A stretch of DNA of 64,000 nucleotides from Herminiimonas contaminans. GTDB taxonomy: Bacteria > Pseudomonadota > Gammaproteobacteria > Burkholderiales > Burkholderiaceae_D. The notes beneath the pieces are model-generated. The model was not told where the DNA came from. It saw only the letters and a program-made list of their open reading frames with translations, and did not search any database. Shown here one piece after another: positions 1 through 64,000 of this stretch. Positions within the stretch are counted from its first letter, which is position 1, and every line of letters starts with the position of its first letter. Position numbers and translations under genes: made by a program. The DNA is taken from assembly GCF_015645465.1 (NCBI RefSeq), contig NZ_JADOEL010000002.1, positions 310,001-374,000 on the forward strand, read 5' to 3'.

Positions 1-1916
1 GGGGCTTGCTGGATCTCACCGATGTATTGCAGAACACACCCGGCGTTACCGTCGACTACACCGATAGTGAACGCGTCACCTACTTCTCGCGCGGCTTCCA
101 GATCGACGCCCTGCAAATCGATGGCCTCACCATGAACCAGAGCGGCTCCATCTTCGTGCAGCCAGACACGGCGGTACTGGATAGGGTTGAAGTCTTGCGC
201 GGTGCATCGGGCATGATCCGTGGCTCAGGCAATCCATCTGCCACCGTCAACATGGTGCGCAAACGCCCTACTCATGAATTCCAGGCTTCCGCCGCGTTGA
301 CGCTGGGCTCCTGGGATCGTCGCCGCCTCGAAGCGGACATCTCCGGGCCATTGAATGAAGCAGGCACATTGCGCGGCCGTATAGTCGCAGTCGATGACTC
401 CAAAGATTTCTTCCAGAAAGCACGGCATGAAGACCGCAAGGTGTTCTACGGTGTACTCGAAGCTGACCTCGGTCCGCGCACCACTCTCACCGCCAGCCTG
501 CAACACACCGACCTGAACGCCACCGGCGCGTGGGGTAATCTGCCGGGCAACTTCGACGGCACCCCATTGAATCTGCCGCGTGACATGTATCTGGGCGCAG
601 CATGGAATACCTGGAACCGTTATAACCAGCAGGCACTGACCGAGCTGGTACATCGCTTCGATAACGACTGGACCTTCAAGGCAAGTGCGGCATACACCCG
701 ACTACGCATGAAGGATAACGGCTTCAAGCAAAGCTACTTCACGCGTGCAAGTACTACCAACCCTTATCTCTTTGATGTCACGACATCCATGTACACCGGC
801 GATGCCAGCGACCAGCTCGTATTGGCTACCAGCGCCAACGGACCGTTCACACTGTTCGGCCGTAAACATGAATTAGTCGTCGGCGCTGAATCACTGCGCA
901 ACAAAGCGGTCGCGACCAATGGTGTAGGTAATCAGAACAAACTTGCAGGTGTCGACATCCGTAACTGGGACCCATACACCAGCTATCCTGAGACCTTCCC
1001 GACCATCACAGGCACGGGCGCACCGTCCACGACCAGTCAGCAAGGCATTTATGGAACAGCCCGTCTCTCACTTACCGATCCGCTCACGCTCATCATCGGT
1101 GCACGCGTAAGCTGGTGGGATTACAAGGCACCGCATACGCCAGCCAGCAACTATGAAGTCAACAAGGAAATCACACCTTACGCTGCCCTGACCTACGAAT
1201 TGTCGAAACAACTCAGCGCCTATGCCAGCTACACTGAGATATTCACGCCGCAAGATGCCAAGGATGCCAATGGCAACATCCTGCCCCCAGTCACCGGCCA
1301 GGATTATGAAGCTGGTGTCAAAGGCGAATTCTTTAACGGCCGCCTCAACGCATCGCTGGGTATCTTCCGCATCAACAACAATGGCAAAGCAGTAGAAGAC
1401 AGCAGTTCATACAGCCCGTGCCTGCCTTACTACACCACTGGTTACTGCCGTGTCGCTGGCGGCAAACAGCGTAGCGATGGCTGGGAAATGGAACTGTCGG
1501 GTGAGTTGGCTCCAGGCTGGCAAATGATGGCGGGCTATACGAACACACGCACCAAGTATCTGAAGGATACGGTTGCCAACACCGGACAACCGCTGCGCAG
1601 CATAGATCCGCGGCACCAGTTGCGCGTCTTCACCAGCTACCGCATCGGCGGTGAAACCCAAGGCTGGACCATCGGCGGCGGCGCGCAGATGCAAAGTGAC
1701 TCCTTTGTCCGTTCCGGTGCCATCACCTCGCGCCAGGGTGGTTATGCTGTCTACAACGCCATGGTTGGCTATCGCTTCGACAAGACTTATTCGATACAAA
1801 TGAACGTGAACAACGTATTTGATAAGGTCTACTACAAGAAATATGGACCTACCGGTATCAGCTATTACTACGGCGACCCGCGTAATGTGATGGTGACTTT
1901 GCGGGCTAATTTCTAG
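1..1916 (+). CDS. TonB-dependent siderophore receptor (5' end outside window)
   Basis: Outer-membrane receptor that imports ferric siderophores using energy from TonB-ExbBD. The open frame runs in from before base 1, so the signal peptide, TonB box and start of the plug are missing. What remains begins inside the plug: the DRVEVLRGASGMIRGSG stretch followed by NPSATVNMVRKRP is the hallmark of the siderophore-receptor subfamily and is most like FhuE/FpvA-type receptors for hydroxamate siderophores. The rest is a long series of aromatic, amphipathic beta strands, with the usual ITPYAALTYEL and GQDYEAGVKGEF strands of the barrel, and the protein ends in a terminal Phe as expected for BAM-dependent assembly. 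A strong terminator follows. The family call is secure; the siderophore cannot be named. No iron regulator or partner gene is visible downstream. Confidence 0.9.
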   Translation, partial: GLLDLTDVLQNTPGVTVDYTDSERVTYFSRGFQIDALQIDGLTMNQSGSIFVQPDTAVLDRVEVLRGASGMIRGSGNPSATVNMVRKRPTHEFQASAALTLGSWDRRRLEADISGPLNEAGTLRGRIVAVDDSKDFFQKARHEDRKVFYGVLEADLGPRTTLTASLQHTDLNATGAWGNLPGNFDGTPLNLPRDMYLGAAWNTWNRYNQQALTELVHRFDNDWTFKASAAYTRLRMKDNGFKQSYFTRASTTNPYLFDVTTSMYTGDASDQLVLATSANGPFTLFGRKHELVVGAESLRNKAVATNGVGNQNKLAGVDIRNWDPYTSYPETFPTITGTGAPSTTSQQGIYGTARLSLTDPLTLIIGARVSWWDYKAPHTPASNYEVNKEITPYAALTYELSKQLSAYASYTEIFTPQDAKDANGNILPPVTGQDYEAGVKGEFFNGRLNASLGIFRINNNGKAVEDSSSYSPCLPYYTTGYCRVAGGKQRSDGWEMELSGELAPGWQMMAGYTNTRTKYLKDTVANTGQPLRSIDPRHQLRVFTSYRIGGETQGWTIGGGAQMQSDSFVRSGAITSRQGGYAVYNAMVGYRFDKTYSIQMNVNNVFDKVYYKKYGPTGISYYYGDPRNVMVTLRANF

Positions 1917-1943
1917 TAATTGGCCGGTAGAACCTAAGATGAA

Positions 1944-1968
1944 AAGCCCGCATGTGCGGGCTTTTTAT
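1944..1968 (+). terminator. Rho-independent terminator after the siderophore receptor
   Basis: A GC-rich stem (AAGCCCGCA / TGCGGGCTT) with a very short loop is followed by a T run, 28 bases after the receptor stop codon. Confidence 0.85.
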
Positions 1969-1976
1969 TAGAAGCT

Positions 1977-2106
1977 GGGATTCGCCTACATCCTGCAGGC
2001 CGCGCTTGCGCTTGCAAGCGCAAGCCTTCGAATCCCACGCGCAGGCCAAACTATTGGCCTGCTCCTCTCCGCCCAATAAAAAAGCCCGCTTGCGCGGGCT
2101 TTTTTA
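1977..2106. repeat. Quasi-palindrome: inverted partial copy of the tRNA-Ser 3' end
   Basis: Reading the plus strand toward the terminator at 2078-2106, the left side holds TTCGAATCCCAC (2027-2038), then CCTCTCCGCC (2064-2073), then CAATAAAAAAGCCCGC (2074-2089). Reading the minus strand from the real tRNA-Ser toward the same terminator gives the same three blocks in the same order: T-arm, acceptor end, leader into the terminator. The left copy has an extra 25 bases between blocks one and two (itself a CAGGCCA/TGGCCTG hairpin) and lacks 6 bases between blocks two and three. A further GGGATTCG at 1978-1985 pairs with CGAATCCC at 2029-2036, and a perfect 22-base palindrome lies at 2004-2025. No gene is seen here. 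Confidence 0.75.
2078..2106 (-). terminator. Rho-independent terminator after tRNA-Ser
   Basis: AAAAAAGCCCGC / GCGGGCTTTTTT stem with a 4-base loop, a few bases past the CCA end of tRNA-Ser on the minus strand. It is symmetrical and could also stop plus-strand transcripts. Confidence 0.85.
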
Positions 2107-2114
2107 TTGAATCT

Positions 2115-2205
<91 letters not shown>

Positions 2206-2247
2206 TGGATACTGCCTTCACGATGGTCGAATACCGCGAAGCAAAAA

Positions 2248-2253
2248 ATTATA
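2248..2253 (-). promoter_or_regulatory. -10 box of the tRNA-Ser promoter
   Basis: The minus strand reads TATAAT here, about 43 bases upstream of the mature tRNA 5' end. The matching -35 (TTTCCC at 17-base spacing) is poor, so only the -10 element is claimed. Confidence 0.5.
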
Positions 2254-2468
2254 TCAGAGTCTTGCGCGACGGGAAACCTTCTCTTCACTTTGTTGACGCT
2301 GTACGCAAAAAATATCTGATCCATGCACAACAACTCCACGCATCCTCAGTCCATTTAGTTATTAAATAAATAATATTTCCTATCATCATCTTGTCATAAT
2401 TGGCCAGTAACATTCGGCAGAGATCAATCCGCTCAGCATATGCAGCTACTAAGCCAAGAGTCATTTAG

Positions 2469-4454
2469 ATGTTCTTTTCCCCTGTACAGACCAGCAAGAC
2501 ACGAAGGTATCCGCTAGCCGATAAAGCATGGGCGCTGTCAGCCATTTCTATGCCCCAGCCCTTACGGTTCAAGACCAAGGAGGCTCATTTGTCATCCGTC
2601 GCCCAAAACAATGCGCAGTATGAAGACACGGATCAAGCTGCGGATCATCTCGTACAACGCTTGAAGGAAGTCATCGAATATCGCCAGCTGACTCCGCTGT
2701 TCCAACCTATCATCCGCATGCAAAGCGGTGAGATCATCGGCTACGAAGGCTTGATACGCGGCCCGTCTGATAGTCCGCTGCACTCCCCTTTGAATTTGTT
2801 CAAAGTCGCACGTGCCTGCAATCTCAGCGTCGAAGTCGAGCACTTGTGCCGTCGCATTACGCTGGAAAAATTTGCGGAGCTGCGTCTGCCGGGAAAGTTG
2901 TTTCTCAACGTCAGCCCTGAATGCCTGATCCAGCCTGACGTCAAACATGGTGAAACCCTCGGTTATATCCATGAAGTCGGCATCAATCCGGAACGCGTGA
3001 TTATCGAGCTGACCGAGAGTCAGCCGACTTACGATTACGATTTGCTGCGCGAAGCCGTGACACATTACCGTGCGATGGGCTTCCGCATCGCGATCGACGA
3101 TCTGGGTGAAGGCTTTTCCAGCTTGCGTCTGTGGTCCGAGCTGCGGCCGGAGTATGTGAAGATCGATATGCACTTCGTGCAAGGCATTAACCTTGATCCG
3201 ATCAAGCTGCAATTTGTACGCTCTATCCAGGAGATCGCCGAGAAGTCCGGCACCATCGTGATTGCCGAAGGTATAGAAACCGATGCCGAGTTGCTGATGA
3301 TCCGCGATCTCGGCGTGGTGTATGGCCAGGGCTATAAGATCGCGCGCCCACACGCGAATCCGGCAACCACCCTCTCCATCGATTTACGCAATCTGCTGCG
3401 CCACAATGGCGTCGCCGTGTATCCGCATGAAAACGGTCGTGGTCACAAGATGTTGACGGCGATGAAGTTGTTGCGCAGCGTGAAAGCCGTCGCACCGGAA
3501 GTACACAACAATCGCATTTATGAAATGTTCAACAACGATCCGACGCTGGAAGTCATACCTGTCGTATCGAACGGCATCCCGGTCGGACTGATTACACGTG
3601 CAAATCTGATCGACCGCTTCGCCCGCCCTTACCTGCGCGAGCTGCATGGCAAGAAGTCGTGCACCCTGTTCATGGATGCCAATCCACTGATCACAGACAA
3701 GAACACCGCCTTGCATGCTTTGAGTCAGATCATTGTCGATGCTGATCGCCACCATTTGTTTAACGGCTTCATCATCACTGACAACGGTCAGTACATGGGC
3801 ATGGGTAATGCACATGATTTGATGCGCGAGATTACGCAGATGCAGATCAATGCTGCGCGCTATGCAAATCCGTTGACGCTGTTGCCGGGCAACGTCCCGA
3901 TTGATGAACACATAGACCGCTTACTGGAAAACGGCACGCGCTTCTGCGCCTGCTACATCGATCTGGATCACTTCAAACCGTATAACGATGTCTACGGTTA
4001 TCGCAAAGGCGATGACATGTTGCGTCTGACCGGCAAGATACTGAGCGGCCATTGTGATCCGCAAAAGGATTTCGTTGGTCACATCGGTGGCGATGATTTC
4101 ATCATCCTGTTCCAGAGTGAAGACTGGGAACAACGCTGCCGCGCCATCATCGACGCCTTCGTCGCAGCCGTCCCTGATTTCTATTGCACCGAAGATCGCA
4201 AGCGTGGTGGCTACATCAGCGAAGACCGCCGCGGCAAACAAGTCTTCCATACCCTGGCCACCATCTCACTCGGGCTGGTGAAAGTCGAACCCGGTCACTA
4301 TGGTTCGCATCACCAGATCGCAGCGGCGACTGCTGATGCGAAAAAACAGGCGAAAAAAATCCCTGGTAACAGCCTGTTTATAGACCGTCGCCAGGGACCT
4401 TATGCGATGGAGAAGCAGAACGACGACGACGCAGCGCAGGAGCTCGTCGCCTGA
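2469..4454 (+). CDS. EAL-CBS-GGDEF cyclic-di-GMP turnover protein
   Basis: A 661-residue soluble protein predicted to make or break cyclic-di-GMP. Domain order is an EAL phosphodiesterase (about 65-305), a pair of CBS repeats (about 325-455) that usually bind adenine nucleotides, and a GGDEF cyclase domain (about 490-645). The EAL domain keeps its catalytic set: EGLIRG (93-98), NVSPE (147-151), ELTES (180-184), IDDLGEG (209-215), KID (231-233), EGIET (267-271) and GQGY. The cyclase signature is GGDDF (540-544) rather than GGDEF or GGEEF, so cyclase activity is less certain than phosphodiesterase activity. No membrane segment or separate sensory domain is seen. The first about 27 residues are unlike the family and a later ATG near 2550 is possible; upstream Shine-Dalgarno signals are weak. 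The stop codon is 7 bases from that of the convergent serS. Confidence 0.9.
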   Translation: MFFSPVQTSKTRRYPLADKAWALSAISMPQPLRFKTKEAHLSSVAQNNAQYEDTDQAADHLVQRLKEVIEYRQLTPLFQPIIRMQSGEIIGYEGLIRGPSDSPLHSPLNLFKVARACNLSVEVEHLCRRITLEKFAELRLPGKLFLNVSPECLIQPDVKHGETLGYIHEVGINPERVIIELTESQPTYDYDLLREAVTHYRAMGFRIAIDDLGEGFSSLRLWSELRPEYVKIDMHFVQGINLDPIKLQFVRSIQEIAEKSGTIVIAEGIETDAELLMIRDLGVVYGQGYKIARPHANPATTLSIDLRNLLRHNGVAVYPHENGRGHKMLTAMKLLRSVKAVAPEVHNNRIYEMFNNDPTLEVIPVVSNGIPVGLITRANLIDRFARPYLRELHGKKSCTLFMDANPLITDKNTALHALSQIIVDADRHHLFNGFIITDNGQYMGMGNAHDLMREITQMQINAARYANPLTLLPGNVPIDEHIDRLLENGTRFCACYIDLDHFKPYNDVYGYRKGDDMLRLTGKILSGHCDPQKDFVGHIGGDDFIILFQSEDWEQRCRAIIDAFVAAVPDFYCTEDRKRGGYISEDRRGKQVFHTLATISLGLVKVEPGHYGSHHQIAAATADAKKQAKKIPGNSLFIDRRQGPYAMEKQNDDDAAQELVA

Positions 4455-4461
4455 CCTAGCT

Positions 4462-5766
<1,305 letters not shown>

Positions 5767-5904
5767 CTAAAAGATGAGATAAGTAGAGATTGTACCAAGC
5801 CGCAAGCCAATTCCAACGCGGCCGGAAAAATTCATCGCTAGCCGGCTCCCAGCAGCCGGCCTGCGTTACCATTGCCGTACTTTACGAACTCAGCCAGCAG
5901 AATC

Positions 5905-6108
5905 ATGGAAGATCCAAACACACCGCGTCCGGTTTCCCTCACCGTCCTGATCATCGGACTGGTCATAGCCCTCGCCCTGGCGATCTGGGGCGGCTTGCAG
6001 TTCCTGAATTCCGGTCATAGCCTCGGCTATGGCGTGGTTGCAGGTGTCAGCATCGGTGCCGCATATGCCTTCCTGAAGCAAATCCGGATACGGCGTAACG
6101 AAGGCTGA
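5905..6108 (+). CDS. Small single- or two-pass membrane protein, unknown function
   Basis: Not recognised. About 67 residues if it starts at the ATG at 5905, after an AGCAG sequence; an in-frame alternative start lies at 5872. The protein begins MEDPNTPRPVSL, has a strong hydrophobic helix (VLIIGLVIALALAIWGGLQF), a Gly/Ala-rich second hydrophobic segment (YGVVAGVSIGAAYAFL) and a basic tail (KQIRIRRNEG), consistent with an inner-membrane protein with a positive cytoplasmic end. It lies alone between the divergent serS and the convergent rarA, in the opposite direction to both. It is probably real because of the membrane pattern, but no role can be given. Confidence 0.6.
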   Translation: MEDPNTPRPVSLTVLIIGLVIALALAIWGGLQFLNSGHSLGYGVVAGVSIGAAYAFLKQIRIRRNEG

Positions 6109-6138
6109 CAGCTGCAATCCAGCTTTAACCGGGGGGTA

Positions 6139-7440
6139 TTACTCCCCGGCCTCTTCATCCCACTTTTTCAGCAGGGCCAGCTTTTCAGCGATCTTGATCT
6201 CCAGACCGCGCGGCACGGGCTGATACCAGCCCGGCTCTTCCAGGTCATCAGGCAGATAAGTTTCGCCAGCCGCATAAGCATTCGGTTCGTCATGCGCATA
6301 TCTGTACTCGTGGCCGTAGCCCAGTTCTTTCATGAGCTTGGTCGGGGCATTGCGCAGGTGCACCGGAACCTCACGGCTTTTGTCCTGCTTCACGAAGGCA
6401 CGCGCCTGGTTGTACGCGTTGTAACCTGCGTTGCTTTTGGCCGCGACAGCGAGATAGATGACCGCCTGACCCAGGGCCAACTCCCCTTCCGGGCTACCGA
6501 GTCGCTCGTAGGTCAACGCTGCATCATTGGCGATCTGCATCGCCCTGGGATCGGCCAGACCTATATCCTCCCACGCCATGCGCACTATCCGTCGTGACAA
6601 GTAGCGGGGATCGGCACCGCCGTCCAGCATGCGCGTCAACCAGTAAAGTGCAGCATCCGGATGGGAGCCGCGTACAGACTTATGCAAGGCTGAAATCTGG
6701 TCATAGAAATTGTCGCCACCTTTATCGAAACGCCTGGAATTCAGGGTTAAGGCATTTTGCAAAAACTCGGCTGTGACTATCTTGGTACCGGTCGTGTTGG
6801 CAGCCGTATTCGTCTGCTCCAGCAGATTCAGGAACCGGCGCGCATCACCATCGGCATAACCTATGATGGTGTCCGTCGCCTGCTCGTCAAACTGCAGCTC
6901 ACCCAGTGCTTGCTTCTGCGCGCGTTGCAGCAGTTGCTTTAACTCTTCATCGGTCAGCGACTTCAGCACATAGACCTGCGCCCGTGACAGCAGCGCCGAA
7001 TTCACTTCAAACGAAGGATTTTCAGTGGTGGCACCGATGAAGGTGACCAGGCCGCTTTCTGCATACGGCAGCAGCGCATCTTGTTGCGACTTATTGAATC
7101 GGTGTATCTCATCCACGAACAGGATGGTGTGCTTGCCCATCGCCAGATTTTGCTCGGCCTGCTCCATCGCCGCGCGTATGTCTTTCACGCCGGAGAACAC
7201 TGCGGACAAAGCGATGAACTCACACTCAAAGGCACTTGCAGTGAGTCGTGCCAGCGTCGTCTTGCCTACACCGGGCGGCCCCCAGAAGATCATGGAATGC
7301 GGCTTGCCCGACTGGAAAGCCAATCGCAAAGGCTTGCCCTCACCCAGCAAATGCGACTGTCCGACGACCTCGTCCAGGGTCTTGGGGCGCAGTGCTTCCG
7401 CTAGCGGCGCAGCGGGCTCGCGTGCAAACAAATCAGACAT
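6139..7440 (-). CDS. rarA: Replication-associated recombination protein A (RarA/MgsA AAA+ ATPase)
   Basis: AAA+ ATPase related to clamp-loader subunits and RuvB that acts at stalled replication forks. Visible motifs are Walker A (GPPGVGKTTLA), Walker B (ILFVDEIHRF), sensor 1 (IGATTENPSF) and an arginine finger region (LLSRAQVY), followed by the C-terminal tetramerisation half with WEDIGLADPRA and the PVHLRNAPTKLMK block typical of RarA. The chosen start gives MSDLFAREP, with GGAG 9 bases upstream; a GTG five codons earlier is possible. It sits downstream of lolA and ftsK on the same strand, an arrangement also found in gammaproteobacteria, but a terminator-like hairpin separates it from lolA. 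Confidence 0.97.
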   Translation of the reverse strand: MSDLFAREPAAPLAEALRPKTLDEVVGQSHLLGEGKPLRLAFQSGKPHSMIFWGPPGVGKTTLARLTASAFECEFIALSAVFSGVKDIRAAMEQAEQNLAMGKHTILFVDEIHRFNKSQQDALLPYAESGLVTFIGATTENPSFEVNSALLSRAQVYVLKSLTDEELKQLLQRAQKQALGELQFDEQATDTIIGYADGDARRFLNLLEQTNTAANTTGTKIVTAEFLQNALTLNSRRFDKGGDNFYDQISALHKSVRGSHPDAALYWLTRMLDGGADPRYLSRRIVRMAWEDIGLADPRAMQIANDAALTYERLGSPEGELALGQAVIYLAVAAKSNAGYNAYNQARAFVKQDKSREVPVHLRNAPTKLMKELGYGHEYRYAHDEPNAYAAGETYLPDDLEEPGWYQPVPRGLEIKIAEKLALLKKWDEEAGE

Positions 7441-7525
7441 GTTGTACATCTCCACAAATCAACGCATGTGGTTCGGCAAGAGGGATGGAACGCATGTAGC
7501 CTGATTTCAAAAAATAGTCGTAAGA

Positions 7526-7563
7526 ATGAAATCGACGCCAGTCGAATATTTCAACTGGCGTCG
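7526..7563 (-). terminator. Terminator-like hairpin after lolA
   Basis: A perfect 10-base stem CGACGCCAGT / ACTGGCGTCG (7533-7542 with 7554-7563) followed on the minus strand by a T-rich stretch. It lies between lolA and rarA and would reduce readthrough into rarA. Confidence 0.65.
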
Positions 7564-7605
7564 CGATTATTTTACAGGGCTGCCGTCACCGGCAGCATTG
7601 AGCAA

Positions 7606-8274
7606 TTACTGAAAAACGTCAGCGCCTTTAGGCACCACGAATTTGAACTGATTCGCTGGCATAGGCGGATTCTTTTCAAACTTGGTAAAGGTCAGCAACG
7701 ATACCTGGCCAAAGGAATCACGCAACTCCATCGCTTCCGGCACGCCGTTACGCAAACCGATGCCGATATGGTCGAAAGTCGTGTCCTTGGCCTTAGGTGT
7801 GGCCTCCAGCCACTCCAGTCCATTCTTGCTGCCCGCTTCTTTCAGTGTGAAGTTTTTTTCCAGGTCGTTGCTGCCAAACAGGATGGCAGCAGGTGAGGAA
7901 CCGAGCGCATCGCCCAGCTTCTTGATTGTGACCTGGTTCAAATCTTTATCGTAGATGTAGAGCTTGTCGCCATCAGCCTGCAGCAATTGCTCGTAGGGTT
8001 TTTGGTAGATCCAGATGAATTTGCCGGGACGTGCAAAGGTGAAGGTGCCGGTCGATTTATTCGAGACCTTGCTGACACCACTTTCCACTTTTACCAGTTG
8101 CTGCGTGAACTCACCGCGCGCCGCCTGGGTGGACGAGACGAAGGACTTGAACTGTTCAAGCGCAGCTGCGTGCGCAAAGCGCGGCACAGCCAAAGCGGCG
8201 CCCACCAGCAAGGCACTGACCAGCAAAGTACGTGGCGCAAATAATTTTGTAACAAGAGATTGCGATTGCTTCAT
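7606..8274 (-). CDS. lolA: Outer-membrane lipoprotein carrier protein LolA
   Basis: Periplasmic chaperone that takes lipoproteins released by LolCDE and hands them to LolB. The 222-residue protein starts with a long, basic, hydrophobic signal peptide ending near AHA-AALEQF. The mature part has the LolA pattern: [52 protein letters not shown], then the aromatic-poor beta barrel half. It is 8 bases downstream of ftsK, so the two are probably co-transcribed. Confidence 0.97.
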
Positions 8275-8282
8275 ACCATCCT

Positions 8283-10616
8283 TTATTCAGCAGTATTTCC
8301 AGCCGGCACCAGGATTTCGCGGTTACCGTTGGATTGCATGGTGGAGACCAGACCGCTTTGCTCCATCTGCTCCAGCAGACGCGCAGCACGGTTATAGCCT
8401 ATGCGCAAATGGCGCTGCACCAGCGAGATGGATGCACGGCGGTTCTTCAATACGATCGCCACCGCCTGGTCATACAAGGCATCCGCTTCGCCACCGGCTC
8501 CACCTTCGGCACCGAGTGACAAGTCGCCGTCTTCAGCAACGCCCCCTTCTAAGATGCCTTCGATATAGTTTGGTTCACCCTGCGCTTTCAGGTGATCAAC
8601 CACGCGGTGTACTTCATCGTCGGAAACAAAAGCGCCATGCACACGTACCGGCAAGCCGGTGCCTGGCGGCATGTACAACATATCACCCATACCCAGCAGT
8701 GCTTCCGCACCCATTTGGTCGAGGATGGTACGCGAGTCGATTTTGCTGCTGACCTGGAACGCGATACGGGTCGGGATATTCGCCTTGATCAGACCGGTGA
8801 TGACGTCTACCGACGGACGCTGCGTAGCCAGGATCAGGTGGATACCGGCGGCACGCGCTTTTTGCGCGATACGTGCGATCAGTTCTTCAACCTTTTTACC
8901 AACCACCATCATCAGATCTGCCAACTCGTCGATGATGATGACGATGGTAGGCAGTTTTTCCAGTGGTTCCGGTGCGTCCGGTGTCAGGCTGAACGGATTC
9001 GGAATTTTTTGTTCGTTCTTTTCGGCTTCAGCAATCTTGGTGTTGTAACCAGCGAGGTTACGCACACCGAGCTTGCTCATCAGCTTATAGCGGCGTTCCA
9101 TCTCGTTGACGCCCCAGTTCAGCGCATGGCCAGCCTGGCGCATGTCGGTAACGACAGGTGCCAACAGATGCGGGATGCCTTCGTATATCGACAGCTCCAG
9201 CATCTTCGGATCGATCAGGATCAGGCGCACCTGGTTAGGATCGGATTTGTACAGCAGCGAGAGGATGGTCGCGTTAATACCGACCGATTTACCAGAACCA
9301 GTCGTACCCGCTACCAGCAAGTGCGGCATCTTGGCCAGATCGGCGACCACTGGATTACCGGCGATATCCTTGCCCAGCGCGACGGTCAGGCTGGACGAAC
9401 TATCGTTGTAGACCTTGGAGCTGACGATCTCGGTCAGGCGCACGATCTGACGCTTAGGATTCGGCAGCTCAAGTGCCATGTAATTTTTACCCGGAATGGT
9501 TTCCACCACGCGGATAGAAGTCAGTGACAAGGAGCGCGCGAGGTCACGTGCGAGACCGACGATCTGGCTGCCTTTGACGCCGGTGGCCGGTTCGATTTCA
9601 TAACGCGTGACGACTGGCCCCGGATAAGCAGCAACGACTTTCACCGAGATGCCGAAGTCTGAGAGTTTTTTCTCGATCAGGCGGCTGGTGAATTCCAGGG
9701 TTTCTATGCTGACAGTTTCCTGCGATTGCGGCGCTTCATCCAGCAAAGACAGCGGCGGCAGATTGGTATCCGGCAAATCGTTGAACAGCGAGACCTGACG
9801 TTCTTTTTCCACGCGTTCGGATTTCGGCACAGCGATGATTTGTGGCTCGATGCGGATAGGTGGCGCGTCGACGATCTTCGCACGTTCATTGACGACGACT
9901 TCTTCACGCTTGACGGCTGCAACCACACCGACCTTGCGGTCTTCACGTGCACCGTACAGGTTACGGATAGCCTGGAAAGACAACTCTATGGTTTCGCCTA
10001 TGCGCTCTGCGACGCCGAGCCATGAAACATGGAAGAACAGGCTGAAACCGAGGCCGAACACCAGCAAGAGCAACAAGGTCGCCCCCATGAAACCAAAGGT
10101 ATTTTGCGCCGCGCTACCGATCAATTCACCCAGCACACCGCCCGGCGAGCGCGGCAATGCAGCCTTGAGCGAGTGCATGCGCAGGTATTCCAGCGCCACG
10201 CTGCCTGTCATCAGCAGGAAAAAACCGATGCCACGGATCAGGCCTTCCTGATGGTGTTCAGGTTCGGGTTCTTTTTTCAGCAAGAAGCGCTGCGACAGGC
10301 GGCGATAACCGACCCACACATGGCGCAGCAGGAAGATGCAAATCCACCACGCGGACAAACCGAAGATGAAGAGCAGCAAATCGGCCATCCACGCACCGAC
10401 GCGGCCGCCGACGTTATTCAATTTTGCGACAACATTCGCGTGCGACCACCCCGGGTCAACCGGCGAATACGTCAGGAAAATCAGGATCAGGTACAGGGTC
10501 AGGGCAGCAAGTATCAACCAGCGTGCTTCGGACAGAAGCCGCACTAGTCTGCCCGGTAATGGAGGGGCTTTTGTGGCGTCGGTCTTGCGAGTGTAGGCTT
10601 GGCTTGTTTTAGTCAT
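8283..10616 (-). CDS. ftsK: DNA translocase FtsK
   Basis: Septum-located pump that clears chromosomal DNA and activates XerCD at dif. With the start at [11 protein letters not shown] (10616) the protein has 777 residues, a compact FtsK. The N-terminus has four membrane helices (about 30-200), then a short linker rich in acidic and Pro residues, then the alpha/beta motor with Walker A ([13 protein letters not shown], about residue 440) and Walker B ([14 protein letters not shown]), and the gamma winged-helix domain at the end ([19 protein letters not shown]) that reads KOPS sites. An upstream in-frame ATG adds 26 residues with no family similarity. It lies immediately upstream of lolA. Confidence 0.97.
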
Positions 10617-10720
10617 AAATCCAGACGCGGTAGCGTCAATAATCAACATGCACGACTGCCGCGGGTAACGCGGCAAACGGCGTAAATACTGCAAAAAGCA
10701 CAGAATAAAAGCTCAGGTAA

Positions 10721-11866
<1,146 letters not shown>

Positions 11867-11878
11867 GCAGTAGTTCAG

Positions 11879-11913
11879 CGCATGCCGGTCTGAGTGCCGG
11901 CATGCGACGCCTT
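11879..11913 (+). terminator. Terminator after trxB
   Basis: Ten-base perfect stem CGCATGCCGG / CCGGCATGCG with an 8-base loop starting 12 bases past the trxB stop. The following tract has only scattered T residues. Confidence 0.6.
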
Positions 11914-11961
11914 ATTCAGTATTTAGTTTGCTTCCGCCTCTAGCCATTTGGACGTACCACC

Positions 11962-12603
11962 ATGCCTGCTTCTATCAAGGATTTTGCCGCACTCAAATCT
12001 TTGCACAAGGATTTGAAGAAGCAGGAAGAAGCGCGCAAGATTGCCGAGGCAGAACGCTTGCAAGCGGAAAAAACCGCCGCGCTGGAAGCCGACCTGTTTC
12101 GCCGCAGCATAGGCGATGTCGCTCCCCTCAACCCCTCCAATAAACTCCACACCAGCAGCCCACGCCCGCTGCCTATCGCCCGCCAGCGCCTGGCCGACGA
12201 AGAAGCAGCCCTGCGCGAATCCATGTCGGATGACTTCACCGTCGAAACCCTGCTCGATACCGATGAAGCACTCAGCTATGCCCGCAACGGCATAGGACCG
12301 GACGTGATACGCAAGCTACGTCGCGGCCACTGGGTCATCCAGAGTCAGCTCGACCTGCATGGCTTGCGTACCGATGAGGCGCGTGAGGCATTGGGTGAGT
12401 ATCTGCGTGGCGCGGTGAAACGCGGCTTGCGCTGCGTACGCGTCATCCACGGCAAAGGACTGGGCTCGATCAATAAAGAGCCAGTTTTGAAAAACAAGGT
12501 AAGGAATTGGCTGACGCAGAAAGACGAAGTCATCGCCTTTTGCCAGGCCAAGGCGGCCGACGGTGGCGCCGGTGCCTTGATCGTACTGCTCAGGGCAAGC
12601 TAA
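11962..12603 (+). CDS. Smr-domain protein (putative endonuclease)
   Basis: Small MutS-related domain protein, 213 residues. The N-terminal third is a charged coiled coil (KSLHKDLKKQEEARKIAEAE). The C-terminal half is an Smr domain: the family motif LDLHG is present as QLDLHGLRTDEAREAL, and the second hallmark HGKG appears in RVIHGKGLGS. Smr domains of this type cut DNA or RNA, often at branched structures or stalled ribosomes. The YdaL/SmrA-like arrangement with a free-standing domain is common in proteobacteria. The biological target is unknown. It stands alone between trxB and the convergent glnB. Confidence 0.9.
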   Translation: MPASIKDFAALKSLHKDLKKQEEARKIAEAERLQAEKTAALEADLFRRSIGDVAPLNPSNKLHTSSPRPLPIARQRLADEEAALRESMSDDFTVETLLDTDEALSYARNGIGPDVIRKLRRGHWVIQSQLDLHGLRTDEAREALGEYLRGAVKRGLRCVRVIHGKGLGSINKEPVLKNKVRNWLTQKDEVIAFCQAKAADGGAGALIVLLRAS

Positions 12604-12610
12604 AACCAGC

Positions 12611-12640
12611 CGCGGCCGTATTCAGGATACGGCCACGCGA
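12611..12640. terminator. Possible shared hairpin between the Smr gene and glnB
   Basis: GGCCGTAT / ATACGGCC stem with a 5-base loop, extended by CGC/GCG, between two convergent genes. There is no T run, so it is only a possible bidirectional terminator. Confidence 0.35.
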
Positions 12641-12677
12641 TGCTGGTCAGCAGCCTTGCATGTAGTTGAAGTAAGCC

Positions 12678-13034
<357 letters not shown>

Positions 13035-13101
13035 TTAGTGCACTTGCATAAGTCTACGCCGGGCAGATGCATCCGGCGGAAAACTTTCGTTTATTTTGCC
13101 A

Positions 13102-14715
13102 TCATTCGCGGAATTTGGATGTAATCGGATAGCGCCAGTCACGTCCGAAAGCACGATGTGTGACGCGAATACCGACTGGCGACTGGCGCCGTTTGTACTC
13201 ATTGATTTTGATCAAATGGGTGATACGCGCCACGTCTTCCTGGCGATAACCGGCAGCGATGATCTCGGCACCGCTCTGGTTCTCTTCCATATACATTTGC
13301 ATGATGCCGTCCAATATGTCGTACGGCGGCAGCGAATCCTGGTCAGTCTGGTCCGGACGCAATTCAGCCGACGGCGCACGCGTCAGGATACGCTCCGGAA
13401 TCACGTCCGATACCGAGTTGCGGTACGTGCACAGCCGATACACCAGCGTTTTCGCAATATCCTTGAGCACCGCAAAGCCGCCCGCCATATCGCCGTACAG
13501 CGTGCAATAGCCGACTGCCATTTCACTCTTGTTTCCGGTCGTCAGGACGATAGAGCCATACTTGTTCGACAGCGCCATCAGGATGGTGCCGCGTATGCGC
13601 GCCTGGATGTTTTCTTCGGTGGTATCCAGCTTCAGGCCTTTGAATTCCTCGGCCAGCGTGCGATTGAATGCTTCGAAACAGTCGTTAATACCGATTTCGT
13701 CGTAGCGCACACCGACGCGCTTGACCATGTCGCGCGAATCTACCCAGGAAATCTCGGCCGTATAAGGTGACGGCATCATGATCGTGCGCACCTTGTCTGC
13801 GCCCAGCGCATCTACCGCTATCGCCAGTGTCAGCGCCGAATCCACGCCACCCGACATACCGATCAGCGCGCCCGGGAAGCCGTTCTTGCCTATGTAATCG
13901 CGTACGCCCAGCACCAGCGCCTTATACACCTGCGCTTCGACTGACAACTCTTCGACGATGGTGCCGTCGACCGGTTGTCCACCCTGGAATTCGATAATCT
14001 GCAAATCTTCGACGCAGTGCTGCAATTGCGCACGTATCTCGCCTGCCTGATCCAGCACAAAGGAATTGCCGTCGAAAATCAATTCATCCTGGCCACCGAC
14101 CAGATTCGCGTACACCAGGCTCATGCCATGCTTAGTCACATTGGCATGCATCACGTCGACACGCAGATGCTGCTTATTCATGTGAAACGGCGAACCATTC
14201 GGTACCAGCAATACTTGTGCACCCGCTTCGGCAGCACGCGCAGGCGCATGCGGGAACCAGGTGTCTTCGCAGATATTGATACCGAAACGCACACCCTTCA
14301 CTTCAAACACCAGCGGTTCATCGACCGAAGTGAAATAACGTTTTTCATCGAACACGGTTGCATTCGGCAAATCATGTTTGCAGTAAGTAGCAGCGATCTG
14401 GCCATTCAGCAGCACCGACGCAGCGTTATAGCGCAGGCCGTCCTGTTCGAACGGATGACCGACGATCACATGCAAGCCGTGCAGCGGAGCGAGGTCGCTT
14501 GCAAGGGCAAGCAACGCTTCCGAGCTTTTTGCGTAGAATGACTGGCGCAGCAATAAGTCTTCCGGCGGATAACCGACCAGCGACAACTCTGGTGTCAATA
14601 CGATGTCGGCACCCTGCTCAGCGGCGCGGCGGGAGAATTCGGCAATCTTGGCACGGTTACCGGCGAGATCGCCGACGGTACTATTGATTTGCGCGATGGC
14701 TACTTTGACTGTCAT
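13102..14715 (-). CDS. nadE: Glutamine-dependent NAD+ synthetase
   Basis: Last step of NAD synthesis: nicotinate adenine dinucleotide plus ATP and glutamine to NAD+. The 537-residue protein fuses an N-terminal nitrilase-type glutaminase (catalytic Glu43, Lys113 and Cys149, in LTPELS, CKHDLP and NICED) to a C-terminal ATP-pyrophosphatase synthetase with the P-loop GMSGGVDSALT near residue 290. The glutaminase half means it can use glutamine as the nitrogen source, which fits the neighbouring PII gene. The protein starts MTVKVAIAQIN, typical of the family. Confidence 0.97.
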   Translation of the reverse strand: MTVKVAIAQINSTVGDLAGNRAKIAEFSRRAAEQGADIVLTPELSLVGYPPEDLLLRQSFYAKSSEALLALASDLAPLHGLHVIVGHPFEQDGLRYNAASVLLNGQIAATYCKHDLPNATVFDEKRYFTSVDEPLVFEVKGVRFGINICEDTWFPHAPARAAEAGAQVLLVPNGSPFHMNKQHLRVDVMHANVTKHGMSLVYANLVGGQDELIFDGNSFVLDQAGEIRAQLQHCVEDLQIIEFQGGQPVDGTIVEELSVEAQVYKALVLGVRDYIGKNGFPGALIGMSGGVDSALTLAIAVDALGADKVRTIMMPSPYTAEISWVDSRDMVKRVGVRYDEIGINDCFEAFNRTLAEEFKGLKLDTTEENIQARIRGTILMALSNKYGSIVLTTGNKSEMAVGYCTLYGDMAGGFAVLKDIAKTLVYRLCTYRNSVSDVIPERILTRAPSAELRPDQTDQDSLPPYDILDGIMQMYMEENQSGAEIIAAGYRQEDVARITHLIKINEYKRRQSPVGIRVTHRAFGRDWRYPITSKFRE

Positions 14716-14805
14716 GGCGTGAATTTATAAAAACTGAGTAAAACTCAAAAACTGGCTGATCAAGAAAACTGAAGCAACTAAACGCTAGGATAAAGTTGAA
14801 TCAAA

Positions 14806-15963
14806 GTGAGTGAACCTGTTAATCAATCTGTTAATTATCGCACGCGTATCGTTTCTTCTCTGTCAGAAATCGGTCAAAACGCCTGGGATGCACTGGTACA
14901 ACTACAGCCCGAGACCAATCCCTTCCTTTCCTATGCTTTTCTTGACGCCCTGCATGAAAGCGGCTCCGCTTCGGTCAAATCCGGCTGGCAACCGCAATTC
15001 CTGACGCTCTGGCACGAGCAGGAACTAGTCGCCGCCCTGCCCCTATATGCCAAGGGACACTCGTATGGCGAGTATGTATTTGACTGGGCCTGGGCCGATG
15101 CCTATGAGCGCAACGGCCTGCAATACTATCCAAAACTGCTGTCCGCCATCCCGTTCACGCCTGTCACCGGTAGCCGTCTGCTGGCACGCGACGGCGAAGC
15201 CCGGGCGGCCCTGATTGCTGCCATCAGCAATGTGCAGGAAAACAATTCATTCTCGTCGACCCACATCCTCTATCCGCCAGCGGAGCAGGCGGAGCAATTG
15301 CACGAAGCGGGCTTCATGCTGCGTAGTGGCGTGCAATTCCACTGGCTCAATGCCGGCTATCGCAATTTTGAAGAATTCCTGGAGACCCTGGAGCGCAAGA
15401 AGCGCAAAAATATACGCGCCGAACGACGCAAGGTACAGGAAGCAGGCGTCAGCTTTCGCCATATTTCCGGACACGAAGCGAGCACCGACGACTGGGGGTT
15501 TTTCAAGCGCTGCTACGACCGTACCTATGCGATGCATCATTCGACGCCTTACCTGAACCTGGACTTCTTCCAGCGTATAGGTGCCGACATGCCGCACAAC
15601 ATCCTGCTCATCGTGGCAGAAAAGGATGGCGTCCCTATCGCCTCATCGCTGCTGATTCACGACGAACAAACCGTTTACGGCCGTTACTGGGGCGCGCTGC
15701 AGCATATCGATTGCCTGCACTTTGAAACGGCTTATTACCAGCCGCTGGAGTTCTGCATCGCCACCGGCAAGGCTTGCTTTGAAGGTGGTGCGCAAGGTGA
15801 ACACAAAATGGCGCGTGGCTTCCTGCCGCAAAAAACCTGGTCCGCGCACTGGCTCGCGCATCCGGTGTTTTCAGATGCAATCGAAGACTTCCTGAAACGC
15901 GAAAGCGGCGGCATAGACTCGTATATCGACGAATTGAACGAGCGAAACCCATTTAAACGTTAA
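14806..15963 (+). CDS. FemAB-like GNAT acyltransferase (DUF482 family)
   Basis: A 385-residue cytosolic protein of the FemAB-like/peptidogalycan family, with two GNAT-like folds. Recognisable blocks are NPFLSYAFLDALHESGS, the basic KKRKNIRAERRKVQEAG helix, YGRYWGA and the strongly conserved HFETAYYQPLEF..FEGGAQGEHKMARGFLP segment close to the C-terminus. The natural acyl or aminoacyl substrate of this family is not established. The start is a GTG. The gene is divergent from nadE and is followed by a protein kinase gene after 87 bases, possibly on the same transcript. Confidence 0.85.
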   Translation: MSEPVNQSVNYRTRIVSSLSEIGQNAWDALVQLQPETNPFLSYAFLDALHESGSASVKSGWQPQFLTLWHEQELVAALPLYAKGHSYGEYVFDWAWADAYERNGLQYYPKLLSAIPFTPVTGSRLLARDGEARAALIAAISNVQENNSFSSTHILYPPAEQAEQLHEAGFMLRSGVQFHWLNAGYRNFEEFLETLERKKRKNIRAERRKVQEAGVSFRHISGHEASTDDWGFFKRCYDRTYAMHHSTPYLNLDFFQRIGADMPHNILLIVAEKDGVPIASSLLIHDEQTVYGRYWGALQHIDCLHFETAYYQPLEFCIATGKACFEGGAQGEHKMARGFLPQKTWSAHWLAHPVFSDAIEDFLKRESGGIDSYIDELNERNPFKR

Positions 15964-16050
15964 ATATTGTCAAATATACGTTGATTCACGGAAACTTTTT
16001 CACTGCCTGCCCTTGCCAGCGCTGACGGCACAGGGCATGCTAGTTGCACG

Positions 16051-17079
16051 ATGAATTCCCTTCCCAACGGCAGCACCCAAACCCGCTTAATACGTGTCGG
16101 TCGCTTCGCGATCAAACATGAACTCGGACGCGGTTCCATCGGTGTGGTCTATCTGGCGCACGATCCCATCATAGATCGCGACGTCGCCATCAAAACCTTC
16201 CGCAGCAAACTATCGCTGGTAGAGAAAAAGCAGCACGAACAGCACTTCATCAATGAAGCGCGCGCCGCCGGACGCCTGGCCCATGCCAACATCGTCACGA
16301 TTTACGAAGCGTCCAGCGAAGGCGACGCGACCTACATCGCGATGGAATACCTGCAGGGCCGCGAACTGAATAAAATGCTGGACGGTGGTCACCTCTTCAG
16401 CGCCAGCGAAGTCGCATCCATTAGCTGGAAAATCGCCGATGCGCTGGATCACGCACACAAGAACGGCGTCGTACATCGCGACATCAAACCGGCCAACATC
16501 TTCCTCAGCCGCGACCTGCAACCCAAGGTCGTCGACTTCGGCATCGCACGCGCGCCGAACCGCGTCGCTGATCAGTTGAACAAGAGCGAAGAACCCTACA
16601 CGCTATTCCACGACAACATCCTCGGCACCCCCAACTACATGTCGCCGGAACAGGCGATGGGCCTGACTGTCGATGCCCGCACCGACATCTATTCGCTGGG
16701 CGCTGTCATGTATGAAATGCTGACCGGCCGCAAACCGTTCCAGGCCAGCGATACCGAAAAACTGCTGCACCAGATCGCGTTCAAAGCTCCTGCAGAACCG
16801 CACAAGGTCGAAATCAGTGTGCCTTTGGCACTATCGAAAATCGTCATGAAGGCGATGAGTAAAAAAGCCGACAAGCGTTATCAAAATGCGCAGGACATGG
16901 CGCTAGACATCAAGCGTTTCGTCGCCCGCACCCGCCGTGAAAACGGTCGCAAAGCCAAGCTCGAAGATATAGAAACCAACGTCGAATCCTTGCCGTTGCA
17001 ACAATCACGGCTGTTCTGGCCTATATGTGGTGGCCTGGTCGCGCTGGTAGTTATCGCCTATACCTTCTGGCAGGGCTAA
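16051..17079 (+). CDS. Tail-anchored Hanks-type serine/threonine protein kinase
   Basis: A 342-residue kinase with all catalytic landmarks: glycine loop GRGSIGVVY (26-34), VAIK with Lys48, HRDIKPANI with catalytic Asp144, VDFG with Asp162, and GTPNYMSPEQ in the activation segment. The last about 20 residues form one hydrophobic helix (FWPICGGLVALVVIAYTFW) with only a few residues after it, so the kinase domain should face the cytosol and be anchored by its tail. There are no PASTA or other sensor domains and no phosphatase gene beside it. Targets are unknown; a FemAB-like gene precedes it and an exporter gene follows. Confidence 0.93.
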   Translation: MNSLPNGSTQTRLIRVGRFAIKHELGRGSIGVVYLAHDPIIDRDVAIKTFRSKLSLVEKKQHEQHFINEARAAGRLAHANIVTIYEASSEGDATYIAMEYLQGRELNKMLDGGHLFSASEVASISWKIADALDHAHKNGVVHRDIKPANIFLSRDLQPKVVDFGIARAPNRVADQLNKSEEPYTLFHDNILGTPNYMSPEQAMGLTVDARTDIYSLGAVMYEMLTGRKPFQASDTEKLLHQIAFKAPAEPHKVEISVPLALSKIVMKAMSKKADKRYQNAQDMALDIKRFVARTRRENGRKAKLEDIETNVESLPLQQSRLFWPICGGLVALVVIAYTFWQG

Positions 17080-17173
17080 CGACTGACAACACGCTGTCCG
17101 GCACTTCCAGGCAGCGTCCTGCCGACAAAGCGGAATCGTATTAAAATCTCGTGTTTAGAAAGCTGTATTTCTC

Positions 17174-18052
17174 ATGAGTCCCACCGATATCCTGCTAGCA
17201 CTTGGAATAGTCAGCATCTGGGGCCTCAACTTCGTTGTCATCAAAATCGGTTTGCAAGACCTGTCACCGATTGCACTCACCGTACTACGCTTCGCCTTCG
17301 CTGCTTTGCCGATGGCCTTCTTCATCAAGCGACCGGCGATTCCATGGCACCTGTTGTGCGCCTTCGGCCTGTTTCAGTTCGCACTGCAATTCACCTTCCT
17401 GTTCACTGGCATGCAGCTCGGGCTGACATCCGGCCTGGCTTCACTCGTCATGCAGTTGCAAGTATTCTTCACCATCGCACTGGCCATCCTGTTCGTCGGT
17501 GAACGTCCACGCATCACGCAACTGGTTGGCGCCCTCATCTCCTTCTGCGGCATGGCGCTGGTGGCCTATAAACTGGAAAGCAAGGCGACCCTGATAGGCT
17601 TCATGCTGGTCATCATCGCCAGCATGTGCTGGGCCAGCGGCAACATCGTCACCAAGAAAATCGGCAAGGTAAATCCCTTGGCCTTAATGATCTGGGGCTC
17701 GCTCATTTCACTGCCGCCATTGCTGATTGCGTCGTTGCTGATGGAAGGTACGCAAGGCTGGGTGACAGCTGCGCACAACATGAACTGGCGCGCCTTTGCC
17801 ACGGTTCTCTATCAGGCCTATCCGAATACCATGTTTGCCTTTGGCGCATGGGCAGTGTTGATGCGTAAATACCCTGCCGCTACGGTTGCACCGTTTACTC
17901 TGCTGGTTCCTATCATCGGGATGGCGTGTGCAGCGCTGATACTGAATGAGTCTTTGCAATGGTGGAAATTTGCTGCTTGCGGCCTGGTATTGGGAGGATT
18001 GGCGTTTAACCAGTTTGGACAGAAATGGCTGGAGCGACGCGGGATTATTTGA
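17174..18052 (+). CDS. eamA: EamA/YdeD-type metabolite exporter
   Basis: Inner-membrane transporter of the drug/metabolite superfamily, 292 residues with about ten hydrophobic helices in two EamA repeats. It resembles E. coli EamA (YdeD), which exports O-acetylserine and cysteine: shared features include the WGLNFVVIKIGL start of the first helix region, GLASLVMQLQVFFTI and the FGAWAVLMRKYPAATVAPF segment. The specific substrate is inferred from similarity only, so the symbol is tentative. The kinase gene ends 94 bases upstream, and a repeat element follows directly. Confidence 0.85.
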   Translation: MSPTDILLALGIVSIWGLNFVVIKIGLQDLSPIALTVLRFAFAALPMAFFIKRPAIPWHLLCAFGLFQFALQFTFLFTGMQLGLTSGLASLVMQLQVFFTIALAILFVGERPRITQLVGALISFCGMALVAYKLESKATLIGFMLVIIASMCWASGNIVTKKIGKVNPLALMIWGSLISLPPLLIASLLMEGTQGWVTAAHNMNWRAFATVLYQAYPNTMFAFGAWAVLMRKYPAATVAPFTLLVPIIGMACAALILNESLQWWKFAACGLVLGGLAFNQFGQKWLERRGII

Positions 18053-18059
18053 GGTAAAA

Positions 18060-18360
18060 CTGCCAGTTCAGTTTACTCAGCATGACTCCAGCGACTAATA
18101 AAGGCTGTGCTCGTAATTCCACTGTGACGATGCCGTTTGTGCGGGGCAGAAAATGGAAAAAGAAGTGGGTGTGTCTGAGCGTAGCGAGTTTCGCCCACTT
18201 CCCATTTTTTGTTCCGCACAAACGGGGACCCCGCAGGGGCAGCGGCGCCGTGGTCGCCTTTCTTTGCTTACTTTCTTTGGCGAAGCAAAGAAAGTGAGTG
18301 GCCGCCGGGCCACCCCCGGCAACCCCACTCTCCACGAAGAGCAAACACCATCAGCATCAA
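18060..18360. repeat. Copy 1 of a long intergenic repeat with hairpin potential
   Basis: About 300 bases nearly identical to 37217-37580. It starts near the eamA stop and ends just before the ppa terminator. CCGTTTGTGCGG near 18132 pairs with CCGCACAAACGG near 18216, and AAGTGGG with CCCACTT inside that, giving one large stem with a loop around 18170-18190. Further on, CTTTCTTTGCT and AGCAAAGAAAG (18258-18297) can pair, and CTTACTTTCTTTG with CAAAGAAAGTGAG is an alternative pairing. Open frames across it on both strands (for example the SKQRK-containing one on the minus strand) look like repeat by-products rather than genes. Confidence 0.85.
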
Positions 18361-18382
18361 AAATACGCAACCAGACAAGCAA

Positions 18383-18413
18383 TAAAAAAGCACGCATATA
18401 GCGTGCTTTTTTT
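18383..18413 (-). terminator. Rho-independent terminator after ppa
   Basis: AAAAAAGCACGC..GCGTGCTTTTTT stem-loop, with the T run on both strands. It lies 14 bases beyond the ppa stop on the minus strand. A nearly identical terminator follows the esterase gene at 37185-37215. Confidence 0.9.
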
Positions 18414-18426
18414 GAATCACCTGTAA

Positions 18427-18966
18427 TTACTTGCCAGCGCTTTTCTTGTAGCTCTCAACACCCGACATGATTTCGGCTTTGGCTTCGTCTGGGCCAACCC
18501 AGCCATCAACCTTCACCCATTTGCCTTTTTCCAGATCTTTGTAGTGTTCAAAGAAGTGCTGGATTTGTTGCAAACGCAGGTCGTTGATGTCTTCTGGTTT
18601 TTGCCAGTGGCTGTAGATAGGCAGGATTTTGTCGATAGGTACTGCCAGCAATTTCGCATCGCCACCAGCTTCGTCCGTCATTTTCAGCATGCCGATTGCG
18701 CGGCAGCGTACGACTACGCCTGGGTACAGCGGGAATGGTGTGATCACCAATACGTCAACCGGGTCACCGTCGTCCGACAAGGTTTGCGGGATGTAACCGT
18801 AGTTGCACGGATAGTGCATCGCGGTGCTCATGAAACGGTCGACGAACATCGCGCCCGACTCCTTGTCAACTTCATACTTGACCGGATCGGCGTTCATTGG
18901 GATTTCGATAATGACGTTGAAGTCGTTCGGCAGATCTTTGCCGGCTGGGACGTGATTCAGACTCAT
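18427..18966 (-). CDS. ppa: Inorganic pyrophosphatase
   Basis: Hydrolyses pyrophosphate from biosynthetic reactions to two phosphates; Mg-dependent family I enzyme. The 179 residues are the usual bacterial length. The metal-binding signature DGDPVDVLV is present, with the flanking [12 protein letters not shown] and the later [15 protein letters not shown]. The gene has its own terminator and starts cleanly at [11 protein letters not shown]. It is next to the hem genes but separated by 158 bases. Confidence 0.98.
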
Positions 18967-19124
18967 ATTTGTTTTCTCAAAAGTGGGGAACAGTGCTGCA
19001 AACCCTGAATTATAGCGGCTTTCAGTATTTTTCTTGCGGTGGTATTACGGATGAAATCAGCAGAAATGTTGCCTGGTGGAGATACCGGCAGGTGCCACCT
19101 GGTGCACCTGCCACTGCAGCAAAT

Positions 19125-20321
19125 TTACAGTATGGTCGCCACCGCGCATTGGCGGTAGTGCGACGCAGCTTCTTCTTCATGACCCAGCGCTTCATGCAAT
19201 TGCGCCAGTTTCAAATGTACTTCCTGCAACATGCGCGCGCCGTTTGCATCTGATAACGCTTGTTCCAGATGACGTTGCGCCTTGCCCCACAGGTTTTGAC
19301 GCAGGCACAAGGTACCCAGCGTCAATGCCAGTTCAGGGTCGGTCGGATGTATTTTGGTCCATTCTTCGCAACGTTCGATTTGCGCCAGCAATGCCGGTGA
19401 ACCCTCGCCTGCCGCTGAAGCACGATACGGACGCAGCAAACGCTCATCCCATTCCAGCGCCATCGATTTTTCAATAATCGCACGTGCATCGTCATGCAAA
19501 CCGCGCTGATTGAATGCATTCGCGCCGTGCATCGCGACGTAAGCCTTGGTACGGTCATCAGCAGGAATCGCCCACCAGATGTTGCGCAAGGATTCAGCGT
19601 CGTTGGATGGGTTCTTCAGCAAATCCTGATACGCCAGCTCGCGCAAGCGGCTCGACAAGGCCGGATGCAAGGCGTTGTTTTTGTCCAGTGTACGCACCAG
19701 GCGCAAGACTTCAGGCCAATTGTTCGCGCGTTGGTTGGCCTTCAATGCCATACGCAAGGCGTGAATGTGGCGGGTGCCGTTGGCGTTGAGTTCCTTGACT
19801 ACATCGAGCGCCAGTTCCGGCTGACGTTCATCGACCAGCAATTCGATGGCGGTCATCAAACGCGCTGTCTTCAGGCTTTGATCTTCTTCTACTGTCGCCA
19901 GCCAGGTGTCGCGACGCTCGGTTTGCTGCATACGGTGTGCAGCACGCGCTGCGATCAGCGCAGCCAGGCCTGCATTGTCCGGGGAGTCGGTGGCGCGCAT
20001 CGCTGCTTTTTCAGCATGACCGAAACGACCTTCAAAGTATGCTTTCAGCGATTCACGCAAAGCCAGATTGCCTTTGCGTTCCAGTTTGTCACGACGATAA
20101 GCCGCGACCTTGCCTGGCATTTTTTGCGCGACACGTACCGTCTTCAGCACCGCATAGATCAGGAAGAACAGCAGGACGGACAGCAAGATAAAGAAATTCA
20201 GCGACAGGTCGACACGGTACGGCGGGTAGAAGAACACCACGTTACCGGCGTTGAAGCGTGCCAGCACCGCCAGTCCGATGGCAGTGGCAAACAGAACGAG
20301 AAGCCAGAGGAATATGCGCAT
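19125..20321 (-). CDS. hemY: HemY protein, TPR-containing membrane protein of the haem gene cluster
   Basis: A 398-residue inner-membrane protein of the proteobacterial HemY type (not the protoporphyrinogen oxidase called HemY in Gram-positives). Two hydrophobic helices lie at the N-terminus (about 3-22 and 42-62), joined by the typical VVFFYPPYRVDLSL loop, then a HemY N-domain and a long region of TPR-like helical repeats in the periplasm or cytosol. Its role is not settled; it is always found after hemX. It is the last gene of the hemC-D-X-Y order here, 65 bases after hemX. Confidence 0.92.
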   Translation of the reverse strand: MRIFLWLLVLFATAIGLAVLARFNAGNVVFFYPPYRVDLSLNFFILLSVLLFFLIYAVLKTVRVAQKMPGKVAAYRRDKLERKGNLALRESLKAYFEGRFGHAEKAAMRATDSPDNAGLAALIAARAAHRMQQTERRDTWLATVEEDQSLKTARLMTAIELLVDERQPELALDVVKELNANGTRHIHALRMALKANQRANNWPEVLRLVRTLDKNNALHPALSSRLRELAYQDLLKNPSNDAESLRNIWWAIPADDRTKAYVAMHGANAFNQRGLHDDARAIIEKSMALEWDERLLRPYRASAAGEGSPALLAQIERCEEWTKIHPTDPELALTLGTLCLRQNLWGKAQRHLEQALSDANGARMLQEVHLKLAQLHEALGHEEEAASHYRQCAVATIL

Positions 20322-20386
20322 ATTAAAAACGGTAGGCCATCATTGTTGTTTTAAAGCTGACGATGAAACCAGGCTTGCGCCCGGCA

Positions 20387-21559
20387 TCAAGGCTTGGCTT
20401 TGTAATTACGAACTGCATTCAGGCTTTCGGCCAGGGTCGGCATCTCGATCGCCAGATTGCTCGACTGCACTTGCTTGAGCATCGCTTGTACAGTTTGTGT
20501 TTGTTTAGCGCGTGTATCGAAGTATTTGCTGATGGCATCCTGCGACGCGATCATGTCGCTACGGAAAGCGACTTCATTGCGCGATAACAGTGCCAGACGC
20601 GCATTGAGCAAACGCAGCTTGAGGTTTTCACGTGCGTAGTAGGCCTGGGTCGGTGACAACAGCAAAGCGTCTGAAGTATCGACACTGCGTACGCGTATCA
20701 GTTGCTGGATATCGCCCCAAACTTCGCTGCTCAGGCTGTCCCATTTGGCTTTGGCGGTTGGCCACCAGTCATCCGCAGCCGGTTCAGGCGCCGGTGCAGC
20801 AGCACCTGCCTTGGCATTTTTAACTGGCGCTTTGGCTGCTACCGGACGATTCTTCGGTTCGCTGGCTGGCTGTGCCGGTTTTTCATCGGCCAGCAAAGGC
20901 ATGCTATCGATCTGGCTGATGACGCTATCCAGGCGCAATGCGATACCGGTCAAGTCCAGGCTAGGCAAGGCTTTCAGGCGTGCGATGTCGTGTCCGATCG
21001 CGCGCCGTACATTGACGAATTGCGGTGTGTCCGCACGCGACAAACGCGCATCAGCATTTTGCAAGGCGATTAATGCACCTTGTACATTACCTGCCAGTTG
21101 CAACTGCTGACTGGCGGTCGACAGTACTTGTTCGATTTCTGCCAGGGCCCAGTCTTCACGCTTCTTGAACAGATCCTGATACAGCTGTTCCAGTGCCAGT
21201 TGCTGGCTTTGGGCTTCAACCTGCTTACCTTCGAGTACATTCACCTTGGCTTGCAATTCGGTGATGGTTTCCTGTGCCGACTTCACAATGACCTTGGTTT
21301 CGGTATTGATGGCATCGCCACTCTGGATACGGCGCGCTACTTCGGTACGCACCGTGGAAAGTTCTTTATGCGACATCCACCATTGCACACCGACCAGGGC
21401 GGCCAAAGCCACCAGGGCTGCATATATCAGGCCCTGCTTGCCGGAGGCATTACTTTTGGTTGATGACGCAGGCGGCGGGCTCGGCGGCACACCGTTGGAT
21501 GGCGCCGCAGCAGGAGTTGCTGGCGGCGTAGATTCGGGAGATGTTGGCATATCGGTCAT
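20387..21559 (-). CDS. hemX: HemX protein (uroporphyrinogen-III C-methyltransferase-like)
   Basis: A single-pass membrane protein of about 390 residues. After a Pro/Ser/Thr/Ala-rich start comes one membrane helix (QGLIYAALVALAALVGVQWW), then a long coiled coil (QETITELQAKVNVLEGKQVE) and the globular HemX domain. Although named after uroporphyrinogen methyltransferase, the catalytic methylase fold is not present, so an enzymatic role is doubtful. The start is taken at [10 protein letters not shown], overlapping the hemD stop; a TTG two codons earlier is possible. A low-complexity Ala/Pro/Lys linker lies near the middle. Confidence 0.9.
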   Translation of the reverse strand: MTDMPTSPESTPPATPAAAPSNGVPPSPPPASSTKSNASGKQGLIYAALVALAALVGVQWWMSHKELSTVRTEVARRIQSGDAINTETKVIVKSAQETITELQAKVNVLEGKQVEAQSQQLALEQLYQDLFKKREDWALAEIEQVLSTASQQLQLAGNVQGALIALQNADARLSRADTPQFVNVRRAIGHDIARLKALPSLDLTGIALRLDSVISQIDSMPLLADEKPAQPASEPKNRPVAAKAPVKNAKAGAAAPAPEPAADDWWPTAKAKWDSLSSEVWGDIQQLIRVRSVDTSDALLLSPTQAYYARENLKLRLLNARLALLSRNEVAFRSDMIASQDAISKYFDTRAKQTQTVQAMLKQVQSSNLAIEMPTLAESLNAVRNYKAKP

Positions 21560-22326
21560 GAGCAAGATTGTAACGCGGCTAACAGCCCGTCGTCGCCTGA
21601 TCTGGTTAGCGTGATATTGGAGAAACCCAGCAACTGCGCGGTTTCTGCGATGCGAACGTGAGATACGAATATTCTTTGTTGTTGCATTTTTGCGACGCTC
21701 CCTGCTTCATCAAGTTGGGCAACCATCTCCGTCAGGAAACGCAAACCTTCCGAACTGGTTACGATCCAGTCATTCTGACAACTTAATAGATGCTTGAGTT
21801 CGCCACATCTTGCACTATTCAATTCCGGCGCGACCCGTCTATAGGCTGCAAGCGGCGTCACGCCTATGCCTGCGGCGCGCAAGGTATCGCCCAATAATTC
21901 GCGTCCGGTCTCACCTCGTATGATCAAAACCTGTTTGCCGCGTAGCGCTGGCAGGTCAAGTTCAGCCAGTAAAGTCTGCGAGTCGGTACGATCCAGATCG
22001 GTCGGGCTGATGATGGTGGCCTTGGCCTCAGTCGCGCCATGGCGCAGCAAAGCCATGCGACTGCCCTCGCCCACTACCGCTAGCGGAATGTGCCAGGGCC
22101 AGTCGGGCCGGACCGCGAAAGCCGCATCGATAGCGTTCGGGCTGACGAAAGCAATCAGTGCGTAACGATCAAGCTCACGCAAGGCTGCACGCAAAGGCTG
22201 CTGATCATCCAGCGGCAGGATTTCCAGCAACGGAAAAATCACTGCCTTGCGCCCCAATGCGGTCACACGTTGCGCCAGCACGTCGGCTTGCGCCAGGGGG
22301 CGTGTAATTACTACAAACTCAGACAT
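21556..22326 (-). CDS. hemD: Uroporphyrinogen-III synthase
   Basis: Closes hydroxymethylbilane with inversion of ring D to give uroporphyrinogen III. About 256 residues from the ATG at 22326 ([17 protein letters not shown]), which overlaps the end of hemC by 8 bases and fits the family start. The two-domain fold shows through [42 protein letters not shown] and [12 protein letters not shown], blocks typical of this poorly conserved family. Overlap with hemC and hemX points to translational coupling. Confidence 0.95.
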
Positions 22327-23338
22327 CCCCGTCCGCGTCCGTTTTACACAAAGCCAGGATCGCAGCCGCATCCTGCTGCTTCAGGGCGTCCGCGATCTGA
22401 CGTCCCAGCGCTTCTGGTTCGTTCGCCGCAGCGCTAAGGTCAGCGCTGGCGATTTTCGAGCCGTCCGGCGTCGCGATGATGGCGCGTAAACGCATGTCAG
22501 CACCATCTATGGTGGCAAAAGCCGCCAGCGGAATCTGGCAGCTCCCGCCAAAATTACGCGATACGGTGCGTTCGGCGGTCACCGCCAATGCAGTTGCCGT
22601 GTGGTTCAACGGCGCCAGCCATTCCTTCAGGTCAGCACGTTCGGAGAGGATTTCTATCGCCATCGCACCTTGCCCAGGCGCAGGCAGGCTTTGCTCCGGC
22701 GGCAGGTAGGAACGGATACGCTGCGCCAGGCCGAGGCGCTTGAGACCGGCGGCAGCCAGGATGATCGCGGCATATTCGCCAGCGTCGAGCTTGCCGAGGC
22801 GGCGATCCAGGTTGCCGCGCAACGGGCGTATCACCAATTGCGGATAGCGCGCGGCGATCAGCGCCTGGCGACGCAGGCTGCTGGTGCCGACGATGGCACC
22901 GGCAGGCAAGGCTTCCAGCGATTCAAACTCGTTGGAGACGAAGGCGTCACGCGGGTCTTCGCGTTCGAGGACAGCCGCCAGCTCAAATCCGTCCGGCAGG
23001 GTCATCGCCACGTCCTTCAGCGAATGCACGGCGATATCCGCTCGTTGTTCAGCGATCGCTACTTCCAATTCCTTGACGAACAAGCCTTTGCCGCCGACTT
23101 TGGAAAGGGTACGATCGAGAATTTGATCACCTCGAGTTGTCATCCCGAGAATCTCTATCGAACACTGCGGATATAATATGGCTAGTTTTTCGCGGACATG
23201 CTCGGCTTGCCACATGGCCAGACGACTTTCGCGCGAGGCAATGACTAGTTTTTTCGGGGGCGGAAATTTCAACACGGCTTCTTTCGATTTTCTGTCAGGG
23301 GCGGCCAAATTTGCTGAATTCTTCTTTGTTTTCAACAA
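22319..23338 (-). CDS. hemC: Porphobilinogen deaminase (hydroxymethylbilane synthase)
   Basis: Joins four porphobilinogens into hydroxymethylbilane. The core is complete: [52 protein letters not shown] and the dipyrromethane-cofactor cysteine in GGSCQIPLA. The annotated frame starts with TTG and has an N-terminal extension of over 20 residues; a GTG at 23275, just before [13 protein letters not shown], would give a protein of normal length and may be the real start. Divergent from ppc, and first gene of the hemCDXY series. Confidence 0.95.
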
Positions 23339-23488
23339 GTTCGATATGCTTTCGAAGTCATCACAGTATCGATGACCTCGCAGATTGTTGCATCATGAGT
23401 TCCTTGAAATTTTAGCATGTACCCTCGTAGAAGACGCCGCATTACTCCATCCTTATCACTCTGAACAAGCTGACTGCATTTTTTCAAT

Positions 23489-26344
23489 ATGGCAAAACAA
23501 CCGACAACCCCGCCTCGCGTGAGCTCTCCATCTGCCGATAAGGCAACCAACAAGGACGCACCACTCAAAGAAGATATTCGCTTACTTGGCCGAATATTGG
23601 GCGACGTCTTGCGTGACCAGGAAGGTGATGCAGTATTTGAAGTAGTCGAAACCATCCGCCAGACCGCTGTGCGCTTCCGTCGTGAAGCCGATGTGCAGGC
23701 TGGCACGGACCTGAATAAATTGCTGAAGAAGCTGACCCGCGAACAAACCATTTCCGTGGTGCGCGCATTCTCTTACTTCTCGCATCTGGCGAATATCGCC
23801 GAAGACCAGCATCACAACCGCCGTCGCCGTGCACACCTGTTGGCAGGTTCGGCAGCGCAGGAAGGCAGCGTTTCCTACGCACTGGAGAAACTGGCGAATG
23901 CAGGCGTCAACGGCACCACCGTGCGCAAGTTCTTCAAGGACGCACTGATCTCGCCGGTCCTGACCGCGCACCCGACCGAAGTACAACGCAAGAGTATCCT
24001 CGACGCAGAACACGACATCGCCCGCCTGCTGGCAGCACGCGACCTGCCGATGACCGCGAAGGAACGCGCCGCCAATACTGAACTGCTGCGTGCACTGGTC
24101 ACCACCTTGTGGCAAACCCGCTTGCTGCGTTATTCGAAATTGTCGGTGGAAGACGAAATCAATAACGCCCTGTCCTACTACCGCATTACCTTCCTGCGCG
24201 AATTGCCAGCGCTGTACGAAGACATCGAAGAAGAAATCGCCGAACAATTCCCGCAACGCGCCAGCAGCGCGAATGCCAAGCGCGACCTGCACTCCTATGT
24301 GCAGATGGGTAGCTGGATCGGCGGCGACCGCGACGGCAATCCGAATGTCAACGCTGGCACCATGCAACTCGCTTTGGCACGTCAATCGACTACCATTCTG
24401 GAGTTCTATCTGGAAGAAGTGCACGCATTGGGCGCAGAATTGCCGGTCTCGACCTTCCTTGCTGGCGTCAGCCCGGAAGTACAGGCGCTGGCCGACAAAT
24501 CGCCGGACACGTCCGAACACCGTGCCGATGAACAATATCGTCGTGCCCTGATCGGCATCTATGCACGCCTGGCAGCCACCGCACGCGCACATGGCGCAAC
24601 CAACATCCTGCGCAAGGAAGTCGGCCCAGGCGCACCTTATGAAAGCGCCGTCGAATTTTCGGCCGACCTGCAATTGCTGGTCGACTCGCTCAAGGAGCGT
24701 CATGGCACCGTGCTGATCAAGCCACGCCTGGCGCCGTTGCTGCGCGCGGCAGAAATCTTCGGCTTCCACCTGGCGACACTGGATATGCGTCAAAGCTCGG
24801 ATGTACACGAGCGTGTACTGGGCGAGTTGTTCAAACGTGCCGAAGTCGAAACTTCGTATGCCGACTTGCCGGAACAAAAGAAAGTCGAATTGCTGCTGAC
24901 CGAGCTCGACAAGCCACGCCTGCTATACTCGCCGTACATCGACTACTCGGACGAAACCAATTCCGAACTCAACATCCTGCGTGCCGCGCATCACATCCGT
25001 CAACGTTACGGCTCGCGCGCGATCCGCAACTACATCATCTCGCATACGGAAACCGTATCCGACTTGCTGGAAGTCCTGTTGCTGCAACGTGAAACCGGCT
25101 TGCTGCGCCCAGACACCGATGCTGCATCGGTAGGCGAAGTTGAGTTGATGGTGATCCCGCTGTTTGAAACCATTCCTGATTTGCGCCTCGCCGCAACCAT
25201 CATGGAACAAGTCATGGCGATTCCTAAAGTGCGTCGCCTGATCGCCAAACAGGGGCACCTGCAGGAAGTCATGCTCGGCTACTCCGACTCGAATAAAGAT
25301 GGTGGTTTCCTCACCTCGAACTGGGAACTGTACAAGGCAGAAACCGAACTGGTAAATGTCTTCAATCGTGCCGGCGTCAAACTGCGCCTGTTCCATGGTC
25401 GCGGCGGCACCGTAGGTCGCGGCGGCGGTCCAAGCTACGAAGCGATCCTGGCGCAGCCACCAGGCACCGTGAACGGCCAGATCCGTCTGACCGAACAGGG
25501 CGAAATCATTGCATCCAAATTCTCCAACCCGGAAATTGGTCGTCGCAACCTCGCCTTGCTGGTCGCCGCTACGCTGGAAGCCAGCCTGACGCCACCACCG
25601 GCAGATCGCAAATCGGCGAAGAAACTCGCCGAGTTTGAAAGCGTGATGGCCGAGTTGTCTGAGCTGGCCTACAAAGGCTATCGCAACCTGGTGTACGAAA
25701 CACCGGGCTTCACCGACTACTTCTTCTCGGCCACACCGATTGCAGAAATCGCCGAACTCAATATCGGTTCGCGCCCTGCTTCGCGTAAAGCGACTCGTCG
25801 TATCGAAGATTTGCGCGCAATTCCATGGGGCTTCTCATGGGGTCAATGCCGCTTGCTGTTGCCGGGCTGGTACGGCTTTGGCAGCGCAGTAGAACAATGG
25901 CTGGAGCAAGGCGACAACAAAGCCAAACGCGTGGCAACCTTGCGCGCCATGTTCAAGGAATGGCCTTTCTTCGTGACCCTGCTGTCGAATATGGACATGG
26001 TACTGTCGAAGACCGATCTGGCCGTCGCATCGCGTTACTCGGAAATGGTGGTGGACCGCAAACTGCGCAACAGCATTTTCAAACGCATCGTGGCGGAGCA
26101 TGAGCGTACCTCGACTTGCCTGACGCTGATCACCGGCAAGAAAGAACGCCTGGCGAACAACCCCTTGCTGGCACGTTCGATCAAGAACCGCTTTGCTTAC
26201 CTCGATCCGCTGAATCACTTGCAGGTTGAACTGATCAAACGTCACCGTGCCGCGATGCGCGATGGCAAGGTAGATGACCGTGTCCGTCGCGGTATCCATC
26301 TGTCGATCAACGGTATTGCAGCCGGTCTGCGCAACACAGGCTAA
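23489..26344 (+). CDS. ppc: Phosphoenolpyruvate carboxylase
   Basis: Anaplerotic enzyme fixing bicarbonate on phosphoenolpyruvate to give oxaloacetate. At 951 residues it is somewhat longer than the E. coli enzyme, the extra being an N-terminal lysine- and threonine-rich tail. Signatures are [13 protein letters not shown] (catalytic His), [27 protein letters not shown] (catalytic Lys/Asp), [16 protein letters not shown] and a C-terminus ending in RNTG, the usual final motif that lines the active and aspartate-inhibition sites. Transcribed away from hemC; ends at a strong terminator. Confidence 0.98.
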
Positions 26345-26360
26345 GACTCATATAGCCAAC

Positions 26361-26394
26361 AAAAAAGGGAAGCAGGTTTGCTTCCCTTTTTTAC
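26361..26394. terminator. Bidirectional terminator between ppc and algR
   Basis: AAAAAAGGGAAGCA / TGCTTCCCTTTTTT stem-loop. It has A and T tracts on both sides and lies between two convergent genes, so it can serve both. Confidence 0.9.
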
Positions 26395-26410
26395 GTCTGT
26401 TATTTAGAAC

Positions 26411-27190
26411 TCAGCGCACCAGCGCCTTGACCCCGGCCCATTGTCGCCGTGAAATCGGCAGGCGGTCATCGATATGCTGGAGGATGACTTGCCACGACTC
26501 CTGCGCCTTATCGGTTTCACTATCGGCATCTACCAGCTGCGCACCACGTTCCACGCCTATGATGGCATCACGTGCGACCAGGGCGTTGCGATGTACACGG
26601 ATGAACTGGGTCGAGAACTCCTGCTCCAGCGCCGAGAGCGAACCTTCCAGCAAATACTCACGTTCACGTGTGCGCAGGGTCACGTACTTGGCTTCTGCCT
26701 TCAGGTACAGCACATGGGCCACCGGCACCAATAACAAACGACCTCGTTCCTGCACCGAAAAATTCTTGCGAGTACTTTGCAAAGTACTCGCCACTTCGCT
26801 CAGTTTTTGCTTCTGCTGCAAACCGTTAACACGGCGAATCGCATCGGCCAGGCGCGATGCGCGTACCGGCTTCAGCAAATAATCGAGCGCATGTACTTCA
26901 AAAGCCTTTAATGCATATTCATCATAAGCAGTGACGAAGATCACCGCAGGTCCGGGCGGCCCCGCCTGCGCCAGATGCGCGGCCAGCTCTATGCCCGTCA
27001 TGCCCGGCATTTGCACGTCCAGCAGCACGATATCCGGTGCCAGCGTAGCGATGCTATCCAGTGCCTGCTGTGCCTGCACCGCTTCGCCCACCAGCTCATG
27101 CGGGCACTCGGCCGCGATATCAGCCAGCAAGGTCGCCAGGCGCGCGCGCGCTGGTGCTTCGTCATCAACAATCAGGATGCGCGGCGTCAT
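26411..27190 (-). CDS. algR: LytTR-type response regulator (AlgR-like)
   Basis: A 259-residue regulator with an N-terminal receiver domain (DDE at 9-11, phospho-acceptor Asp58 in LLDVQMPG, then a conserved Thr/Lys end) and a C-terminal LytTR DNA-binding domain (about 155-255) with EYLLEGSLSALEQEF and FIRVHRNALVARDAI. It overlaps the sensor gene by 4 bases, so they form one operon. The gene order with hemCD on one side and argH on the other matches the P. aeruginosa argH-fimS(algZ)-algR-hemC-hemD locus, which supports the algR assignment. The target genes are unknown here. Confidence 0.88.
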   Translation of the reverse strand: MTPRILIVDDEAPARARLATLLADIAAECPHELVGEAVQAQQALDSIATLAPDIVLLDVQMPGMTGIELAAHLAQAGPPGPAVIFVTAYDEYALKAFEVHALDYLLKPVRASRLADAIRRVNGLQQKQKLSEVASTLQSTRKNFSVQERGRLLLVPVAHVLYLKAEAKYVTLRTREREYLLEGSLSALEQEFSTQFIRVHRNALVARDAIIGVERGAQLVDADSETDKAQESWQVILQHIDDRLPISRRQWAGVKALVR

Positions 27191-28233
27191 GCACCTGCCT
27201 TTTGGTAAGGCAGGTAGAGATGCACTTCAAATTGTCCATCCACTACTTGCGTCGTCAATTGCGCCTCCATATCGTATAAGAGCGTCAAGCGTTCACGGAT
27301 GTTATCCAGTGCCATATGATTGCCGGTCGACTCCACATCAGCATGATACGGATTCGTCATCACGATTTCTATACGGTCGCGCACGCGGCTGATCGCAATC
27401 CTGATCAGCGCGGTTTCGGGTGAAGGTTCGACGCCGTAATGCACGGCATTTTCCAACAAAGGTTGCAGCAGCAAGGCAGGCGTCTTCGCCCTTTGCAGCG
27501 TGTCGCCGGAAATACCATCGGTATCCCATTGCACCTGCAAGCGTTCGCCCAGGCGTATCTTTTCTATCGACAGGTATTGCATGCCGATACGAACTTCATT
27601 GCCCAGCGTCGTGATATCGCGCGCATCGCGCATGAGGACGCGAAACAGATCGGCCATATCTTCCAGCGTGCTTTCGGCACGACGTGGCTCGGTGCGTATC
27701 AGCGACAGCACGGCATTCAGGCTATTGAACAGGAAATGCGGCCGTATCCGCGCCTGCAAAGCCTGCAGGCGTGCTTCCGCCAGTGCCGGGGAAAAAGCCC
27801 GTGTCCGCAATTCAAAATAATGCTGCAGGCCGATGCCGAACAAAGCCGCACAGACAAAACCTTCCGGTGCCGACAAACGACTCAGGTTGGTCAGCATCAA
27901 ATCGTCATTCAACAGGTAATGAATGATCAGGCCGGTAATCGCGCCCGGTACCAGTGCGCAGGCCAGGCGCTGGCCCCACGGCGGGATGGAACGCACCAGG
28001 CGGCGCAGGCCGCACAAGGCGAACAAGGAAGTCAGGCTGGCCAGCTCCAGCAACATCGATGCTTCACCAAAAGCCAGCAAACCCGCCTGTATCGATGAGG
28101 CATTGATCAGCATTACCACCAGCACCACGCCGTTGACGGCCAGCAAGGATCTGACCATGATGCCGATATTGCAACAGTCTGGGATCACGATTTCCAGCGG
28201 GGAGACGGGCGCGGAATCTGGCGATGGCGGCAT
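27187..28233 (-). CDS. algZ: AlgZ/FimS-like sensor histidine kinase
   Basis: Membrane sensor of the LytS/AlgZ class, 348 residues. About four hydrophobic helices fill the first 140 residues; the kinase domain follows with the family-specific His box ARIRPHFLFNSLNAV (His166) and the ATP-binding part (LLLQPLLENAVHYGV as the N-box, DNIRERLTLLYD in place of a classic G-box). Such kinases lack the standard HisKA domain. Sensory signal unknown. Divergent from argH, whose promoter lies between them. Confidence 0.88.
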   Translation of the reverse strand: MPPSPDSAPVSPLEIVIPDCCNIGIMVRSLLAVNGVVLVVMLINASSIQAGLLAFGEASMLLELASLTSLFALCGLRRLVRSIPPWGQRLACALVPGAITGLIIHYLLNDDLMLTNLSRLSAPEGFVCAALFGIGLQHYFELRTRAFSPALAEARLQALQARIRPHFLFNSLNAVLSLIRTEPRRAESTLEDMADLFRVLMRDARDITTLGNEVRIGMQYLSIEKIRLGERLQVQWDTDGISGDTLQRAKTPALLLQPLLENAVHYGVEPSPETALIRIAISRVRDRIEIVMTNPYHADVESTGNHMALDNIRERLTLLYDMEAQLTTQVVDGQFEVHLYLPYQKAGA

Positions 28234-28283
28234 GGTTGAAGGATTTATCAGGGCTAGAGTGGGACTGCGGGGTGCGCTTGTTC

Positions 28284-28289
28284 TATAAT
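28284..28289 (+). promoter_or_regulatory. -10 box of argH
   Basis: A perfect TATAAT, 24 bases ahead of the argH start. The -35 region at 28261-28266 (GGGACT) is a poor match. Confidence 0.5.
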
Positions 28290-28312
28290 CGCGTATTCAT
28301 TAGGACCCAATT

Positions 28313-29707
28313 ATGACAGCACAACTCTCCAAAAAGAGCGAGGCCTGGTCGGCACGCTTCAACGAACCGGTTTCCGATCTGGTCAAACGTTACACTGCTT
28401 CTGTATTTTTCGACAAGCGTCTGGCTCAGGTAGATATCCAGGGTTCGCTGGCCCATGCAGAGATGCTGGCACACCAAAACATCATCAGCCAGCAAGACCA
28501 CGCTGAAATCCAGCGCGGCATGGCACAGATCCAGGAAGAAATCGCTGCCGGCAAGTTTGAATGGCTGCTGGATCTGGAAGACGTCCACCTGAATATCGAA
28601 AAACGCCTGACCGAGCTGGTTGGTGACGCTGGTAAACGTTTGCACACCGGCCGTTCACGCAATGACCAGGTCGCGACCGACATCCGTCTGTATGTACGTA
28701 GCGAAATCGACAATATCGTCGGTTTGCTGCGCGACCTGCGCCTGGCACTGCTGGACCTGGCTGAAAAACACGCCGATACCATCCTGCCTGGCTTCACCCA
28801 CATGCAAGTGGCACAACCGATCACCTTCGGTCACCACATGCTGGCTTATGTTGAAATGTTCAGCCGTGATGCCGAACGCATGCTGGATTGCCGCAAGCGC
28901 GTTAATCGCCTGCCGCTGGGCGCCGCTGCACTGGCTGGCACCACCTTCCCTATCGACCGTGAACGCGTTGCGCGCACACTGGATTTTGAAGACGTTTGCC
29001 ACAACTCGCTGGATGCAGTTTCGGATCGCGACTTCGCGATTGAATTCTGCGCCGCCGCGGCACTGATCATGACGCACGTCTCGCGTATGTCGGAAGAACT
29101 GGTGATCTGGATGAGCCCGCGCGTCGGCTTCATCGATATCGCTGATCGCTTCTGCACCGGCTCGTCCATTATGCCGCAAAAGAAAAACCCGGACGTCCCT
29201 GAACTGGCACGCGGCAAGACCGGTCGCGTCAACGGTCACCTGATCGCCCTGCTGACCTTGATGAAAGGCCAGCCGCTGGCCTACAACAAGGACAACCAGG
29301 AAGACAAGGAACCGCTATTCGACACCGTCGATACCGTGGTCGATACGCTGCGCATCTTTGCTGACATGGCAACCGGCATCACCGTCAAACCTGAAGCGAT
29401 GCGCGATGCCGCGTTGCAAGGTTATGCCACCGCAACCGACCTGGCCGATTACCTGGTGAAAAAAGGCCTGCCGTTCCGTGATGCGCATGAAGCTGTGGCA
29501 CATGCAGTACGTGCCTGTGTAGACCGAGGCTGCGACCTGAGCGACCTGACACTGGAAGAAATGCGTGTCTTCTCGTCGCTGATCGAAGCCGACATCTTTG
29601 AAGTACTGACACTGGAAGGTTCGGTCGCAGCACGTAATCACGTCGGCGGCACCGCTCCCCAGCAAGTGCGCCTGGCAATCGCACGGCACCGTGCACGCCT
29701 GAGCTAA
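28313..29707 (+). CDS. argH: Argininosuccinate lyase
   Basis: Last step of arginine synthesis: argininosuccinate to arginine and fumarate. The 464-residue length and the fumarase-superfamily signature [12 protein letters not shown] (283-294, catalytic Ser) are diagnostic; [13 protein letters not shown] (111-123) and the catalytic His163 in FTHMQ are also present. It stands alone with its own promoter and terminator, in the conserved position beside algZ/algR. Confidence 0.98.
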
Positions 29708-29718
29708 AACGCTATTCC

Positions 29719-29748
29719 GGGCATGCAACTCTGCATGCCCGTTTCATT
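29719..29748 (+). terminator. Terminator after argH
   Basis: CGGGCATGCA / TGCATGCCCG stem with a very short loop and a T-rich tail, 12 bases past the argH stop. Confidence 0.8.
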
Positions 29749-30048
29749 TCTGCATCCACTATTGCAGCAAGCTGTAAATCCCCACTTCAAACAAGGGTTT
29801 TAATTCTCCAGTTCCCTCTGAAAAACTGCCTTTTTCCTGACCTTAGTAATGTTCGTGTCAGCTAGGCTCTGTATCGTGCTGCCTTGTGAAAATGGGATAT
29901 GTGTGTACGCATCAAAAAACGCTTTTCTAACAAGGGCGTCAATTGATATGGCTTATACTCACATGGCAATAAAAAGCATCTTCGCAGGCGTTAATAAACA
30001 GGGGCATGCGCACGTGCTTCATTCAAAATCAATCTGGAGACAAAAATA
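29749..30048. other. Gene-free stretch upstream of the TRAP membrane genes
   Basis: About 300 bases with no convincing gene. An open frame of 66 codons at 29849-30049 has no coding character. The end carries the dctQ ribosome site (CTGGAGAC, 8 bases before the ATG). A TATACT hexamer at 29954-29959 could be a -10 element but has no -35 partner. Confidence 0.5.
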
Positions 30049-30633
30049 ATGTCTTTTTTGCTATCGCTATCGCGATTCATTGATGCCCTCAATGAAAAAA
30101 TAGGCCAGGGTATCAGCTGGGCCCTATTGCTCGCTGTCCTCATCTGTACCGGCAATGCCGTCATGCGCTACATATTCAATATCAGCTCTAACGGCTGGCT
30201 TGAAATTCAGTGGTATTTATTTGGTGCGATCTTTTTGTTGGCCACTTCGTACACGCTGCGTCGCAATGAACATGTGCGCATCGACGTTGTCGTTGGCCGT
30301 TTCTCCAAACGTACCCAAGTCTGGATCGATTTGCTCGGCTTCCTGCTGTTCCTGATGCCCGCAACCTTGCTGATCCTGTACTACTCGGTACCGTATGCAT
30401 GGATTTCGATCGAAAGCCAGGAAGTCTCGAGCAATGCCGGCGGTCTGATCGTCTGGCCTGCGAAATTGCTGATCCCTGTCGGCTTCGTATTCCTGGCACT
30501 CCAAGGCACATCAGAAATCATCAAACGGATCGGCTACCTGAAAGGTCTGGTCCCTGCCAGCGCCTTTGAAAAACAGGTTGCCACCCCCGAAGAAGAAATT
30601 GCGGCGATCAAAGCTGCAAATAAACTTAACTGA
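30049..30633 (+). CDS. TRAP transporter small membrane subunit (DctQ)
   Basis: The four-helix DctQ subunit of a tripartite ATP-independent periplasmic transporter, 194 residues. Typical pattern: first helix WALLLAVLICTGNAVMRYIF, the NGWLEIQWYLFGAIFLL second helix, RRNEHVRIDVVVGRFSKRTQ cytoplasmic loop and the WISIESQEVSSNAGGLIVWPAKLLIPVGF end that faces the large subunit. It lies 15 bases before dctM, so they are co-transcribed. Confidence 0.92.
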   Translation: MSFLLSLSRFIDALNEKIGQGISWALLLAVLICTGNAVMRYIFNISSNGWLEIQWYLFGAIFLLATSYTLRRNEHVRIDVVVGRFSKRTQVWIDLLGFLLFLMPATLLILYYSVPYAWISIESQEVSSNAGGLIVWPAKLLIPVGFVFLALQGTSEIIKRIGYLKGLVPASAFEKQVATPEEEIAAIKAANKLN

Positions 30634-30648
30634 TCGCCAGGAATAAAC

Positions 30649-32340
30649 ATGACTGAATTTCTCATTGCGAATATGGCGCCGATCATGTTCGGCGCACTCG
30701 TGGTATTCCTGCTATCAGGTTTCCCGGTTGCTTTTGCGCTCGCCGCCAACGGCCTGTTCTTTGGCTTGCTCGGCATCGAACTGGGCCTGCTCAAACCAGA
30801 ACTGCTGCAAGCCTTGCCTAACCGTATCTTCGGCATCATGGCGAACGATACCTTGCTGGCGATTCCATTCTTTACCTTCATGGGTCTGATCCTCGAACGA
30901 TCAGGGATGGCAGAAGACTTGCTCGATACCATCGGCCAGTTGTTTGGTCCTTTGCGTGGCGGTGTGGCGTACGCGGTTATTTTCGTTGGCGCGCTGCTGG
31001 CGGCAACGACCGGCGTGGTTGCAGCGTCCGTGATTTCGATGGGCCTGATTTCGCTGCCGGTGATGTTGCGCTATGGCTATGACAAGAAAATTGCTACTGG
31101 TGTAATTGCTGCGTCAGGCACCTTGGCGCAAATCATTCCGCCGTCGCTGGTGCTGATCGTGATGGCCGACCAATTGGGTCGTTCCGTAGGCGATATGTAC
31201 CAGGCAGCTTTTTTCCCTGGCCTGATGCTGACAGCCATGTATGCCGGTTACATCCTGATCATCTCTATCCTGCGACCAAAATGGGTACCTGCCTTGCCAG
31301 CGGAAGCACGCAACCTGCGCCAACCTGATGGCTCCAGTGGTGTTATCTCCCTGCTGATCCTGATCGTCGGAACTGTGGCAGCCTGCTTCGTACTCGAAAA
31401 AATCCTGTTAGCCTCCAACCCAAAGTTGCATGCCGATGAGGGCCTCATTTACGCCGCGACATTGAGCATTGCCACTGCCTTCCTGATTGCCTACATCAAT
31501 CGCAAGATGAAACTGGGCATGCTGTCGAAAATCGCTGAACAGGTGGTCTTCGTACTGGTTCCGCCACTCGCCTTGATCTTCCTGGTGCTGGGTACCATTT
31601 TCGTCGGTATCGCCACACCTACTGAAGGCGGCGGTATGGGCGCCTTTGGTGCGATGGTGCTGGCTATCATGAATCGCCGCCTGTCGTGGGACTTGCTCAA
31701 GCAAGCGATGAATTCAACCTCACGCCTGTCCTGCTTTGTCATGTTCATCCTGATCGGCTCCAGCGTGTTCGGCCTGATCTTCCGCGGCGTCAATGGCGAC
31801 CTGTGGGTGGAACATCTGCTGACCTCCTTGCCAGGTGGTACTGCCGGCTTCCTGATCGTGGTCAACATCCTGTTCTTCGGTCTGGCCTTCTTCCTCGACT
31901 TCTTCGAACTGGCCTTCATCCTGGTACCACTGGTCGGCCCGGTCGCAGAAAAAATGGGCATCGACCTGATCTGGTTCGGCGTACTGCTGAGCGTGAACAT
32001 GCAGACTTCGTTCATGCATCCACCTTTCGGCTTCGCCCTGTTCTATTTAAGGTCGGTCGCGCCCAAAGAGGTCAAGACCTCGGATATTTACTGGGGCTCG
32101 GTACCATTCGTGCTGATCCAGGTCATCATGGTGACGCTGATCATCGCCTTCCCGAAACTGATCTCGGTCGATTCCAAAACCGATATGCATGAAAAAATCG
32201 AGTTGAAGATCGATATGGGTGATAACAGCGTGGACTACGGCAATGACGATGCTACGGAGAACAGCAGCGACAAACCTGCCAGCACCGACGATGAAGCACC
32301 GCAACTGAACTTCTCAACGGAAGAGCCAGCCAAGAAGTAA
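30649..32340 (+). CDS. TRAP transporter large membrane subunit (DctM) with acidic C-terminal tail
   Basis: The sodium-coupled transport subunit. At 563 residues it is longer than the usual 425-450. Typical DctM blocks are IPFFTFMGLILERSGMAEDL, the GVVAASVISMGLISLP and GTLAQIIPPS motifs in the first half and TPTEGGGMGAFGA in the second. Extra length comes from an additional helical stretch near residues 220-280 and from a hydrophilic, Asp/Glu-rich tail of about 55 residues after the last helix (DDATENSSDKPASTDDEAP). Together with dctQ it would form the membrane pair; the binding protein is encoded just downstream on the opposite strand. Substrate probably an organic or 2-oxo acid. Confidence 0.92.
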   Translation: MTEFLIANMAPIMFGALVVFLLSGFPVAFALAANGLFFGLLGIELGLLKPELLQALPNRIFGIMANDTLLAIPFFTFMGLILERSGMAEDLLDTIGQLFGPLRGGVAYAVIFVGALLAATTGVVAASVISMGLISLPVMLRYGYDKKIATGVIAASGTLAQIIPPSLVLIVMADQLGRSVGDMYQAAFFPGLMLTAMYAGYILIISILRPKWVPALPAEARNLRQPDGSSGVISLLILIVGTVAACFVLEKILLASNPKLHADEGLIYAATLSIATAFLIAYINRKMKLGMLSKIAEQVVFVLVPPLALIFLVLGTIFVGIATPTEGGGMGAFGAMVLAIMNRRLSWDLLKQAMNSTSRLSCFVMFILIGSSVFGLIFRGVNGDLWVEHLLTSLPGGTAGFLIVVNILFFGLAFFLDFFELAFILVPLVGPVAEKMGIDLIWFGVLLSVNMQTSFMHPPFGFALFYLRSVAPKEVKTSDIYWGSVPFVLIQVIMVTLIIAFPKLISVDSKTDMHEKIELKIDMGDNSVDYGNDDATENSSDKPASTDDEAPQLNFSTEEPAKK

Positions 32341-32355
32341 GACTGGCCTCTCGAC

Positions 32356-32389
32356 AAAAATCCCGCACCTACAGTGCGGGATTTTTTTT
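32356..32389 (+). terminator. Terminator after dctM
   Basis: AAAATCCCGCAC / GTGCGGGATTTT stem followed by a run of eight T residues. Confidence 0.9.
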
Positions 32390-32522
32390 GCCCGCAACAT
32401 CTGCAAACAAGCCGCTTCCGTCGCTTGTGCAGCAAGATCTGATTGCAGCAACGCCAGTGGCACAGTCCCGCCCCGCCCCTTTAAGCATGGATAACCTGCT
32501 ACGCCACGAAGTTCTCGGACAT

Positions 32523-32554
32523 AAAAAAACCCGCAGCACAGGCTGCGGGTTTTG
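32523..32554 (-). terminator. Terminator after the TRAP binding-protein gene
   Basis: AAAACCCGCAGC / GCTGCGGGTTTT hairpin whose T run on the minus strand is 15-25 bases past the stop of the binding-protein gene. Confidence 0.88.
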
Positions 32555-32569
32555 ATGAAGCTGTAAGGA

Positions 32570-33649
32570 TTACTTACGGCCGATCATGAAGTTCTGGATA
32601 GGCACTTCAGCGACCGAGAACCATTGGTTCTGATCTTGGCGGAAGCGTTTCCATGGTTCGTAGATCTTCTTGAACTTGGCATTTTTCGCTGCTTCTTCAT
32701 CCATCGTTTCAACGGCAGCCTTGTAGCAAGCTTCCATGATCGGTTTGGAGAATTGACGCAGCTTGACGCCGTTCTTGAGCAAACGTGCCAGTGCAGCTGG
32801 ATTACGTGCATCGTATTCCGCTTGCATGACGACGTGCGCTTCGTAGGAAGCAGCTTCTACTGCAGCCTGGTATGCCTTAGGCAGTTTTTCCCATTCCTTG
32901 ATACCGATGTAGAACGAGAGTTGCAGGCTAGGTTCCCACCAGCCTGGTGTGTAGTAGAACGGCGCGACTTTGTTGAAGCCGAGTTTTTCATCGTCGTATG
33001 GACCGATCCATTCTGCTGCATCGATGGTGCCTTTTTCCAGCGCTGGGTAGATATCACCACCAGCGATCTGTTGTGGCACCAGGCCGAGGCGTTGCATCAC
33101 GCGACCAGCGAAACCGCCGATACGCATTTTCAGGCCTTGCAGGTCTTTAACTTCCTTGATTTCCTTACGGAACCAGCCACCCATCTGGGTACCGGTGTTA
33201 CCGCCCAGGAAGTTGACGATGCCGTAGTCTTTGAAGAATTCGCGGGTCAGTTGACGACCGCCGCCCTGGTCGAACCAAGCGGTTTGCTGACGCGAGGTCA
33301 GGCCAAATGGAACAACAGCGTCGAATGCGAATGTAGGATCTTTACCGAAGTAGTAGTACGAAGCCGAGTGACCGATTTCAACGGTACCAGCCTGAACTGC
33401 ATCCATCACTTGCAAAGCCGGAACAATCTCGCCGCCTGCGAATGGACGAATGTTGAATTTACCATCGGTCAGTTGCGAAACACGTTTGGTAAATACATCC
33501 GCTGCGCCATAAATCGTGTCTAGTGATTTAGGGAAGCTGGAAGCCAGACGCCAGTTAATCGTCGGGTTGGTTTGTGCGAAAGAAGGCACGGCAACCGCAC
33601 CTGCGGTAGCGCCGACTGCTGCTTTCTTAAGGAATGAACGACGTTCCAT
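32570..33649 (-). CDS. TRAP transporter periplasmic binding protein (DctP/TakP type)
   Basis: About 359 residues. The start is placed at MERRSFLKK, with AGGAG 6 bases upstream. The N-terminus is a Tat-type signal (RRSFLKK then a hydrophobic stretch ending SFAQ), so the protein would be exported folded. The mature part has the DctP fold with PFAGGEIVPALQVMDAVQAG, GNTGTQMGGWFRKEI, LQGLKMRIGG (the ligand carboxylate-binding Arg) and AAEWIGPYDDEKLGF; these are closest in style to TakP-like proteins that bind 2-oxo acids such as pyruvate. It is transcribed convergently to dctQM from its own promoter region. Confidence 0.92.
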   Translation of the reverse strand: MERRSFLKKAAVGATAGAVAVPSFAQTNPTINWRLASSFPKSLDTIYGAADVFTKRVSQLTDGKFNIRPFAGGEIVPALQVMDAVQAGTVEIGHSASYYYFGKDPTFAFDAVVPFGLTSRQQTAWFDQGGGRQLTREFFKDYGIVNFLGGNTGTQMGGWFRKEIKEVKDLQGLKMRIGGFAGRVMQRLGLVPQQIAGGDIYPALEKGTIDAAEWIGPYDDEKLGFNKVAPFYYTPGWWEPSLQLSFYIGIKEWEKLPKAYQAAVEAASYEAHVVMQAEYDARNPAALARLLKNGVKLRQFSKPIMEACYKAAVETMDEEAAKNAKFKKIYEPWKRFRQDQNQWFSVAEVPIQNFMIGRK

Positions 33650-33828
33650 TTTGTCTCCTGGAGTGGTTAACGACAACAGCTATTTGAAATTTTCTTGCCG
33701 ATAAAATCAGCCGTTAAATCTCATACAAATTATCAGTTGTAAGGGTGACGTAAGTTGCCCGAAGTAGTAATAATCTTCATGCTTTACGCGATAAACAACT
33801 GGTATAACCATACACTGAAAACGCAGTA

Positions 33829-35193
33829 TTAACCACCTGCAACCACCATATTTTCTATCAACACCGAACCCGTTTGTTTGGTTCCGCGCACCAAAGTATC
33901 AGCACCAATCGCAACCACCTGCATGAAGATATCCTTCATATTTCCAGCAATCGTGATCTCTTCTACCGGATACTGGACGACACCTTTCTCGACCCAGAAA
34001 CCGGACGCGCCACGCGAGTAATCACCGGTCACATAATTGACACCCTGGCCCATCAGTTCAGTGACCAGCAAACCGGTATCGAGCTTCTTCAGCATCGCCT
34101 TGAAATCATCGGTCGCTTTGGTCAAGGTAGAAGTCATGGACAGGTTATGCGAGCCACCGGCATTACCTGTGGTTTGCATGCCGAGTTTGCGCGCCGAATA
34201 AGTCGAGAGGAAATAGCCCTGCACGATACCGTCCTTGACGACATCACGACGGTGAGTCTTCACACCCTCTTCATCAAATGGCGACGAGCCAACGCCACCT
34301 ATCACATGCGGATCTTCGACGATCTGTACATGCGGCGCAAACGCAGCTTTGCCGAGGGAATCCAGCAGGAAGGTTGACTTGCGGTACAAGGCACCGCCGG
34401 AGACTGCCTGCACAAAGGCACCCAGCAAGCCTGCTGCCAGCGGCGCTTCAAACAGGACCGGGCATTTGCGTGTATCCAGCTTGCGTGCGTTCAGGCGTGC
34501 CAGTGCACGTTGCGCCGCGTACTGACCCACCGCTTCCGGCTTGGCCAGCTTGTTCGGATCACGCATCGACGAATACCAGTCGTCGCGCTGCATATTGCTG
34601 CCCTTGCCGGCGATAGGTGCGACAGAAATCGTATGACGCGAATACGGATAGCCACCAATGAAGCCGCGCGAGTTGGCCGAGACAAAATGCGATTGCTGCG
34701 CATAGACGCTGGCACCTTCGCTATTCGTAATGCGTTTGTCGACTGCAAACGCGGCTGCTTCGCCACGCTTGGCCAGCTCGACCGCTTCCTCACTGGAAAT
34801 CAGCCATGGATAGCACAGCTGCAAATCGCGCGGATTACGCTCCAGCATGTCGGCGTCCGGCAAACCGGCGCAATCATCTTCTGCGGTAAAGCGGGCGATG
34901 TTGTATGCTGCCTCGACCGTATCCTTCAGCGCCTGCTGGGAAAAGTCGGAAGTGCTGGCATTGCCGCGTCGTATATGGCCATCTTCACCGAGGTAAATGG
35001 TGACGCCCATGCCTTTGTCTTTATTCTGTTCTATCGTCTCGACGCCGCCCTTGCGCACCGAAACCGACAGACCGCTGCCCTCATTGATCTCTACGGCCGC
35101 ATCAGAAGCGCCTTTTTCCTTCGCATAACGCAGTACATCCTGCGCCAATTGCTTTAACTGATCTTGACTATGTATAAACACTGATTCGCTCAT
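33829..35193 (-). CDS. pmbA: Metalloprotease PmbA (TldE)
   Basis: Partner of TldD in the heterodimeric TldDE protease, which in E. coli processes microcin B17 and degrades CcdA. The 454-residue protein shows the family blocks GVTIYLGEDGHIRRGNAST, NSRGFIGGYPYSRH, GGVGSSPFDEEGVKTHRRDV and NYVTGDYSRGASGFWVE. In the pair PmbA lacks the zinc site, which is in TldD; no HExxH motif is seen here, as expected. tldD is not in the window. Divergent from darP, the usual arrangement. Confidence 0.96.
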   Translation of the reverse strand: MSESVFIHSQDQLKQLAQDVLRYAKEKGASDAAVEINEGSGLSVSVRKGGVETIEQNKDKGMGVTIYLGEDGHIRRGNASTSDFSQQALKDTVEAAYNIARFTAEDDCAGLPDADMLERNPRDLQLCYPWLISSEEAVELAKRGEAAAFAVDKRITNSEGASVYAQQSHFVSANSRGFIGGYPYSRHTISVAPIAGKGSNMQRDDWYSSMRDPNKLAKPEAVGQYAAQRALARLNARKLDTRKCPVLFEAPLAAGLLGAFVQAVSGGALYRKSTFLLDSLGKAAFAPHVQIVEDPHVIGGVGSSPFDEEGVKTHRRDVVKDGIVQGYFLSTYSARKLGMQTTGNAGGSHNLSMTSTLTKATDDFKAMLKKLDTGLLVTELMGQGVNYVTGDYSRGASGFWVEKGVVQYPVEEITIAGNMKDIFMQVVAIGADTLVRGTKQTGSVLIENMVVAGG

Positions 35194-35281
35194 GAGGGGG
35201 TCGTTTTCTTCGGAAATACCTATAAAACAGTTATCATAGCAGTCGTTTACAGAATGGCTGCTAGCCTTATCAAATCAGATC

Positions 35282-35872
35282 ATGCCAAATCCCAACCGAG
35301 GCTCCTGCGGGTTCCAGTCGAGCGAATTCGAACAGGAATACGAACGCCCATCAAAATCCGAGTTAAAGCGCCAGATGACGGCCTTGCAAAAGCTCGGTGA
35401 AGAGCTCATCGCCGAACCGCGCGACCGCGTCAAACGCGTGCCTATGCCGGAAGAAGTACGTGACGCCATCCTCGAATGCCAGCTCATCAAAGACCACGAA
35501 GGTCGCCGTCGCCAGACACAGTATGTCGGTAAAAAAATGCGCTCGCTGGAGCCGGACGAAATCGCCGCCATCCAGAAAATGCTGGATAGCTGGAAAGGCG
35601 CATCCAAATCGGAAACCGCCGCCCTGCACGCGATCGAACGCAAACGCGACAAATTGTTGACAGATGACAAGGTACTGACACAGTTGCTGGCGGACAATCC
35701 AGAACTGGATGGCCAGCATCTGCGCACCCTGATACGCAATGCGCGCAAAGAACAGGCCGAGAACAAACCGCCTAAGGCTTATCGCGAAATTTTCCAGATC
35801 CTCAAGCAACTGCAGGCAGCCGCCGCTGCCACATCTACTACGGACGAAGAAGACGATGTCGAAGAAGACTAA
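35282..35872 (+). CDS. darP: Ribosome biogenesis factor DarP (YjgA, DUF615)
   Basis: A 196-residue, highly charged, mostly helical protein that in E. coli associates with 50S precursors. It matches by the SKSELKRQMTALQKLGEELI opening, VREAILE-like segment and the RRRQTQYVGKKMR motif. It ends in an acidic tail (EEDDVEED). The position back to back with pmbA is conserved in many proteobacteria. mog overlaps its last 17 bases. Confidence 0.95.
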   Translation: MPNPNRGSCGFQSSEFEQEYERPSKSELKRQMTALQKLGEELIAEPRDRVKRVPMPEEVRDAILECQLIKDHEGRRRQTQYVGKKMRSLEPDEIAAIQKMLDSWKGASKSETAALHAIERKRDKLLTDDKVLTQLLADNPELDGQHLRTLIRNARKEQAENKPPKAYREIFQILKQLQAAAAATSTTDEEDDVEED

Positions 35873-36470
35873 CCCGGATGAATTGAAAATCGGTCTGGTA
35901 TCAGTATCTGACCGCGCCTCCAGCGGCGTATATCAGGATGAAGGCATCCCTGCACTGCAAGCCTGGTTCACCTCGGCGCTGACCAGTGAATGGAAAGTAG
36001 AAACCCGTTTGATCCCGGACGAACAATCGGCGATTGAAAAAGCGCTGATCGAACTGGTCGACATCGAACGCTGCGACCTCGTCATCACCACTGGTGGCAC
36101 CGGTCCGGCCCGTCGCGACGTCACACCGGAAGCGACCATCGCTGTCGGCACCAAGGAAATGCCAGGTTTCGGCGAACAAATGCGCCAGATCAGCCTGCAC
36201 TTCGTACCGACCGCCATCCTCTCGCGCCAGGTCACCGTCATCCGGGAAACCGCAGAGCACGCAGCACTCATCATGAACCTGCCGGGCCAGCCGAAATCGA
36301 TCAAGGAAACGCTGGAAGGTTTGAAGGATGCCGACGGCAAGCAAATCGTAGGCGGTATCTTCGCAGCCGTACCGTACTGCATAGACCTGATGGGCGGCCC
36401 GTACATCGAAACCAACGAAGCCGTCTGCAAAGCCTGGCGTCCGAAACACGCGATCCGACCAGCCAAATAA
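35856..36470 (+). CDS. mog: Molybdopterin adenylyltransferase
   Basis: Adenylates molybdopterin before molybdate insertion by MoeA. The 204-residue protein begins MSKKTNPDELKIGLVSVSDR; the start overlaps the darP stop, suggesting translational coupling. Signature motifs are DRASSGVYQDEGIPAL, the substrate-binding TTGGTGPARRDVTPEAT and NLPGQPKSIKETL. Other molybdenum cofactor genes are not in the window. Confidence 0.95.
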   Translation: MSKKTNPDELKIGLVSVSDRASSGVYQDEGIPALQAWFTSALTSEWKVETRLIPDEQSAIEKALIELVDIERCDLVITTGGTGPARRDVTPEATIAVGTKEMPGFGEQMRQISLHFVPTAILSRQVTVIRETAEHAALIMNLPGQPKSIKETLEGLKDADGKQIVGGIFAAVPYCIDLMGGPYIETNEAVCKAWRPKHAIRPAK

Positions 36471-36506
36471 TTTTTTAACTTACTGTAATTTTTACTCACC
36501 ATCATC

Positions 36507-37169
36507 ATGACCTTAGAAACCGTCGAACTTGAAACCGCACCCAACCCAACCGTTTCCATCATCTGGATGCATGGCCTAGGCGCCGACGGCAACGACTTTG
36601 TTCCTATCGTCAGAGAACTCGACCTGAGCGGCCTGCCTGGCATCCGTTTCGTCTTCCCGCACGCACCGGAAATCCCGGTCACCGTCAACGGCTTCCGCGA
36701 AATGCCAGCCTGGTATGACGTGGTCGTTACTGAATTTGGTCGCGAAGAAGATGAGGCCGGTCTGCGTGCATCGCAGGTTTCGATCAACGAACTGATCGAA
36801 CGCGAAAAAGCACGCGGCATCGCCGCCAACAAAATCCTCATCGCTGGCTTCTCGCAAGGTTGCGCAATGACCTTCCAGGTCGGCCTGCGCTATCCGGAAC
36901 GCCTGGGCGGCCTGCTGTGCCTGTCCGGTTACGTACCTATCGACTCGACAGTAGAAGCTGAACGTAGCGAAGCCAACAAAGACATCCCTATCTACTACGG
37001 TCATGGTCGTGGTGATCAGGTCATCCCTATCACCCGTGCACAGCGTTCGCTGAGCTTGTTGCAAGCGCTGGGATATGACGTGGACTGGCATGAGTACAAC
37101 ATGCCACACTCGGTTTGCGGACCGCAGTTGGATGACATCTCTAACTTCCTGAAACGTGTATTGAAATAA
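36507..37169 (+). CDS. Carboxylesterase (phospholipase/carboxylesterase family)
   Basis: A small alpha/beta-hydrolase of 220 residues related to Pseudomonas esterase II and eukaryotic acyl-protein thioesterases. The catalytic serine is Ser116 in GFSQGCAM, the acid lies in the HGRGDQVIP loop and the histidine in EYNMPHSV. WMHGLGADGNDF gives the oxyanion loop. No signal peptide, so cytosolic. The gene is 36 bases after mog but the natural substrate is unknown. Confidence 0.93.
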   Translation: MTLETVELETAPNPTVSIIWMHGLGADGNDFVPIVRELDLSGLPGIRFVFPHAPEIPVTVNGFREMPAWYDVVVTEFGREEDEAGLRASQVSINELIEREKARGIAANKILIAGFSQGCAMTFQVGLRYPERLGGLLCLSGYVPIDSTVEAERSEANKDIPIYYGHGRGDQVIPITRAQRSLSLLQALGYDVDWHEYNMPHSVCGPQLDDISNFLKRVLK

Positions 37170-37184
37170 ACGCCAGGGAACAAA

Positions 37185-37215
37185 TAAAAAAGCACGCTAT
37201 ATGCGTGCTTTTTTA
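37185..37215 (+). terminator. Terminator after the esterase gene
   Basis: AAAAAGCACGC / GCGTGCTTTTTT stem-loop with a long T run, 16 bases past the esterase stop. Its sequence almost equals the ppa terminator at 18383-18413, and like that one it sits next to the long intergenic repeat. Confidence 0.9.
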
Positions 37216-37216
37216 T

Positions 37217-37580
37217 TGCCAATTTAAGACCGCCTCGGCTAAAACTAAGAGGCTGTGGTTGTGAGTCCACTGTGACGATGCCGTTTGTGCGGGACAGAAA
37301 ATGGAAAAAGAAGTGGGTGTGTCTGAGGTGTAGCAGGGAATTCGCGGAACACTGTTCCGCGCTTGCATAACGGTATCCGCTTGCAAGCGGATACCGTTAC
37401 GCAAGGGCAGCGAGTTTCGCCCACTTCCCATTTTTTGTCCCGCACAAACGGGGACCCCGCAGGGGCAGCGGCGCTGTGGTCGCCTTTCTTTGCTTACTTT
37501 CTTTGGCGAAGCAAAGAAAGTGAGTGGCTGCCGGGCCACTCCCGGCAAACCCAACCTCCACGGAGAAAGAAAAACATCAG
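37217..37580. repeat. Copy 2 of the long intergenic repeat, with an 80-base palindromic insert
   Basis: Nearly identical to 18060-18360 over both flanks. Between TGTCTGAG and CGAGTTTCGCCCACTT this copy carries about 80 more bases (about 37329-37410) made of two perfect or near-perfect hairpins: CGCGGAACA/TGTTCCGCG and AACGGTATCCGCTTGC/GCAAGCGGATACCGTT. The insert falls exactly in the loop of the large CCGTTTGTGCGG stem, so the outer stem is kept. Minus-strand open frames across the element are not considered genes. Confidence 0.85.
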
Positions 37581-37602
37581 CGACAAAGCAACGAAACCAA
37601 AC

Positions 37603-38469
37603 CTACTTAAACACCACCGTCTTATGCCCATTAAGCAAAATCCGATGCTCAACAAAATACTTAACCGCCCGCGCCAACACCACACACTCCACATCCCGCC
37701 CTATCGCAGTTAAAGTCGCCGGATTCATGGCATGATCCACGCGCTCCACATCCTGCTCAATAATCGGCCCCTCATCCAGATCACCCGTAACGAAGTGCGC
37801 AGTCGCACCGATCAGTTTCACACCACGCTCATGCGCCTGATAGTACGGCTTGGCGCCCTTGAAACTAGGCAGGAAGGAATGATGAATATTGATCGCCCGT
37901 CCCTGCAAAGCCTGGCACATTTGCGGTGACAGTATCTGCATGTAACGCGCCAATACCACCAGATCAATTTCCGCACTCCGCGCGATTTCCAGCACGCGCT
38001 CTTCCTGTGCACGCTTGGCTTCTTCAGAAGCACCGGGTGCGAGTGGCAGATGGTGGAACGGAATGTTGTAGCTGGCCGCGAGTTGATAAAAGTCTGTGTG
38101 ATTCGACACGATGGCCGGAATGTCTACCGGCAACAAACCACTTTTATAGCGGAACAGCAAATCGTTGAGGCAATGACCGATCTTGGAAACCATTAGCATC
38201 ACGCGCGGCTTCTTCTGCGCATCGTGCAATTGCCAGGTCATATGCATGGTCTCTGCCATCGCCGAGAAATCAGCGCGCAAGACTTCATCATTGATGGAAG
38301 CATTTTCCGCCGCGAAATAGACGCGCATGAAAAAGAGTTGTGATTGCGCATCACCAAACTGCGCCGACTCTATGATGTTGCACCCATGCTCTGCGAGGAA
38401 ACCTGATACGCGTTGCACAATGCCACGCTGATCGATGCAGGAAAGATTGAGTATGTATTCCGGATGCAT
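37603..38469 (-). CDS. purU: Formyltetrahydrofolate deformylase
   Basis: Hydrolyses 10-formyl-tetrahydrofolate to tetrahydrofolate and formate, balancing one-carbon and glycine pools. The 288 residues comprise an N-terminal ACT domain (YILNLSCIDQRGIVQRVSGF) and a formyltransferase-like catalytic domain with NIHHSFLPSFKGAKPY (catalytic Asn/His), GATAHFVTGDLDEGPII (catalytic Asp) and the basic NDLLFRYKSG segment. The start MHPEYILN is typical. Confidence 0.97.
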   Translation of the reverse strand: MHPEYILNLSCIDQRGIVQRVSGFLAEHGCNIIESAQFGDAQSQLFFMRVYFAAENASINDEVLRADFSAMAETMHMTWQLHDAQKKPRVMLMVSKIGHCLNDLLFRYKSGLLPVDIPAIVSNHTDFYQLAASYNIPFHHLPLAPGASEEAKRAQEERVLEIARSAEIDLVVLARYMQILSPQMCQALQGRAINIHHSFLPSFKGAKPYYQAHERGVKLIGATAHFVTGDLDEGPIIEQDVERVDHAMNPATLTAIGRDVECVVLARAVKYFVEHRILLNGHKTVVFK

Positions 38470-38579
38470 GATGGCTACCTGAATGAAGTCGCTTGCGGCT
38501 CAAGCGTTGCGCTTTATTGTCGCATGGCTTTGTTAATCAGGAGAAATTCCATTCGAATATGGTATTAACAGATGTAACA

Positions 38580-38617
38580 AGTCCCTCGCAGTGGCATGGG
38601 AACCACTGCGAGGGACT
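38580..38617 (-). terminator. Terminator after the bactofilin gene
   Basis: A perfect 15-base stem AGTCCCTCGCAGTGG / CCACTGCGAGGGACT with a 7-8-base loop, 20 bases beyond the bactofilin stop on the minus strand. The T tract is short. Confidence 0.7.
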
Positions 38618-38636
38618 ATCTTTGCGCTACGGAAAG

Positions 38637-39179
38637 TTAGACGCTTTTCGCGACTGACAGACCTTTTGCCTGTGTGGCTGTGCCACCTACCTGTACATCA
38701 CCTGCCAGTTGACCACCTTCTTCGATCACAACATTGCCGTAACGAATTTTTCCGGAGACCTTGCCGGATGCATAGATCACCAGCTTCTGACGCACTGTCA
38801 GTTCGCCGTCAAACGTACCGTGGATCTCAGCGATATCAATACCAGCCGAACCTTTGAAAGAGCCATCTTTGGAAATCTGGATCACGCGTGAATCCATGGT
38901 CGCTTCAACGAAGCCTTCCACCACCAGCGTATCGCAATCGGTGATCTCCACACCCTTGAGTTTGATGTTAGGACCGACGATGAGTTTGCTGCCGACTTCA
39001 TTGCTGTGCTGATTCGATGCTTGCCCCGAGGAATTCAAACCACCTGTCGGAACTGATGCCTTGGGAAAACTGGAGCTGCCTGTGCTTGAACTGGACAATG
39101 ACGATGAGTTGGTTGTGCTCATAGGAGGGTTTGGCGTATTGGTGTCGCGCTTGCCAAAAAGCGTGTCGGATCGAAGCAT
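38637..39179 (-). CDS. Bactofilin family protein
   Basis: Polymer-forming cytoskeletal protein, 180 residues from the ATG at 39179, which has AGGAG 6 bases upstream; the longer open frame adds 21 unlikely residues. A Ser/Thr/Asn-rich disordered N-terminus (about 1-65) is followed by the right-handed beta-helix core with repeated short strands: KLIVGPNIKLKGVEITDCDT, GTFDGELTVRQKLVIYASGK, GKIRYGNVVIEEGGQLAGDV. Bactofilins act in cell shape, stalks, septation or motility; no partner such as an M23 peptidase gene is adjacent, so the role here is open. Confidence 0.93.
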   Translation of the reverse strand: MLRSDTLFGKRDTNTPNPPMSTTNSSSLSSSSTGSSSFPKASVPTGGLNSSGQASNQHSNEVGSKLIVGPNIKLKGVEITDCDTLVVEGFVEATMDSRVIQISKDGSFKGSAGIDIAEIHGTFDGELTVRQKLVIYASGKVSGKIRYGNVVIEEGGQLAGDVQVGGTATQAKGLSVAKSV

Positions 39180-39774
39180 GAAATCTCCTGAAAATAATTG
39201 TCGCGATGACGTAATAAAAATAAATGAATACGCTTGCAGCATCGGCAGTACATCGCGCGTAACGGCATCCCGGCTTATCTGTTTTGCGTGGTGGCAATGC
39301 GATGAATAGAGAGAGCATGCTCTCTACTCTGCACAACCAACGCTTGGTGTCTCGCATGTTTTTAAAGTTCACATTTGTTACATTTTTTATAAAAAATATT
39401 TTGCTTAAATTTTAGGCAGTGAATTTTTACAGGCAAGAATTACAAAGAGCATCGCGCACAAGAAATATTTACATGACGAATGAAGCAAAAAAAGGAATTG
39501 ATACATAGCGGATGAAATTGCGCGTGTGCCAAAAAACACATCGCGGGACTACTCTCGAACTCTGGTGTATATCGCCGCGCATCACGAAACACATTGCATG
39601 GTTCTTTCGTCCACCAGGACCTATTGCCGGAGTTCAACGCAGCGCGTGTCACAAAACAGATATATTTGCCGCGCATACTCGGCGTGGGCCTGCGCTTGAC
39701 AATTACTTACCAACAAGTAACCTTGTGGCAGCTTTATTCGTACTTAAAAACAATAACCCTACAGGGAGCAATGA
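39180..39774. other. 595-base AT-richer intergenic region
   Basis: No convincing gene. Several short open frames on both strands (longest under 90 codons) lack ribosome sites and have atypical composition. The part nearest bactofilin has a TTTTTTATAAAAAA tract (about 39384-39397) that could lie in its promoter; the far end holds the candidate promoter of the DUF898 gene. Confidence 0.5.
39696..39723 (+). promoter_or_regulatory. Candidate promoter and operator of the DUF898-protease pair
   Basis: A perfect TTGACA at 39696-39701 is followed after 16 bases by TAACCT, a weak -10. Between them lies an inverted repeat TTACTT (39703-39708) / AAGTAA (39715-39720), well placed for a regulator to block the promoter. 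Confidence 0.4.
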
Positions 39775-40869
39775 ATGACTGACTCAGCCGTCTTCCACGA
39801 AATGCCTGCCAGCAATCCTCAGGCATCCGATACACCGATACGCTTTTCCTTCAGTGGTACCGGCAGCGAATATTTCCGCATCTGGATAGTCAACCTGCTG
39901 TTTTCCATCCTCACCCTCGGCATCTATTCCGCGTGGGCCAAGGTACGCCGCACGCGCTATTTCTACGGCAGCAGCAGCGTTGCCGGAACCAGCTTTGAAT
40001 ATCACGGTAATCCGGTCGCGATCCTGAAGGGACGCATCGTTGCTTTCGTTTTGATCGTTATTTACAACATCGCGGTCGAAATGTCGCTCGGGGTCGCCTT
40101 GATGATGATATTGGTCGTCATGGCAGTGATGCCATGGCTGATCTGGAAAAGCCTGCAGTTCAAGTTATATAACAGCAGCTATCGCGGCATACGTTTTGGT
40201 TTCCGTGGTGCGTTAAAGCAAATTTACTGGGTGTACCTGGCTCTGCCTATCCTTACAATATTTTCGCTGTACATACTGACTCCATTCACTCATCAGCGCA
40301 TCAAGAAATTCCAGCATCAGGAAAGCCGCTTCGGTACCAGTCATTTTTCGTTCAATGGCACAGTAGGCAGTTTTTACAAAGCCTATCTGCTAGTCGCAGC
40401 CATCTGGATAGCCGGTTTCATCGCCGTGCTGGTAGCACTCGGTGGCCCTTTGTTTGCCATCATTACCGCTGATAATATGGATCGCGAGACCGTTGCTGCG
40501 GCAAGCGCCACCGGTGTCCTGATGCTCTTCGGTGCACTGTTCGTCTTGATGTTCCTGATCTTCCCTATCTTTGCAACCCTGATCCAGAACCTGATCTGGA
40601 ACAATACGCAACTCGAGAAACATCGTTTTCTCAGCGATATGAAATGGACGCGCGTTTGCTTCATTACCGTCACCAACATCATCGGCATTATCTGCACCTT
40701 GGGACTGTTCCTGCCTTTCGCCCAGATACGGCTAATAAAGTACCGTGTCGAGTCCATGTCCCTGCTTCCTGACGGCAGCCTGGAAAATTTCATTGCAGCA
40801 AGCCAGTCACAGGTTTCCGCGACTGGCGAAGGTGTGTCCGATCTGCTCGACTTTGACTTGTCGCTGTAA
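39775..40869 (+). CDS. DUF898 (YjgN-type) polytopic membrane protein
   Basis: A 364-residue inner-membrane protein. It opens with the family hallmark RFSFSGTGSEYFRIWIVNLL followed by LTLGIYSAWAKVRRTRYFYG, and a related FSFNGTVGSFYKAYLLVAA block recurs in the middle, suggesting an internal duplication. About seven to eight hydrophobic helices. AGGGAG lies 8 bases before the ATG. The function of the family is unknown; it is repeatedly paired with an M48-type peptidase gene, as here, where the peptidase follows without a gap. Confidence 0.88.
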   Translation: MTDSAVFHEMPASNPQASDTPIRFSFSGTGSEYFRIWIVNLLFSILTLGIYSAWAKVRRTRYFYGSSSVAGTSFEYHGNPVAILKGRIVAFVLIVIYNIAVEMSLGVALMMILVVMAVMPWLIWKSLQFKLYNSSYRGIRFGFRGALKQIYWVYLALPILTIFSLYILTPFTHQRIKKFQHQESRFGTSHFSFNGTVGSFYKAYLLVAAIWIAGFIAVLVALGGPLFAIITADNMDRETVAAASATGVLMLFGALFVLMFLIFPIFATLIQNLIWNNTQLEKHRFLSDMKWTRVCFITVTNIIGIICTLGLFLPFAQIRLIKYRVESMSLLPDGSLENFIAASQSQVSATGEGVSDLLDFDLSL

Positions 40870-40884
40870 GTGCAGCAGCCAGGC

Positions 40885-41874
40885 ATGAGCATCCCCGCCC
40901 TTTATTTCGATGGCAAGACTTCGCGTGCGCATCAGGTCACGCTATCGGTAGAGGACGGGCACGCGACCATTACAGGCGATGCGGAACGTAGCTGTCCTAT
41001 CAGTGAGTTGCGAGTCTCCGAGCGTGCGCGCAACACCAAACGCAAGGTCACCTACCCCGATGAGGCTTATCTCGAGATAGCCGATACCGCCGCTTTCGAT
41101 GCGCTACTGGCGGATACCGGCCATCAGGATTCCTTTATCGTACGCATGCAGCAAAGCTGGCGTGGTGCGCTAACGGCAGTGGTGGCGACGCTGGTGGTGC
41201 TGACGCTGAGCTATCTGTATCTATTGCCGCTGGCCTCCGAAGGCATTGCCAAGATGCTGCCGGAAAAGGTAGAACGTTCCATCGGCAAAGGGATGCTGGA
41301 TTTCCTCGACAAGCAAATCTTCGCACCCAGCCAGCTACCGCAGGCACGACAACAGGCCTTGATCGAACAGTTCCAGCAGCTACAGCCGCCACGCGGAGAC
41401 GTGCCGGCTTACCGCATCCTGTTCCGCAAGAGCAAGATAGGCCCGAACGCATTTGCCCTGCCATCGGGCGAAATCATCATTACCGATGAATTGGTAAAGC
41501 TGATGAAAAACGACGAGCAAGTCATGGGAGTGCTGGCACATGAACTCGGCCATTTGCATGAGCGTCACCTGATGCGCCGGGTGGTACAGAGTTCGGCGAT
41601 AGCAGCTTTGACCACTGTCGTGTTTGGCGATGCATCAGCCATCGTGGCGAATATTCCGACCTTGTTGCTGGACATGAAGTATTCGCGTGATGCCGAGCGT
41701 GAGGCGGATGACTATGCAATTGCGATGATGAAAACGAACGGTATAGACCTGGCGCATATGGCAGGTGGCTTTGAACAGCTGCAGGCGGCGACCAAGGAAA
41801 GTACACCACCGCCCTATCTGTCCAGCCATCCGTCGACTGATGAGCGTATAGACCACATCCTCAAGTCACGTTAA
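40885..41874 (+). CDS. Membrane-anchored M48-family zinc metallopeptidase
   Basis: Directly follows the DUF898 gene (GTG at the stop codon, or ATG at 40885 as taken here). The N-terminal about 90 residues form a small beta-rich domain, then one membrane helix (LTAVVATLVVLTLSYLYLLPL), then a peptidase domain with LAHELGHLHERH (zinc His pair and catalytic Glu, near residue 220), EREADDYAIAMM (third ligand) and SSHPSTDERIDHI. Architecture is like HtpX/YcaL/LoiP relatives with the domain probably in the periplasm. Substrate unknown; operon context suggests work with or on the DUF898 membrane protein. Confidence 0.88.
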   Translation: MSIPALYFDGKTSRAHQVTLSVEDGHATITGDAERSCPISELRVSERARNTKRKVTYPDEAYLEIADTAAFDALLADTGHQDSFIVRMQQSWRGALTAVVATLVVLTLSYLYLLPLASEGIAKMLPEKVERSIGKGMLDFLDKQIFAPSQLPQARQQALIEQFQQLQPPRGDVPAYRILFRKSKIGPNAFALPSGEIIITDELVKLMKNDEQVMGVLAHELGHLHERHLMRRVVQSSAIAALTTVVFGDASAIVANIPTLLLDMKYSRDAEREADDYAIAMMKTNGIDLAHMAGGFEQLQAATKESTPPPYLSSHPSTDERIDHILKSR

Positions 41875-41896
41875 GCCTTTGCATTTGGCATGGACG

Positions 41897-41930
41897 AAAA
41901 AAAAGCTGCCCGAGGGCAGCTTTTTTATTT
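41897..41930. terminator. Bidirectional terminator between the M48 gene and efp
   Basis: AAAAGCTGCCC / GGGCAGCTTTT stem with A and T tracts on both sides, between convergent genes. Confidence 0.9.
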
Positions 41931-41941
41931 ACAGACGGTGA

Positions 41942-42517
41942 TTAGTTACGAACCACGCGTTTGTATTCATTGGTACGGGTGTCGATCTCGATCACGTCGT
42001 CCTGGCTCACAAACAGTGGAACCTGAACAGTGTGACGGTGTGCTTCAACCGCGTTTTCGATTTTCGCTTCTTTCAAAACGTTACCCGAAGTATTGCCTTT
42101 AACTGCTGGCTCCGAGTACACAACTTGACGTGCGATGGTGATAGGCAGTTCAACCGAAATTGCTTTACCGTCGTAGAAAACTGCTTCGCATTCCATACCG
42201 TCTTTCAGGTAGTGCAATGCATCGCCCAGGTTTTCTTCTTCGATTTCGTACTGGTTGTATTCTTCATCCATGAATACATACAGTGGATCAGCAAAGTACG
42301 AGTAAGTAACTGGTTTTTTGTCGAGAACAACAACGTCGAACTTGTCGTCACCGCGGAATACGTTTTCCATCGGGGTGTTCGTCAGAAGATTTTTCATCTT
42401 CCATTTGTATGTGAAGCCCGTGCGGCTAGAACCATTGACATCAGAACGCAACACGATCATAGGTTTGCTATCAACCATAATGATGTTGCCAACGCGAATT
42501 TCTTTTGCAGGTTTCAT
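41942..42517 (-). CDS. efp: Elongation factor P
   Basis: Binds between the P and E sites of the ribosome and rescues stalling at polyproline. At 191 residues it is the usual size, with a KOW-like domain and two OB domains ending in [16 protein letters not shown]. The tip residue is Arg32 (SSRTGF), not the Lys modified by EpmA in E. coli. Arg32 is the form rhamnosylated by EarP, and earP lies directly upstream on the same strand, so modification is expected. Confidence 0.98.
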
Positions 42518-42643
42518 AAAAAGTGTACGTAAAAAGTGGGTTGCATAAAAATCATCGGTCGCCTCCCGCCCAACAGCGCCGTAAGCTCACGTTTGATCGA
42601 ATTCTAAATTAGCCGAGAATTATACCTTTTCTGGGCGCTCGAC

Positions 42644-43804
42644 TTAAGGCAGCGTAGTGGCAAATTTCAACAAATTTGACGCTAAATCGCCATTTTTCAG
42701 CATTTGGCGCTGCCAATCCGCTGATTTTTCCGTAATTTCAGCCATATCGGCCTCGACTGCAGCCCATACCGCGCCCCAGTCTGCCTGCTGTGCAGCACCT
42801 GGCACCTCTGCATGATTCCAGTACAACGAGAATGCCGCCAGGCTGGGCAAAGCCGCAATATAACGTTGCAAAAAGGCACGCAGCTTCTTGTGATGCAGAT
42901 TTTCATCCTGCGGATAGATATGCCAGACGAAGGGACGACCCGCCCATTGCGCGCGGACGAAAGAGTCTTCGCCACGTACGAAATTGAAGTCGCAAGCCCA
43001 AAGCAACTTGTCGTAATCCGGCTGCGGCACAAACGGCAACACCCGCACTGTCAGCGCACCACGAGTAGCAAAGGCACCGGCTTGCGCTTCGCTACCGAGG
43101 AAGGCTTGCACCGCTGCGGACGCCACACCTTCCGGCACCAGGCAACAAACCGGCTTCTGGCCGTTTTGCCAGACTTCGAATAATTCAGCGACTGGCGCAT
43201 ACGGATAACAAAACAGCGACACCTTGGTTGCCACCATCTCTTCTGCAGTGACACCAAAGCGCGCGAGGAAGTCAGCCATCGCGGCCGGATCAGCCTGGAA
43301 CTGCAAGCGTTCCTGCTCCAGCCCTGCTTCGCGCAGCAAGCCGCCGGTTTTATCGGTGAAACCGGGAAAGAAAAAATGCTTGGTCAGCGGCAGACGCGGA
43401 TGCGGTGAAGTCAGCGTATGGCAACCCTCAACCCACTCTTCCGCGGTCAGGCCTTCCAGATTGAACCAGCGCGGACGCGGCTCGCACTGCGCCATTGCAG
43501 CTATATAGTTAGGCGGGATGTCGCAGGCAAAGAATTCGATGACGATATCAGCGACATCCGCCGCAGTGTACTCGCCATCCTGGCTACGCCAGTGCCGTAT
43601 GGTGACGCCCGCCACTTGCTGCAGCTCGGCATCCAGCACTACTTCCGGGCAGATGCGCTGGAAGCTGGGCAGGTCATCAACCCACAAGGTGACGGAAATA
43701 TGGTGTTCTTGTTGCAGCTGGCGCGCGAGACGCCAGCAAATGCCGATGTCGCCGTAGTTATCGACGACACGGCAGAACAGATGCAAAGTTAATGGAGTAG
43801 TCAT
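42644..43804 (-). CDS. earP: EF-P Arg32 rhamnosyltransferase
   Basis: Transfers rhamnose from dTDP-rhamnose to Arg32 of elongation factor P. About 386 residues from MTTPLTLHLFCRVVDNYGDIG, an opening typical of EarP with the catalytic Asp residues in VVDNYGDIG. Further family blocks are CEPRPRWFNLEGLTAEEWVEG, TKHFFFPGFTDKTGGLLRE, WACDFNFVRGEDSFVRAQWAG and FVWHIYPQDENLH, the last two forming the nucleotide-sugar site. It lies 126 bases upstream of efp, same strand. dTDP-rhamnose synthesis genes are not in the window. Confidence 0.97.
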   Translation of the reverse strand: MTTPLTLHLFCRVVDNYGDIGICWRLARQLQQEHHISVTLWVDDLPSFQRICPEVVLDAELQQVAGVTIRHWRSQDGEYTAADVADIVIEFFACDIPPNYIAAMAQCEPRPRWFNLEGLTAEEWVEGCHTLTSPHPRLPLTKHFFFPGFTDKTGGLLREAGLEQERLQFQADPAAMADFLARFGVTAEEMVATKVSLFCYPYAPVAELFEVWQNGQKPVCCLVPEGVASAAVQAFLGSEAQAGAFATRGALTVRVLPFVPQPDYDKLLWACDFNFVRGEDSFVRAQWAGRPFVWHIYPQDENLHHKKLRAFLQRYIAALPSLAAFSLYWNHAEVPGAAQQADWGAVWAAVEADMAEITEKSADWQRQMLKNGDLASNLLKFATTLP

Positions 43805-43898
43805 GCTGCTGGCCAAAATTCAATCCCAGCATGATAGACGATGAGTCATGTGCTGCGCCCGAATATTCAAATATCGGGGACACAGCACACGAACTACA

Positions 43899-45452
43899 TC
43901 AGTGAGCACCAGCCGCATCAGCACCACCGCTGGCCTTGCTGCGCTTGGTAATCCAGATGAAGCCTATCAGGCACAGGAACATGATGGCCGACATCCAGAA
44001 CAAATCGGTCGCCGCCAGCGTGCTGGCCTGCACCGTCATCTGCCGGTCTATCACGGCCCAGGCCGCCTGCTCCGACATCCCGCGCGCCATCAGCGTATTC
44101 ACTGCCTGCGTGAAGGCCGGATTATGTGCACCGGTATATTCCGCCAGTTGCGCATGATGCAGGATGGTACGGTTATCCCACATGGTCGACATCACCGAGG
44201 TACCGATACCGCCGAACATGATACGGACGAAGTTGGACAAACCCGCCGCGGCCGGGATCTTGTCCGGCGATTGTCCGGACAGGATGATGGAAGTCAGCGG
44301 GATGAAAAACATCGCCATCGCCGCACCCTGGATCACGGTCGGGATCATCAGCGTCATCATGTCGACGTCCTGCGTGAACTGCGAACGCATGAAGAACACC
44401 AGCGAGAAGATCAGAAAGGCCGTGGTTGCGACCCAGCGCGCATCGATTTTCGGCAGCATCTTGCCGACAATAGGCGACAGGATGATCGCGAAGATACCCA
44501 CCGGCGCCATCACCTTACCGGCCTCGGTTGCGGTGTAGCCGATTTGCGTCTGTAACCACAATGGCAGGATCACCAGGCTGCCGAAGAACAAACCATAGGC
44601 CACGGAAATCGCAATCACACCGCCGCTGAAGTTCCGCCCCTTGAATAGCGACAGGTCGACCACCGGATGCTCTTCGCCTATTTCCCAGATCACGAAGTAG
44701 ATGAAGGTCACGACCGCGACCGAGGCCAGGATGATGATTTCACCCGAGTGGAACCAGTCCAGTTCCTTGCCCTTATCCAGCATCAATTGCAGCGAACCTA
44801 CCCACAGCACCAGCAAGACCAGACCGACCTTATCGATAGGCAGTTTGTAGGTTTTGGATTCGCGCTCTTTATAAATAGACCAGGTCGCCCATGCGGCAAA
44901 CAAACCGATAGGAATATTGATAAAGAAGATCCACGGCCAGGTGTAGTTATCCGAGATCCAGCCACCGAGCAGCGGCCCCATGATAGGCGCGACCAGCGTT
45001 GTCATACCCCAGAAGGCGAGCGCCATCCCGCTCTTGGCGGGCGGATAACTGGACAGCAGCAAAGCCTGCGACAACGGAATCATCGGGCCCGCCACTGCGC
45101 CCTGCAACACGCGCGCGGCAATCAGAATTTCTATGCTGGGAGCAAAACCGCACAGACAGGAAGCCAGCACGAATAACAGGATGGAGCCGATAAACAGACG
45201 TACCTGGCCTATGCGTTGCGTCAGCCAGCCGGTCAATGGAACCGAGATCGCATTCGCCACCGAGAACGAAGTAATCACCCAGGTACCCTGCTGCGGCGAC
45301 ACACCAAGGTCGCCGGAGATCGCCGGTATCGATACATTGGCAATCGATGAATCGAGCACGTTCATAAACACCGCCAGCGACAAGGCCAGCGTGCCGATAA
45401 TGAGCGGCGTGCCGCTCAGTGGCGGCAAGGCGGTACGGGGAGTGGCGCTCAT
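43899..45452 (-). CDS. emrB: EmrB-type drug efflux transporter (MFS, 14 helices)
   Basis: Proton-driven inner-membrane exporter, 517 residues with about 14 hydrophobic helices. DHA2 family motifs: FMNVLDSSIANVSIPAISGD in helix 1, WLTQRIGQVRLFIGS after helix 2, RVLQGAVAGPMIPLSQALLL and the proline/glycine motif C region WGMTTLVAPIMGPLLGGWIS. It is last in an operon marR-OMF-emrA-emrB and begins 3 bases after emrA, so it would work in a tripartite pump. Substrates are probably lipophilic or uncoupler-like but unproven. Confidence 0.94.
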   Translation of the reverse strand: MSATPRTALPPLSGTPLIIGTLALSLAVFMNVLDSSIANVSIPAISGDLGVSPQQGTWVITSFSVANAISVPLTGWLTQRIGQVRLFIGSILLFVLASCLCGFAPSIEILIAARVLQGAVAGPMIPLSQALLLSSYPPAKSGMALAFWGMTTLVAPIMGPLLGGWISDNYTWPWIFFINIPIGLFAAWATWSIYKERESKTYKLPIDKVGLVLLVLWVGSLQLMLDKGKELDWFHSGEIIILASVAVVTFIYFVIWEIGEEHPVVDLSLFKGRNFSGGVIAISVAYGLFFGSLVILPLWLQTQIGYTATEAGKVMAPVGIFAIILSPIVGKMLPKIDARWVATTAFLIFSLVFFMRSQFTQDVDMMTLMIPTVIQGAAMAMFFIPLTSIILSGQSPDKIPAAAGLSNFVRIMFGGIGTSVMSTMWDNRTILHHAQLAEYTGAHNPAFTQAVNTLMARGMSEQAAWAVIDRQMTVQASTLAATDLFWMSAIMFLCLIGFIWITKRSKASGGADAAGAH

Positions 45453-45455
45453 GGT

Positions 45456-46652
45456 TTAGTGTTTGGTTGTAGGCGCAGTGCTATTCAAATTGCTTGCAAT
45501 GATTTGCGCCACACGTGCCGTCGCCTGGCTACCAGCATCTTCAAACACTGCGGTCTGATACGCCGGTTGTTCACGCGGCGCCACAGTCGAAGTCAGCGAA
45601 GTACCTTCCGATTTCGCCACATCCACCTCTACCTGCATGGACAAACCTACACGCAAAGGATGTTCTTCCAGATCCTTGGGATCCAGAGTGATACGCACCG
45701 GAATCCGTTGCACCACCTTGATCCAGTTACCGCTGGCATTCTGCGTCGGCAACAAGGCGAACGCTGCACCGGTACCGGCCGACAAACCTGCTACCTTGCC
45801 GTGATACTTGATGCTGCTGCCGTATACATCTGAATACAGTTCCACCGGCTGGCCTATGCGCATCTTGGCAACCTGCACTTCCTTGAAGTTGGCATCTACC
45901 CACAGCGCATTCAAAGGCACGACCGACAACAAAGGCGTACCCGGTGCAACGCGCTGGCCAACCTGCACCGAACGTTTGGCGATGTAACCTGTGATTGGTG
46001 CGAGCAAGGTATTGCGCGACAAGGCCAGATAAGCTGCTTGTACCTGCGCTGCTGCACGTTGCACGTTAGGATGCTGTGCCACGGTAGTACCGTCAGTCAA
46101 CGCCTGGTTCGAAGTCAGCTGATCACGCGCAGCCTGCAAGGCTGACTCGGCAGCGATCAGTGCAGTACGCGCATGATCGAGATCTTCTTTCGCTACCGCA
46201 CCGGTGCCGCTCAATTCCTGGCGCCGCGCCAGGTCGTCACGCGCACGTGCTACATCGGCGACACGCTGGGTGACCGCGGCAGTCAAAGCACCGTTGTTGA
46301 CGAACAGGGTACGCACTTCACGTACGGTCTGTGCCAGCTGTGCTTCTGCCTGGTCCAGCGCGACCTTGGCATCGCTGTGATCCAGATCGACCAATGGCTT
46401 GCCTGCCTGTACCAGTTCGGTATCGTCGGCATGAATGGCAACCACCGTGCCGCTTACCTGCGGTGTTACTTGCACCACGTTACCGGCAACATACGCATCA
46501 TCAGTGTCTTCAAAGTGACGCGCGTAAATTGCCCACCACACTCCGTAGGCAATCAATAGCAAGGCCAGCAGAACCGACACCGCGATCAGGCGTTGGCGGC
46601 GCTTACCGTTGGTTTTAGGTGTTTCTGCTACTTCTGGGCTGGTGGTATTCAT
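45456..46652 (-). CDS. emrA: EmrA-type periplasmic adaptor of the efflux pump
   Basis: Membrane-fusion protein of 398 residues. One N-terminal membrane helix (LIAVSVLLALLLIAYGVWW), then YARHFEDTDDAYVAGNVVQV, the lipoyl/barrel-sandwich halves split by a long alpha hairpin (AKVALDQAEAQLAQTVREV), and the beta-barrel PLNALWVDANFKEVQVAKMRIGQPV. It overlaps the outer-membrane factor gene by 4 bases and is followed closely by emrB. Confidence 0.94.
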   Translation of the reverse strand: MNTTSPEVAETPKTNGKRRQRLIAVSVLLALLLIAYGVWWAIYARHFEDTDDAYVAGNVVQVTPQVSGTVVAIHADDTELVQAGKPLVDLDHSDAKVALDQAEAQLAQTVREVRTLFVNNGALTAAVTQRVADVARARDDLARRQELSGTGAVAKEDLDHARTALIAAESALQAARDQLTSNQALTDGTTVAQHPNVQRAAAQVQAAYLALSRNTLLAPITGYIAKRSVQVGQRVAPGTPLLSVVPLNALWVDANFKEVQVAKMRIGQPVELYSDVYGSSIKYHGKVAGLSAGTGAAFALLPTQNASGNWIKVVQRIPVRITLDPKDLEEHPLRVGLSMQVEVDVAKSEGTSLTSTVAPREQPAYQTAVFEDAGSQATARVAQIIASNLNSTAPTTKH

Positions 46653-48154
46653 GATGCACTTCTCACGGAGGTGGAAACGGTAGTTGAATTGGAATTGTCT
46701 TTATCGAGACCTTGCGCCTGTGCGTCAAAACCACCGCCCAGTGCCTTGATCAGGGTGATGCGTAAATCACTGCGACGTGCGCGCGAGTCGAGGTCTATCC
46801 GGCGTTGCGACAGCATCGTCATCTGCGCCGACAGTACCGGCAGCATATTGGTGGTGCCGACCCGTTCGCGTTGCTGTGCCAGCTGGTAGCTGTTGGCCGA
46901 TGCTTGCGTCGCCAACTGTTGCTGCTCGCTTTGCAGCGTAGCCGCACGCAGCGACTGCACCTGGTCCGCAACGTCATGCAGCGCTTCAGTCAGCGTCTGG
47001 TTATAGGTTGCAACCGAACCGTCATATGAAGCAACGCGTCCTTTCAGGTTGGCGCGCAGGCTGCGGTCAAAGATAGGCAGATAGATGGCAGGACCGACAC
47101 CGACGATGCCGCTGCTGCTTTTCAGCAGGTTGTTCAGGCCGAGGCTGGAGAAACCGGCAAAGGCCATGATGTTGACGTTCGGATAGAACAGGGTCTTGGC
47201 CGCATCGATATCACCTTGCGCCGCTTCCACATGCCAGCGTGCAGCGACGATGTCCGGACGACGTCCGATCAAACCCAGCGGCAATGCATCCGGCAAGGCG
47301 ATCGCGGTTTCAGATGGCAGATATGGCCGCTCGATTTGCAAGCCGCGATCCGGGCCCTTGCCCAGCAAGGCAGCCAATTGATTGCGTGTCAGTGCGATAG
47401 CTTCATTCAGTTGCGCGTTCTCTGCGCGCAGGCTGGCCAGGCTTTGTGTGGTTTGCTGGTTTTCACTTTGGGTACCGAGGCCGACTTTAAAGCGCAGTTG
47501 CGTCAGGCGCTGGATTTCAGCAGCCGCTTTCAATTGCTCCTGGTTCAAATCCAGTTGCCCGTATTGGCGCGCCAGTTGTACCCAGGCGCGTGCCACGGCA
47601 GTGGAAATCATCAGCCGCGCATTGTATTGCTCGGCTTGCGCCGCTTTTCCGGCCGACAAGGCACTGCGCAATTCAGCTGCATGCTTGCCCCAGAAATCGA
47701 AGTCATAGGAAAAATTCAGTGTCAGCTGATTATCGGACTTGTACTCACCGCCCAACGGAGGCGGGATGATGCCGTTTTCGGTATAGCGCTGATAAGTGCT
47801 GCTGGCATTCGCCGACCACGATGGCCGTGCACTCGCAGCGGCGACATCAGCTGCGGCCTGCGCACCTGCAACACGCGCGGCGGCAACTTGCAAATTGGGA
47901 TTACCGGCGATGGCTTCATCCACCAATGCCTGTAACTGCGCACCACCTATATTCTGTGCCCACGAAGCGTCGGGCCACTGTCCACCCTGCTGCGGCAATG
48001 AAGTCGCGCTGGCGTAATCAGTACTTTGCTGCAGCGTGGCGCTGGTCTCTATACCCTTGAAGCTGGCACAGGCACTCAGCAAAACGGCGGCGCAGCAAGC
48101 CGTCAGCAAACCGCGGAGCGGTAAGCGTAAACCCTGGGAGGAAGAAATTTTCAT
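46649..48154 (-). CDS. Outer-membrane efflux lipoprotein (NodT/OprM type)
   Basis: TolC-like outer-membrane channel for the EmrAB pump, 501 residues. A lipoprotein signal peptide ends in the lipobox LSAC. Two repeats of the outer-membrane-factor fold follow, seen in DASWAQNIGGAQLQALVDEA, NLQVAAARVAGAQAAADVA, the FDFWGKHAAELRSA strand and LGLIGRRPDIVAARWHVEAA, which is typical of the NodT group. First structural gene after marR (32-base gap), overlapping emrA. Confidence 0.94.
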   Translation of the reverse strand: MKISSSQGLRLPLRGLLTACCAAVLLSACASFKGIETSATLQQSTDYASATSLPQQGGQWPDASWAQNIGGAQLQALVDEAIAGNPNLQVAAARVAGAQAAADVAAASARPSWSANASSTYQRYTENGIIPPPLGGEYKSDNQLTLNFSYDFDFWGKHAAELRSALSAGKAAQAEQYNARLMISTAVARAWVQLARQYGQLDLNQEQLKAAAEIQRLTQLRFKVGLGTQSENQQTTQSLASLRAENAQLNEAIALTRNQLAALLGKGPDRGLQIERPYLPSETAIALPDALPLGLIGRRPDIVAARWHVEAAQGDIDAAKTLFYPNVNIMAFAGFSSLGLNNLLKSSSGIVGVGPAIYLPIFDRSLRANLKGRVASYDGSVATYNQTLTEALHDVADQVQSLRAATLQSEQQQLATQASANSYQLAQQRERVGTTNMLPVLSAQMTMLSQRRIDLDSRARRSDLRITLIKALGGGFDAQAQGLDKDNSNSTTVSTSVRSAS

Positions 48155-48186
48155 GATAGATCCTGCTTGATATTTTTTGAGCAGAC

Positions 48187-48687
48187 TTACTTGTCGTTTT
48201 TTTCTGCAACAGGGGTGTCACCGGCATTGCTATCGAGCAGTTTGCGTAACAGGCTTTTCAGGGTCGTCACTTCTTCCGCGCTGAAATCAGCAAAGCTTTG
48301 ATTCAGGACAACGGAGTACAAAGTAGGCAATTGCTCAGCCAGCGCCGCACCAGTTTCAGTCAGATGCAAATCAATGACACGCCTGTCATCACCACGTGGC
48401 TTGCGCACCAGCATGCCGCGCTTTTGCAAGCGGTCGACCATACGGGTCATGGAAGCAGAATCCAGGTAGAGCTCGCGCGACAACTCGGCAGCAGTCGAAA
48501 AATTACCGCTGGCCAGCATCATCACTACCGCACCCTGTGCTGACGTAATGTCATGTGCAGCCAGCTTGGAATCGACGCGTTTCGCCAGCTTGGTACGCGA
48601 ACGTGCCAACAGGTAACCCACGCTGTCTTCAATACAGTAGCTGCCGGGAGGAAACTTTTCTTTCACTTTTGTCATAATAGGGGTCAT
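48187..48687 (-). CDS. MarR-family regulator of the efflux operon
   Basis: A 166-residue winged-helix repressor, heading the efflux operon. Typical blocks: GYLLARSRTKLAKRVDSKLA, LTSAQ-like ITSAQGAVVMML, the recognition region AAELSRELYLDSASMTRMVDRLQKRGM and the wing RKPRGDDRRVIDLHLTETG. Several in-frame ATG codons near the start and no clear Shine-Dalgarno leave the first residue uncertain. A palindrome just upstream is a likely autoregulatory operator; MarR proteins of such operons usually respond to the pump's phenolic or lipophilic substrates. Confidence 0.93.
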   Translation of the reverse strand: MTPIMTKVKEKFPPGSYCIEDSVGYLLARSRTKLAKRVDSKLAAHDITSAQGAVVMMLASGNFSTAAELSRELYLDSASMTRMVDRLQKRGMLVRKPRGDDRRVIDLHLTETGAALAEQLPTLYSVVLNQSFADFSAEEVTTLKSLLRKLLDSNAGDTPVAEKNDK

Positions 48688-48691
48688 GTCA

Positions 48692-48711
48692 ATAACTGCA
48701 TAGGCAGCTAT
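48692..48711 (-). promoter_or_regulatory. Candidate MarR operator
   Basis: A near-perfect 20-base palindrome ATAACTGC-ATAG-GCAGCTAT (7 of 8 pairs), 5 bases upstream of the first marR ATG and next to a CATAAT -10-like hexamer. Size and place fit a MarR-family binding site. Confidence 0.5.
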
Positions 48712-48782
48712 TATGCCGAAAAGTTCAAAAACTTGCAGGGGACCGCAAAATCCATAGAAAACGCCCTGGGTAATACCTGAAT

Positions 48783-48819
48783 CTGATTGTTAGCTGCCGT
48801 CAACGACGGCAGGAATCAG
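48783..48819 (-). terminator. Hairpin at the end of the LysR gene
   Basis: A perfect CTGCCGTC / GACGGCAG stem with a 3-base loop, extended by outer CTGATT/AATCAG pairing; it begins at the LysR stop. T residues after it are few, so termination strength is uncertain. Confidence 0.55.
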
Positions 48820-49751
48820 ACGACTTCCTGATGCAGCAAGTCCTGGTAAAGCGCGTGCAGCATGCCGCCTTTGGTGAATTCATGCTTGATCCACTGCGTC
48901 ACCTGACCGGAAGTGCTTTGCTGGGTGGCGAGTAGCATATTGGAGTGCTGGCGCGGGTTCTGTACCTGCCGTTTGACGAGCGCGCCGCTTTTCACATGCT
49001 CAGCCACCAGGTAATCAGGCAGGAAACCAATGCCATTACCCAAGATCTGGCACTGACATTTGGCGTTGAAGTCCGGCACTTGTATCGCCTCCTGTCCGTA
49101 CAACAACCAGCCCACTTTCTTGTCGATGGTATCGGCGCTGTCTTTCACCGTGATGGCGGGATACAGGCGCAACTGGCTTTCCGCCAGCGGCTCGGTTTGT
49201 TGCGCCAGCGGATGGGTGGGCGCAATAACGAAGTCCCATTTGATGTACCCGATCTCGGCATAGTCTATGCCGCCGCCATCCATCAGGGTACCAGGCGCAC
49301 CGATTGCGATATCGACATTGTTATTGATGATGGCATCCCACACACCGTTGTAGACCTCGGTGGTGACGGCTATCTGGCAAGTCGGGAAATTCTTTTTCAG
49401 CGCCTGCAGCAAGAATGCAGTATGGCGTGGCGTATGCAGCAGGCTATTGATACATATCCTGATCTTGGCCTCTATACCCTGCTCCATGGTGTAGATACCA
49501 CGTTTGATGGCGTGGAACTCATGCAGCAACTCTTCGGCCTTACGGTAAAAATAAAAGCCTGCTTCGCTCAACTCGATATTGCGGGTGTTACGAATGAAGA
49601 GCGTGACCTCCAGGTAAGTCTCCATCCTCTTGATCGTATAGCTGACGGCAGAGGTCGTAATACCCAGCTCTTCAGCAGCCTTCCTGAAGCTGGCGTGTTT
49701 AACCACCGTTGTGAAGGTATGGAGGTTTTCTTCTGAAAAAATCGAGTTCAT
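48816..49751 (-). CDS. LysR-family regulator resembling AllS
   Basis: A 311-residue LysR-type regulator: N-terminal winged helix (FTTVVKHASFRKAAEELGITTSAVSYTIKRME) and a substrate-binding domain. The effector domain lines up well with E. coli AllS, activator of the allantoin-degradation genes: shared segments include GVWDAI, DIAIGAPGT, HPLAQQTEPLAESQLRLYPA, the VKDSADTIDKKVGWLLYGQEAI block and GNGIGFLPDYLV. It is the last gene of the carbamoyl-catabolism cluster, 88 bases after the carbamate kinase gene, on the same strand. It likely controls this cluster in response to a ureide or related compound; the effector is inferred. Confidence 0.88.
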   Translation of the reverse strand: MNSIFSEENLHTFTTVVKHASFRKAAEELGITTSAVSYTIKRMETYLEVTLFIRNTRNIELSEAGFYFYRKAEELLHEFHAIKRGIYTMEQGIEAKIRICINSLLHTPRHTAFLLQALKKNFPTCQIAVTTEVYNGVWDAIINNNVDIAIGAPGTLMDGGGIDYAEIGYIKWDFVIAPTHPLAQQTEPLAESQLRLYPAITVKDSADTIDKKVGWLLYGQEAIQVPDFNAKCQCQILGNGIGFLPDYLVAEHVKSGALVKRQVQNPRQHSNMLLATQQSTSGQVTQWIKHEFTKGGMLHALYQDLLHQEVV

Positions 49752-49839
49752 ACGGTCTCTGCAGGAAACTGCTATCGGGCTATCGGCGAAACAGGAAATC
49801 TATACTAACGCGTAGCTTACCTATCCCGCCGTTAAATCG

Positions 49840-50793
49840 CTATACCGTCACGATATGCGTACCCGTTTCGCGTTTAATCGCTTGCGGCAATTTTTCCGGG
49901 GTCGTGATGATCACCCGGTTTCCACCAGCGGCGAGGAAGTTAAGGCTGGCTTCGATCTTGGGCAACATACTACCGGCAGGAAAGTGTCCTTCCGACATAT
50001 AGCGCCGTGTCTCGTCCGTGGTAATTTGTCCCAGTGCCTGCTGGTTAGGCTTACCGAAGTTGATACACACTTTTTCAACGCCGGTCGTGATCGCCAGGAT
50101 ATCGGCATTCAATTCCTTCGCCAGCAAAGTCGTCGCCAGATCTTTATCGATCACCGCGTCCACGCCGCGATACAGATGATCGCCGTCCTGCACCACCGGT
50201 ATGCCGCCACCACCCAGCGCGATCACCACAAAGCCACGATCCAGCAAGGAAGTGATTGCATCTGTTTCCAGTACTTTCACCGGCACCGGCGAAGCCACCA
50301 CGCGACGATAACCGCGTCCTGAATCCTCAACGAATTTCCAGTCTGGATGCTCCTGCATCAGCACATCACGCTGCTGCTCGCTGAAGAAAGCACCGATAGG
50401 CTTGGTCGGGTTGCTGAAGTTGATATCGTCTGCCGCCACTTCAACACGGGTAATCAGTGTAATCACCTGTTTATTGATGCCGCGTTGTGTCAGTTCGTTG
50501 ACCAGTCCCTGCTGCAACTGGTAACCGATACCGCCCTGCGTATTGGCGACGCAGTTGGCAAGCGGCACGATAGGTATGTCTTCGTACTGGCTTGCCACTT
50601 CGGCACGACGCAAGTCCAGACCTACCTGCGGGCCATTGCCGTGCGTAAGAACGATGTTATATCCCCCTTCCAGCATATCTGCGATATTGCTGACGATCGC
50701 CTGGATTGCCTTTTCCTGGTGCTGGATGCTTTGCTGTTCATTGCTGGTAATAATGCTATTACCACCGATGGCGATGACTACGAGTTCGTTCAT
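49840..50793 (-). CDS. arcC: Carbamate kinase
   Basis: Converts carbamoyl phosphate and ADP to ATP plus carbamate, which breaks down to CO2 and ammonia. The 317 residues have the amino-acid-kinase family pattern: VVIAIGGNSI, VLTHGNGPQVGLDLRRAE, GRGYRRVVASPVPVKV, VIALGGGGIPVV and GVDAVIDKDLATTLLA. There is no arginine deiminase or ornithine carbamoyltransferase gene nearby; the carbamoyl phosphate source is most likely the FdrA/DUF1116/DUF2877 proteins coded upstream, as with AllK (YbcF) in E. coli. The generic symbol arcC is used because the isozyme role rests on context. Confidence 0.96.
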   Translation of the reverse strand: MNELVVIAIGGNSIITSNEQQSIQHQEKAIQAIVSNIADMLEGGYNIVLTHGNGPQVGLDLRRAEVASQYEDIPIVPLANCVANTQGGIGYQLQQGLVNELTQRGINKQVITLITRVEVAADDINFSNPTKPIGAFFSEQQRDVLMQEHPDWKFVEDSGRGYRRVVASPVPVKVLETDAITSLLDRGFVVIALGGGGIPVVQDGDHLYRGVDAVIDKDLATTLLAKELNADILAITTGVEKVCINFGKPNQQALGQITTDETRRYMSEGHFPAGSMLPKIEASLNFLAAGGNRVIITTPEKLPQAIKRETGTHIVTV

Positions 50794-50815
50794 GAGTATG
50801 ACCCCGAAAATTTAT

Positions 50816-50846
50816 CTGCACGGAGGGCAAATGCCGCCCCGTGCAG
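50816..50846 (-). repeat. Intercistronic hairpin between the permease and carbamate kinase genes
   Basis: CTGCACGG / CCGTGCAG, an 8-base perfect stem with a 15-base loop, and no T run. It could stabilise or process the transcript and uncouple expression of the two genes. Confidence 0.45.
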
Positions 50847-50879
50847 CGCTACAAAAAAGTGTTGAATAAAATCTGATAC

Positions 50880-52433
50880 TTACGACGCCAGCTTGCCGCC
50901 GTCTGCTTCTACCGCCAGCGGCACTGCCGCTTTTGCATCCATATAGTGTTTGACCAGGAACACGCCCGACATCATCAGGTAGGCATACACAAACGGCATC
51001 GAAGCAGGCGCCGCGATCCCAACTACCGGCGCATGGATAATCCCGAGCAAGGCCAGCAAGGCGCCGGTACCCGCTGCCACCGCACCACGCAATGGATGAT
51101 TCAGGATCGCGAAGATGGCGATACAACCCCACAACATGCTGGCCAGCGGCGCACCACTACCGAGGTGCAGCAGCCCGTTGTAATACACACCCTTATGCGC
51201 CAGTGCCTGCGTGCCCAATACCTTGGCTGAAGTACCGGCCGTGGCCATCACGTTGTTGACGATCGTCAAAGCCCAGTTAGCAATCCACGGGAACATACAA
51301 ATGAAGATGACAGGCACCTCGACCTTGGGTGTCTCTCGCACCACCTGATTCGCCGTGACCACACCGATGAAGACCAGGATGGGGACAATCGCCGTCATCG
51401 GTATCACCGCCAGCAGGAAGGCACCGAGGCCAAACAGCGAGACCAGCAACATGGAGACACCAGTCGCGACCGTATACCCTATGCCCGCACCCATCGCCTT
51501 CCAACCGGCATGGCCGACATACACGGTGACCGGGAATGGATTACCGCAAAAGCAACCCAGCGTAGACGACAAGCCGTTGGCCAGCATCACGTTACGGGTG
51601 TCATACGGATCACCGGCAGCATGGGCGCTCTCGATGTTTTCCAGATCGAAGATGTAGTTAGCCAGGCCGAGCGGTACGGCAGAAGCGAGGTAGGGCAAAG
51701 CGTGCGGCAGACCTTGCATAAAGCTATCGATATGCACGGATGGCGGATTGAAACCAAACGAAGCCAGCGATGCCTTGATCGCTTCCGGGCTCTGCAAGCC
51801 GAAAGCCCAGGCCAGCACCGTGCCGACTACCAGTAACAGCAAACCGGTAGGGATACGTGCAAACAAAGGCGACTTGCCGAACCAGTTAATAAAGATCAGC
51901 AGCAGGACGATGAAAGAAACCGTCGGTGTTTCAAATGCCTGCAGCATCGGATTCATCGCCAGCAACAGCAAGCCGAGACCGGACAGGCAAGACAGCAGCA
52001 CGGTACGTGGAATCATCTTGCGCACCGTTTCACCGATGAAGGAACCACCTACCAGGATCATCGCTTCTACGAAGCACCAGACCAGCGCGATCTGCAAGGC
52101 AAACTCGGCATCCTTGGTTTGCTGGTAAACCGGCATCAGCACCAGGAAGGTCACCGTGAAAATCGACGGTGCGCTCGGCCCCGAAGGCAAGGCGGTGATG
52201 TCCTTGCGATTGCCGGACTTCGCCATCTTGATACCGAAGTAACCATAAAACATGCTGGCGCAAAACACGGCCAGACCAAACGCCGGAGTGATCCGGCCAT
52301 AGACCATTTCTTTCGGCAAACCGACCACGAAGAGCAAGAGGCCCATCATGGTTAATAGATTCGTAAGGTTATTGGTCAGCAAACCGAAGTAGGCTGCCCA
52401 GTCACCCTTTTTCCACCATATCTGCTTTTCCAT
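50880..52433 (-). CDS. NCS2-type permease, probably for a purine-like compound
   Basis: A polytopic inner-membrane transporter of 517 residues with 12 or more hydrophobic helices, resembling xanthine/uracil/AzgA-type (NCS2) permeases. Visible blocks: WAAYFGLLTNNLTNLLTMMG, KDITALPSGPSAPSIF, the ENIESAHAAGDPYDTRNVML segment in the position of the NCS2 substrate helix, and CFCGNPFPVTVYVGHAGWKA. GAGGAG precedes the ATG. Its place inside the carbamoyl-catabolism cluster suggests that it imports the starting compound; E. coli has the NCS2 permease YbbY in its allantoin cluster. The substrate cannot be read from sequence. Confidence 0.8.
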   Translation of the reverse strand: MEKQIWWKKGDWAAYFGLLTNNLTNLLTMMGLLLFVVGLPKEMVYGRITPAFGLAVFCASMFYGYFGIKMAKSGNRKDITALPSGPSAPSIFTVTFLVLMPVYQQTKDAEFALQIALVWCFVEAMILVGGSFIGETVRKMIPRTVLLSCLSGLGLLLLAMNPMLQAFETPTVSFIVLLLIFINWFGKSPLFARIPTGLLLLVVGTVLAWAFGLQSPEAIKASLASFGFNPPSVHIDSFMQGLPHALPYLASAVPLGLANYIFDLENIESAHAAGDPYDTRNVMLANGLSSTLGCFCGNPFPVTVYVGHAGWKAMGAGIGYTVATGVSMLLVSLFGLGAFLLAVIPMTAIVPILVFIGVVTANQVVRETPKVEVPVIFICMFPWIANWALTIVNNVMATAGTSAKVLGTQALAHKGVYYNGLLHLGSGAPLASMLWGCIAIFAILNHPLRGAVAAGTGALLALLGIIHAPVVGIAAPASMPFVYAYLMMSGVFLVKHYMDAKAAVPLAVEADGGKLAS

Positions 52434-52616
52434 ACAATCAGTCTCCTCGATATAAACGAGTTATTTTTTATGTAGATACACATTCGCCAGGCATGAGTTG
52501 ACCCACACCCGAAAAATGGGCGAACAATTTTTTACTGTGTGTTTTTCAGCGCCTGAGTTACGGAGCTTTTACGGTTGAGGACTTACGACGAGTTCATGGC
52601 ATTTCTCCCAGACGGG

Positions 52617-52638
52617 CCTGCCATCTGCTGATGGCAGG
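52617..52638 (-). repeat. Intercistronic hairpin after the DUF1116 gene
   Basis: CCTGCCAT / ATGGCAGG perfect 8-base stem, 6-base loop, about 18 bases past the DUF1116 stop and 180 bases before the permease start. No T run. It may act as a partial terminator or a 3'-end stabiliser. Confidence 0.5.
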
Positions 52639-52656
52639 TGTGCTCATAGTTTGAAT

Positions 52657-54087
52657 TTATCCGTGGCGATAGCGCTGCGCGTAAGCAACGATGGCTTGTT
52701 CAAAGCATTCAAATGGCGGATACACAATGCCCGCGCCTATCATCCCTACGCCTGCATCCTTGTGCGCGATCGCCGTATTGATGACCGGCAGGATGCCGCT
52801 CTGTGCAACCTTGAGCAGATCGATACCAGTCGGCACGCCCTGGAACTCCAGCAAAGGGATGGTCACGTTGGGGTTTTGTGCGGTCGTGATTTCTGCCATC
52901 TGGCGCGAGAAATCAATCGCCTCATCTACCGTGCCGCCGACCAATGCCACGATCGCAGGAGCAGTCGCCATCGCAAAGCCGCCTATGCCATAGGTTTCGG
53001 TGATCGCGCTGTCGCCGATATCGAGACCGGAATCTTTCGGTTTGTAACCGGCAAACATAGGACCTATCACTTGCTGCGATGGGCCGGTGAACCAGACATT
53101 GCCCGGGATGCCGCTGATACGGATACCAAAGTCCACGCCGTTACGCGCCATGGTGGTCACGATGGTGCTGTACTCGATGCCGTGCGCGGAATCCATCGCG
53201 GCCTTGCACATCGCCATCCAGGTCGGGCCGGAGAAGTAATCGCTGCTGGCCACGAATTCAAACACTTCTTTCTTTTGCTGCGTCGTGAAATCAGTCTGGA
53301 TGATGAACGGCGTCAGCGCCTGGATCAGCAAGACGGTGCCGGCGTTGTTGCGGTTGTGGCATTCGTCACCCATGTGCAATGCTTGTGCCAGCATCAGGCG
53401 CAGATCAATTTCCTTCGCCAGCTTCATCGCATCACGCAGGATAGGACCCAGCGTGTCGCGCATCCAGTTCAGGCGGATGATCACGCTTTCATCGTTGGCA
53501 CCCATGCGCAGGATTTTTGCCATCTGCTCACTGAGGTTGGTGTAAGCGTGATTGCCGTAGGTTTTGTTTTCCACGATGTGCATATACATCGAAGCCGAGG
53601 TCACACCTGCCATCGAGCCGACGCAATCATGCTCATGACATGGCGAGAAGGTAATTGCACCGGAAGCGGCAACGCGTTCTGCGTCAACCAGATCCTTGGC
53701 CAGCCCTTCGAATACCAGCGCACCGGTAACCGCGCCCTTCATCGCACCACACATGCGCTCCCAGGTAATCGGCGGACCTGAATGCAGGATGGTGGTCTTG
53801 GTCATGCCGGGCACCACATTGATGGCCTGGTCAAAACCAATCAGTACAGGTTGCGACTGGATGATACGTTCAACTGCTTGCGCATTAGCCTTGGCAATTT
53901 TTTCACCCAGCGACGACTTTTCCACCTGATCCAGCGCACGGATAATGTCCACGTTGCCGCGTCCTGGTGGCATCCAGTTCAAGTGCGTGACTGCTACTTG
54001 CTGTTCTTGCAGGTCGTCACGAAACATCTCAATGCCGACATTGATAACGCTCAGTTTTTCTTTAAACAATTGTGGGCTGGCCATCAT
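52657..54087 (-). CDS. allG: DUF1116 protein, AllG-like subunit of a carbamoyltransferase
   Basis: About 476 residues, cytosolic, related to E. coli YlbE, now understood as the AllG subunit of oxamate carbamoyltransferase. The start at MMASPQLFKE has AGGAGAGG just upstream and overlaps the FdrA stop by 4 bases. Conserved family segments are NWMPPGRGNVDIIRALDQ, the His/Cys cluster FSPCHEHDCVGSMAGVTSAS, the NRNNAGTVLLIQALTPFII helix and GVDFGIRISGIPGNVWFTGP. The His/Cys cluster is a good active-site candidate. Product inferred from family and neighbours; direct evidence of substrate is lacking here. Confidence 0.85.
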   Translation of the reverse strand: MMASPQLFKEKLSVINVGIEMFRDDLQEQQVAVTHLNWMPPGRGNVDIIRALDQVEKSSLGEKIAKANAQAVERIIQSQPVLIGFDQAINVVPGMTKTTILHSGPPITWERMCGAMKGAVTGALVFEGLAKDLVDAERVAASGAITFSPCHEHDCVGSMAGVTSASMYMHIVENKTYGNHAYTNLSEQMAKILRMGANDESVIIRLNWMRDTLGPILRDAMKLAKEIDLRLMLAQALHMGDECHNRNNAGTVLLIQALTPFIIQTDFTTQQKKEVFEFVASSDYFSGPTWMAMCKAAMDSAHGIEYSTIVTTMARNGVDFGIRISGIPGNVWFTGPSQQVIGPMFAGYKPKDSGLDIGDSAITETYGIGGFAMATAPAIVALVGGTVDEAIDFSRQMAEITTAQNPNVTIPLLEFQGVPTGIDLLKVAQSGILPVINTAIAHKDAGVGMIGAGIVYPPFECFEQAIVAYAQRYRHG

Positions 54088-55634
54088 TTCGCCTCTCCTT
54101 TGCAAACAAATTCCCGTGACAACAAGCCGGTATTGGCACTGCTGCTGGCGATAGTGACGCCGGCTGCGCTCAGTCGTTCGATCTGGTCTTGCATGTTGGG
54201 ACGATCAAGGTCGGTGCCCAGTACATAGCCGAGGATTTCCAGATGGCGTTCTTCCTTGGCGGCGATAGCTTTCGCCTCGCGAATCGCATCCAGCATGACG
54301 CCGACCGGATCGGCATGTGAGCCATAGCCGAGGATGAAGTCCATGGTGATTACACCTACTTCCGGATCACGTGCTTCCTGCAACAGGCGTTCGATACGAT
54401 TCGACGGATCTATCATCGGGTGCGGTTTGCCATTGGTGAAATCATCGTCACCGAAATCAAGGAAGGTGTGTTCCTTGCTCTTGCTCACGTCCTTCAGGCG
54501 ATACTCGGGATTGAGCTGGATATTGCTATAGACCTTGGGATATTTTTCCATCGCGGCATACATGGCTTCATCGCACAAGGTGCCGCCACAGAACAAACCA
54601 CGTATGTATTTTTGTTCCGGCTTGAGTTTGGCGCGGACTTCTTCGATCAACGGCCAGTTCAGCGGATGCAGGTCGAGGTCTTCTTCCTTCACACCTGTCA
54701 GCAGCACCGCTTTCAGTGCTGCTTCCTTGGTCGACTTGGCGAACACACCGCCCGCCTTGACGACATCGGCTTCCTTGCCGCCAATAAAGCAGACCACGAC
54801 CGGTTTGCTGCAGCGACTGATTTCGGCCAATACTTTTTTCTCGACCGACGCTGCCGGTGGTTTGGAGATCAGTACGATGACTTTGGTCTGGTCATCGGCA
54901 TTCAGCATGCGCATCGCGTCCAGCATCATGATGCCGCCGATTTTTTCATGCAGGTCGCGACCACCGGTACCTATCAGTTGCGATACGCCGCCGCCAAAAT
55001 CATGGATACGCACACTCAGTTCCTGGCTGCCGGTACCTGACGCACCGATGATGCCGATATTGCCCTGACGCACATGGTTGCCGAAGCACAGTGCCTTGTT
55101 ATTGATAATCGCAGTGCCACAATCCGGGCCCATCATCAGCAAGCCTTTGCTGTGTGCCAATTGCTTCAGCGCGAGCTCGTCTTCGACGCTGACGTTATCG
55201 CTGAACAGCATCACGTTCAGGCCCTGCTCCAGCGCGGCGCGTGCTTCGCGTACTGCGTATGCGCCATTCACGGAAACTACCGCGAGGTTGCTGCCCGGGA
55301 CATTTTCCTTGGCTGAAGCGACCGTCGCGTACTTGGCCTGATGCTCGCCTTTTGCGCTCGGCTTCTTCTTGAATAATTCTTCTATGGCCAGCAACGATTC
55401 TTCATTCTTTTCATCGCTGCTACCGACGATCAAAATCATGAGATCGCCGTTCTTGGCTTCTTCCAGTTCTGGCGTCAGCAAATTCAGATTGCGCAGTACG
55501 CCTTTATTCATCTCTGTCGCCATCGCGACGAAAGCCTGCTCCACGTCCGGCAATTGATTTGCCTTGGTGGATATCGACATCAATGAAACCGAGTCGAAGT
55601 AAGTGTTTTTCTTGATTAAAATCTTAAGCGACAT
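54084..55634 (-). CDS. allF: FdrA protein, AllF-like subunit of a carbamoyltransferase
   Basis: A 516-residue protein of the FdrA family, with a fold like the succinyl-CoA synthetase alpha subunit. The N-terminal family-specific domain is followed by GLLMMGPDCGTAIINNKAL (about 164-182) and GIIGASGTGSQELSVRIHDFGG (nucleotide/CoA-like loop), then TGGRDLHEKIGG and a C-terminal half with GYGSHADPVGVMLDAI. FdrA is AllF of the E. coli oxamate carbamoyltransferase, working with AllG and AllH. It overlaps both neighbours (11 bases with DUF2877, 4 with DUF1116), as expected for subunits made in fixed ratio. Confidence 0.9.
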   Translation of the reverse strand: MSLKILIKKNTYFDSVSLMSISTKANQLPDVEQAFVAMATEMNKGVLRNLNLLTPELEEAKNGDLMILIVGSSDEKNEESLLAIEELFKKKPSAKGEHQAKYATVASAKENVPGSNLAVVSVNGAYAVREARAALEQGLNVMLFSDNVSVEDELALKQLAHSKGLLMMGPDCGTAIINNKALCFGNHVRQGNIGIIGASGTGSQELSVRIHDFGGGVSQLIGTGGRDLHEKIGGIMMLDAMRMLNADDQTKVIVLISKPPAASVEKKVLAEISRCSKPVVVCFIGGKEADVVKAGGVFAKSTKEAALKAVLLTGVKEEDLDLHPLNWPLIEEVRAKLKPEQKYIRGLFCGGTLCDEAMYAAMEKYPKVYSNIQLNPEYRLKDVSKSKEHTFLDFGDDDFTNGKPHPMIDPSNRIERLLQEARDPEVGVITMDFILGYGSHADPVGVMLDAIREAKAIAAKEERHLEILGYVLGTDLDRPNMQDQIERLSAAGVTIASSSANTGLLSREFVCKGEAK

Positions 55635-56523
55635 GTTGACTCCCCAAGTGATTACCCAGTAACAAGCCGGCCGTGATCCCGCTGAGAATGTCCGCTCCCG
55701 AGCTGGAACCTATGTTGACTACCGGTTTGATACGCTCCTTTATCGAGGCCAATTCCCCGTTAAAAATCGTTGCCAGCAAAGCGCCTATACATGCACGCGT
55801 CTTGCCTTGTACGGCTTTAATCAAAGCCATATAGCTAATCTTGTTGGTGCGGTACTCCTCTGCCCTGATCACCTGAGCAATCAACGGCAGATACACATGC
55901 GCCGGATGCTGTGGCACTGCCAGCACCGAGCACAAGCCAACCAGGAAATCATCACCGCTAGGTGTCAGCCCGATTCCCAGGCCCAGCAATCCCTTCAGCG
56001 CATCGCGTATCACGGCCGGATTCGCGGTGCGCATGCCATCGATCAGACGTTCGCTGCCACGCAACAGTTGTTGACTCATGACCTGGTAGAAGACGTTATT
56101 GCCGTCATACCTGAAAAGCGACGTGCTATTGATCGAAGTTATCTCGTCATCAATTTCCGACTTAATGATTTGCAGGTAATCAGACGAAAGAGCACGAAAC
56201 AGCAATGGCGGCGGCAGCCACACACGACACGACGCCAGGTCTATCTCCAGTCCATCACCAAGCTGCAGCACTTCTCCGTCGTAGTGCAATTTCGTATTGC
56301 CATCGACCACCAGCTCATCAAATTCAGTGGCACTGATACGTAATGTATTCGGCGCATCATCGAGGCTGGAACACACCACCGAATACAAATACCCACTCTC
56401 GCGACAACGCAGATTGATCACGCGACTGAAACGGCTGTGTACATCCAGATGGAAATCACCCCGCCCCAGCCGTGCCATAAAATCCGCATCCGCCGATAAG
56501 GCTCGCGCCTTAAGCTGCTGCAT
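55624..56523 (-). CDS. allH: DUF2877 protein, AllH-like subunit of a carbamoyltransferase
   Basis: A 299-residue soluble protein related to E. coli YlbF (AllH). The family signature is the C-terminal GLGIGLTPSGDDFLVGLCSVL segment followed by the SSGADILSGITAGLLLG motif; the N-terminus has a basic beta-rich part. It overlaps FdrA by 11 bases. Together with DUF1116 and FdrA it should form the phosphorolytic carbamoyltransferase complex. Confidence 0.87.
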   Translation of the reverse strand: MQQLKARALSADADFMARLGRGDFHLDVHSRFSRVINLRCRESGYLYSVVCSSLDDAPNTLRISATEFDELVVDGNTKLHYDGEVLQLGDGLEIDLASCRVWLPPPLLFRALSSDYLQIIKSEIDDEITSINSTSLFRYDGNNVFYQVMSQQLLRGSERLIDGMRTANPAVIRDALKGLLGLGIGLTPSGDDFLVGLCSVLAVPQHPAHVYLPLIAQVIRAEEYRTNKISYMALIKAVQGKTRACIGALLATIFNGELASIKERIKPVVNIGSSSGADILSGITAGLLLGNHLGSQHVA

Positions 56524-56553
56524 AGTTCACCCTGCGCTTGTATTCAGTCAGTC

Positions 56554-57159
56554 TTATGCGCCAGCGGCAATCAACAGCTCGGCAATTTCGGTATAACCTT
56601 TTTCGCGCGCCAGGAAGAGCGGCGTTTTACCCCACATATCGGTCATATGCGGATTCGCACCGTGATCCAGCAACAGCTTTACGATCTCTTGCTGTTTGGC
56701 ACCACCGTCATTGAGCACGATGGCTTCCAGCAATGGCGTCCAGCCGACGAAGTTGGTGTGATTGACATTCATGTCTGTGTGCAAGACCAGCTCACGCACA
56801 ATTTCAACGTGGCCTTTTTCGCTGGCAGGTGTAATGCCTACACCACCAAAACGGGTCAGGCGAGTCAGGTCAGGTTTGCCCTTCAGCGTGATGCGCAGCA
56901 AAGTCAGGTCATTGGTCAGGCAGCTGAGCAGGAAAGGATTGAAGCAAGTTTCATCTTGCTTGTTGATGTCGGCACCCGCGTCTATCAGAAATTCGACGCA
57001 GGCATAGTGCTTCTTCAGGCTGGCCAGTACCATGGCGGTACGACCCTGGCGATTCGTGACATTGATATCCACACCACTCGCCAGCAAGGCTTGTAAGCGT
57101 GCAACATCACCTGCATCGGCGGCCTGCAAGAATTGAACGGCAGATTCGCTATTCGACAT
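56554..57159 (-). CDS. Ankyrin-repeat protein at the head of the carbamoyl-catabolism operon
   Basis: A 201-residue protein made almost entirely of five to six ankyrin repeats, for example GDVARLQALLASGVDINVTN, RQGRTAMVLASLKKHYACVE, WTPLLEAIVLNDGG and KLLLDHGANPHMTDMWGKTP. No signal peptide or membrane helix, so cytosolic. It starts the co-oriented series and ends 30 bases before the DUF2877 gene, so it is almost certainly on the same transcript. Ankyrin proteins bind other proteins; assembling or regulating the AllFGH-like complex is a reasonable guess. The E. coli allantoin cluster has no such protein. Confidence 0.9.
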   Translation of the reverse strand: MSNSESAVQFLQAADAGDVARLQALLASGVDINVTNRQGRTAMVLASLKKHYACVEFLIDAGADINKQDETCFNPFLLSCLTNDLTLLRITLKGKPDLTRLTRFGGVGITPASEKGHVEIVRELVLHTDMNVNHTNFVGWTPLLEAIVLNDGGAKQQEIVKLLLDHGANPHMTDMWGKTPLFLAREKGYTEIAELLIAAGA

Positions 57160-57471
57160 AAAATTCCTCTTGAGTCAGTCTCGTTGTAATAATTTTTCCT
57201 GTATCCCTCTGTTGAGAAATACGGTGTGTTTTGTTCTCGGTACTACTGGAACTTCATTGAGGCTCACAGTAGCAAGAAGTTTTGGTTTGCAGAAGGCACC
57301 TAAAATTTATTCATCACTTCTCCTTTTATTTTTGAATTTTTCTTAACAATCGACTTTTCAGGCCTGCAAGCAGGCCTGGCGCACAAACATAATGTGCGCC
57401 AAAAACAGGAATCGGGAAATTAACAGCAGCGGCGAGTGCGCATGCGTATAGGACGAATCGGACGGACGAAA
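57160..57471 (-). promoter_or_regulatory. Control region upstream of the ankyrin/AllFGH operon
   Basis: About 310 bases without a gene. It contains an interrupted inverted repeat CTACTG (57243-57248) / CAGTAG (57267-57272) spaced by 18 bases, a possible LysR-family site; a perfect Shine-Dalgarno (AAGGAG on the minus strand, 57320-57325) before a five-codon frame ATG-AAT-AAA-TTT-TAG (57314 down to 57300); and a perfect palindrome CAGGCCTGC-AA-GCAGGCCTG (57359-57378). Which of these is functional cannot be told. Confidence 0.4.
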
Positions 57472-57500
57472 AAAAACGCCACGCATATGCGTGGCGTTTT
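57472..57500 (-). terminator. Terminator after the second tRNA-Glu
   Basis: AAAACGCCACGCAT / ATGCGTGGCGTTTT stem-loop, directly downstream of tRNA-Glu on the minus strand. Confidence 0.88.
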
Positions 57501-57504
57501 AACC

Positions 57505-57580
57505 TGGCGTCCCCAAGGGGATTCGAACCCCTGTACTCACCGTGAAAGGGTGATGTCCTAGGCCTCTAGACGATGGGGAC
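57505..57580 (-). tRNA. tRNA-Glu(TTC), distal copy
   Basis: A 76-base tRNA with encoded CCA: acceptor GTCCCC..GGGGAC, anticodon loop CTTTCAC giving TTC, T-arm GGGGTTCGAATCCCC. Identical to the copy at 57726-57801. It lies behind a terminator, so its expression needs readthrough or a separate start site. Confidence 0.97.
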
Positions 57581-57686
57581 AGAAAACTGCCCTTATTACT
57601 GGCCTTACTACTTCCTGCACTTCCCGACCAAACAGGCACAATCAATTTGCGCGCACATCATGTGCATTCCGCGACATGCCTGAATC

Positions 57687-57721
57687 GAAAAAAAAACACC
57701 ACGCATCAGCGTGGTGTTTTT
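57687..57721 (-). terminator. Terminator between the two tRNA-Glu genes
   Basis: AAACACCACGC / GCGTGGTGTTT stem with a short loop and a long T run on the minus strand. Confidence 0.85.
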
Positions 57722-57725
57722 AACC

Positions 57726-57801
57726 TGGCGTCCCCAAGGGGATTCGAACCCCTGTACTCACCGTGAAAGGGTGATGTCCTAGGCCTCTAGACGATGGGGA
57801 C
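57726..57801 (-). tRNA. tRNA-Glu(TTC), proximal copy
   Basis: Identical in sequence to the copy at 57505-57580, with encoded CCA. It follows tRNA-Ala after about 58 bases and should share its promoter. Confidence 0.97.
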
Positions 57802-57859
57802 AGAAAACTGCCCTTATTGCTGGCCTTACTACTTCCTACACTTCTCTACCACTAGTTGG

Positions 57860-57935
<76 letters not shown>

Positions 57936-57952
57936 TCGAGTGCAGAAGCGAG

Positions 57953-57982
57953 ATTATAGCAAAGCATTTCTCTCTGTGTAAA
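57953..57982 (-). promoter_or_regulatory. Promoter of the tRNA-Ala/Glu transcript
   Basis: On the minus strand TTTACA (57977-57982), an 18-base spacer, then a perfect TATAAT (57953-57958); expected start about 10 bases before the mature tRNA-Ala. Confidence 0.7.
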
Positions 57983-58000
57983 TGCCATTTTGAAAAAATT

Positions 58001-59392
58001 TTAAATATTTTTCCCCAGGCGGGCCAATACGACCTCGCGGCCGAACAATTCGACTACTGCATCAATAGATGGAGTCTGCAATTGACCAGTGATCAGCAGG
58101 CGCAGCGGCATCGCCAATTGCGGCATCTTCAGCTTGTGCGCAGCCAGTACCTCTTTCAATGTCGCGGACAAGGCTTCCTTGCTCCATGCCACTGTCTTCA
58201 GTTGCTCTACGTATTGCGCCAGTGCCGGTTTGATTGCATCGGTCAGGTGCTGCGCCAGCAAAGCAGCATCCGGCGCCGGCTGGCGATAGAACAGCATCGC
58301 CGCAACGGCCAGCTCATTCAGGGTATTGACGCGTTCTTTCATCAGCGCGATGACAGCCGTCAGATCCGGTGCGTTATCGAACTGTGCACCCAGGCCTTCC
58401 ATCATAGGTTTTACCAGGCCAGCCAGACGAGCATTGTCAGCTTGCTTGATGTAGTGATTATTCAGCCAGTCGAGTTTTTCCGGATTGAATTGCGCAGGCG
58501 ATTTGGTCAAGTGATCCAGATCGAACCATTGGGTGAACTGTTCCATCGAGAATACTTCGTCATCGCCGTGGCTCCAACCCAGACGCGCCAGGTAGTTCAG
58601 CATGGCTTCCGGCAAATAACCTTGCGCCGGGTAATCCATCACGCTGACCGCACCGTGGCGCTTGGACAATTTCTCGCCATCGGTACCCAGGATCATAGGC
58701 AGGTGACCGTAATGCGGCAAGGTTGCGCCCAGTGCCTGCAGGATATTGATTTGACGCGGCGTATTATTGACGTGGTCATCGCCACGGATCACGTGCGTGA
58801 TCTTCATGTCGGAATCATCGACTGCCACGCAGAAGTTATAGGTAGGTGTGCCATCCGGACGTGCAATCACCAGGTCGTCCAGCTCGCGATTCGAAATCGT
58901 GATCGAACCTTTGACCACGTCGACCCAGGTCACGTCGCCTTCGGTCGGATTGCGGAAACGCACTACCGGCTTGCGACCTTCAGGAATAGCAGGCAGGGTT
59001 TTGCCTGCTTCCGGACGCCAGGTACCGTCGTAGCGCGGCTTTTCACCGGCAGCGCGTTGACGCTCGCGCATCGCTTCGACTTCTTCCGGCGACGAGTAGC
59101 AATAGTAAGCAGTGCCCGCTTCCAGCATCTGGCCGATTACTTCACGATAGCGATCCATGCGCTGCATCTGGTAGAACGGACCTTCGTCATGATGCAAGCC
59201 CAGCCATTCCATACCTTCGATAATTGCCTGTACTGCTTCCGGCGTCGAACGTTCGAGGTCGGTATCTTCAATACGCAAAACAAAGGTGCCGCCGAAGTGG
59301 CGTGCATAGGCCCAGGAAAAAAGTGCGGTGCGCGCACCACCAACGTGGAGATAGCCGGTCGGGCTGGGAGCAAAGCGGGTACGTACTGTCAT
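58001..59392 (-). CDS. gltX: Glutamyl-tRNA synthetase
   Basis: Charges tRNA-Glu; the product also feeds haem synthesis through the C5 pathway. About 463 residues from [19 protein letters not shown], the standard start; an open frame runs 39 codons further upstream but is not like the family. Class I motifs are present: the HIGH-type HVGG and the KMSKS-type [10 protein letters not shown], plus the [12 protein letters not shown] segment. It lies next to the two tRNA-Glu genes on the same strand but upstream of them and of the tRNA promoter. Confidence 0.98.
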
Positions 59393-59618
59393 GGCAAATA
59401 AAAACGGCCTTGGAGTGCCAAAGCCGTCCTGTATCAAAAAGGCTATTTTACCTCGGCAGCCCCTGTCTGAGCCAGCCTTGCGCACGATATCGGCGACCCG
59501 ACAAAGCAATATCTAAATGCATATATATAGAGGCAACTATGACTGCGGGCTGCGCCTAAGGCGCTGTGACTGCTAAAATTAGGTCTTTATTACCTAAACG
59601 ATCGCAAAGTACCGCCTT

Positions 59619-61727
59619 ATGAGTAAACCATTGCCACGCAAATTATTCGTTACAACCGCTCTCCCCTACGCCAACGGCGCATTCCATGTCGGCCACATCA
59701 TGGAATACATCCAGGCTGACATCTGGGTCCGGTTCCAGCGTATGCAGGGTAATGAGGTGCACTTTGTCGGCGCGGACGACGCGCACGGCGCACCTATCAT
59801 GATTGCGGCGGAGAAAGCCGGGCTGACGCCTCAGCAATTCGTTGCCAATATTGCTGCTGGGCGTAAACAGTACCTGGACGGTTTCCATATCGAATTTGAT
59901 AACTGGAGCTCCACCGACAGCCCGGAAAACCACGAATTGTCGCGTGAGATCTATCGTCGCCTGCGTGACGATGCCAAGCTGATCACGACCAAGTCGGTCG
60001 AACAGTTCTACGACCCGGTCAAGGAAATGTTCCTGCCGGACCGCTATATCAAGGGTGAATGCCCTAAATGCGGCACCAAGGATCAGTACGGCGACTCCTG
60101 CGAAAACTGCAGCGCAGTCTACGCGCCTACCGACCTCAAGCATCCGTACTCGACACTGACCGGCGCGACACCAGTGCGCAAATCATCAGACCACTTCTTC
60201 TTCCGCCTGTCTGATCCGAAGTGCGTCGCTTTCCTGCGCGAATGGGCGCTGGACGGTCAACGCCTGCAATCGGAAGTGGCGAACAAGGCCAAGGAATGGC
60301 TGGAAGGTGAAGGCGGCCTCGGCGATTGGGATATCAGCCGCGACGCACCTTACTTCGGTATCGAAATCCCGGATGCACCGGGCAAGTACTTCTATGTCTG
60401 GCTGGATGCGCCGGTCGGTTACCTCGCGACCCTGAAGAATTATTTCGACAAGACCGGTCGTGACTTCGACGCCTTCATGGCTGACCCAAGCACAGAGCAG
60501 TATCACTTCATCGGCAAGGACATCACCTACTTCCATACGCTGTTCTGGCCAGCGATGCTGAAGTTCGCTGATATGAAGGTGCCGAACAATGTGTTCGTAC
60601 ACGGCTTCATCACCGTCAGCGGCGAAAAAATGTCCAAGTCGCGCGGCACCGGTATCTCACCACTGCGCTACCTGGAAGTCGGCATGAATCCTGAATGGCT
60701 GCGCTACTACATTGCAGCCAAACTGAGCTCGAAAGTCGAAGATATAGACTTCACTTCCGAAGACTTCATCGCACGCGTCAACAGCGACCTGATCGGCAAG
60801 TACATCAACATCGCCAGCCGCGCTGCCGGTTTCATCACGAAGAAATTCGATGGCCGCGTGGCGACTGACTGGGCGACCAGCGATGATGCATTCCTCAGCC
60901 GCCTGCGCAATGTCGCGCCAGAAATCCAGGCCTTGTACGATCAGCGTGAATACGGCAAAGCCTTGCGCGCCATCATGGAACAGGCAGATGCGATCAACGC
61001 CTACGTCGATGCGAACAAACCATGGGAACTGGCCAAGGATCCGGCCAAGGAAGGCGCGCTGCAGGAAGTTTGCAGCCGTTTGCTGGAAGCCTTCCGCATC
61101 CTGACCATTTATCTGAAGCCAGTATTGCCAGCATTGGCCAAGCAGGTTGAAGCGCAGCTCAACATCCCGGCGCTGGAGTGGTCGCACATCGTGACACCAC
61201 TGCCGCACGGTCATCAGATCAATCCGTACACCCACCTGATGACACGCGTCGAACCAAAAATGCTGGATGCGCTGTTTGATATGCCCGCCCTGGTAGACGC
61301 GACCGTCGGCGTACCGACCGCGCCATCGAACAAGGACAGCAATGGCAATGGCAACGGTAATGGTCATGCCATCGAAAGCATTGCACCGGAAATCAAGATC
61401 GATGACTTTGCAAAAGTCGATTTGCGTATCGCCAAGATCGTTAATTGCGAACATGTCGAAGGCTCGGACAAATTGCTGCGCCTGACCCTCGATGTCGGCG
61501 AAGGTCGCACCCGCAATGTGTTCTCCGGCATCAAGTCGGCTTACCAGCCGGAAGAGCTGATAGGCAAGCTGACTGTGATGGTCGCCAACCTGGCACCCCG
61601 CAAGATGAAGTTTGGTATCTCGGAAGGGATGGTACTGGCTGCTTCTGCTGCAGATGAAAAAGCCAACCCTGGCATTTACATCCTCAACCCATGGCCGGGC
61701 GCAGAGCCAGGCATGCGCGTCGGCTAA
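59619..61727 (+). CDS. metG: Methionyl-tRNA synthetase
   Basis: Charges both initiator and elongator tRNA-Met. The 702-residue form has a Rossmann catalytic domain with HVGH (23-26), a zinc knuckle with Cys148, Cys151, Cys161 and Cys164, the [10 protein letters not shown] loop, an anticodon-binding helical domain ([20 protein letters not shown]) and a C-terminal OB-fold tRNA-binding/dimerisation domain ([20 protein letters not shown]). The two are joined by a low-complexity Asn-Gly linker (NGNGNGNGH). Divergent from gltX. Confidence 0.98.
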
Positions 61728-61745
61728 GACAGTCTGTATTCGCAA

Positions 61746-61786
61746 CAAGGGCCATGATCGGCATTGATGATCATGGCCCTTGCTTT
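61746..61786. terminator. Bidirectional terminator between metG and the TetR gene
   Basis: A 14-base perfect stem CAAGGGCCATGATC / GATCATGGCCCTTG with a 9-base loop, between two convergent genes. Confidence 0.8.
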
Positions 61787-62351
61787 ATGCAGGTTTGCCC
61801 TGCGTCTTGTCCAACCAGGCGAGTGTATCGACCAGTACCTGCTCCGATAAGGCCGGGTCATCCACCAGCCGCGCCAACATCACTGCTCCCACCATCGTGG
61901 CCCACGCGCCGGTAGCGGCTTGTCGTCGCTCCAGTTCAGTTTTGCCCTGCGCGGTCTGGGCGAAGTTTTCGATCCGGTACTTCACATTCTCAGTCAGCGC
62001 ATGACGCGTCGCGTCTGAAGAGCGCACCGCCTCGGTACCGAGGCTGGGGAAGATACAGCCCTCGCCCGGGTTGTCCCGGTGCTGGCCGCTCAAATAGTTC
62101 GCAGCAAAATCCATGATGCCGATCACCGGCGCATCCTCGGCGCGAAATGGCGTCAACACATGCGTACAAGTCTGCGCAATCAAATCATCCTTGGAAGCGA
62201 AGTGCCCGTAAAAGCCGCCATGCGTCAGTCCGGCCGCTTTCATTACTTCGGCCACCGTCACACCCTCGAAGCCGCGTTCGCGGAATAGCGTCGCGGCAGC
62301 ATCCAGTATGGCCTGTCGGTTTTCTGCAACCTGTTCACGGGTGATTTTCAT
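61785..62351 (-). CDS. TetR-family repressor
   Basis: A 188-residue regulator. The N-terminal helix-turn-helix is clear: NRQAILDAAATLFRERGFEG then VAEVMKAAGLTHGGFYGHFASKDDL. The ligand domain is of the group often paired with oxidoreductase genes; it contains GEGCIFPSLGTEAVRSS. Divergent from a short-chain dehydrogenase gene, with a repeat-rich shared control region, so it probably represses that gene and itself. Inducer unknown. Confidence 0.92.
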   Translation of the reverse strand: MKITREQVAENRQAILDAAATLFRERGFEGVTVAEVMKAAGLTHGGFYGHFASKDDLIAQTCTHVLTPFRAEDAPVIGIMDFAANYLSGQHRDNPGEGCIFPSLGTEAVRSSDATRHALTENVKYRIENFAQTAQGKTELERRQAATGAWATMVGAVMLARLVDDPALSEQVLVDTLAWLDKTQGKPA

Positions 62352-62420
62352 GGTGACTCCTGCTTCCTTGAAATTATTTGCAAATTATTTTTCAACTTAG
62401 GCTTGACATTATACATGACC

Positions 62421-62457
62421 ATCATCATGATTACATTCATTATGATCATCATGATTA
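62421..62457. promoter_or_regulatory. Direct-repeat operator candidate between tetR and the dehydrogenase gene
   Basis: ATCATCATGATTA occurs twice (62421-62433 and 62445-62457), each holding the palindrome ATCATGAT, with another palindrome ATGATCAT at 62442-62449. A TTGACA lies at 62403-62408. The arrangement between divergent genes is typical for a TetR-family site. Confidence 0.5.
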
Positions 62458-62542
62458 AATAAATGACGATTTTAAGCGCCGGTTTCAGGCGGTAACACCA
62501 AATTCTTGTCTTAACAGCAGCCCTACACACCAAGGAAATGAT

Positions 62543-63343
62543 ATGAACCAGCAAGATCGCGATACCCAAGTAACTACCGCCCTGATCACAGGCGCATCCA
62601 CCGGCATAGGTGCGGTCTACGCCGACCGCCTGGCGCGTCGTGGCCACAATCTGGTACTGGTCGCACGCAACGCTGCCCGCATGGAAGAACTGGCAACCAG
62701 GCTGCATCAGGAAACCGGCGTCCAGATTGAAATCATCGCCGCCGACCTGACCAAAAGCGCAGACCTGGCGCGAGTTGAAGCCCGCCTGCGCGATCAGCGC
62801 GACGTCGGCATCCTCATCAACAATGCCGGCGCGGCAGCACCTGGAGGCTTTGAAACCTCAGACGTGGAAGCACAGGACAACCTGATCAAACTGAATGTCA
62901 CCGCCCTGACCCGCCTCGGTGCCGCTGTCGTCCCGCGCTTCCTGGCGCAAGGACAAGGCGCGATCGTGAACATTGCATCGGTCGTCGCCCTGGCGCCGGA
63001 ATTCCCGCTCGGTGTGTATGGCGCAACCAAGGCTTATGTACTGGCCTACTCGCAGGCACTGCAGCTTGAGCTCGGTGCACGCGGCTTGTATGTACAAGCT
63101 GTACTGCCAGCCGCTACGCGCACCGAAATCTGGGAACGCTCGGGCCGTGACGTGGAAGAGATACAAGGCGTGATGGAAGTCGATGAACTGGTCGATGCAG
63201 CACTGGTCGGCTTTGATCGCGGCGAGCTGATCACCATCCCGCCACTGCCGGATGCAGCACAATGGGAAAGCTTCAATGCGGCACGTCAGGCCATGTTGCC
63301 TAACTTCGCGCAAACCCATGCCGCAGCACGTTATCAGTCTTAA
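62543..63343 (+). CDS. Short-chain dehydrogenase/reductase
   Basis: A 266-residue NAD(P)-dependent oxidoreductase. Classical SDR motifs: cofactor loop TGASTGIGAVYADRLARRGH, NNAGAA, catalytic Ser in IVNIASVVAL and the YGATK catalytic Tyr/Lys pair, then LPAATRTEIWERSG. AAGGAA lies ahead of the ATG. Divergent from the TetR gene. The substrate is unknown. Confidence 0.92.
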   Translation: MNQQDRDTQVTTALITGASTGIGAVYADRLARRGHNLVLVARNAARMEELATRLHQETGVQIEIIAADLTKSADLARVEARLRDQRDVGILINNAGAAAPGGFETSDVEAQDNLIKLNVTALTRLGAAVVPRFLAQGQGAIVNIASVVALAPEFPLGVYGATKAYVLAYSQALQLELGARGLYVQAVLPAATRTEIWERSGRDVEEIQGVMEVDELVDAALVGFDRGELITIPPLPDAAQWESFNAARQAMLPNFAQTHAAARYQS

Positions 63344-63474
63344 AAACTGCAGCGACTTACGCGACAGTGCCGGCGACCGGCCCTGCTGCGTATTGTCGCT
63401 GAGGGGTCGTGCTGCTAACATGAGCCTTGCTGTGCCACGTGCGTGGCACTCATAGTTCATGAAGGCGCATGACC

Positions 63475-64000
63475 ATGAAGCGGTTCAAGTTCTCCTTCCA
63501 TCCGCGTTTAGTTGATGCTTTACGCGACTACGATGGCAGCAAGTTCTTCCAGGATTTGACTGCAGGCCTGACGGTGGGCATCGTTGCGCTGCCACTGGCG
63601 ATGGCGTTTGCGATTGCCAGCGGCGTCAAACCTGAAGCCGGTATCTTCACGGCTGTCATAGGTGGTTTCCTGGTTTCTGCACTCGGCGGTTCACGCGTAC
63701 AAATCGGTGGTCCGGCCGGTGCCTTCATCGTCATCATCTACGGCATCGTAGAAAAGTACGGCGTTGCCAACCTGCTGATTGCCACCGTATTTGCCGGCAT
63801 GATGCTGTGTGCGATGGGCGTATTCCGCCTCGGTTCACTCATACGTTACATCCCCGTCCCCATCGTCATCGGTTTCACCAGCGGCATAGCCGTACTGATC
63901 GCGCTGTCGCAGATGAAGGATTTCTTTGGCCTGCATATCGATAAGATGCCAGGCGACTTCTTCGCACAAGTGCAAACCCTCGCGCAAAACTTCGCCAGCT
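63475..64000 (+). CDS. SulP-family anion transporter (3' end outside window)
   Basis: The first 175 codons of a membrane transporter; the frame is open to the window edge. It shows the SulP N-terminus: FFQDLTAGLTVGIVALPLAMAF, the GIFTAVIGGFLVSALGGSRVQIGGPAGAFIVI signature and PIVIGFTSGIAVLI. SulP proteins carry sulfate, bicarbonate or dicarboxylates; the C-terminal part that might contain a STAS or carbonic anhydrase domain is not in view. Start taken at the second of two ATG codons in frame (MKRFKFSFHPR). Confidence 0.92.
   Translation, partial: MKRFKFSFHPRLVDALRDYDGSKFFQDLTAGLTVGIVALPLAMAFAIASGVKPEAGIFTAVIGGFLVSALGGSRVQIGGPAGAFIVIIYGIVEKYGVANLLIATVFAGMMLCAMGVFRLGSLIRYIPVPIVIGFTSGIAVLIALSQMKDFFGLHIDKMPGDFFAQVQTLAQNFAS

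Follow-up and report, generated by a model that had tools for sequence, protein, structure and literature searches.

A yah-type gene cluster of Herminiimonas contaminans, a putative module for ureide utilization

The window analyzed here, a stretch of 64,000 nucleotides from Herminiimonas contaminans, carries on its minus strand, at 48816-57159, seven co-oriented genes whose nearest known system is, by sequence comparison, the uncharacterized yah cluster of Escherichia coli K-12 and not AllFGH. We lean, with moderate confidence, toward reading this cluster as a horizontally acquired module for ureide utilization, in which an imported ureide would be phosphorolyzed to feed carbamate kinase, the acyl part being probably something other than oxamate. 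A literature search found no reported activity for any yah-type protein.

The extent of the cluster is exactly that given in an earlier note on this DNA. All reading frames are open and start with ATG, and the genes follow one another in the order ankyrin, AllH-like, AllF-like, AllG-like, permease, carbamate kinase, LysR, with successive spacings of 30 bp, an 11-bp overlap, a 4-bp overlap, 223 bp, 86 bp, and 88 bp. Since promoter-like and terminator-like sites between 48600 and 58000 show no excess over shuffled sequences (7 vs 7.1 and 9 vs 9.0), it is from this spacing that we infer a probable co-transcription of the seven genes. The set is found again across phyla among the best 80 of 576 confirmed stretches, with varying subsets and orders, and is therefore not due to chance.

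The homologs of AllF, AllG, and AllH and the carbamate kinase recognized in the earlier note are all recovered by family models. Upstream of them, the row opens with a yahD-like ankyrin-repeat protein of 201 aa (56554..57159; Pfam Ank; 68% identical to YahD), which we propose to be an accessory or scaffold component. The yahE/AllH-like subunit (DUF2877; 55624..56523; 299 aa) scores 85.6 bits against Pfam AllH, and its predicted model (pLDDT 95.1) has no Foldseek match in the PDB at E<=0.001. The yahF/AllF-like subunit (54084..55634; 516 aa) reaches 471 bits against NCBIfam FdrA PRK06091 (cut-off 433), carries the Pfam domains CoA_binding and Ligase_CoA, is related to PDB 3dmy, and resembles in part the succinyl-CoA synthetase alpha subunit. 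The yahG/AllG-like subunit (52657..54087; 476 aa from its ATG, the listed TTG start at 54105 being less likely) scores 298.6 bits against Pfam AllG and 689 bits against PDB 3clq. Behind the permease come a yahI-like carbamate kinase (49840..50793; 317 aa; Pfam AA_kinase), which scores 543 bits against PRK12352 (cut-off 266) and falls just under the arcC equivalog cut-off (354.9 vs 358.25), and a yahB-like LysR regulator (48816..49751; 311 aa; Pfam LysR), which stays under the AllS equivalog cut-off (261.8 bits vs 372). As for the permease itself (50880..52433; 517 aa), previously called NCS2, a UraA/NCS2-like fold is indeed predicted, but the protein lies outside Pfam (E<=10, including PF00860) and NCBIfam (0.001) and has no match among PDB sequences. 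The Foldseek hits of its predicted model (pLDDT 79.7) to SVCT1 (2.9e-7) and UraA (3.2e-7), at a TM of about 0.5, suggest a likeness in fold class only, SLC26 proteins scoring alike. It is 77-80% identical to the aligned permeases of enterobacterial yah clusters.

That the cluster stands alone, with its own permease and regulator, is thus borne out, but its attribution to an AllFGH type, with an AllS-like LysR, is not. Identity, tree, gene boundary, and context rule out AllFGH as the closest relative. Indeed, the AllG-like protein is 80% identical to YahG vs 46% to AllG, the AllF-like protein 72% to YahF vs 35% to AllF, the kinase 63% to YahI vs 37% to AllK, and the regulator 71% to YahB vs 37% to AllS. 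In the tree, the G protein of the window falls with YahG inside a yah-type clade of 79 rows that is separate from AllG with strong support (100), E. coli AllG lying in a different clade. Besides, a module of ~60 residues that forms the C-terminal end of AllF in E. coli AllFGH stands at the N-terminal start of G in the window: residues 11-62 of the latter match the C terminus of 3dmy (E 0.011), and the module is 34% identical to AllF over 53 residues (E 1e-5). The five alignment rows that carry it on F are all AllF-type.

The genes of E. coli K-12, yahB-yahD-yahE-yahF-yahG-yahI-yahJ (b0316-b0324), include the same families in the same core order (ankyrin, DUF2877, FdrA, DUF1116, kinase). The window differs from them by a permease between G and kinase, by the lack of the YahJ amidohydrolase and of YahC, by a LysR gene that is co-oriented at the end of the row when yahB is divergent in K-12, and by a divergent DUF2877 protein, only 32% identical to YahE. 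YahH, or the gap between yahG and yahI, was considered as a remnant of the permease and rejected, the matches being only 14-36 residues long; the best of them (26 residues, E 9e-6) falls where the segment tested still includes the end of yahG, and derives from a Microbacterium ORF overlapping its own G gene. With AllFGH and AllK (PMC11326118), the window has in common the families of the three subunits as well as a carbamate kinase, but there the order is F-G-H-K, beside allantoin genes and without ankyrin. Other E. coli loci are also close: a plasmid or island locus (L005) has the same seven kinds of genes, permease included, and another (L017) shares the DUF2877-FdrA-DUF1116-kinase-LysR series, albeit with a BiuH-like hydrolase, an NCS1 permease, and a G protein only 46% identical. 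E. coli regions with fdrA, DUF1116, and kinase genes have been reported as region GR29 (PMC12928451) and in the tkt1 island (PMC3349570).

Among the best 80 of 576 confirmed stretches, a sample biased toward close relatives, 69 loci belong to the yah-type clade, which spans Pseudomonadota, Bacillota, and Actinomycetota. Within this sample, neighbors were counted at the loci flanked on either side by 7 kb or more of sequence (60 of the 69 clade loci and 9 of the 11 sister-grade loci), as genes within 7 kb of G with an HMM score over 40. An ankyrin gene is found near 51 of these 60 complete clade loci vs none of the nine complete sister-grade loci; carbamate kinase occurs in 54 of the 60, while 50 have a transporter and 39 a deaminase, and no YahJ/AtzC-type amidohydrolase is seen near 35. 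The frequency of kinase, transporter, and deaminase speaks for the module that we favor, as does the presence in the window of all three OXTCase subunit homologs along with the kinase; the complete clade loci where the kinase (6) or the ankyrin gene (9) is unseen speak against it. One locus counted as lacking H (L025) does have the gene by tblastn, and in another (L058), it lies just beyond the 7-kb limit. DUF2877 (PF11392) is absent genome-wide from five Enterobacter-type genomes among the 13 searched, so that a requirement for three subunits, as in AllFGH, may not extend to the whole clade. The pairing of NCS1 with CDA (14/17 vs 0/43 loci; Fisher p 4e-11) and those of the permease (p 0.002) and YahJ (p 1e-4) with CDA were obtained with related loci treated as independent; once kinship is allowed for, the NCS1-CDA association is not significant (four independent pairs, median p 0.5).

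What this machinery would catalyze may be approached through AllFGH of E. coli, which, according to PMC11326118, is a proven oxamic transcarbamylase; oxamate is no longer formed in the single allF, allG, and allH mutants. Across eight Yah- and All-type sequences, 123 of 411 gap-free G columns and 106 of 480 F columns are invariant, and for this reason the core chemistry is probably common to both. The FdrA model name and the Ligase_CoA and CoA_binding domains could rather evoke an acyl-CoA synthetase-like enzyme, or the system might run in the opposite direction as a biosynthetic carbamoyltransferase, but we hold this to be highly improbable. F aligns with SucD over residues 99-288 (hhalign 97.6%), the alignment stopping before the phospho-histidine of succinyl-CoA synthetase, and the GHAG motif is present in 1 of 102 F proteins and missing in 101; this comparison rests on profile alignment and motif counts, a global MAFFT alignment having misplaced the histidine column. 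F thus appears to have no phospho-His relay, which is the expectation if the reaction stops at an acyl (carbamoyl) phosphate. The neighboring kinase and permease also suggest catabolism, and AllFGH is itself a transcarbamylase.

On this basis, the favored ureide-utilization module could work as follows. The permease would bring in an N-carbamoyl compound (a ureide) or the immediate precursor of one; the YahE-, YahF-, and YahG-like subunits, possibly complexed with the ankyrin protein, would move the carbamoyl group onto phosphate; and carbamate kinase would convert carbamoyl phosphate to ATP, ammonia, and CO2, this ATP-yielding phosphorolysis being proposed by analogy with AllFGH. The YahB-like LysR would sense the compound. 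In relatives, an aminated precursor may first be deaminated by YahJ, by a CodA/AtzC-like amidohydrolase, or by a CDA-fold deaminase. In the window organism, this step would be either absent or supplied in trans, and the lack of a deaminase in the cluster both counts against our reading and makes the earlier description of the pathway as self-contained doubtful, given the deaminases at 39 of the 60 complete clade loci (best 80 of 576). Elsewhere in the genome, a CodA-like amidohydrolase (C1:314614-315756) is 47% identical to one beside a Ramlibacter cluster, and the sole match to YahJ is 25% identical.

With regard to the substrate, the closest precedent would be oxalurate, which, whether external or derived from parabanate, could be scavenged through the cluster's own permease, the differences from AllFGH being put down to drift and a shifted boundary. 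The shared subunit families and kinase, the AllFGH activity described in PMC11326118, and an allantoinase over cut-off in 20 of 43 clade genomes tested, which is also a point against our own reading, lend this some credit. We nonetheless judge it unlikely, in view of the separate clade (support 100), the distribution of the ankyrin gene (51/60 vs 0/9 complete loci, best 80 of 576), deaminases that oxalurate use would presumably not need (39/60 in that sample), and the retention of both all and yah systems by E. coli. The allF, allG, and allH mutants were moreover not rescued, although K-12 MG1655 carries yahEFG, but as an argument that Yah does not form oxamate, this is weak, for the mutants may have a different strain background and yah may simply be unexpressed. 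In addition, 23 of the 43 clade genomes have no allantoinase over cut-off, nor does the window genome (best 196 bits, cut-off 358), where ureidoglycolate dehydrogenase also stays below cut-off (174 bits, cut-off 496), the E. coli controls matching in both searches. The cluster has no allantoin genes, as reported, and for these two enzymes the absence extends to the genome at the cut-offs used. The substrate is probably not oxalurate, a possibility already raised in the earlier note.

The history of the site fits an acquisition of the cluster. It is bordered on the left by a tRNA-Ala and two tRNA-Glu genes (57505..57935, minus strand) and on the right by a MarR regulator beside an efflux operon (48187..48687, minus strand), which is not part of the system; in the three congeners checked, the site is empty, the tRNA genes adjoining the MarR gene without the cluster (5 of 11 MarR loci compared).

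A specific form of the favored explanation would be a triazine- or biuret-type module, turning biuret, carboxybiuret, or guanylurea-like compounds into carbamoyl phosphate plus urea, allophanate, or guanidine; we regard it as possible, though doubtful. At 5 of the 9 complete sister-grade loci (best 80 of 576), cyanuric acid amidohydrolase does accompany F-G-H-kinase (537 bits for one scanned protein, equivalog cut-off 360), and plasmid loci L015 (319 bits) and L017 (278 bits) have a BiuH-like hydrolase below cut-off (370). In ammonia oxidizers, biuH adjoins allFGHK (PMC12625717), and on pADP-1 a homolog of the window permease (35%) has for neighbors a deaminase gene and that of a ring-opening amidohydrolase, the latter truncated. 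But the cyanuric acid and biuret association belongs to relatives outside the yah clade: AtzD is found in none of the 60 complete clade loci (best 80 of 576) and in 3 of 43 clade genomes, of which one has BiuH over cut-off and three more match it below cut-off (AtzD and allantoinase were sought in the genomes of 50 of the 80 loci, BiuH in the same 50 plus G000 and G150). The window genome has no BiuH at E<=1e-50 and, in the genome search for a ring-opening amidohydrolase that had been called for, no match to AtzD, which is dismissed as its missing step; no control matched in that search, but the absence is probably real, because AtzD did turn up, with that family search, in 8 of 50 further genomes.

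On atrazine plasmids, atzC follows carbamate kinase behind a remnant of a G gene, which lies outside the yah clade; this gene order, too, speaks for a triazine-type module. A descent of AtzC from YahJ was rejected, the deaminase tree grouping AtzC with CodA-like proteins, on long branches that leave its placement unsure. More speculatively, and in our estimate with rather little likelihood, E, F, G, and the ankyrin protein may form a four-component phosphorolytic carbamoyltransferase of a wider superfamily drawing ATP from nitrogen-rich rings, in which the sister grade would ferment cyanuric acid or biuret to carbamoyl phosphate, the yah clade would use a related ureide derived from a deaminated heterocycle, and atzC would have been taken, as a deaminase gene, out of an operon of this kind.

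From a broader perspective, one testable enzyme type links yahDEFGIJ of K-12, the copies on E. coli plasmids and islands, and clusters of other phyla, and the recently discovered family of AllFGH transcarbamylases gains a likely ankyrin partner. The analysis draws attention to contexts, those of cyanuric acid and biuret, where ATP could be gained from carbamoyl phosphate, and offers a lead on the origin of atzC of the atrazine pathway. Finally, the relatives in several phyla hint at a possible role for the neglected yah operon of E. coli.

The seven minus-strand open reading frames at 48816–57159 of the window agree exactly with the coordinates of the earlier note; all are open, each starts with ATG, and the yah-type cluster that they form is real and well bounded. 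The ankyrin protein, AllH, the FdrA-type protein, AllG, carbamate kinase, and LysR were all confirmed with Pfam and NCBIfam models. The ankyrin gene is followed after 30 bp by the AllH gene, which overlaps the AllF gene by 11 bases, the AllF and AllG genes overlap by 4 bases, the permease gene lies 223 bp beyond AllG, and the two final gaps measure 86 and 88 bp, the G+C content of 0.52–0.58 in 1-kb steps being not distinct from that of the flanks. The AllFGH label holds for the superfamily but names the wrong branch, as shown by a side-by-side comparison with E. coli K-12, in which the AllG-like protein is 80% identical to its Yah counterpart versus 46% to its All counterpart, the AllF-like protein 72% versus 35%, the kinase 63% versus 37%, and the LysR regulator 71% versus 37%. 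The AllG-like protein aligns with YahG at 79% identity over 99%, the ankyrin protein is 68% identical to YahD, and the DUF2877 protein departs from the trend with 32% to YahE. Judged by sequence, the window proteins, the DUF2877 protein excepted, are thus much nearer to the K-12 yah cluster than to its all cluster. The K-12 yah cluster has the core gene order of the window, but its yahB is divergent, yahC and the amidohydrolase gene yahJ are present, and the permease is absent, whereas an avian E. coli plasmid carries the same seven gene kinds, permease included, with no yahJ in the stretch read. It is also worth mentioning that the G protein (the AllG/YahG-like, DUF1116 subunit; 52657–54087) is closely related to PDB 3clq (689 bits), deposited as an uncharacterized protein, so that a structure for this protein type already exists.

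To place the cluster among its relatives, we relied on the best 80 of 576 confirmed stretches from a scan of named genomes and on a G-protein tree of 110 rows. In this tree, the G proteins of the window and of a congener (genome G150) group with 30 rows that belong chiefly to Enterobacterales and their relatives (support 99), within a wider clade of 79 rows (support 100) that also includes Bacillota, Actinomycetota, Shewanella, Bosea, and Ramlibacter and leaves E. coli AllG outside. Among complete loci of this sample (at least 7 kb on both sides of G), an ankyrin gene lies near G at 51 of 60 clade loci versus none of nine loci of the sister grade, that is, related loci outside the clade. The nine exceptions comprise eight Actinomycetota (four of them Streptomyces) and one Neobacillus. 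The ankyrin protein either stands alone, at about 200 aa, or is joined to TPR repeats in a fusion of about 400 aa, and the ankyrin state changes 10 times on the tree. A boundary module of some 60 residues is N-terminal in 97 G rows, lies within two over-long ORFs, and is C-terminal in five rows of F (the AllF/YahF-like, FdrA subunit), all AllF-type; it was not found in 12 G rows, including AllF partners, fragments, and distant relatives. As the sister grade also carries it on G, its position splits AllFGH from the rest and does not define the clade.

Within the family, two of 195 genomes searched, those of the window and G150, which belong to the same genus, contain a gene of the YahG type at an identity of at least 96%; the relatives in G050 and G039 reach only 30%. 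Three congeners (G172, G127, and G161) show an empty site, where tRNA-Ala, with one tRNA-Glu gene or two, is separated by roughly 500–750 bp from the same MarR-NodT genes. G150 has the whole cluster, and in G140 the sole remnant is an intact ankyrin gene (201 aa; L124 696–1301). These empty, full, and reduced sites show a gain of the cluster next to tRNA-Glu and, in one lineage, its loss except for the ankyrin gene. In the window, two tRNA-Glu genes with their flanks are repeated about 221 bp apart (57505–57801), and the congeners compared have one or two copies. The window genome has one more AllG-like gene, divergent (25% identity) and not part of the yah-type system, at C1:170548 (L010 6414–10415); it follows genes for an AtzE-like amidase and for an amidohydrolase and adjoins a CO-dehydrogenase-type hydroxylase, with no AllF or AllH recognized among the listed ORFs of at least 180 aa.

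With regard to mechanism, E. coli AllFGH has been proven to act as an oxamic transcarbamylase (PMC11326118), with the reaction oxalurate + Pi <-> oxamate + carbamoyl phosphate, and a reaction of this type is likely for the yah-type cluster. Across eight Yah- and All-type sequences, 123 of 411 gap-free columns are invariant in G and 106 of 480 in F. Residues 99–288 of F align with the alpha subunit of succinyl-CoA synthetase (hhalign 97.6%), the alignment stops before reaching the phospho-histidine of that subunit, and a GHAG motif occurs in one of 102 F rows. These features fit an enzyme whose acyl phosphate product, carbamoyl phosphate in this case, would be passed on without the enzyme itself phosphorylating a nucleotide, a step that the neighboring carbamate kinase would perform; in the best 80 of 576 stretches, the kinase was unseen at six of 60 complete clade loci. 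The DUF2877 subunit (55624–56523) gave a high-confidence predicted model (pLDDT 95.1) and no PDB match at E≤0.001. By tblastn, its gene is missing from the cluster at six Enterobacter-type loci (L036, L038, L041, L042, L043, and L094), and five of the six genomes have no match to its model, PF11392, anywhere; in G622, G627, G643, and G644, the cluster lacks DUF2877 and a copy lies elsewhere in the genome. In Enterobacter, either this subunit is dispensable or the systems without it are decaying. Both the gaps in DUF2877 and those in the kinase count against a simple reading of the system.

For the permease, neither a family model, even at E≤10 in Pfam, nor a PDB sequence gave a match, while its predicted structure (pLDDT 79.7, 22 rows) resembles the UraA/SLC23/SLC26 fold (SVCT1 2.9e-7, UraA 3.2e-7, TM about 0.5); its description as an NCS2 permease is therefore correct at the fold level only. 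On pADP-1 (L013 6995–8969), a shortened homolog (35%) of this permease forms a row with genes for a nucleoside deaminase and for a short, 126-aa ring-opening amidohydrolase.

In the same sample, YahJ-type or CodA/AtzC-like amidohydrolases accompany 25 of 60 complete clade loci and CDA-fold deaminases 14, a deaminase of either type being present at 39. Both types were repeatedly gained or lost (seven tree changes each), and the amidohydrolases derive from two lineages in the deaminase tree. Within 7 kb, no deaminase was found at the window cluster, nor at the 12 complete clade loci of these 80 stretches that carry the window-type permease. The window genome encodes elsewhere (C1:314614–315756) a CodA-like amidohydrolase, 47% identical to the cluster-side amidohydrolase of Ramlibacter and flanked on both sides by gamma-glutamyltransferase-family genes, which could, as a guess, serve the cluster in trans. 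This row (L122 7015–12455) might be a separate degradation pathway. On atrazine-catabolic plasmids (L011 7001–9488, L012 7001–9697), a carbamate kinase gene and a truncated G gene immediately precede atzC, an order which suggests that atzC was once the last gene of a carbamoyltransferase operon and was captured from it; in the tree, the G remnant of L012 falls outside the yah clade. In the open-access library, no paper that treats atzC together with carbamate kinase was found, and the passages searched in three AtzC/AtzB papers do not contain "carbamate kinase".

As for the substrate, allantoin-derived oxalurate is unlikely to be the main input of the window system. In line with the earlier note, which had reported the allantoin enzymes absent from the cluster, the window genome has no allantoinase (196 vs. 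358 bits) or ureidoglycolate dehydrogenase (174 vs. 496) over cut-off. An allantoinase over cut-off is absent from 23 of 43 clade genomes tested and present in 20, so that it can co-occur with a yah-type cluster. As reported in PMC11326118, single mutants of E. coli allF, allG, or allH cease to form oxamate although K-12 MG1655 carries yahEFG, a weak argument, as the mutants may have another strain background or may not express yah. Sister-grade contexts point to triazines and biuret, as a chemical neighborhood rather than as the substrate. Indeed, cyanuric acid amidohydrolase is found at five of nine complete sister loci versus none of 60 complete clade loci (best 80 of 576), and genome-wide in five of seven sister versus three of 43 clade genomes, one scanned sister-locus protein exceeding the equivalog cut-off. 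BiuH-like hydrolases occur below cut-off at two plasmid loci (L015 and L017, the latter region type being noted in a genome paper, PMC12928451) and over cut-off in two of 52 genomes, one in the clade. In ammonia oxidizers, biuH is reported to adjoin allFGHK (PMC12625717, 2025). Five Bacillota loci (L093, L095, L097, L099, and L104) show PucR, cyanuric acid amidohydrolase, permease, DUF2877, FdrA, DUF1116, and carbamate kinase, some with an AtzC-like hydrolase. Such a row, joining cyanuric acid amidohydrolase to the three subunits and the kinase, is a candidate energy-yielding cyanuric acid pathway.

Among the open-access matches listed, judged by title and opening of the abstract, none dealt with the function of the yah cluster, and a 2012 island paper includes yahE, yahF, and yahG among island genes (PMC3349570). 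Overall, the window cluster is not a one-off but a member of a widespread, uncharacterized system.
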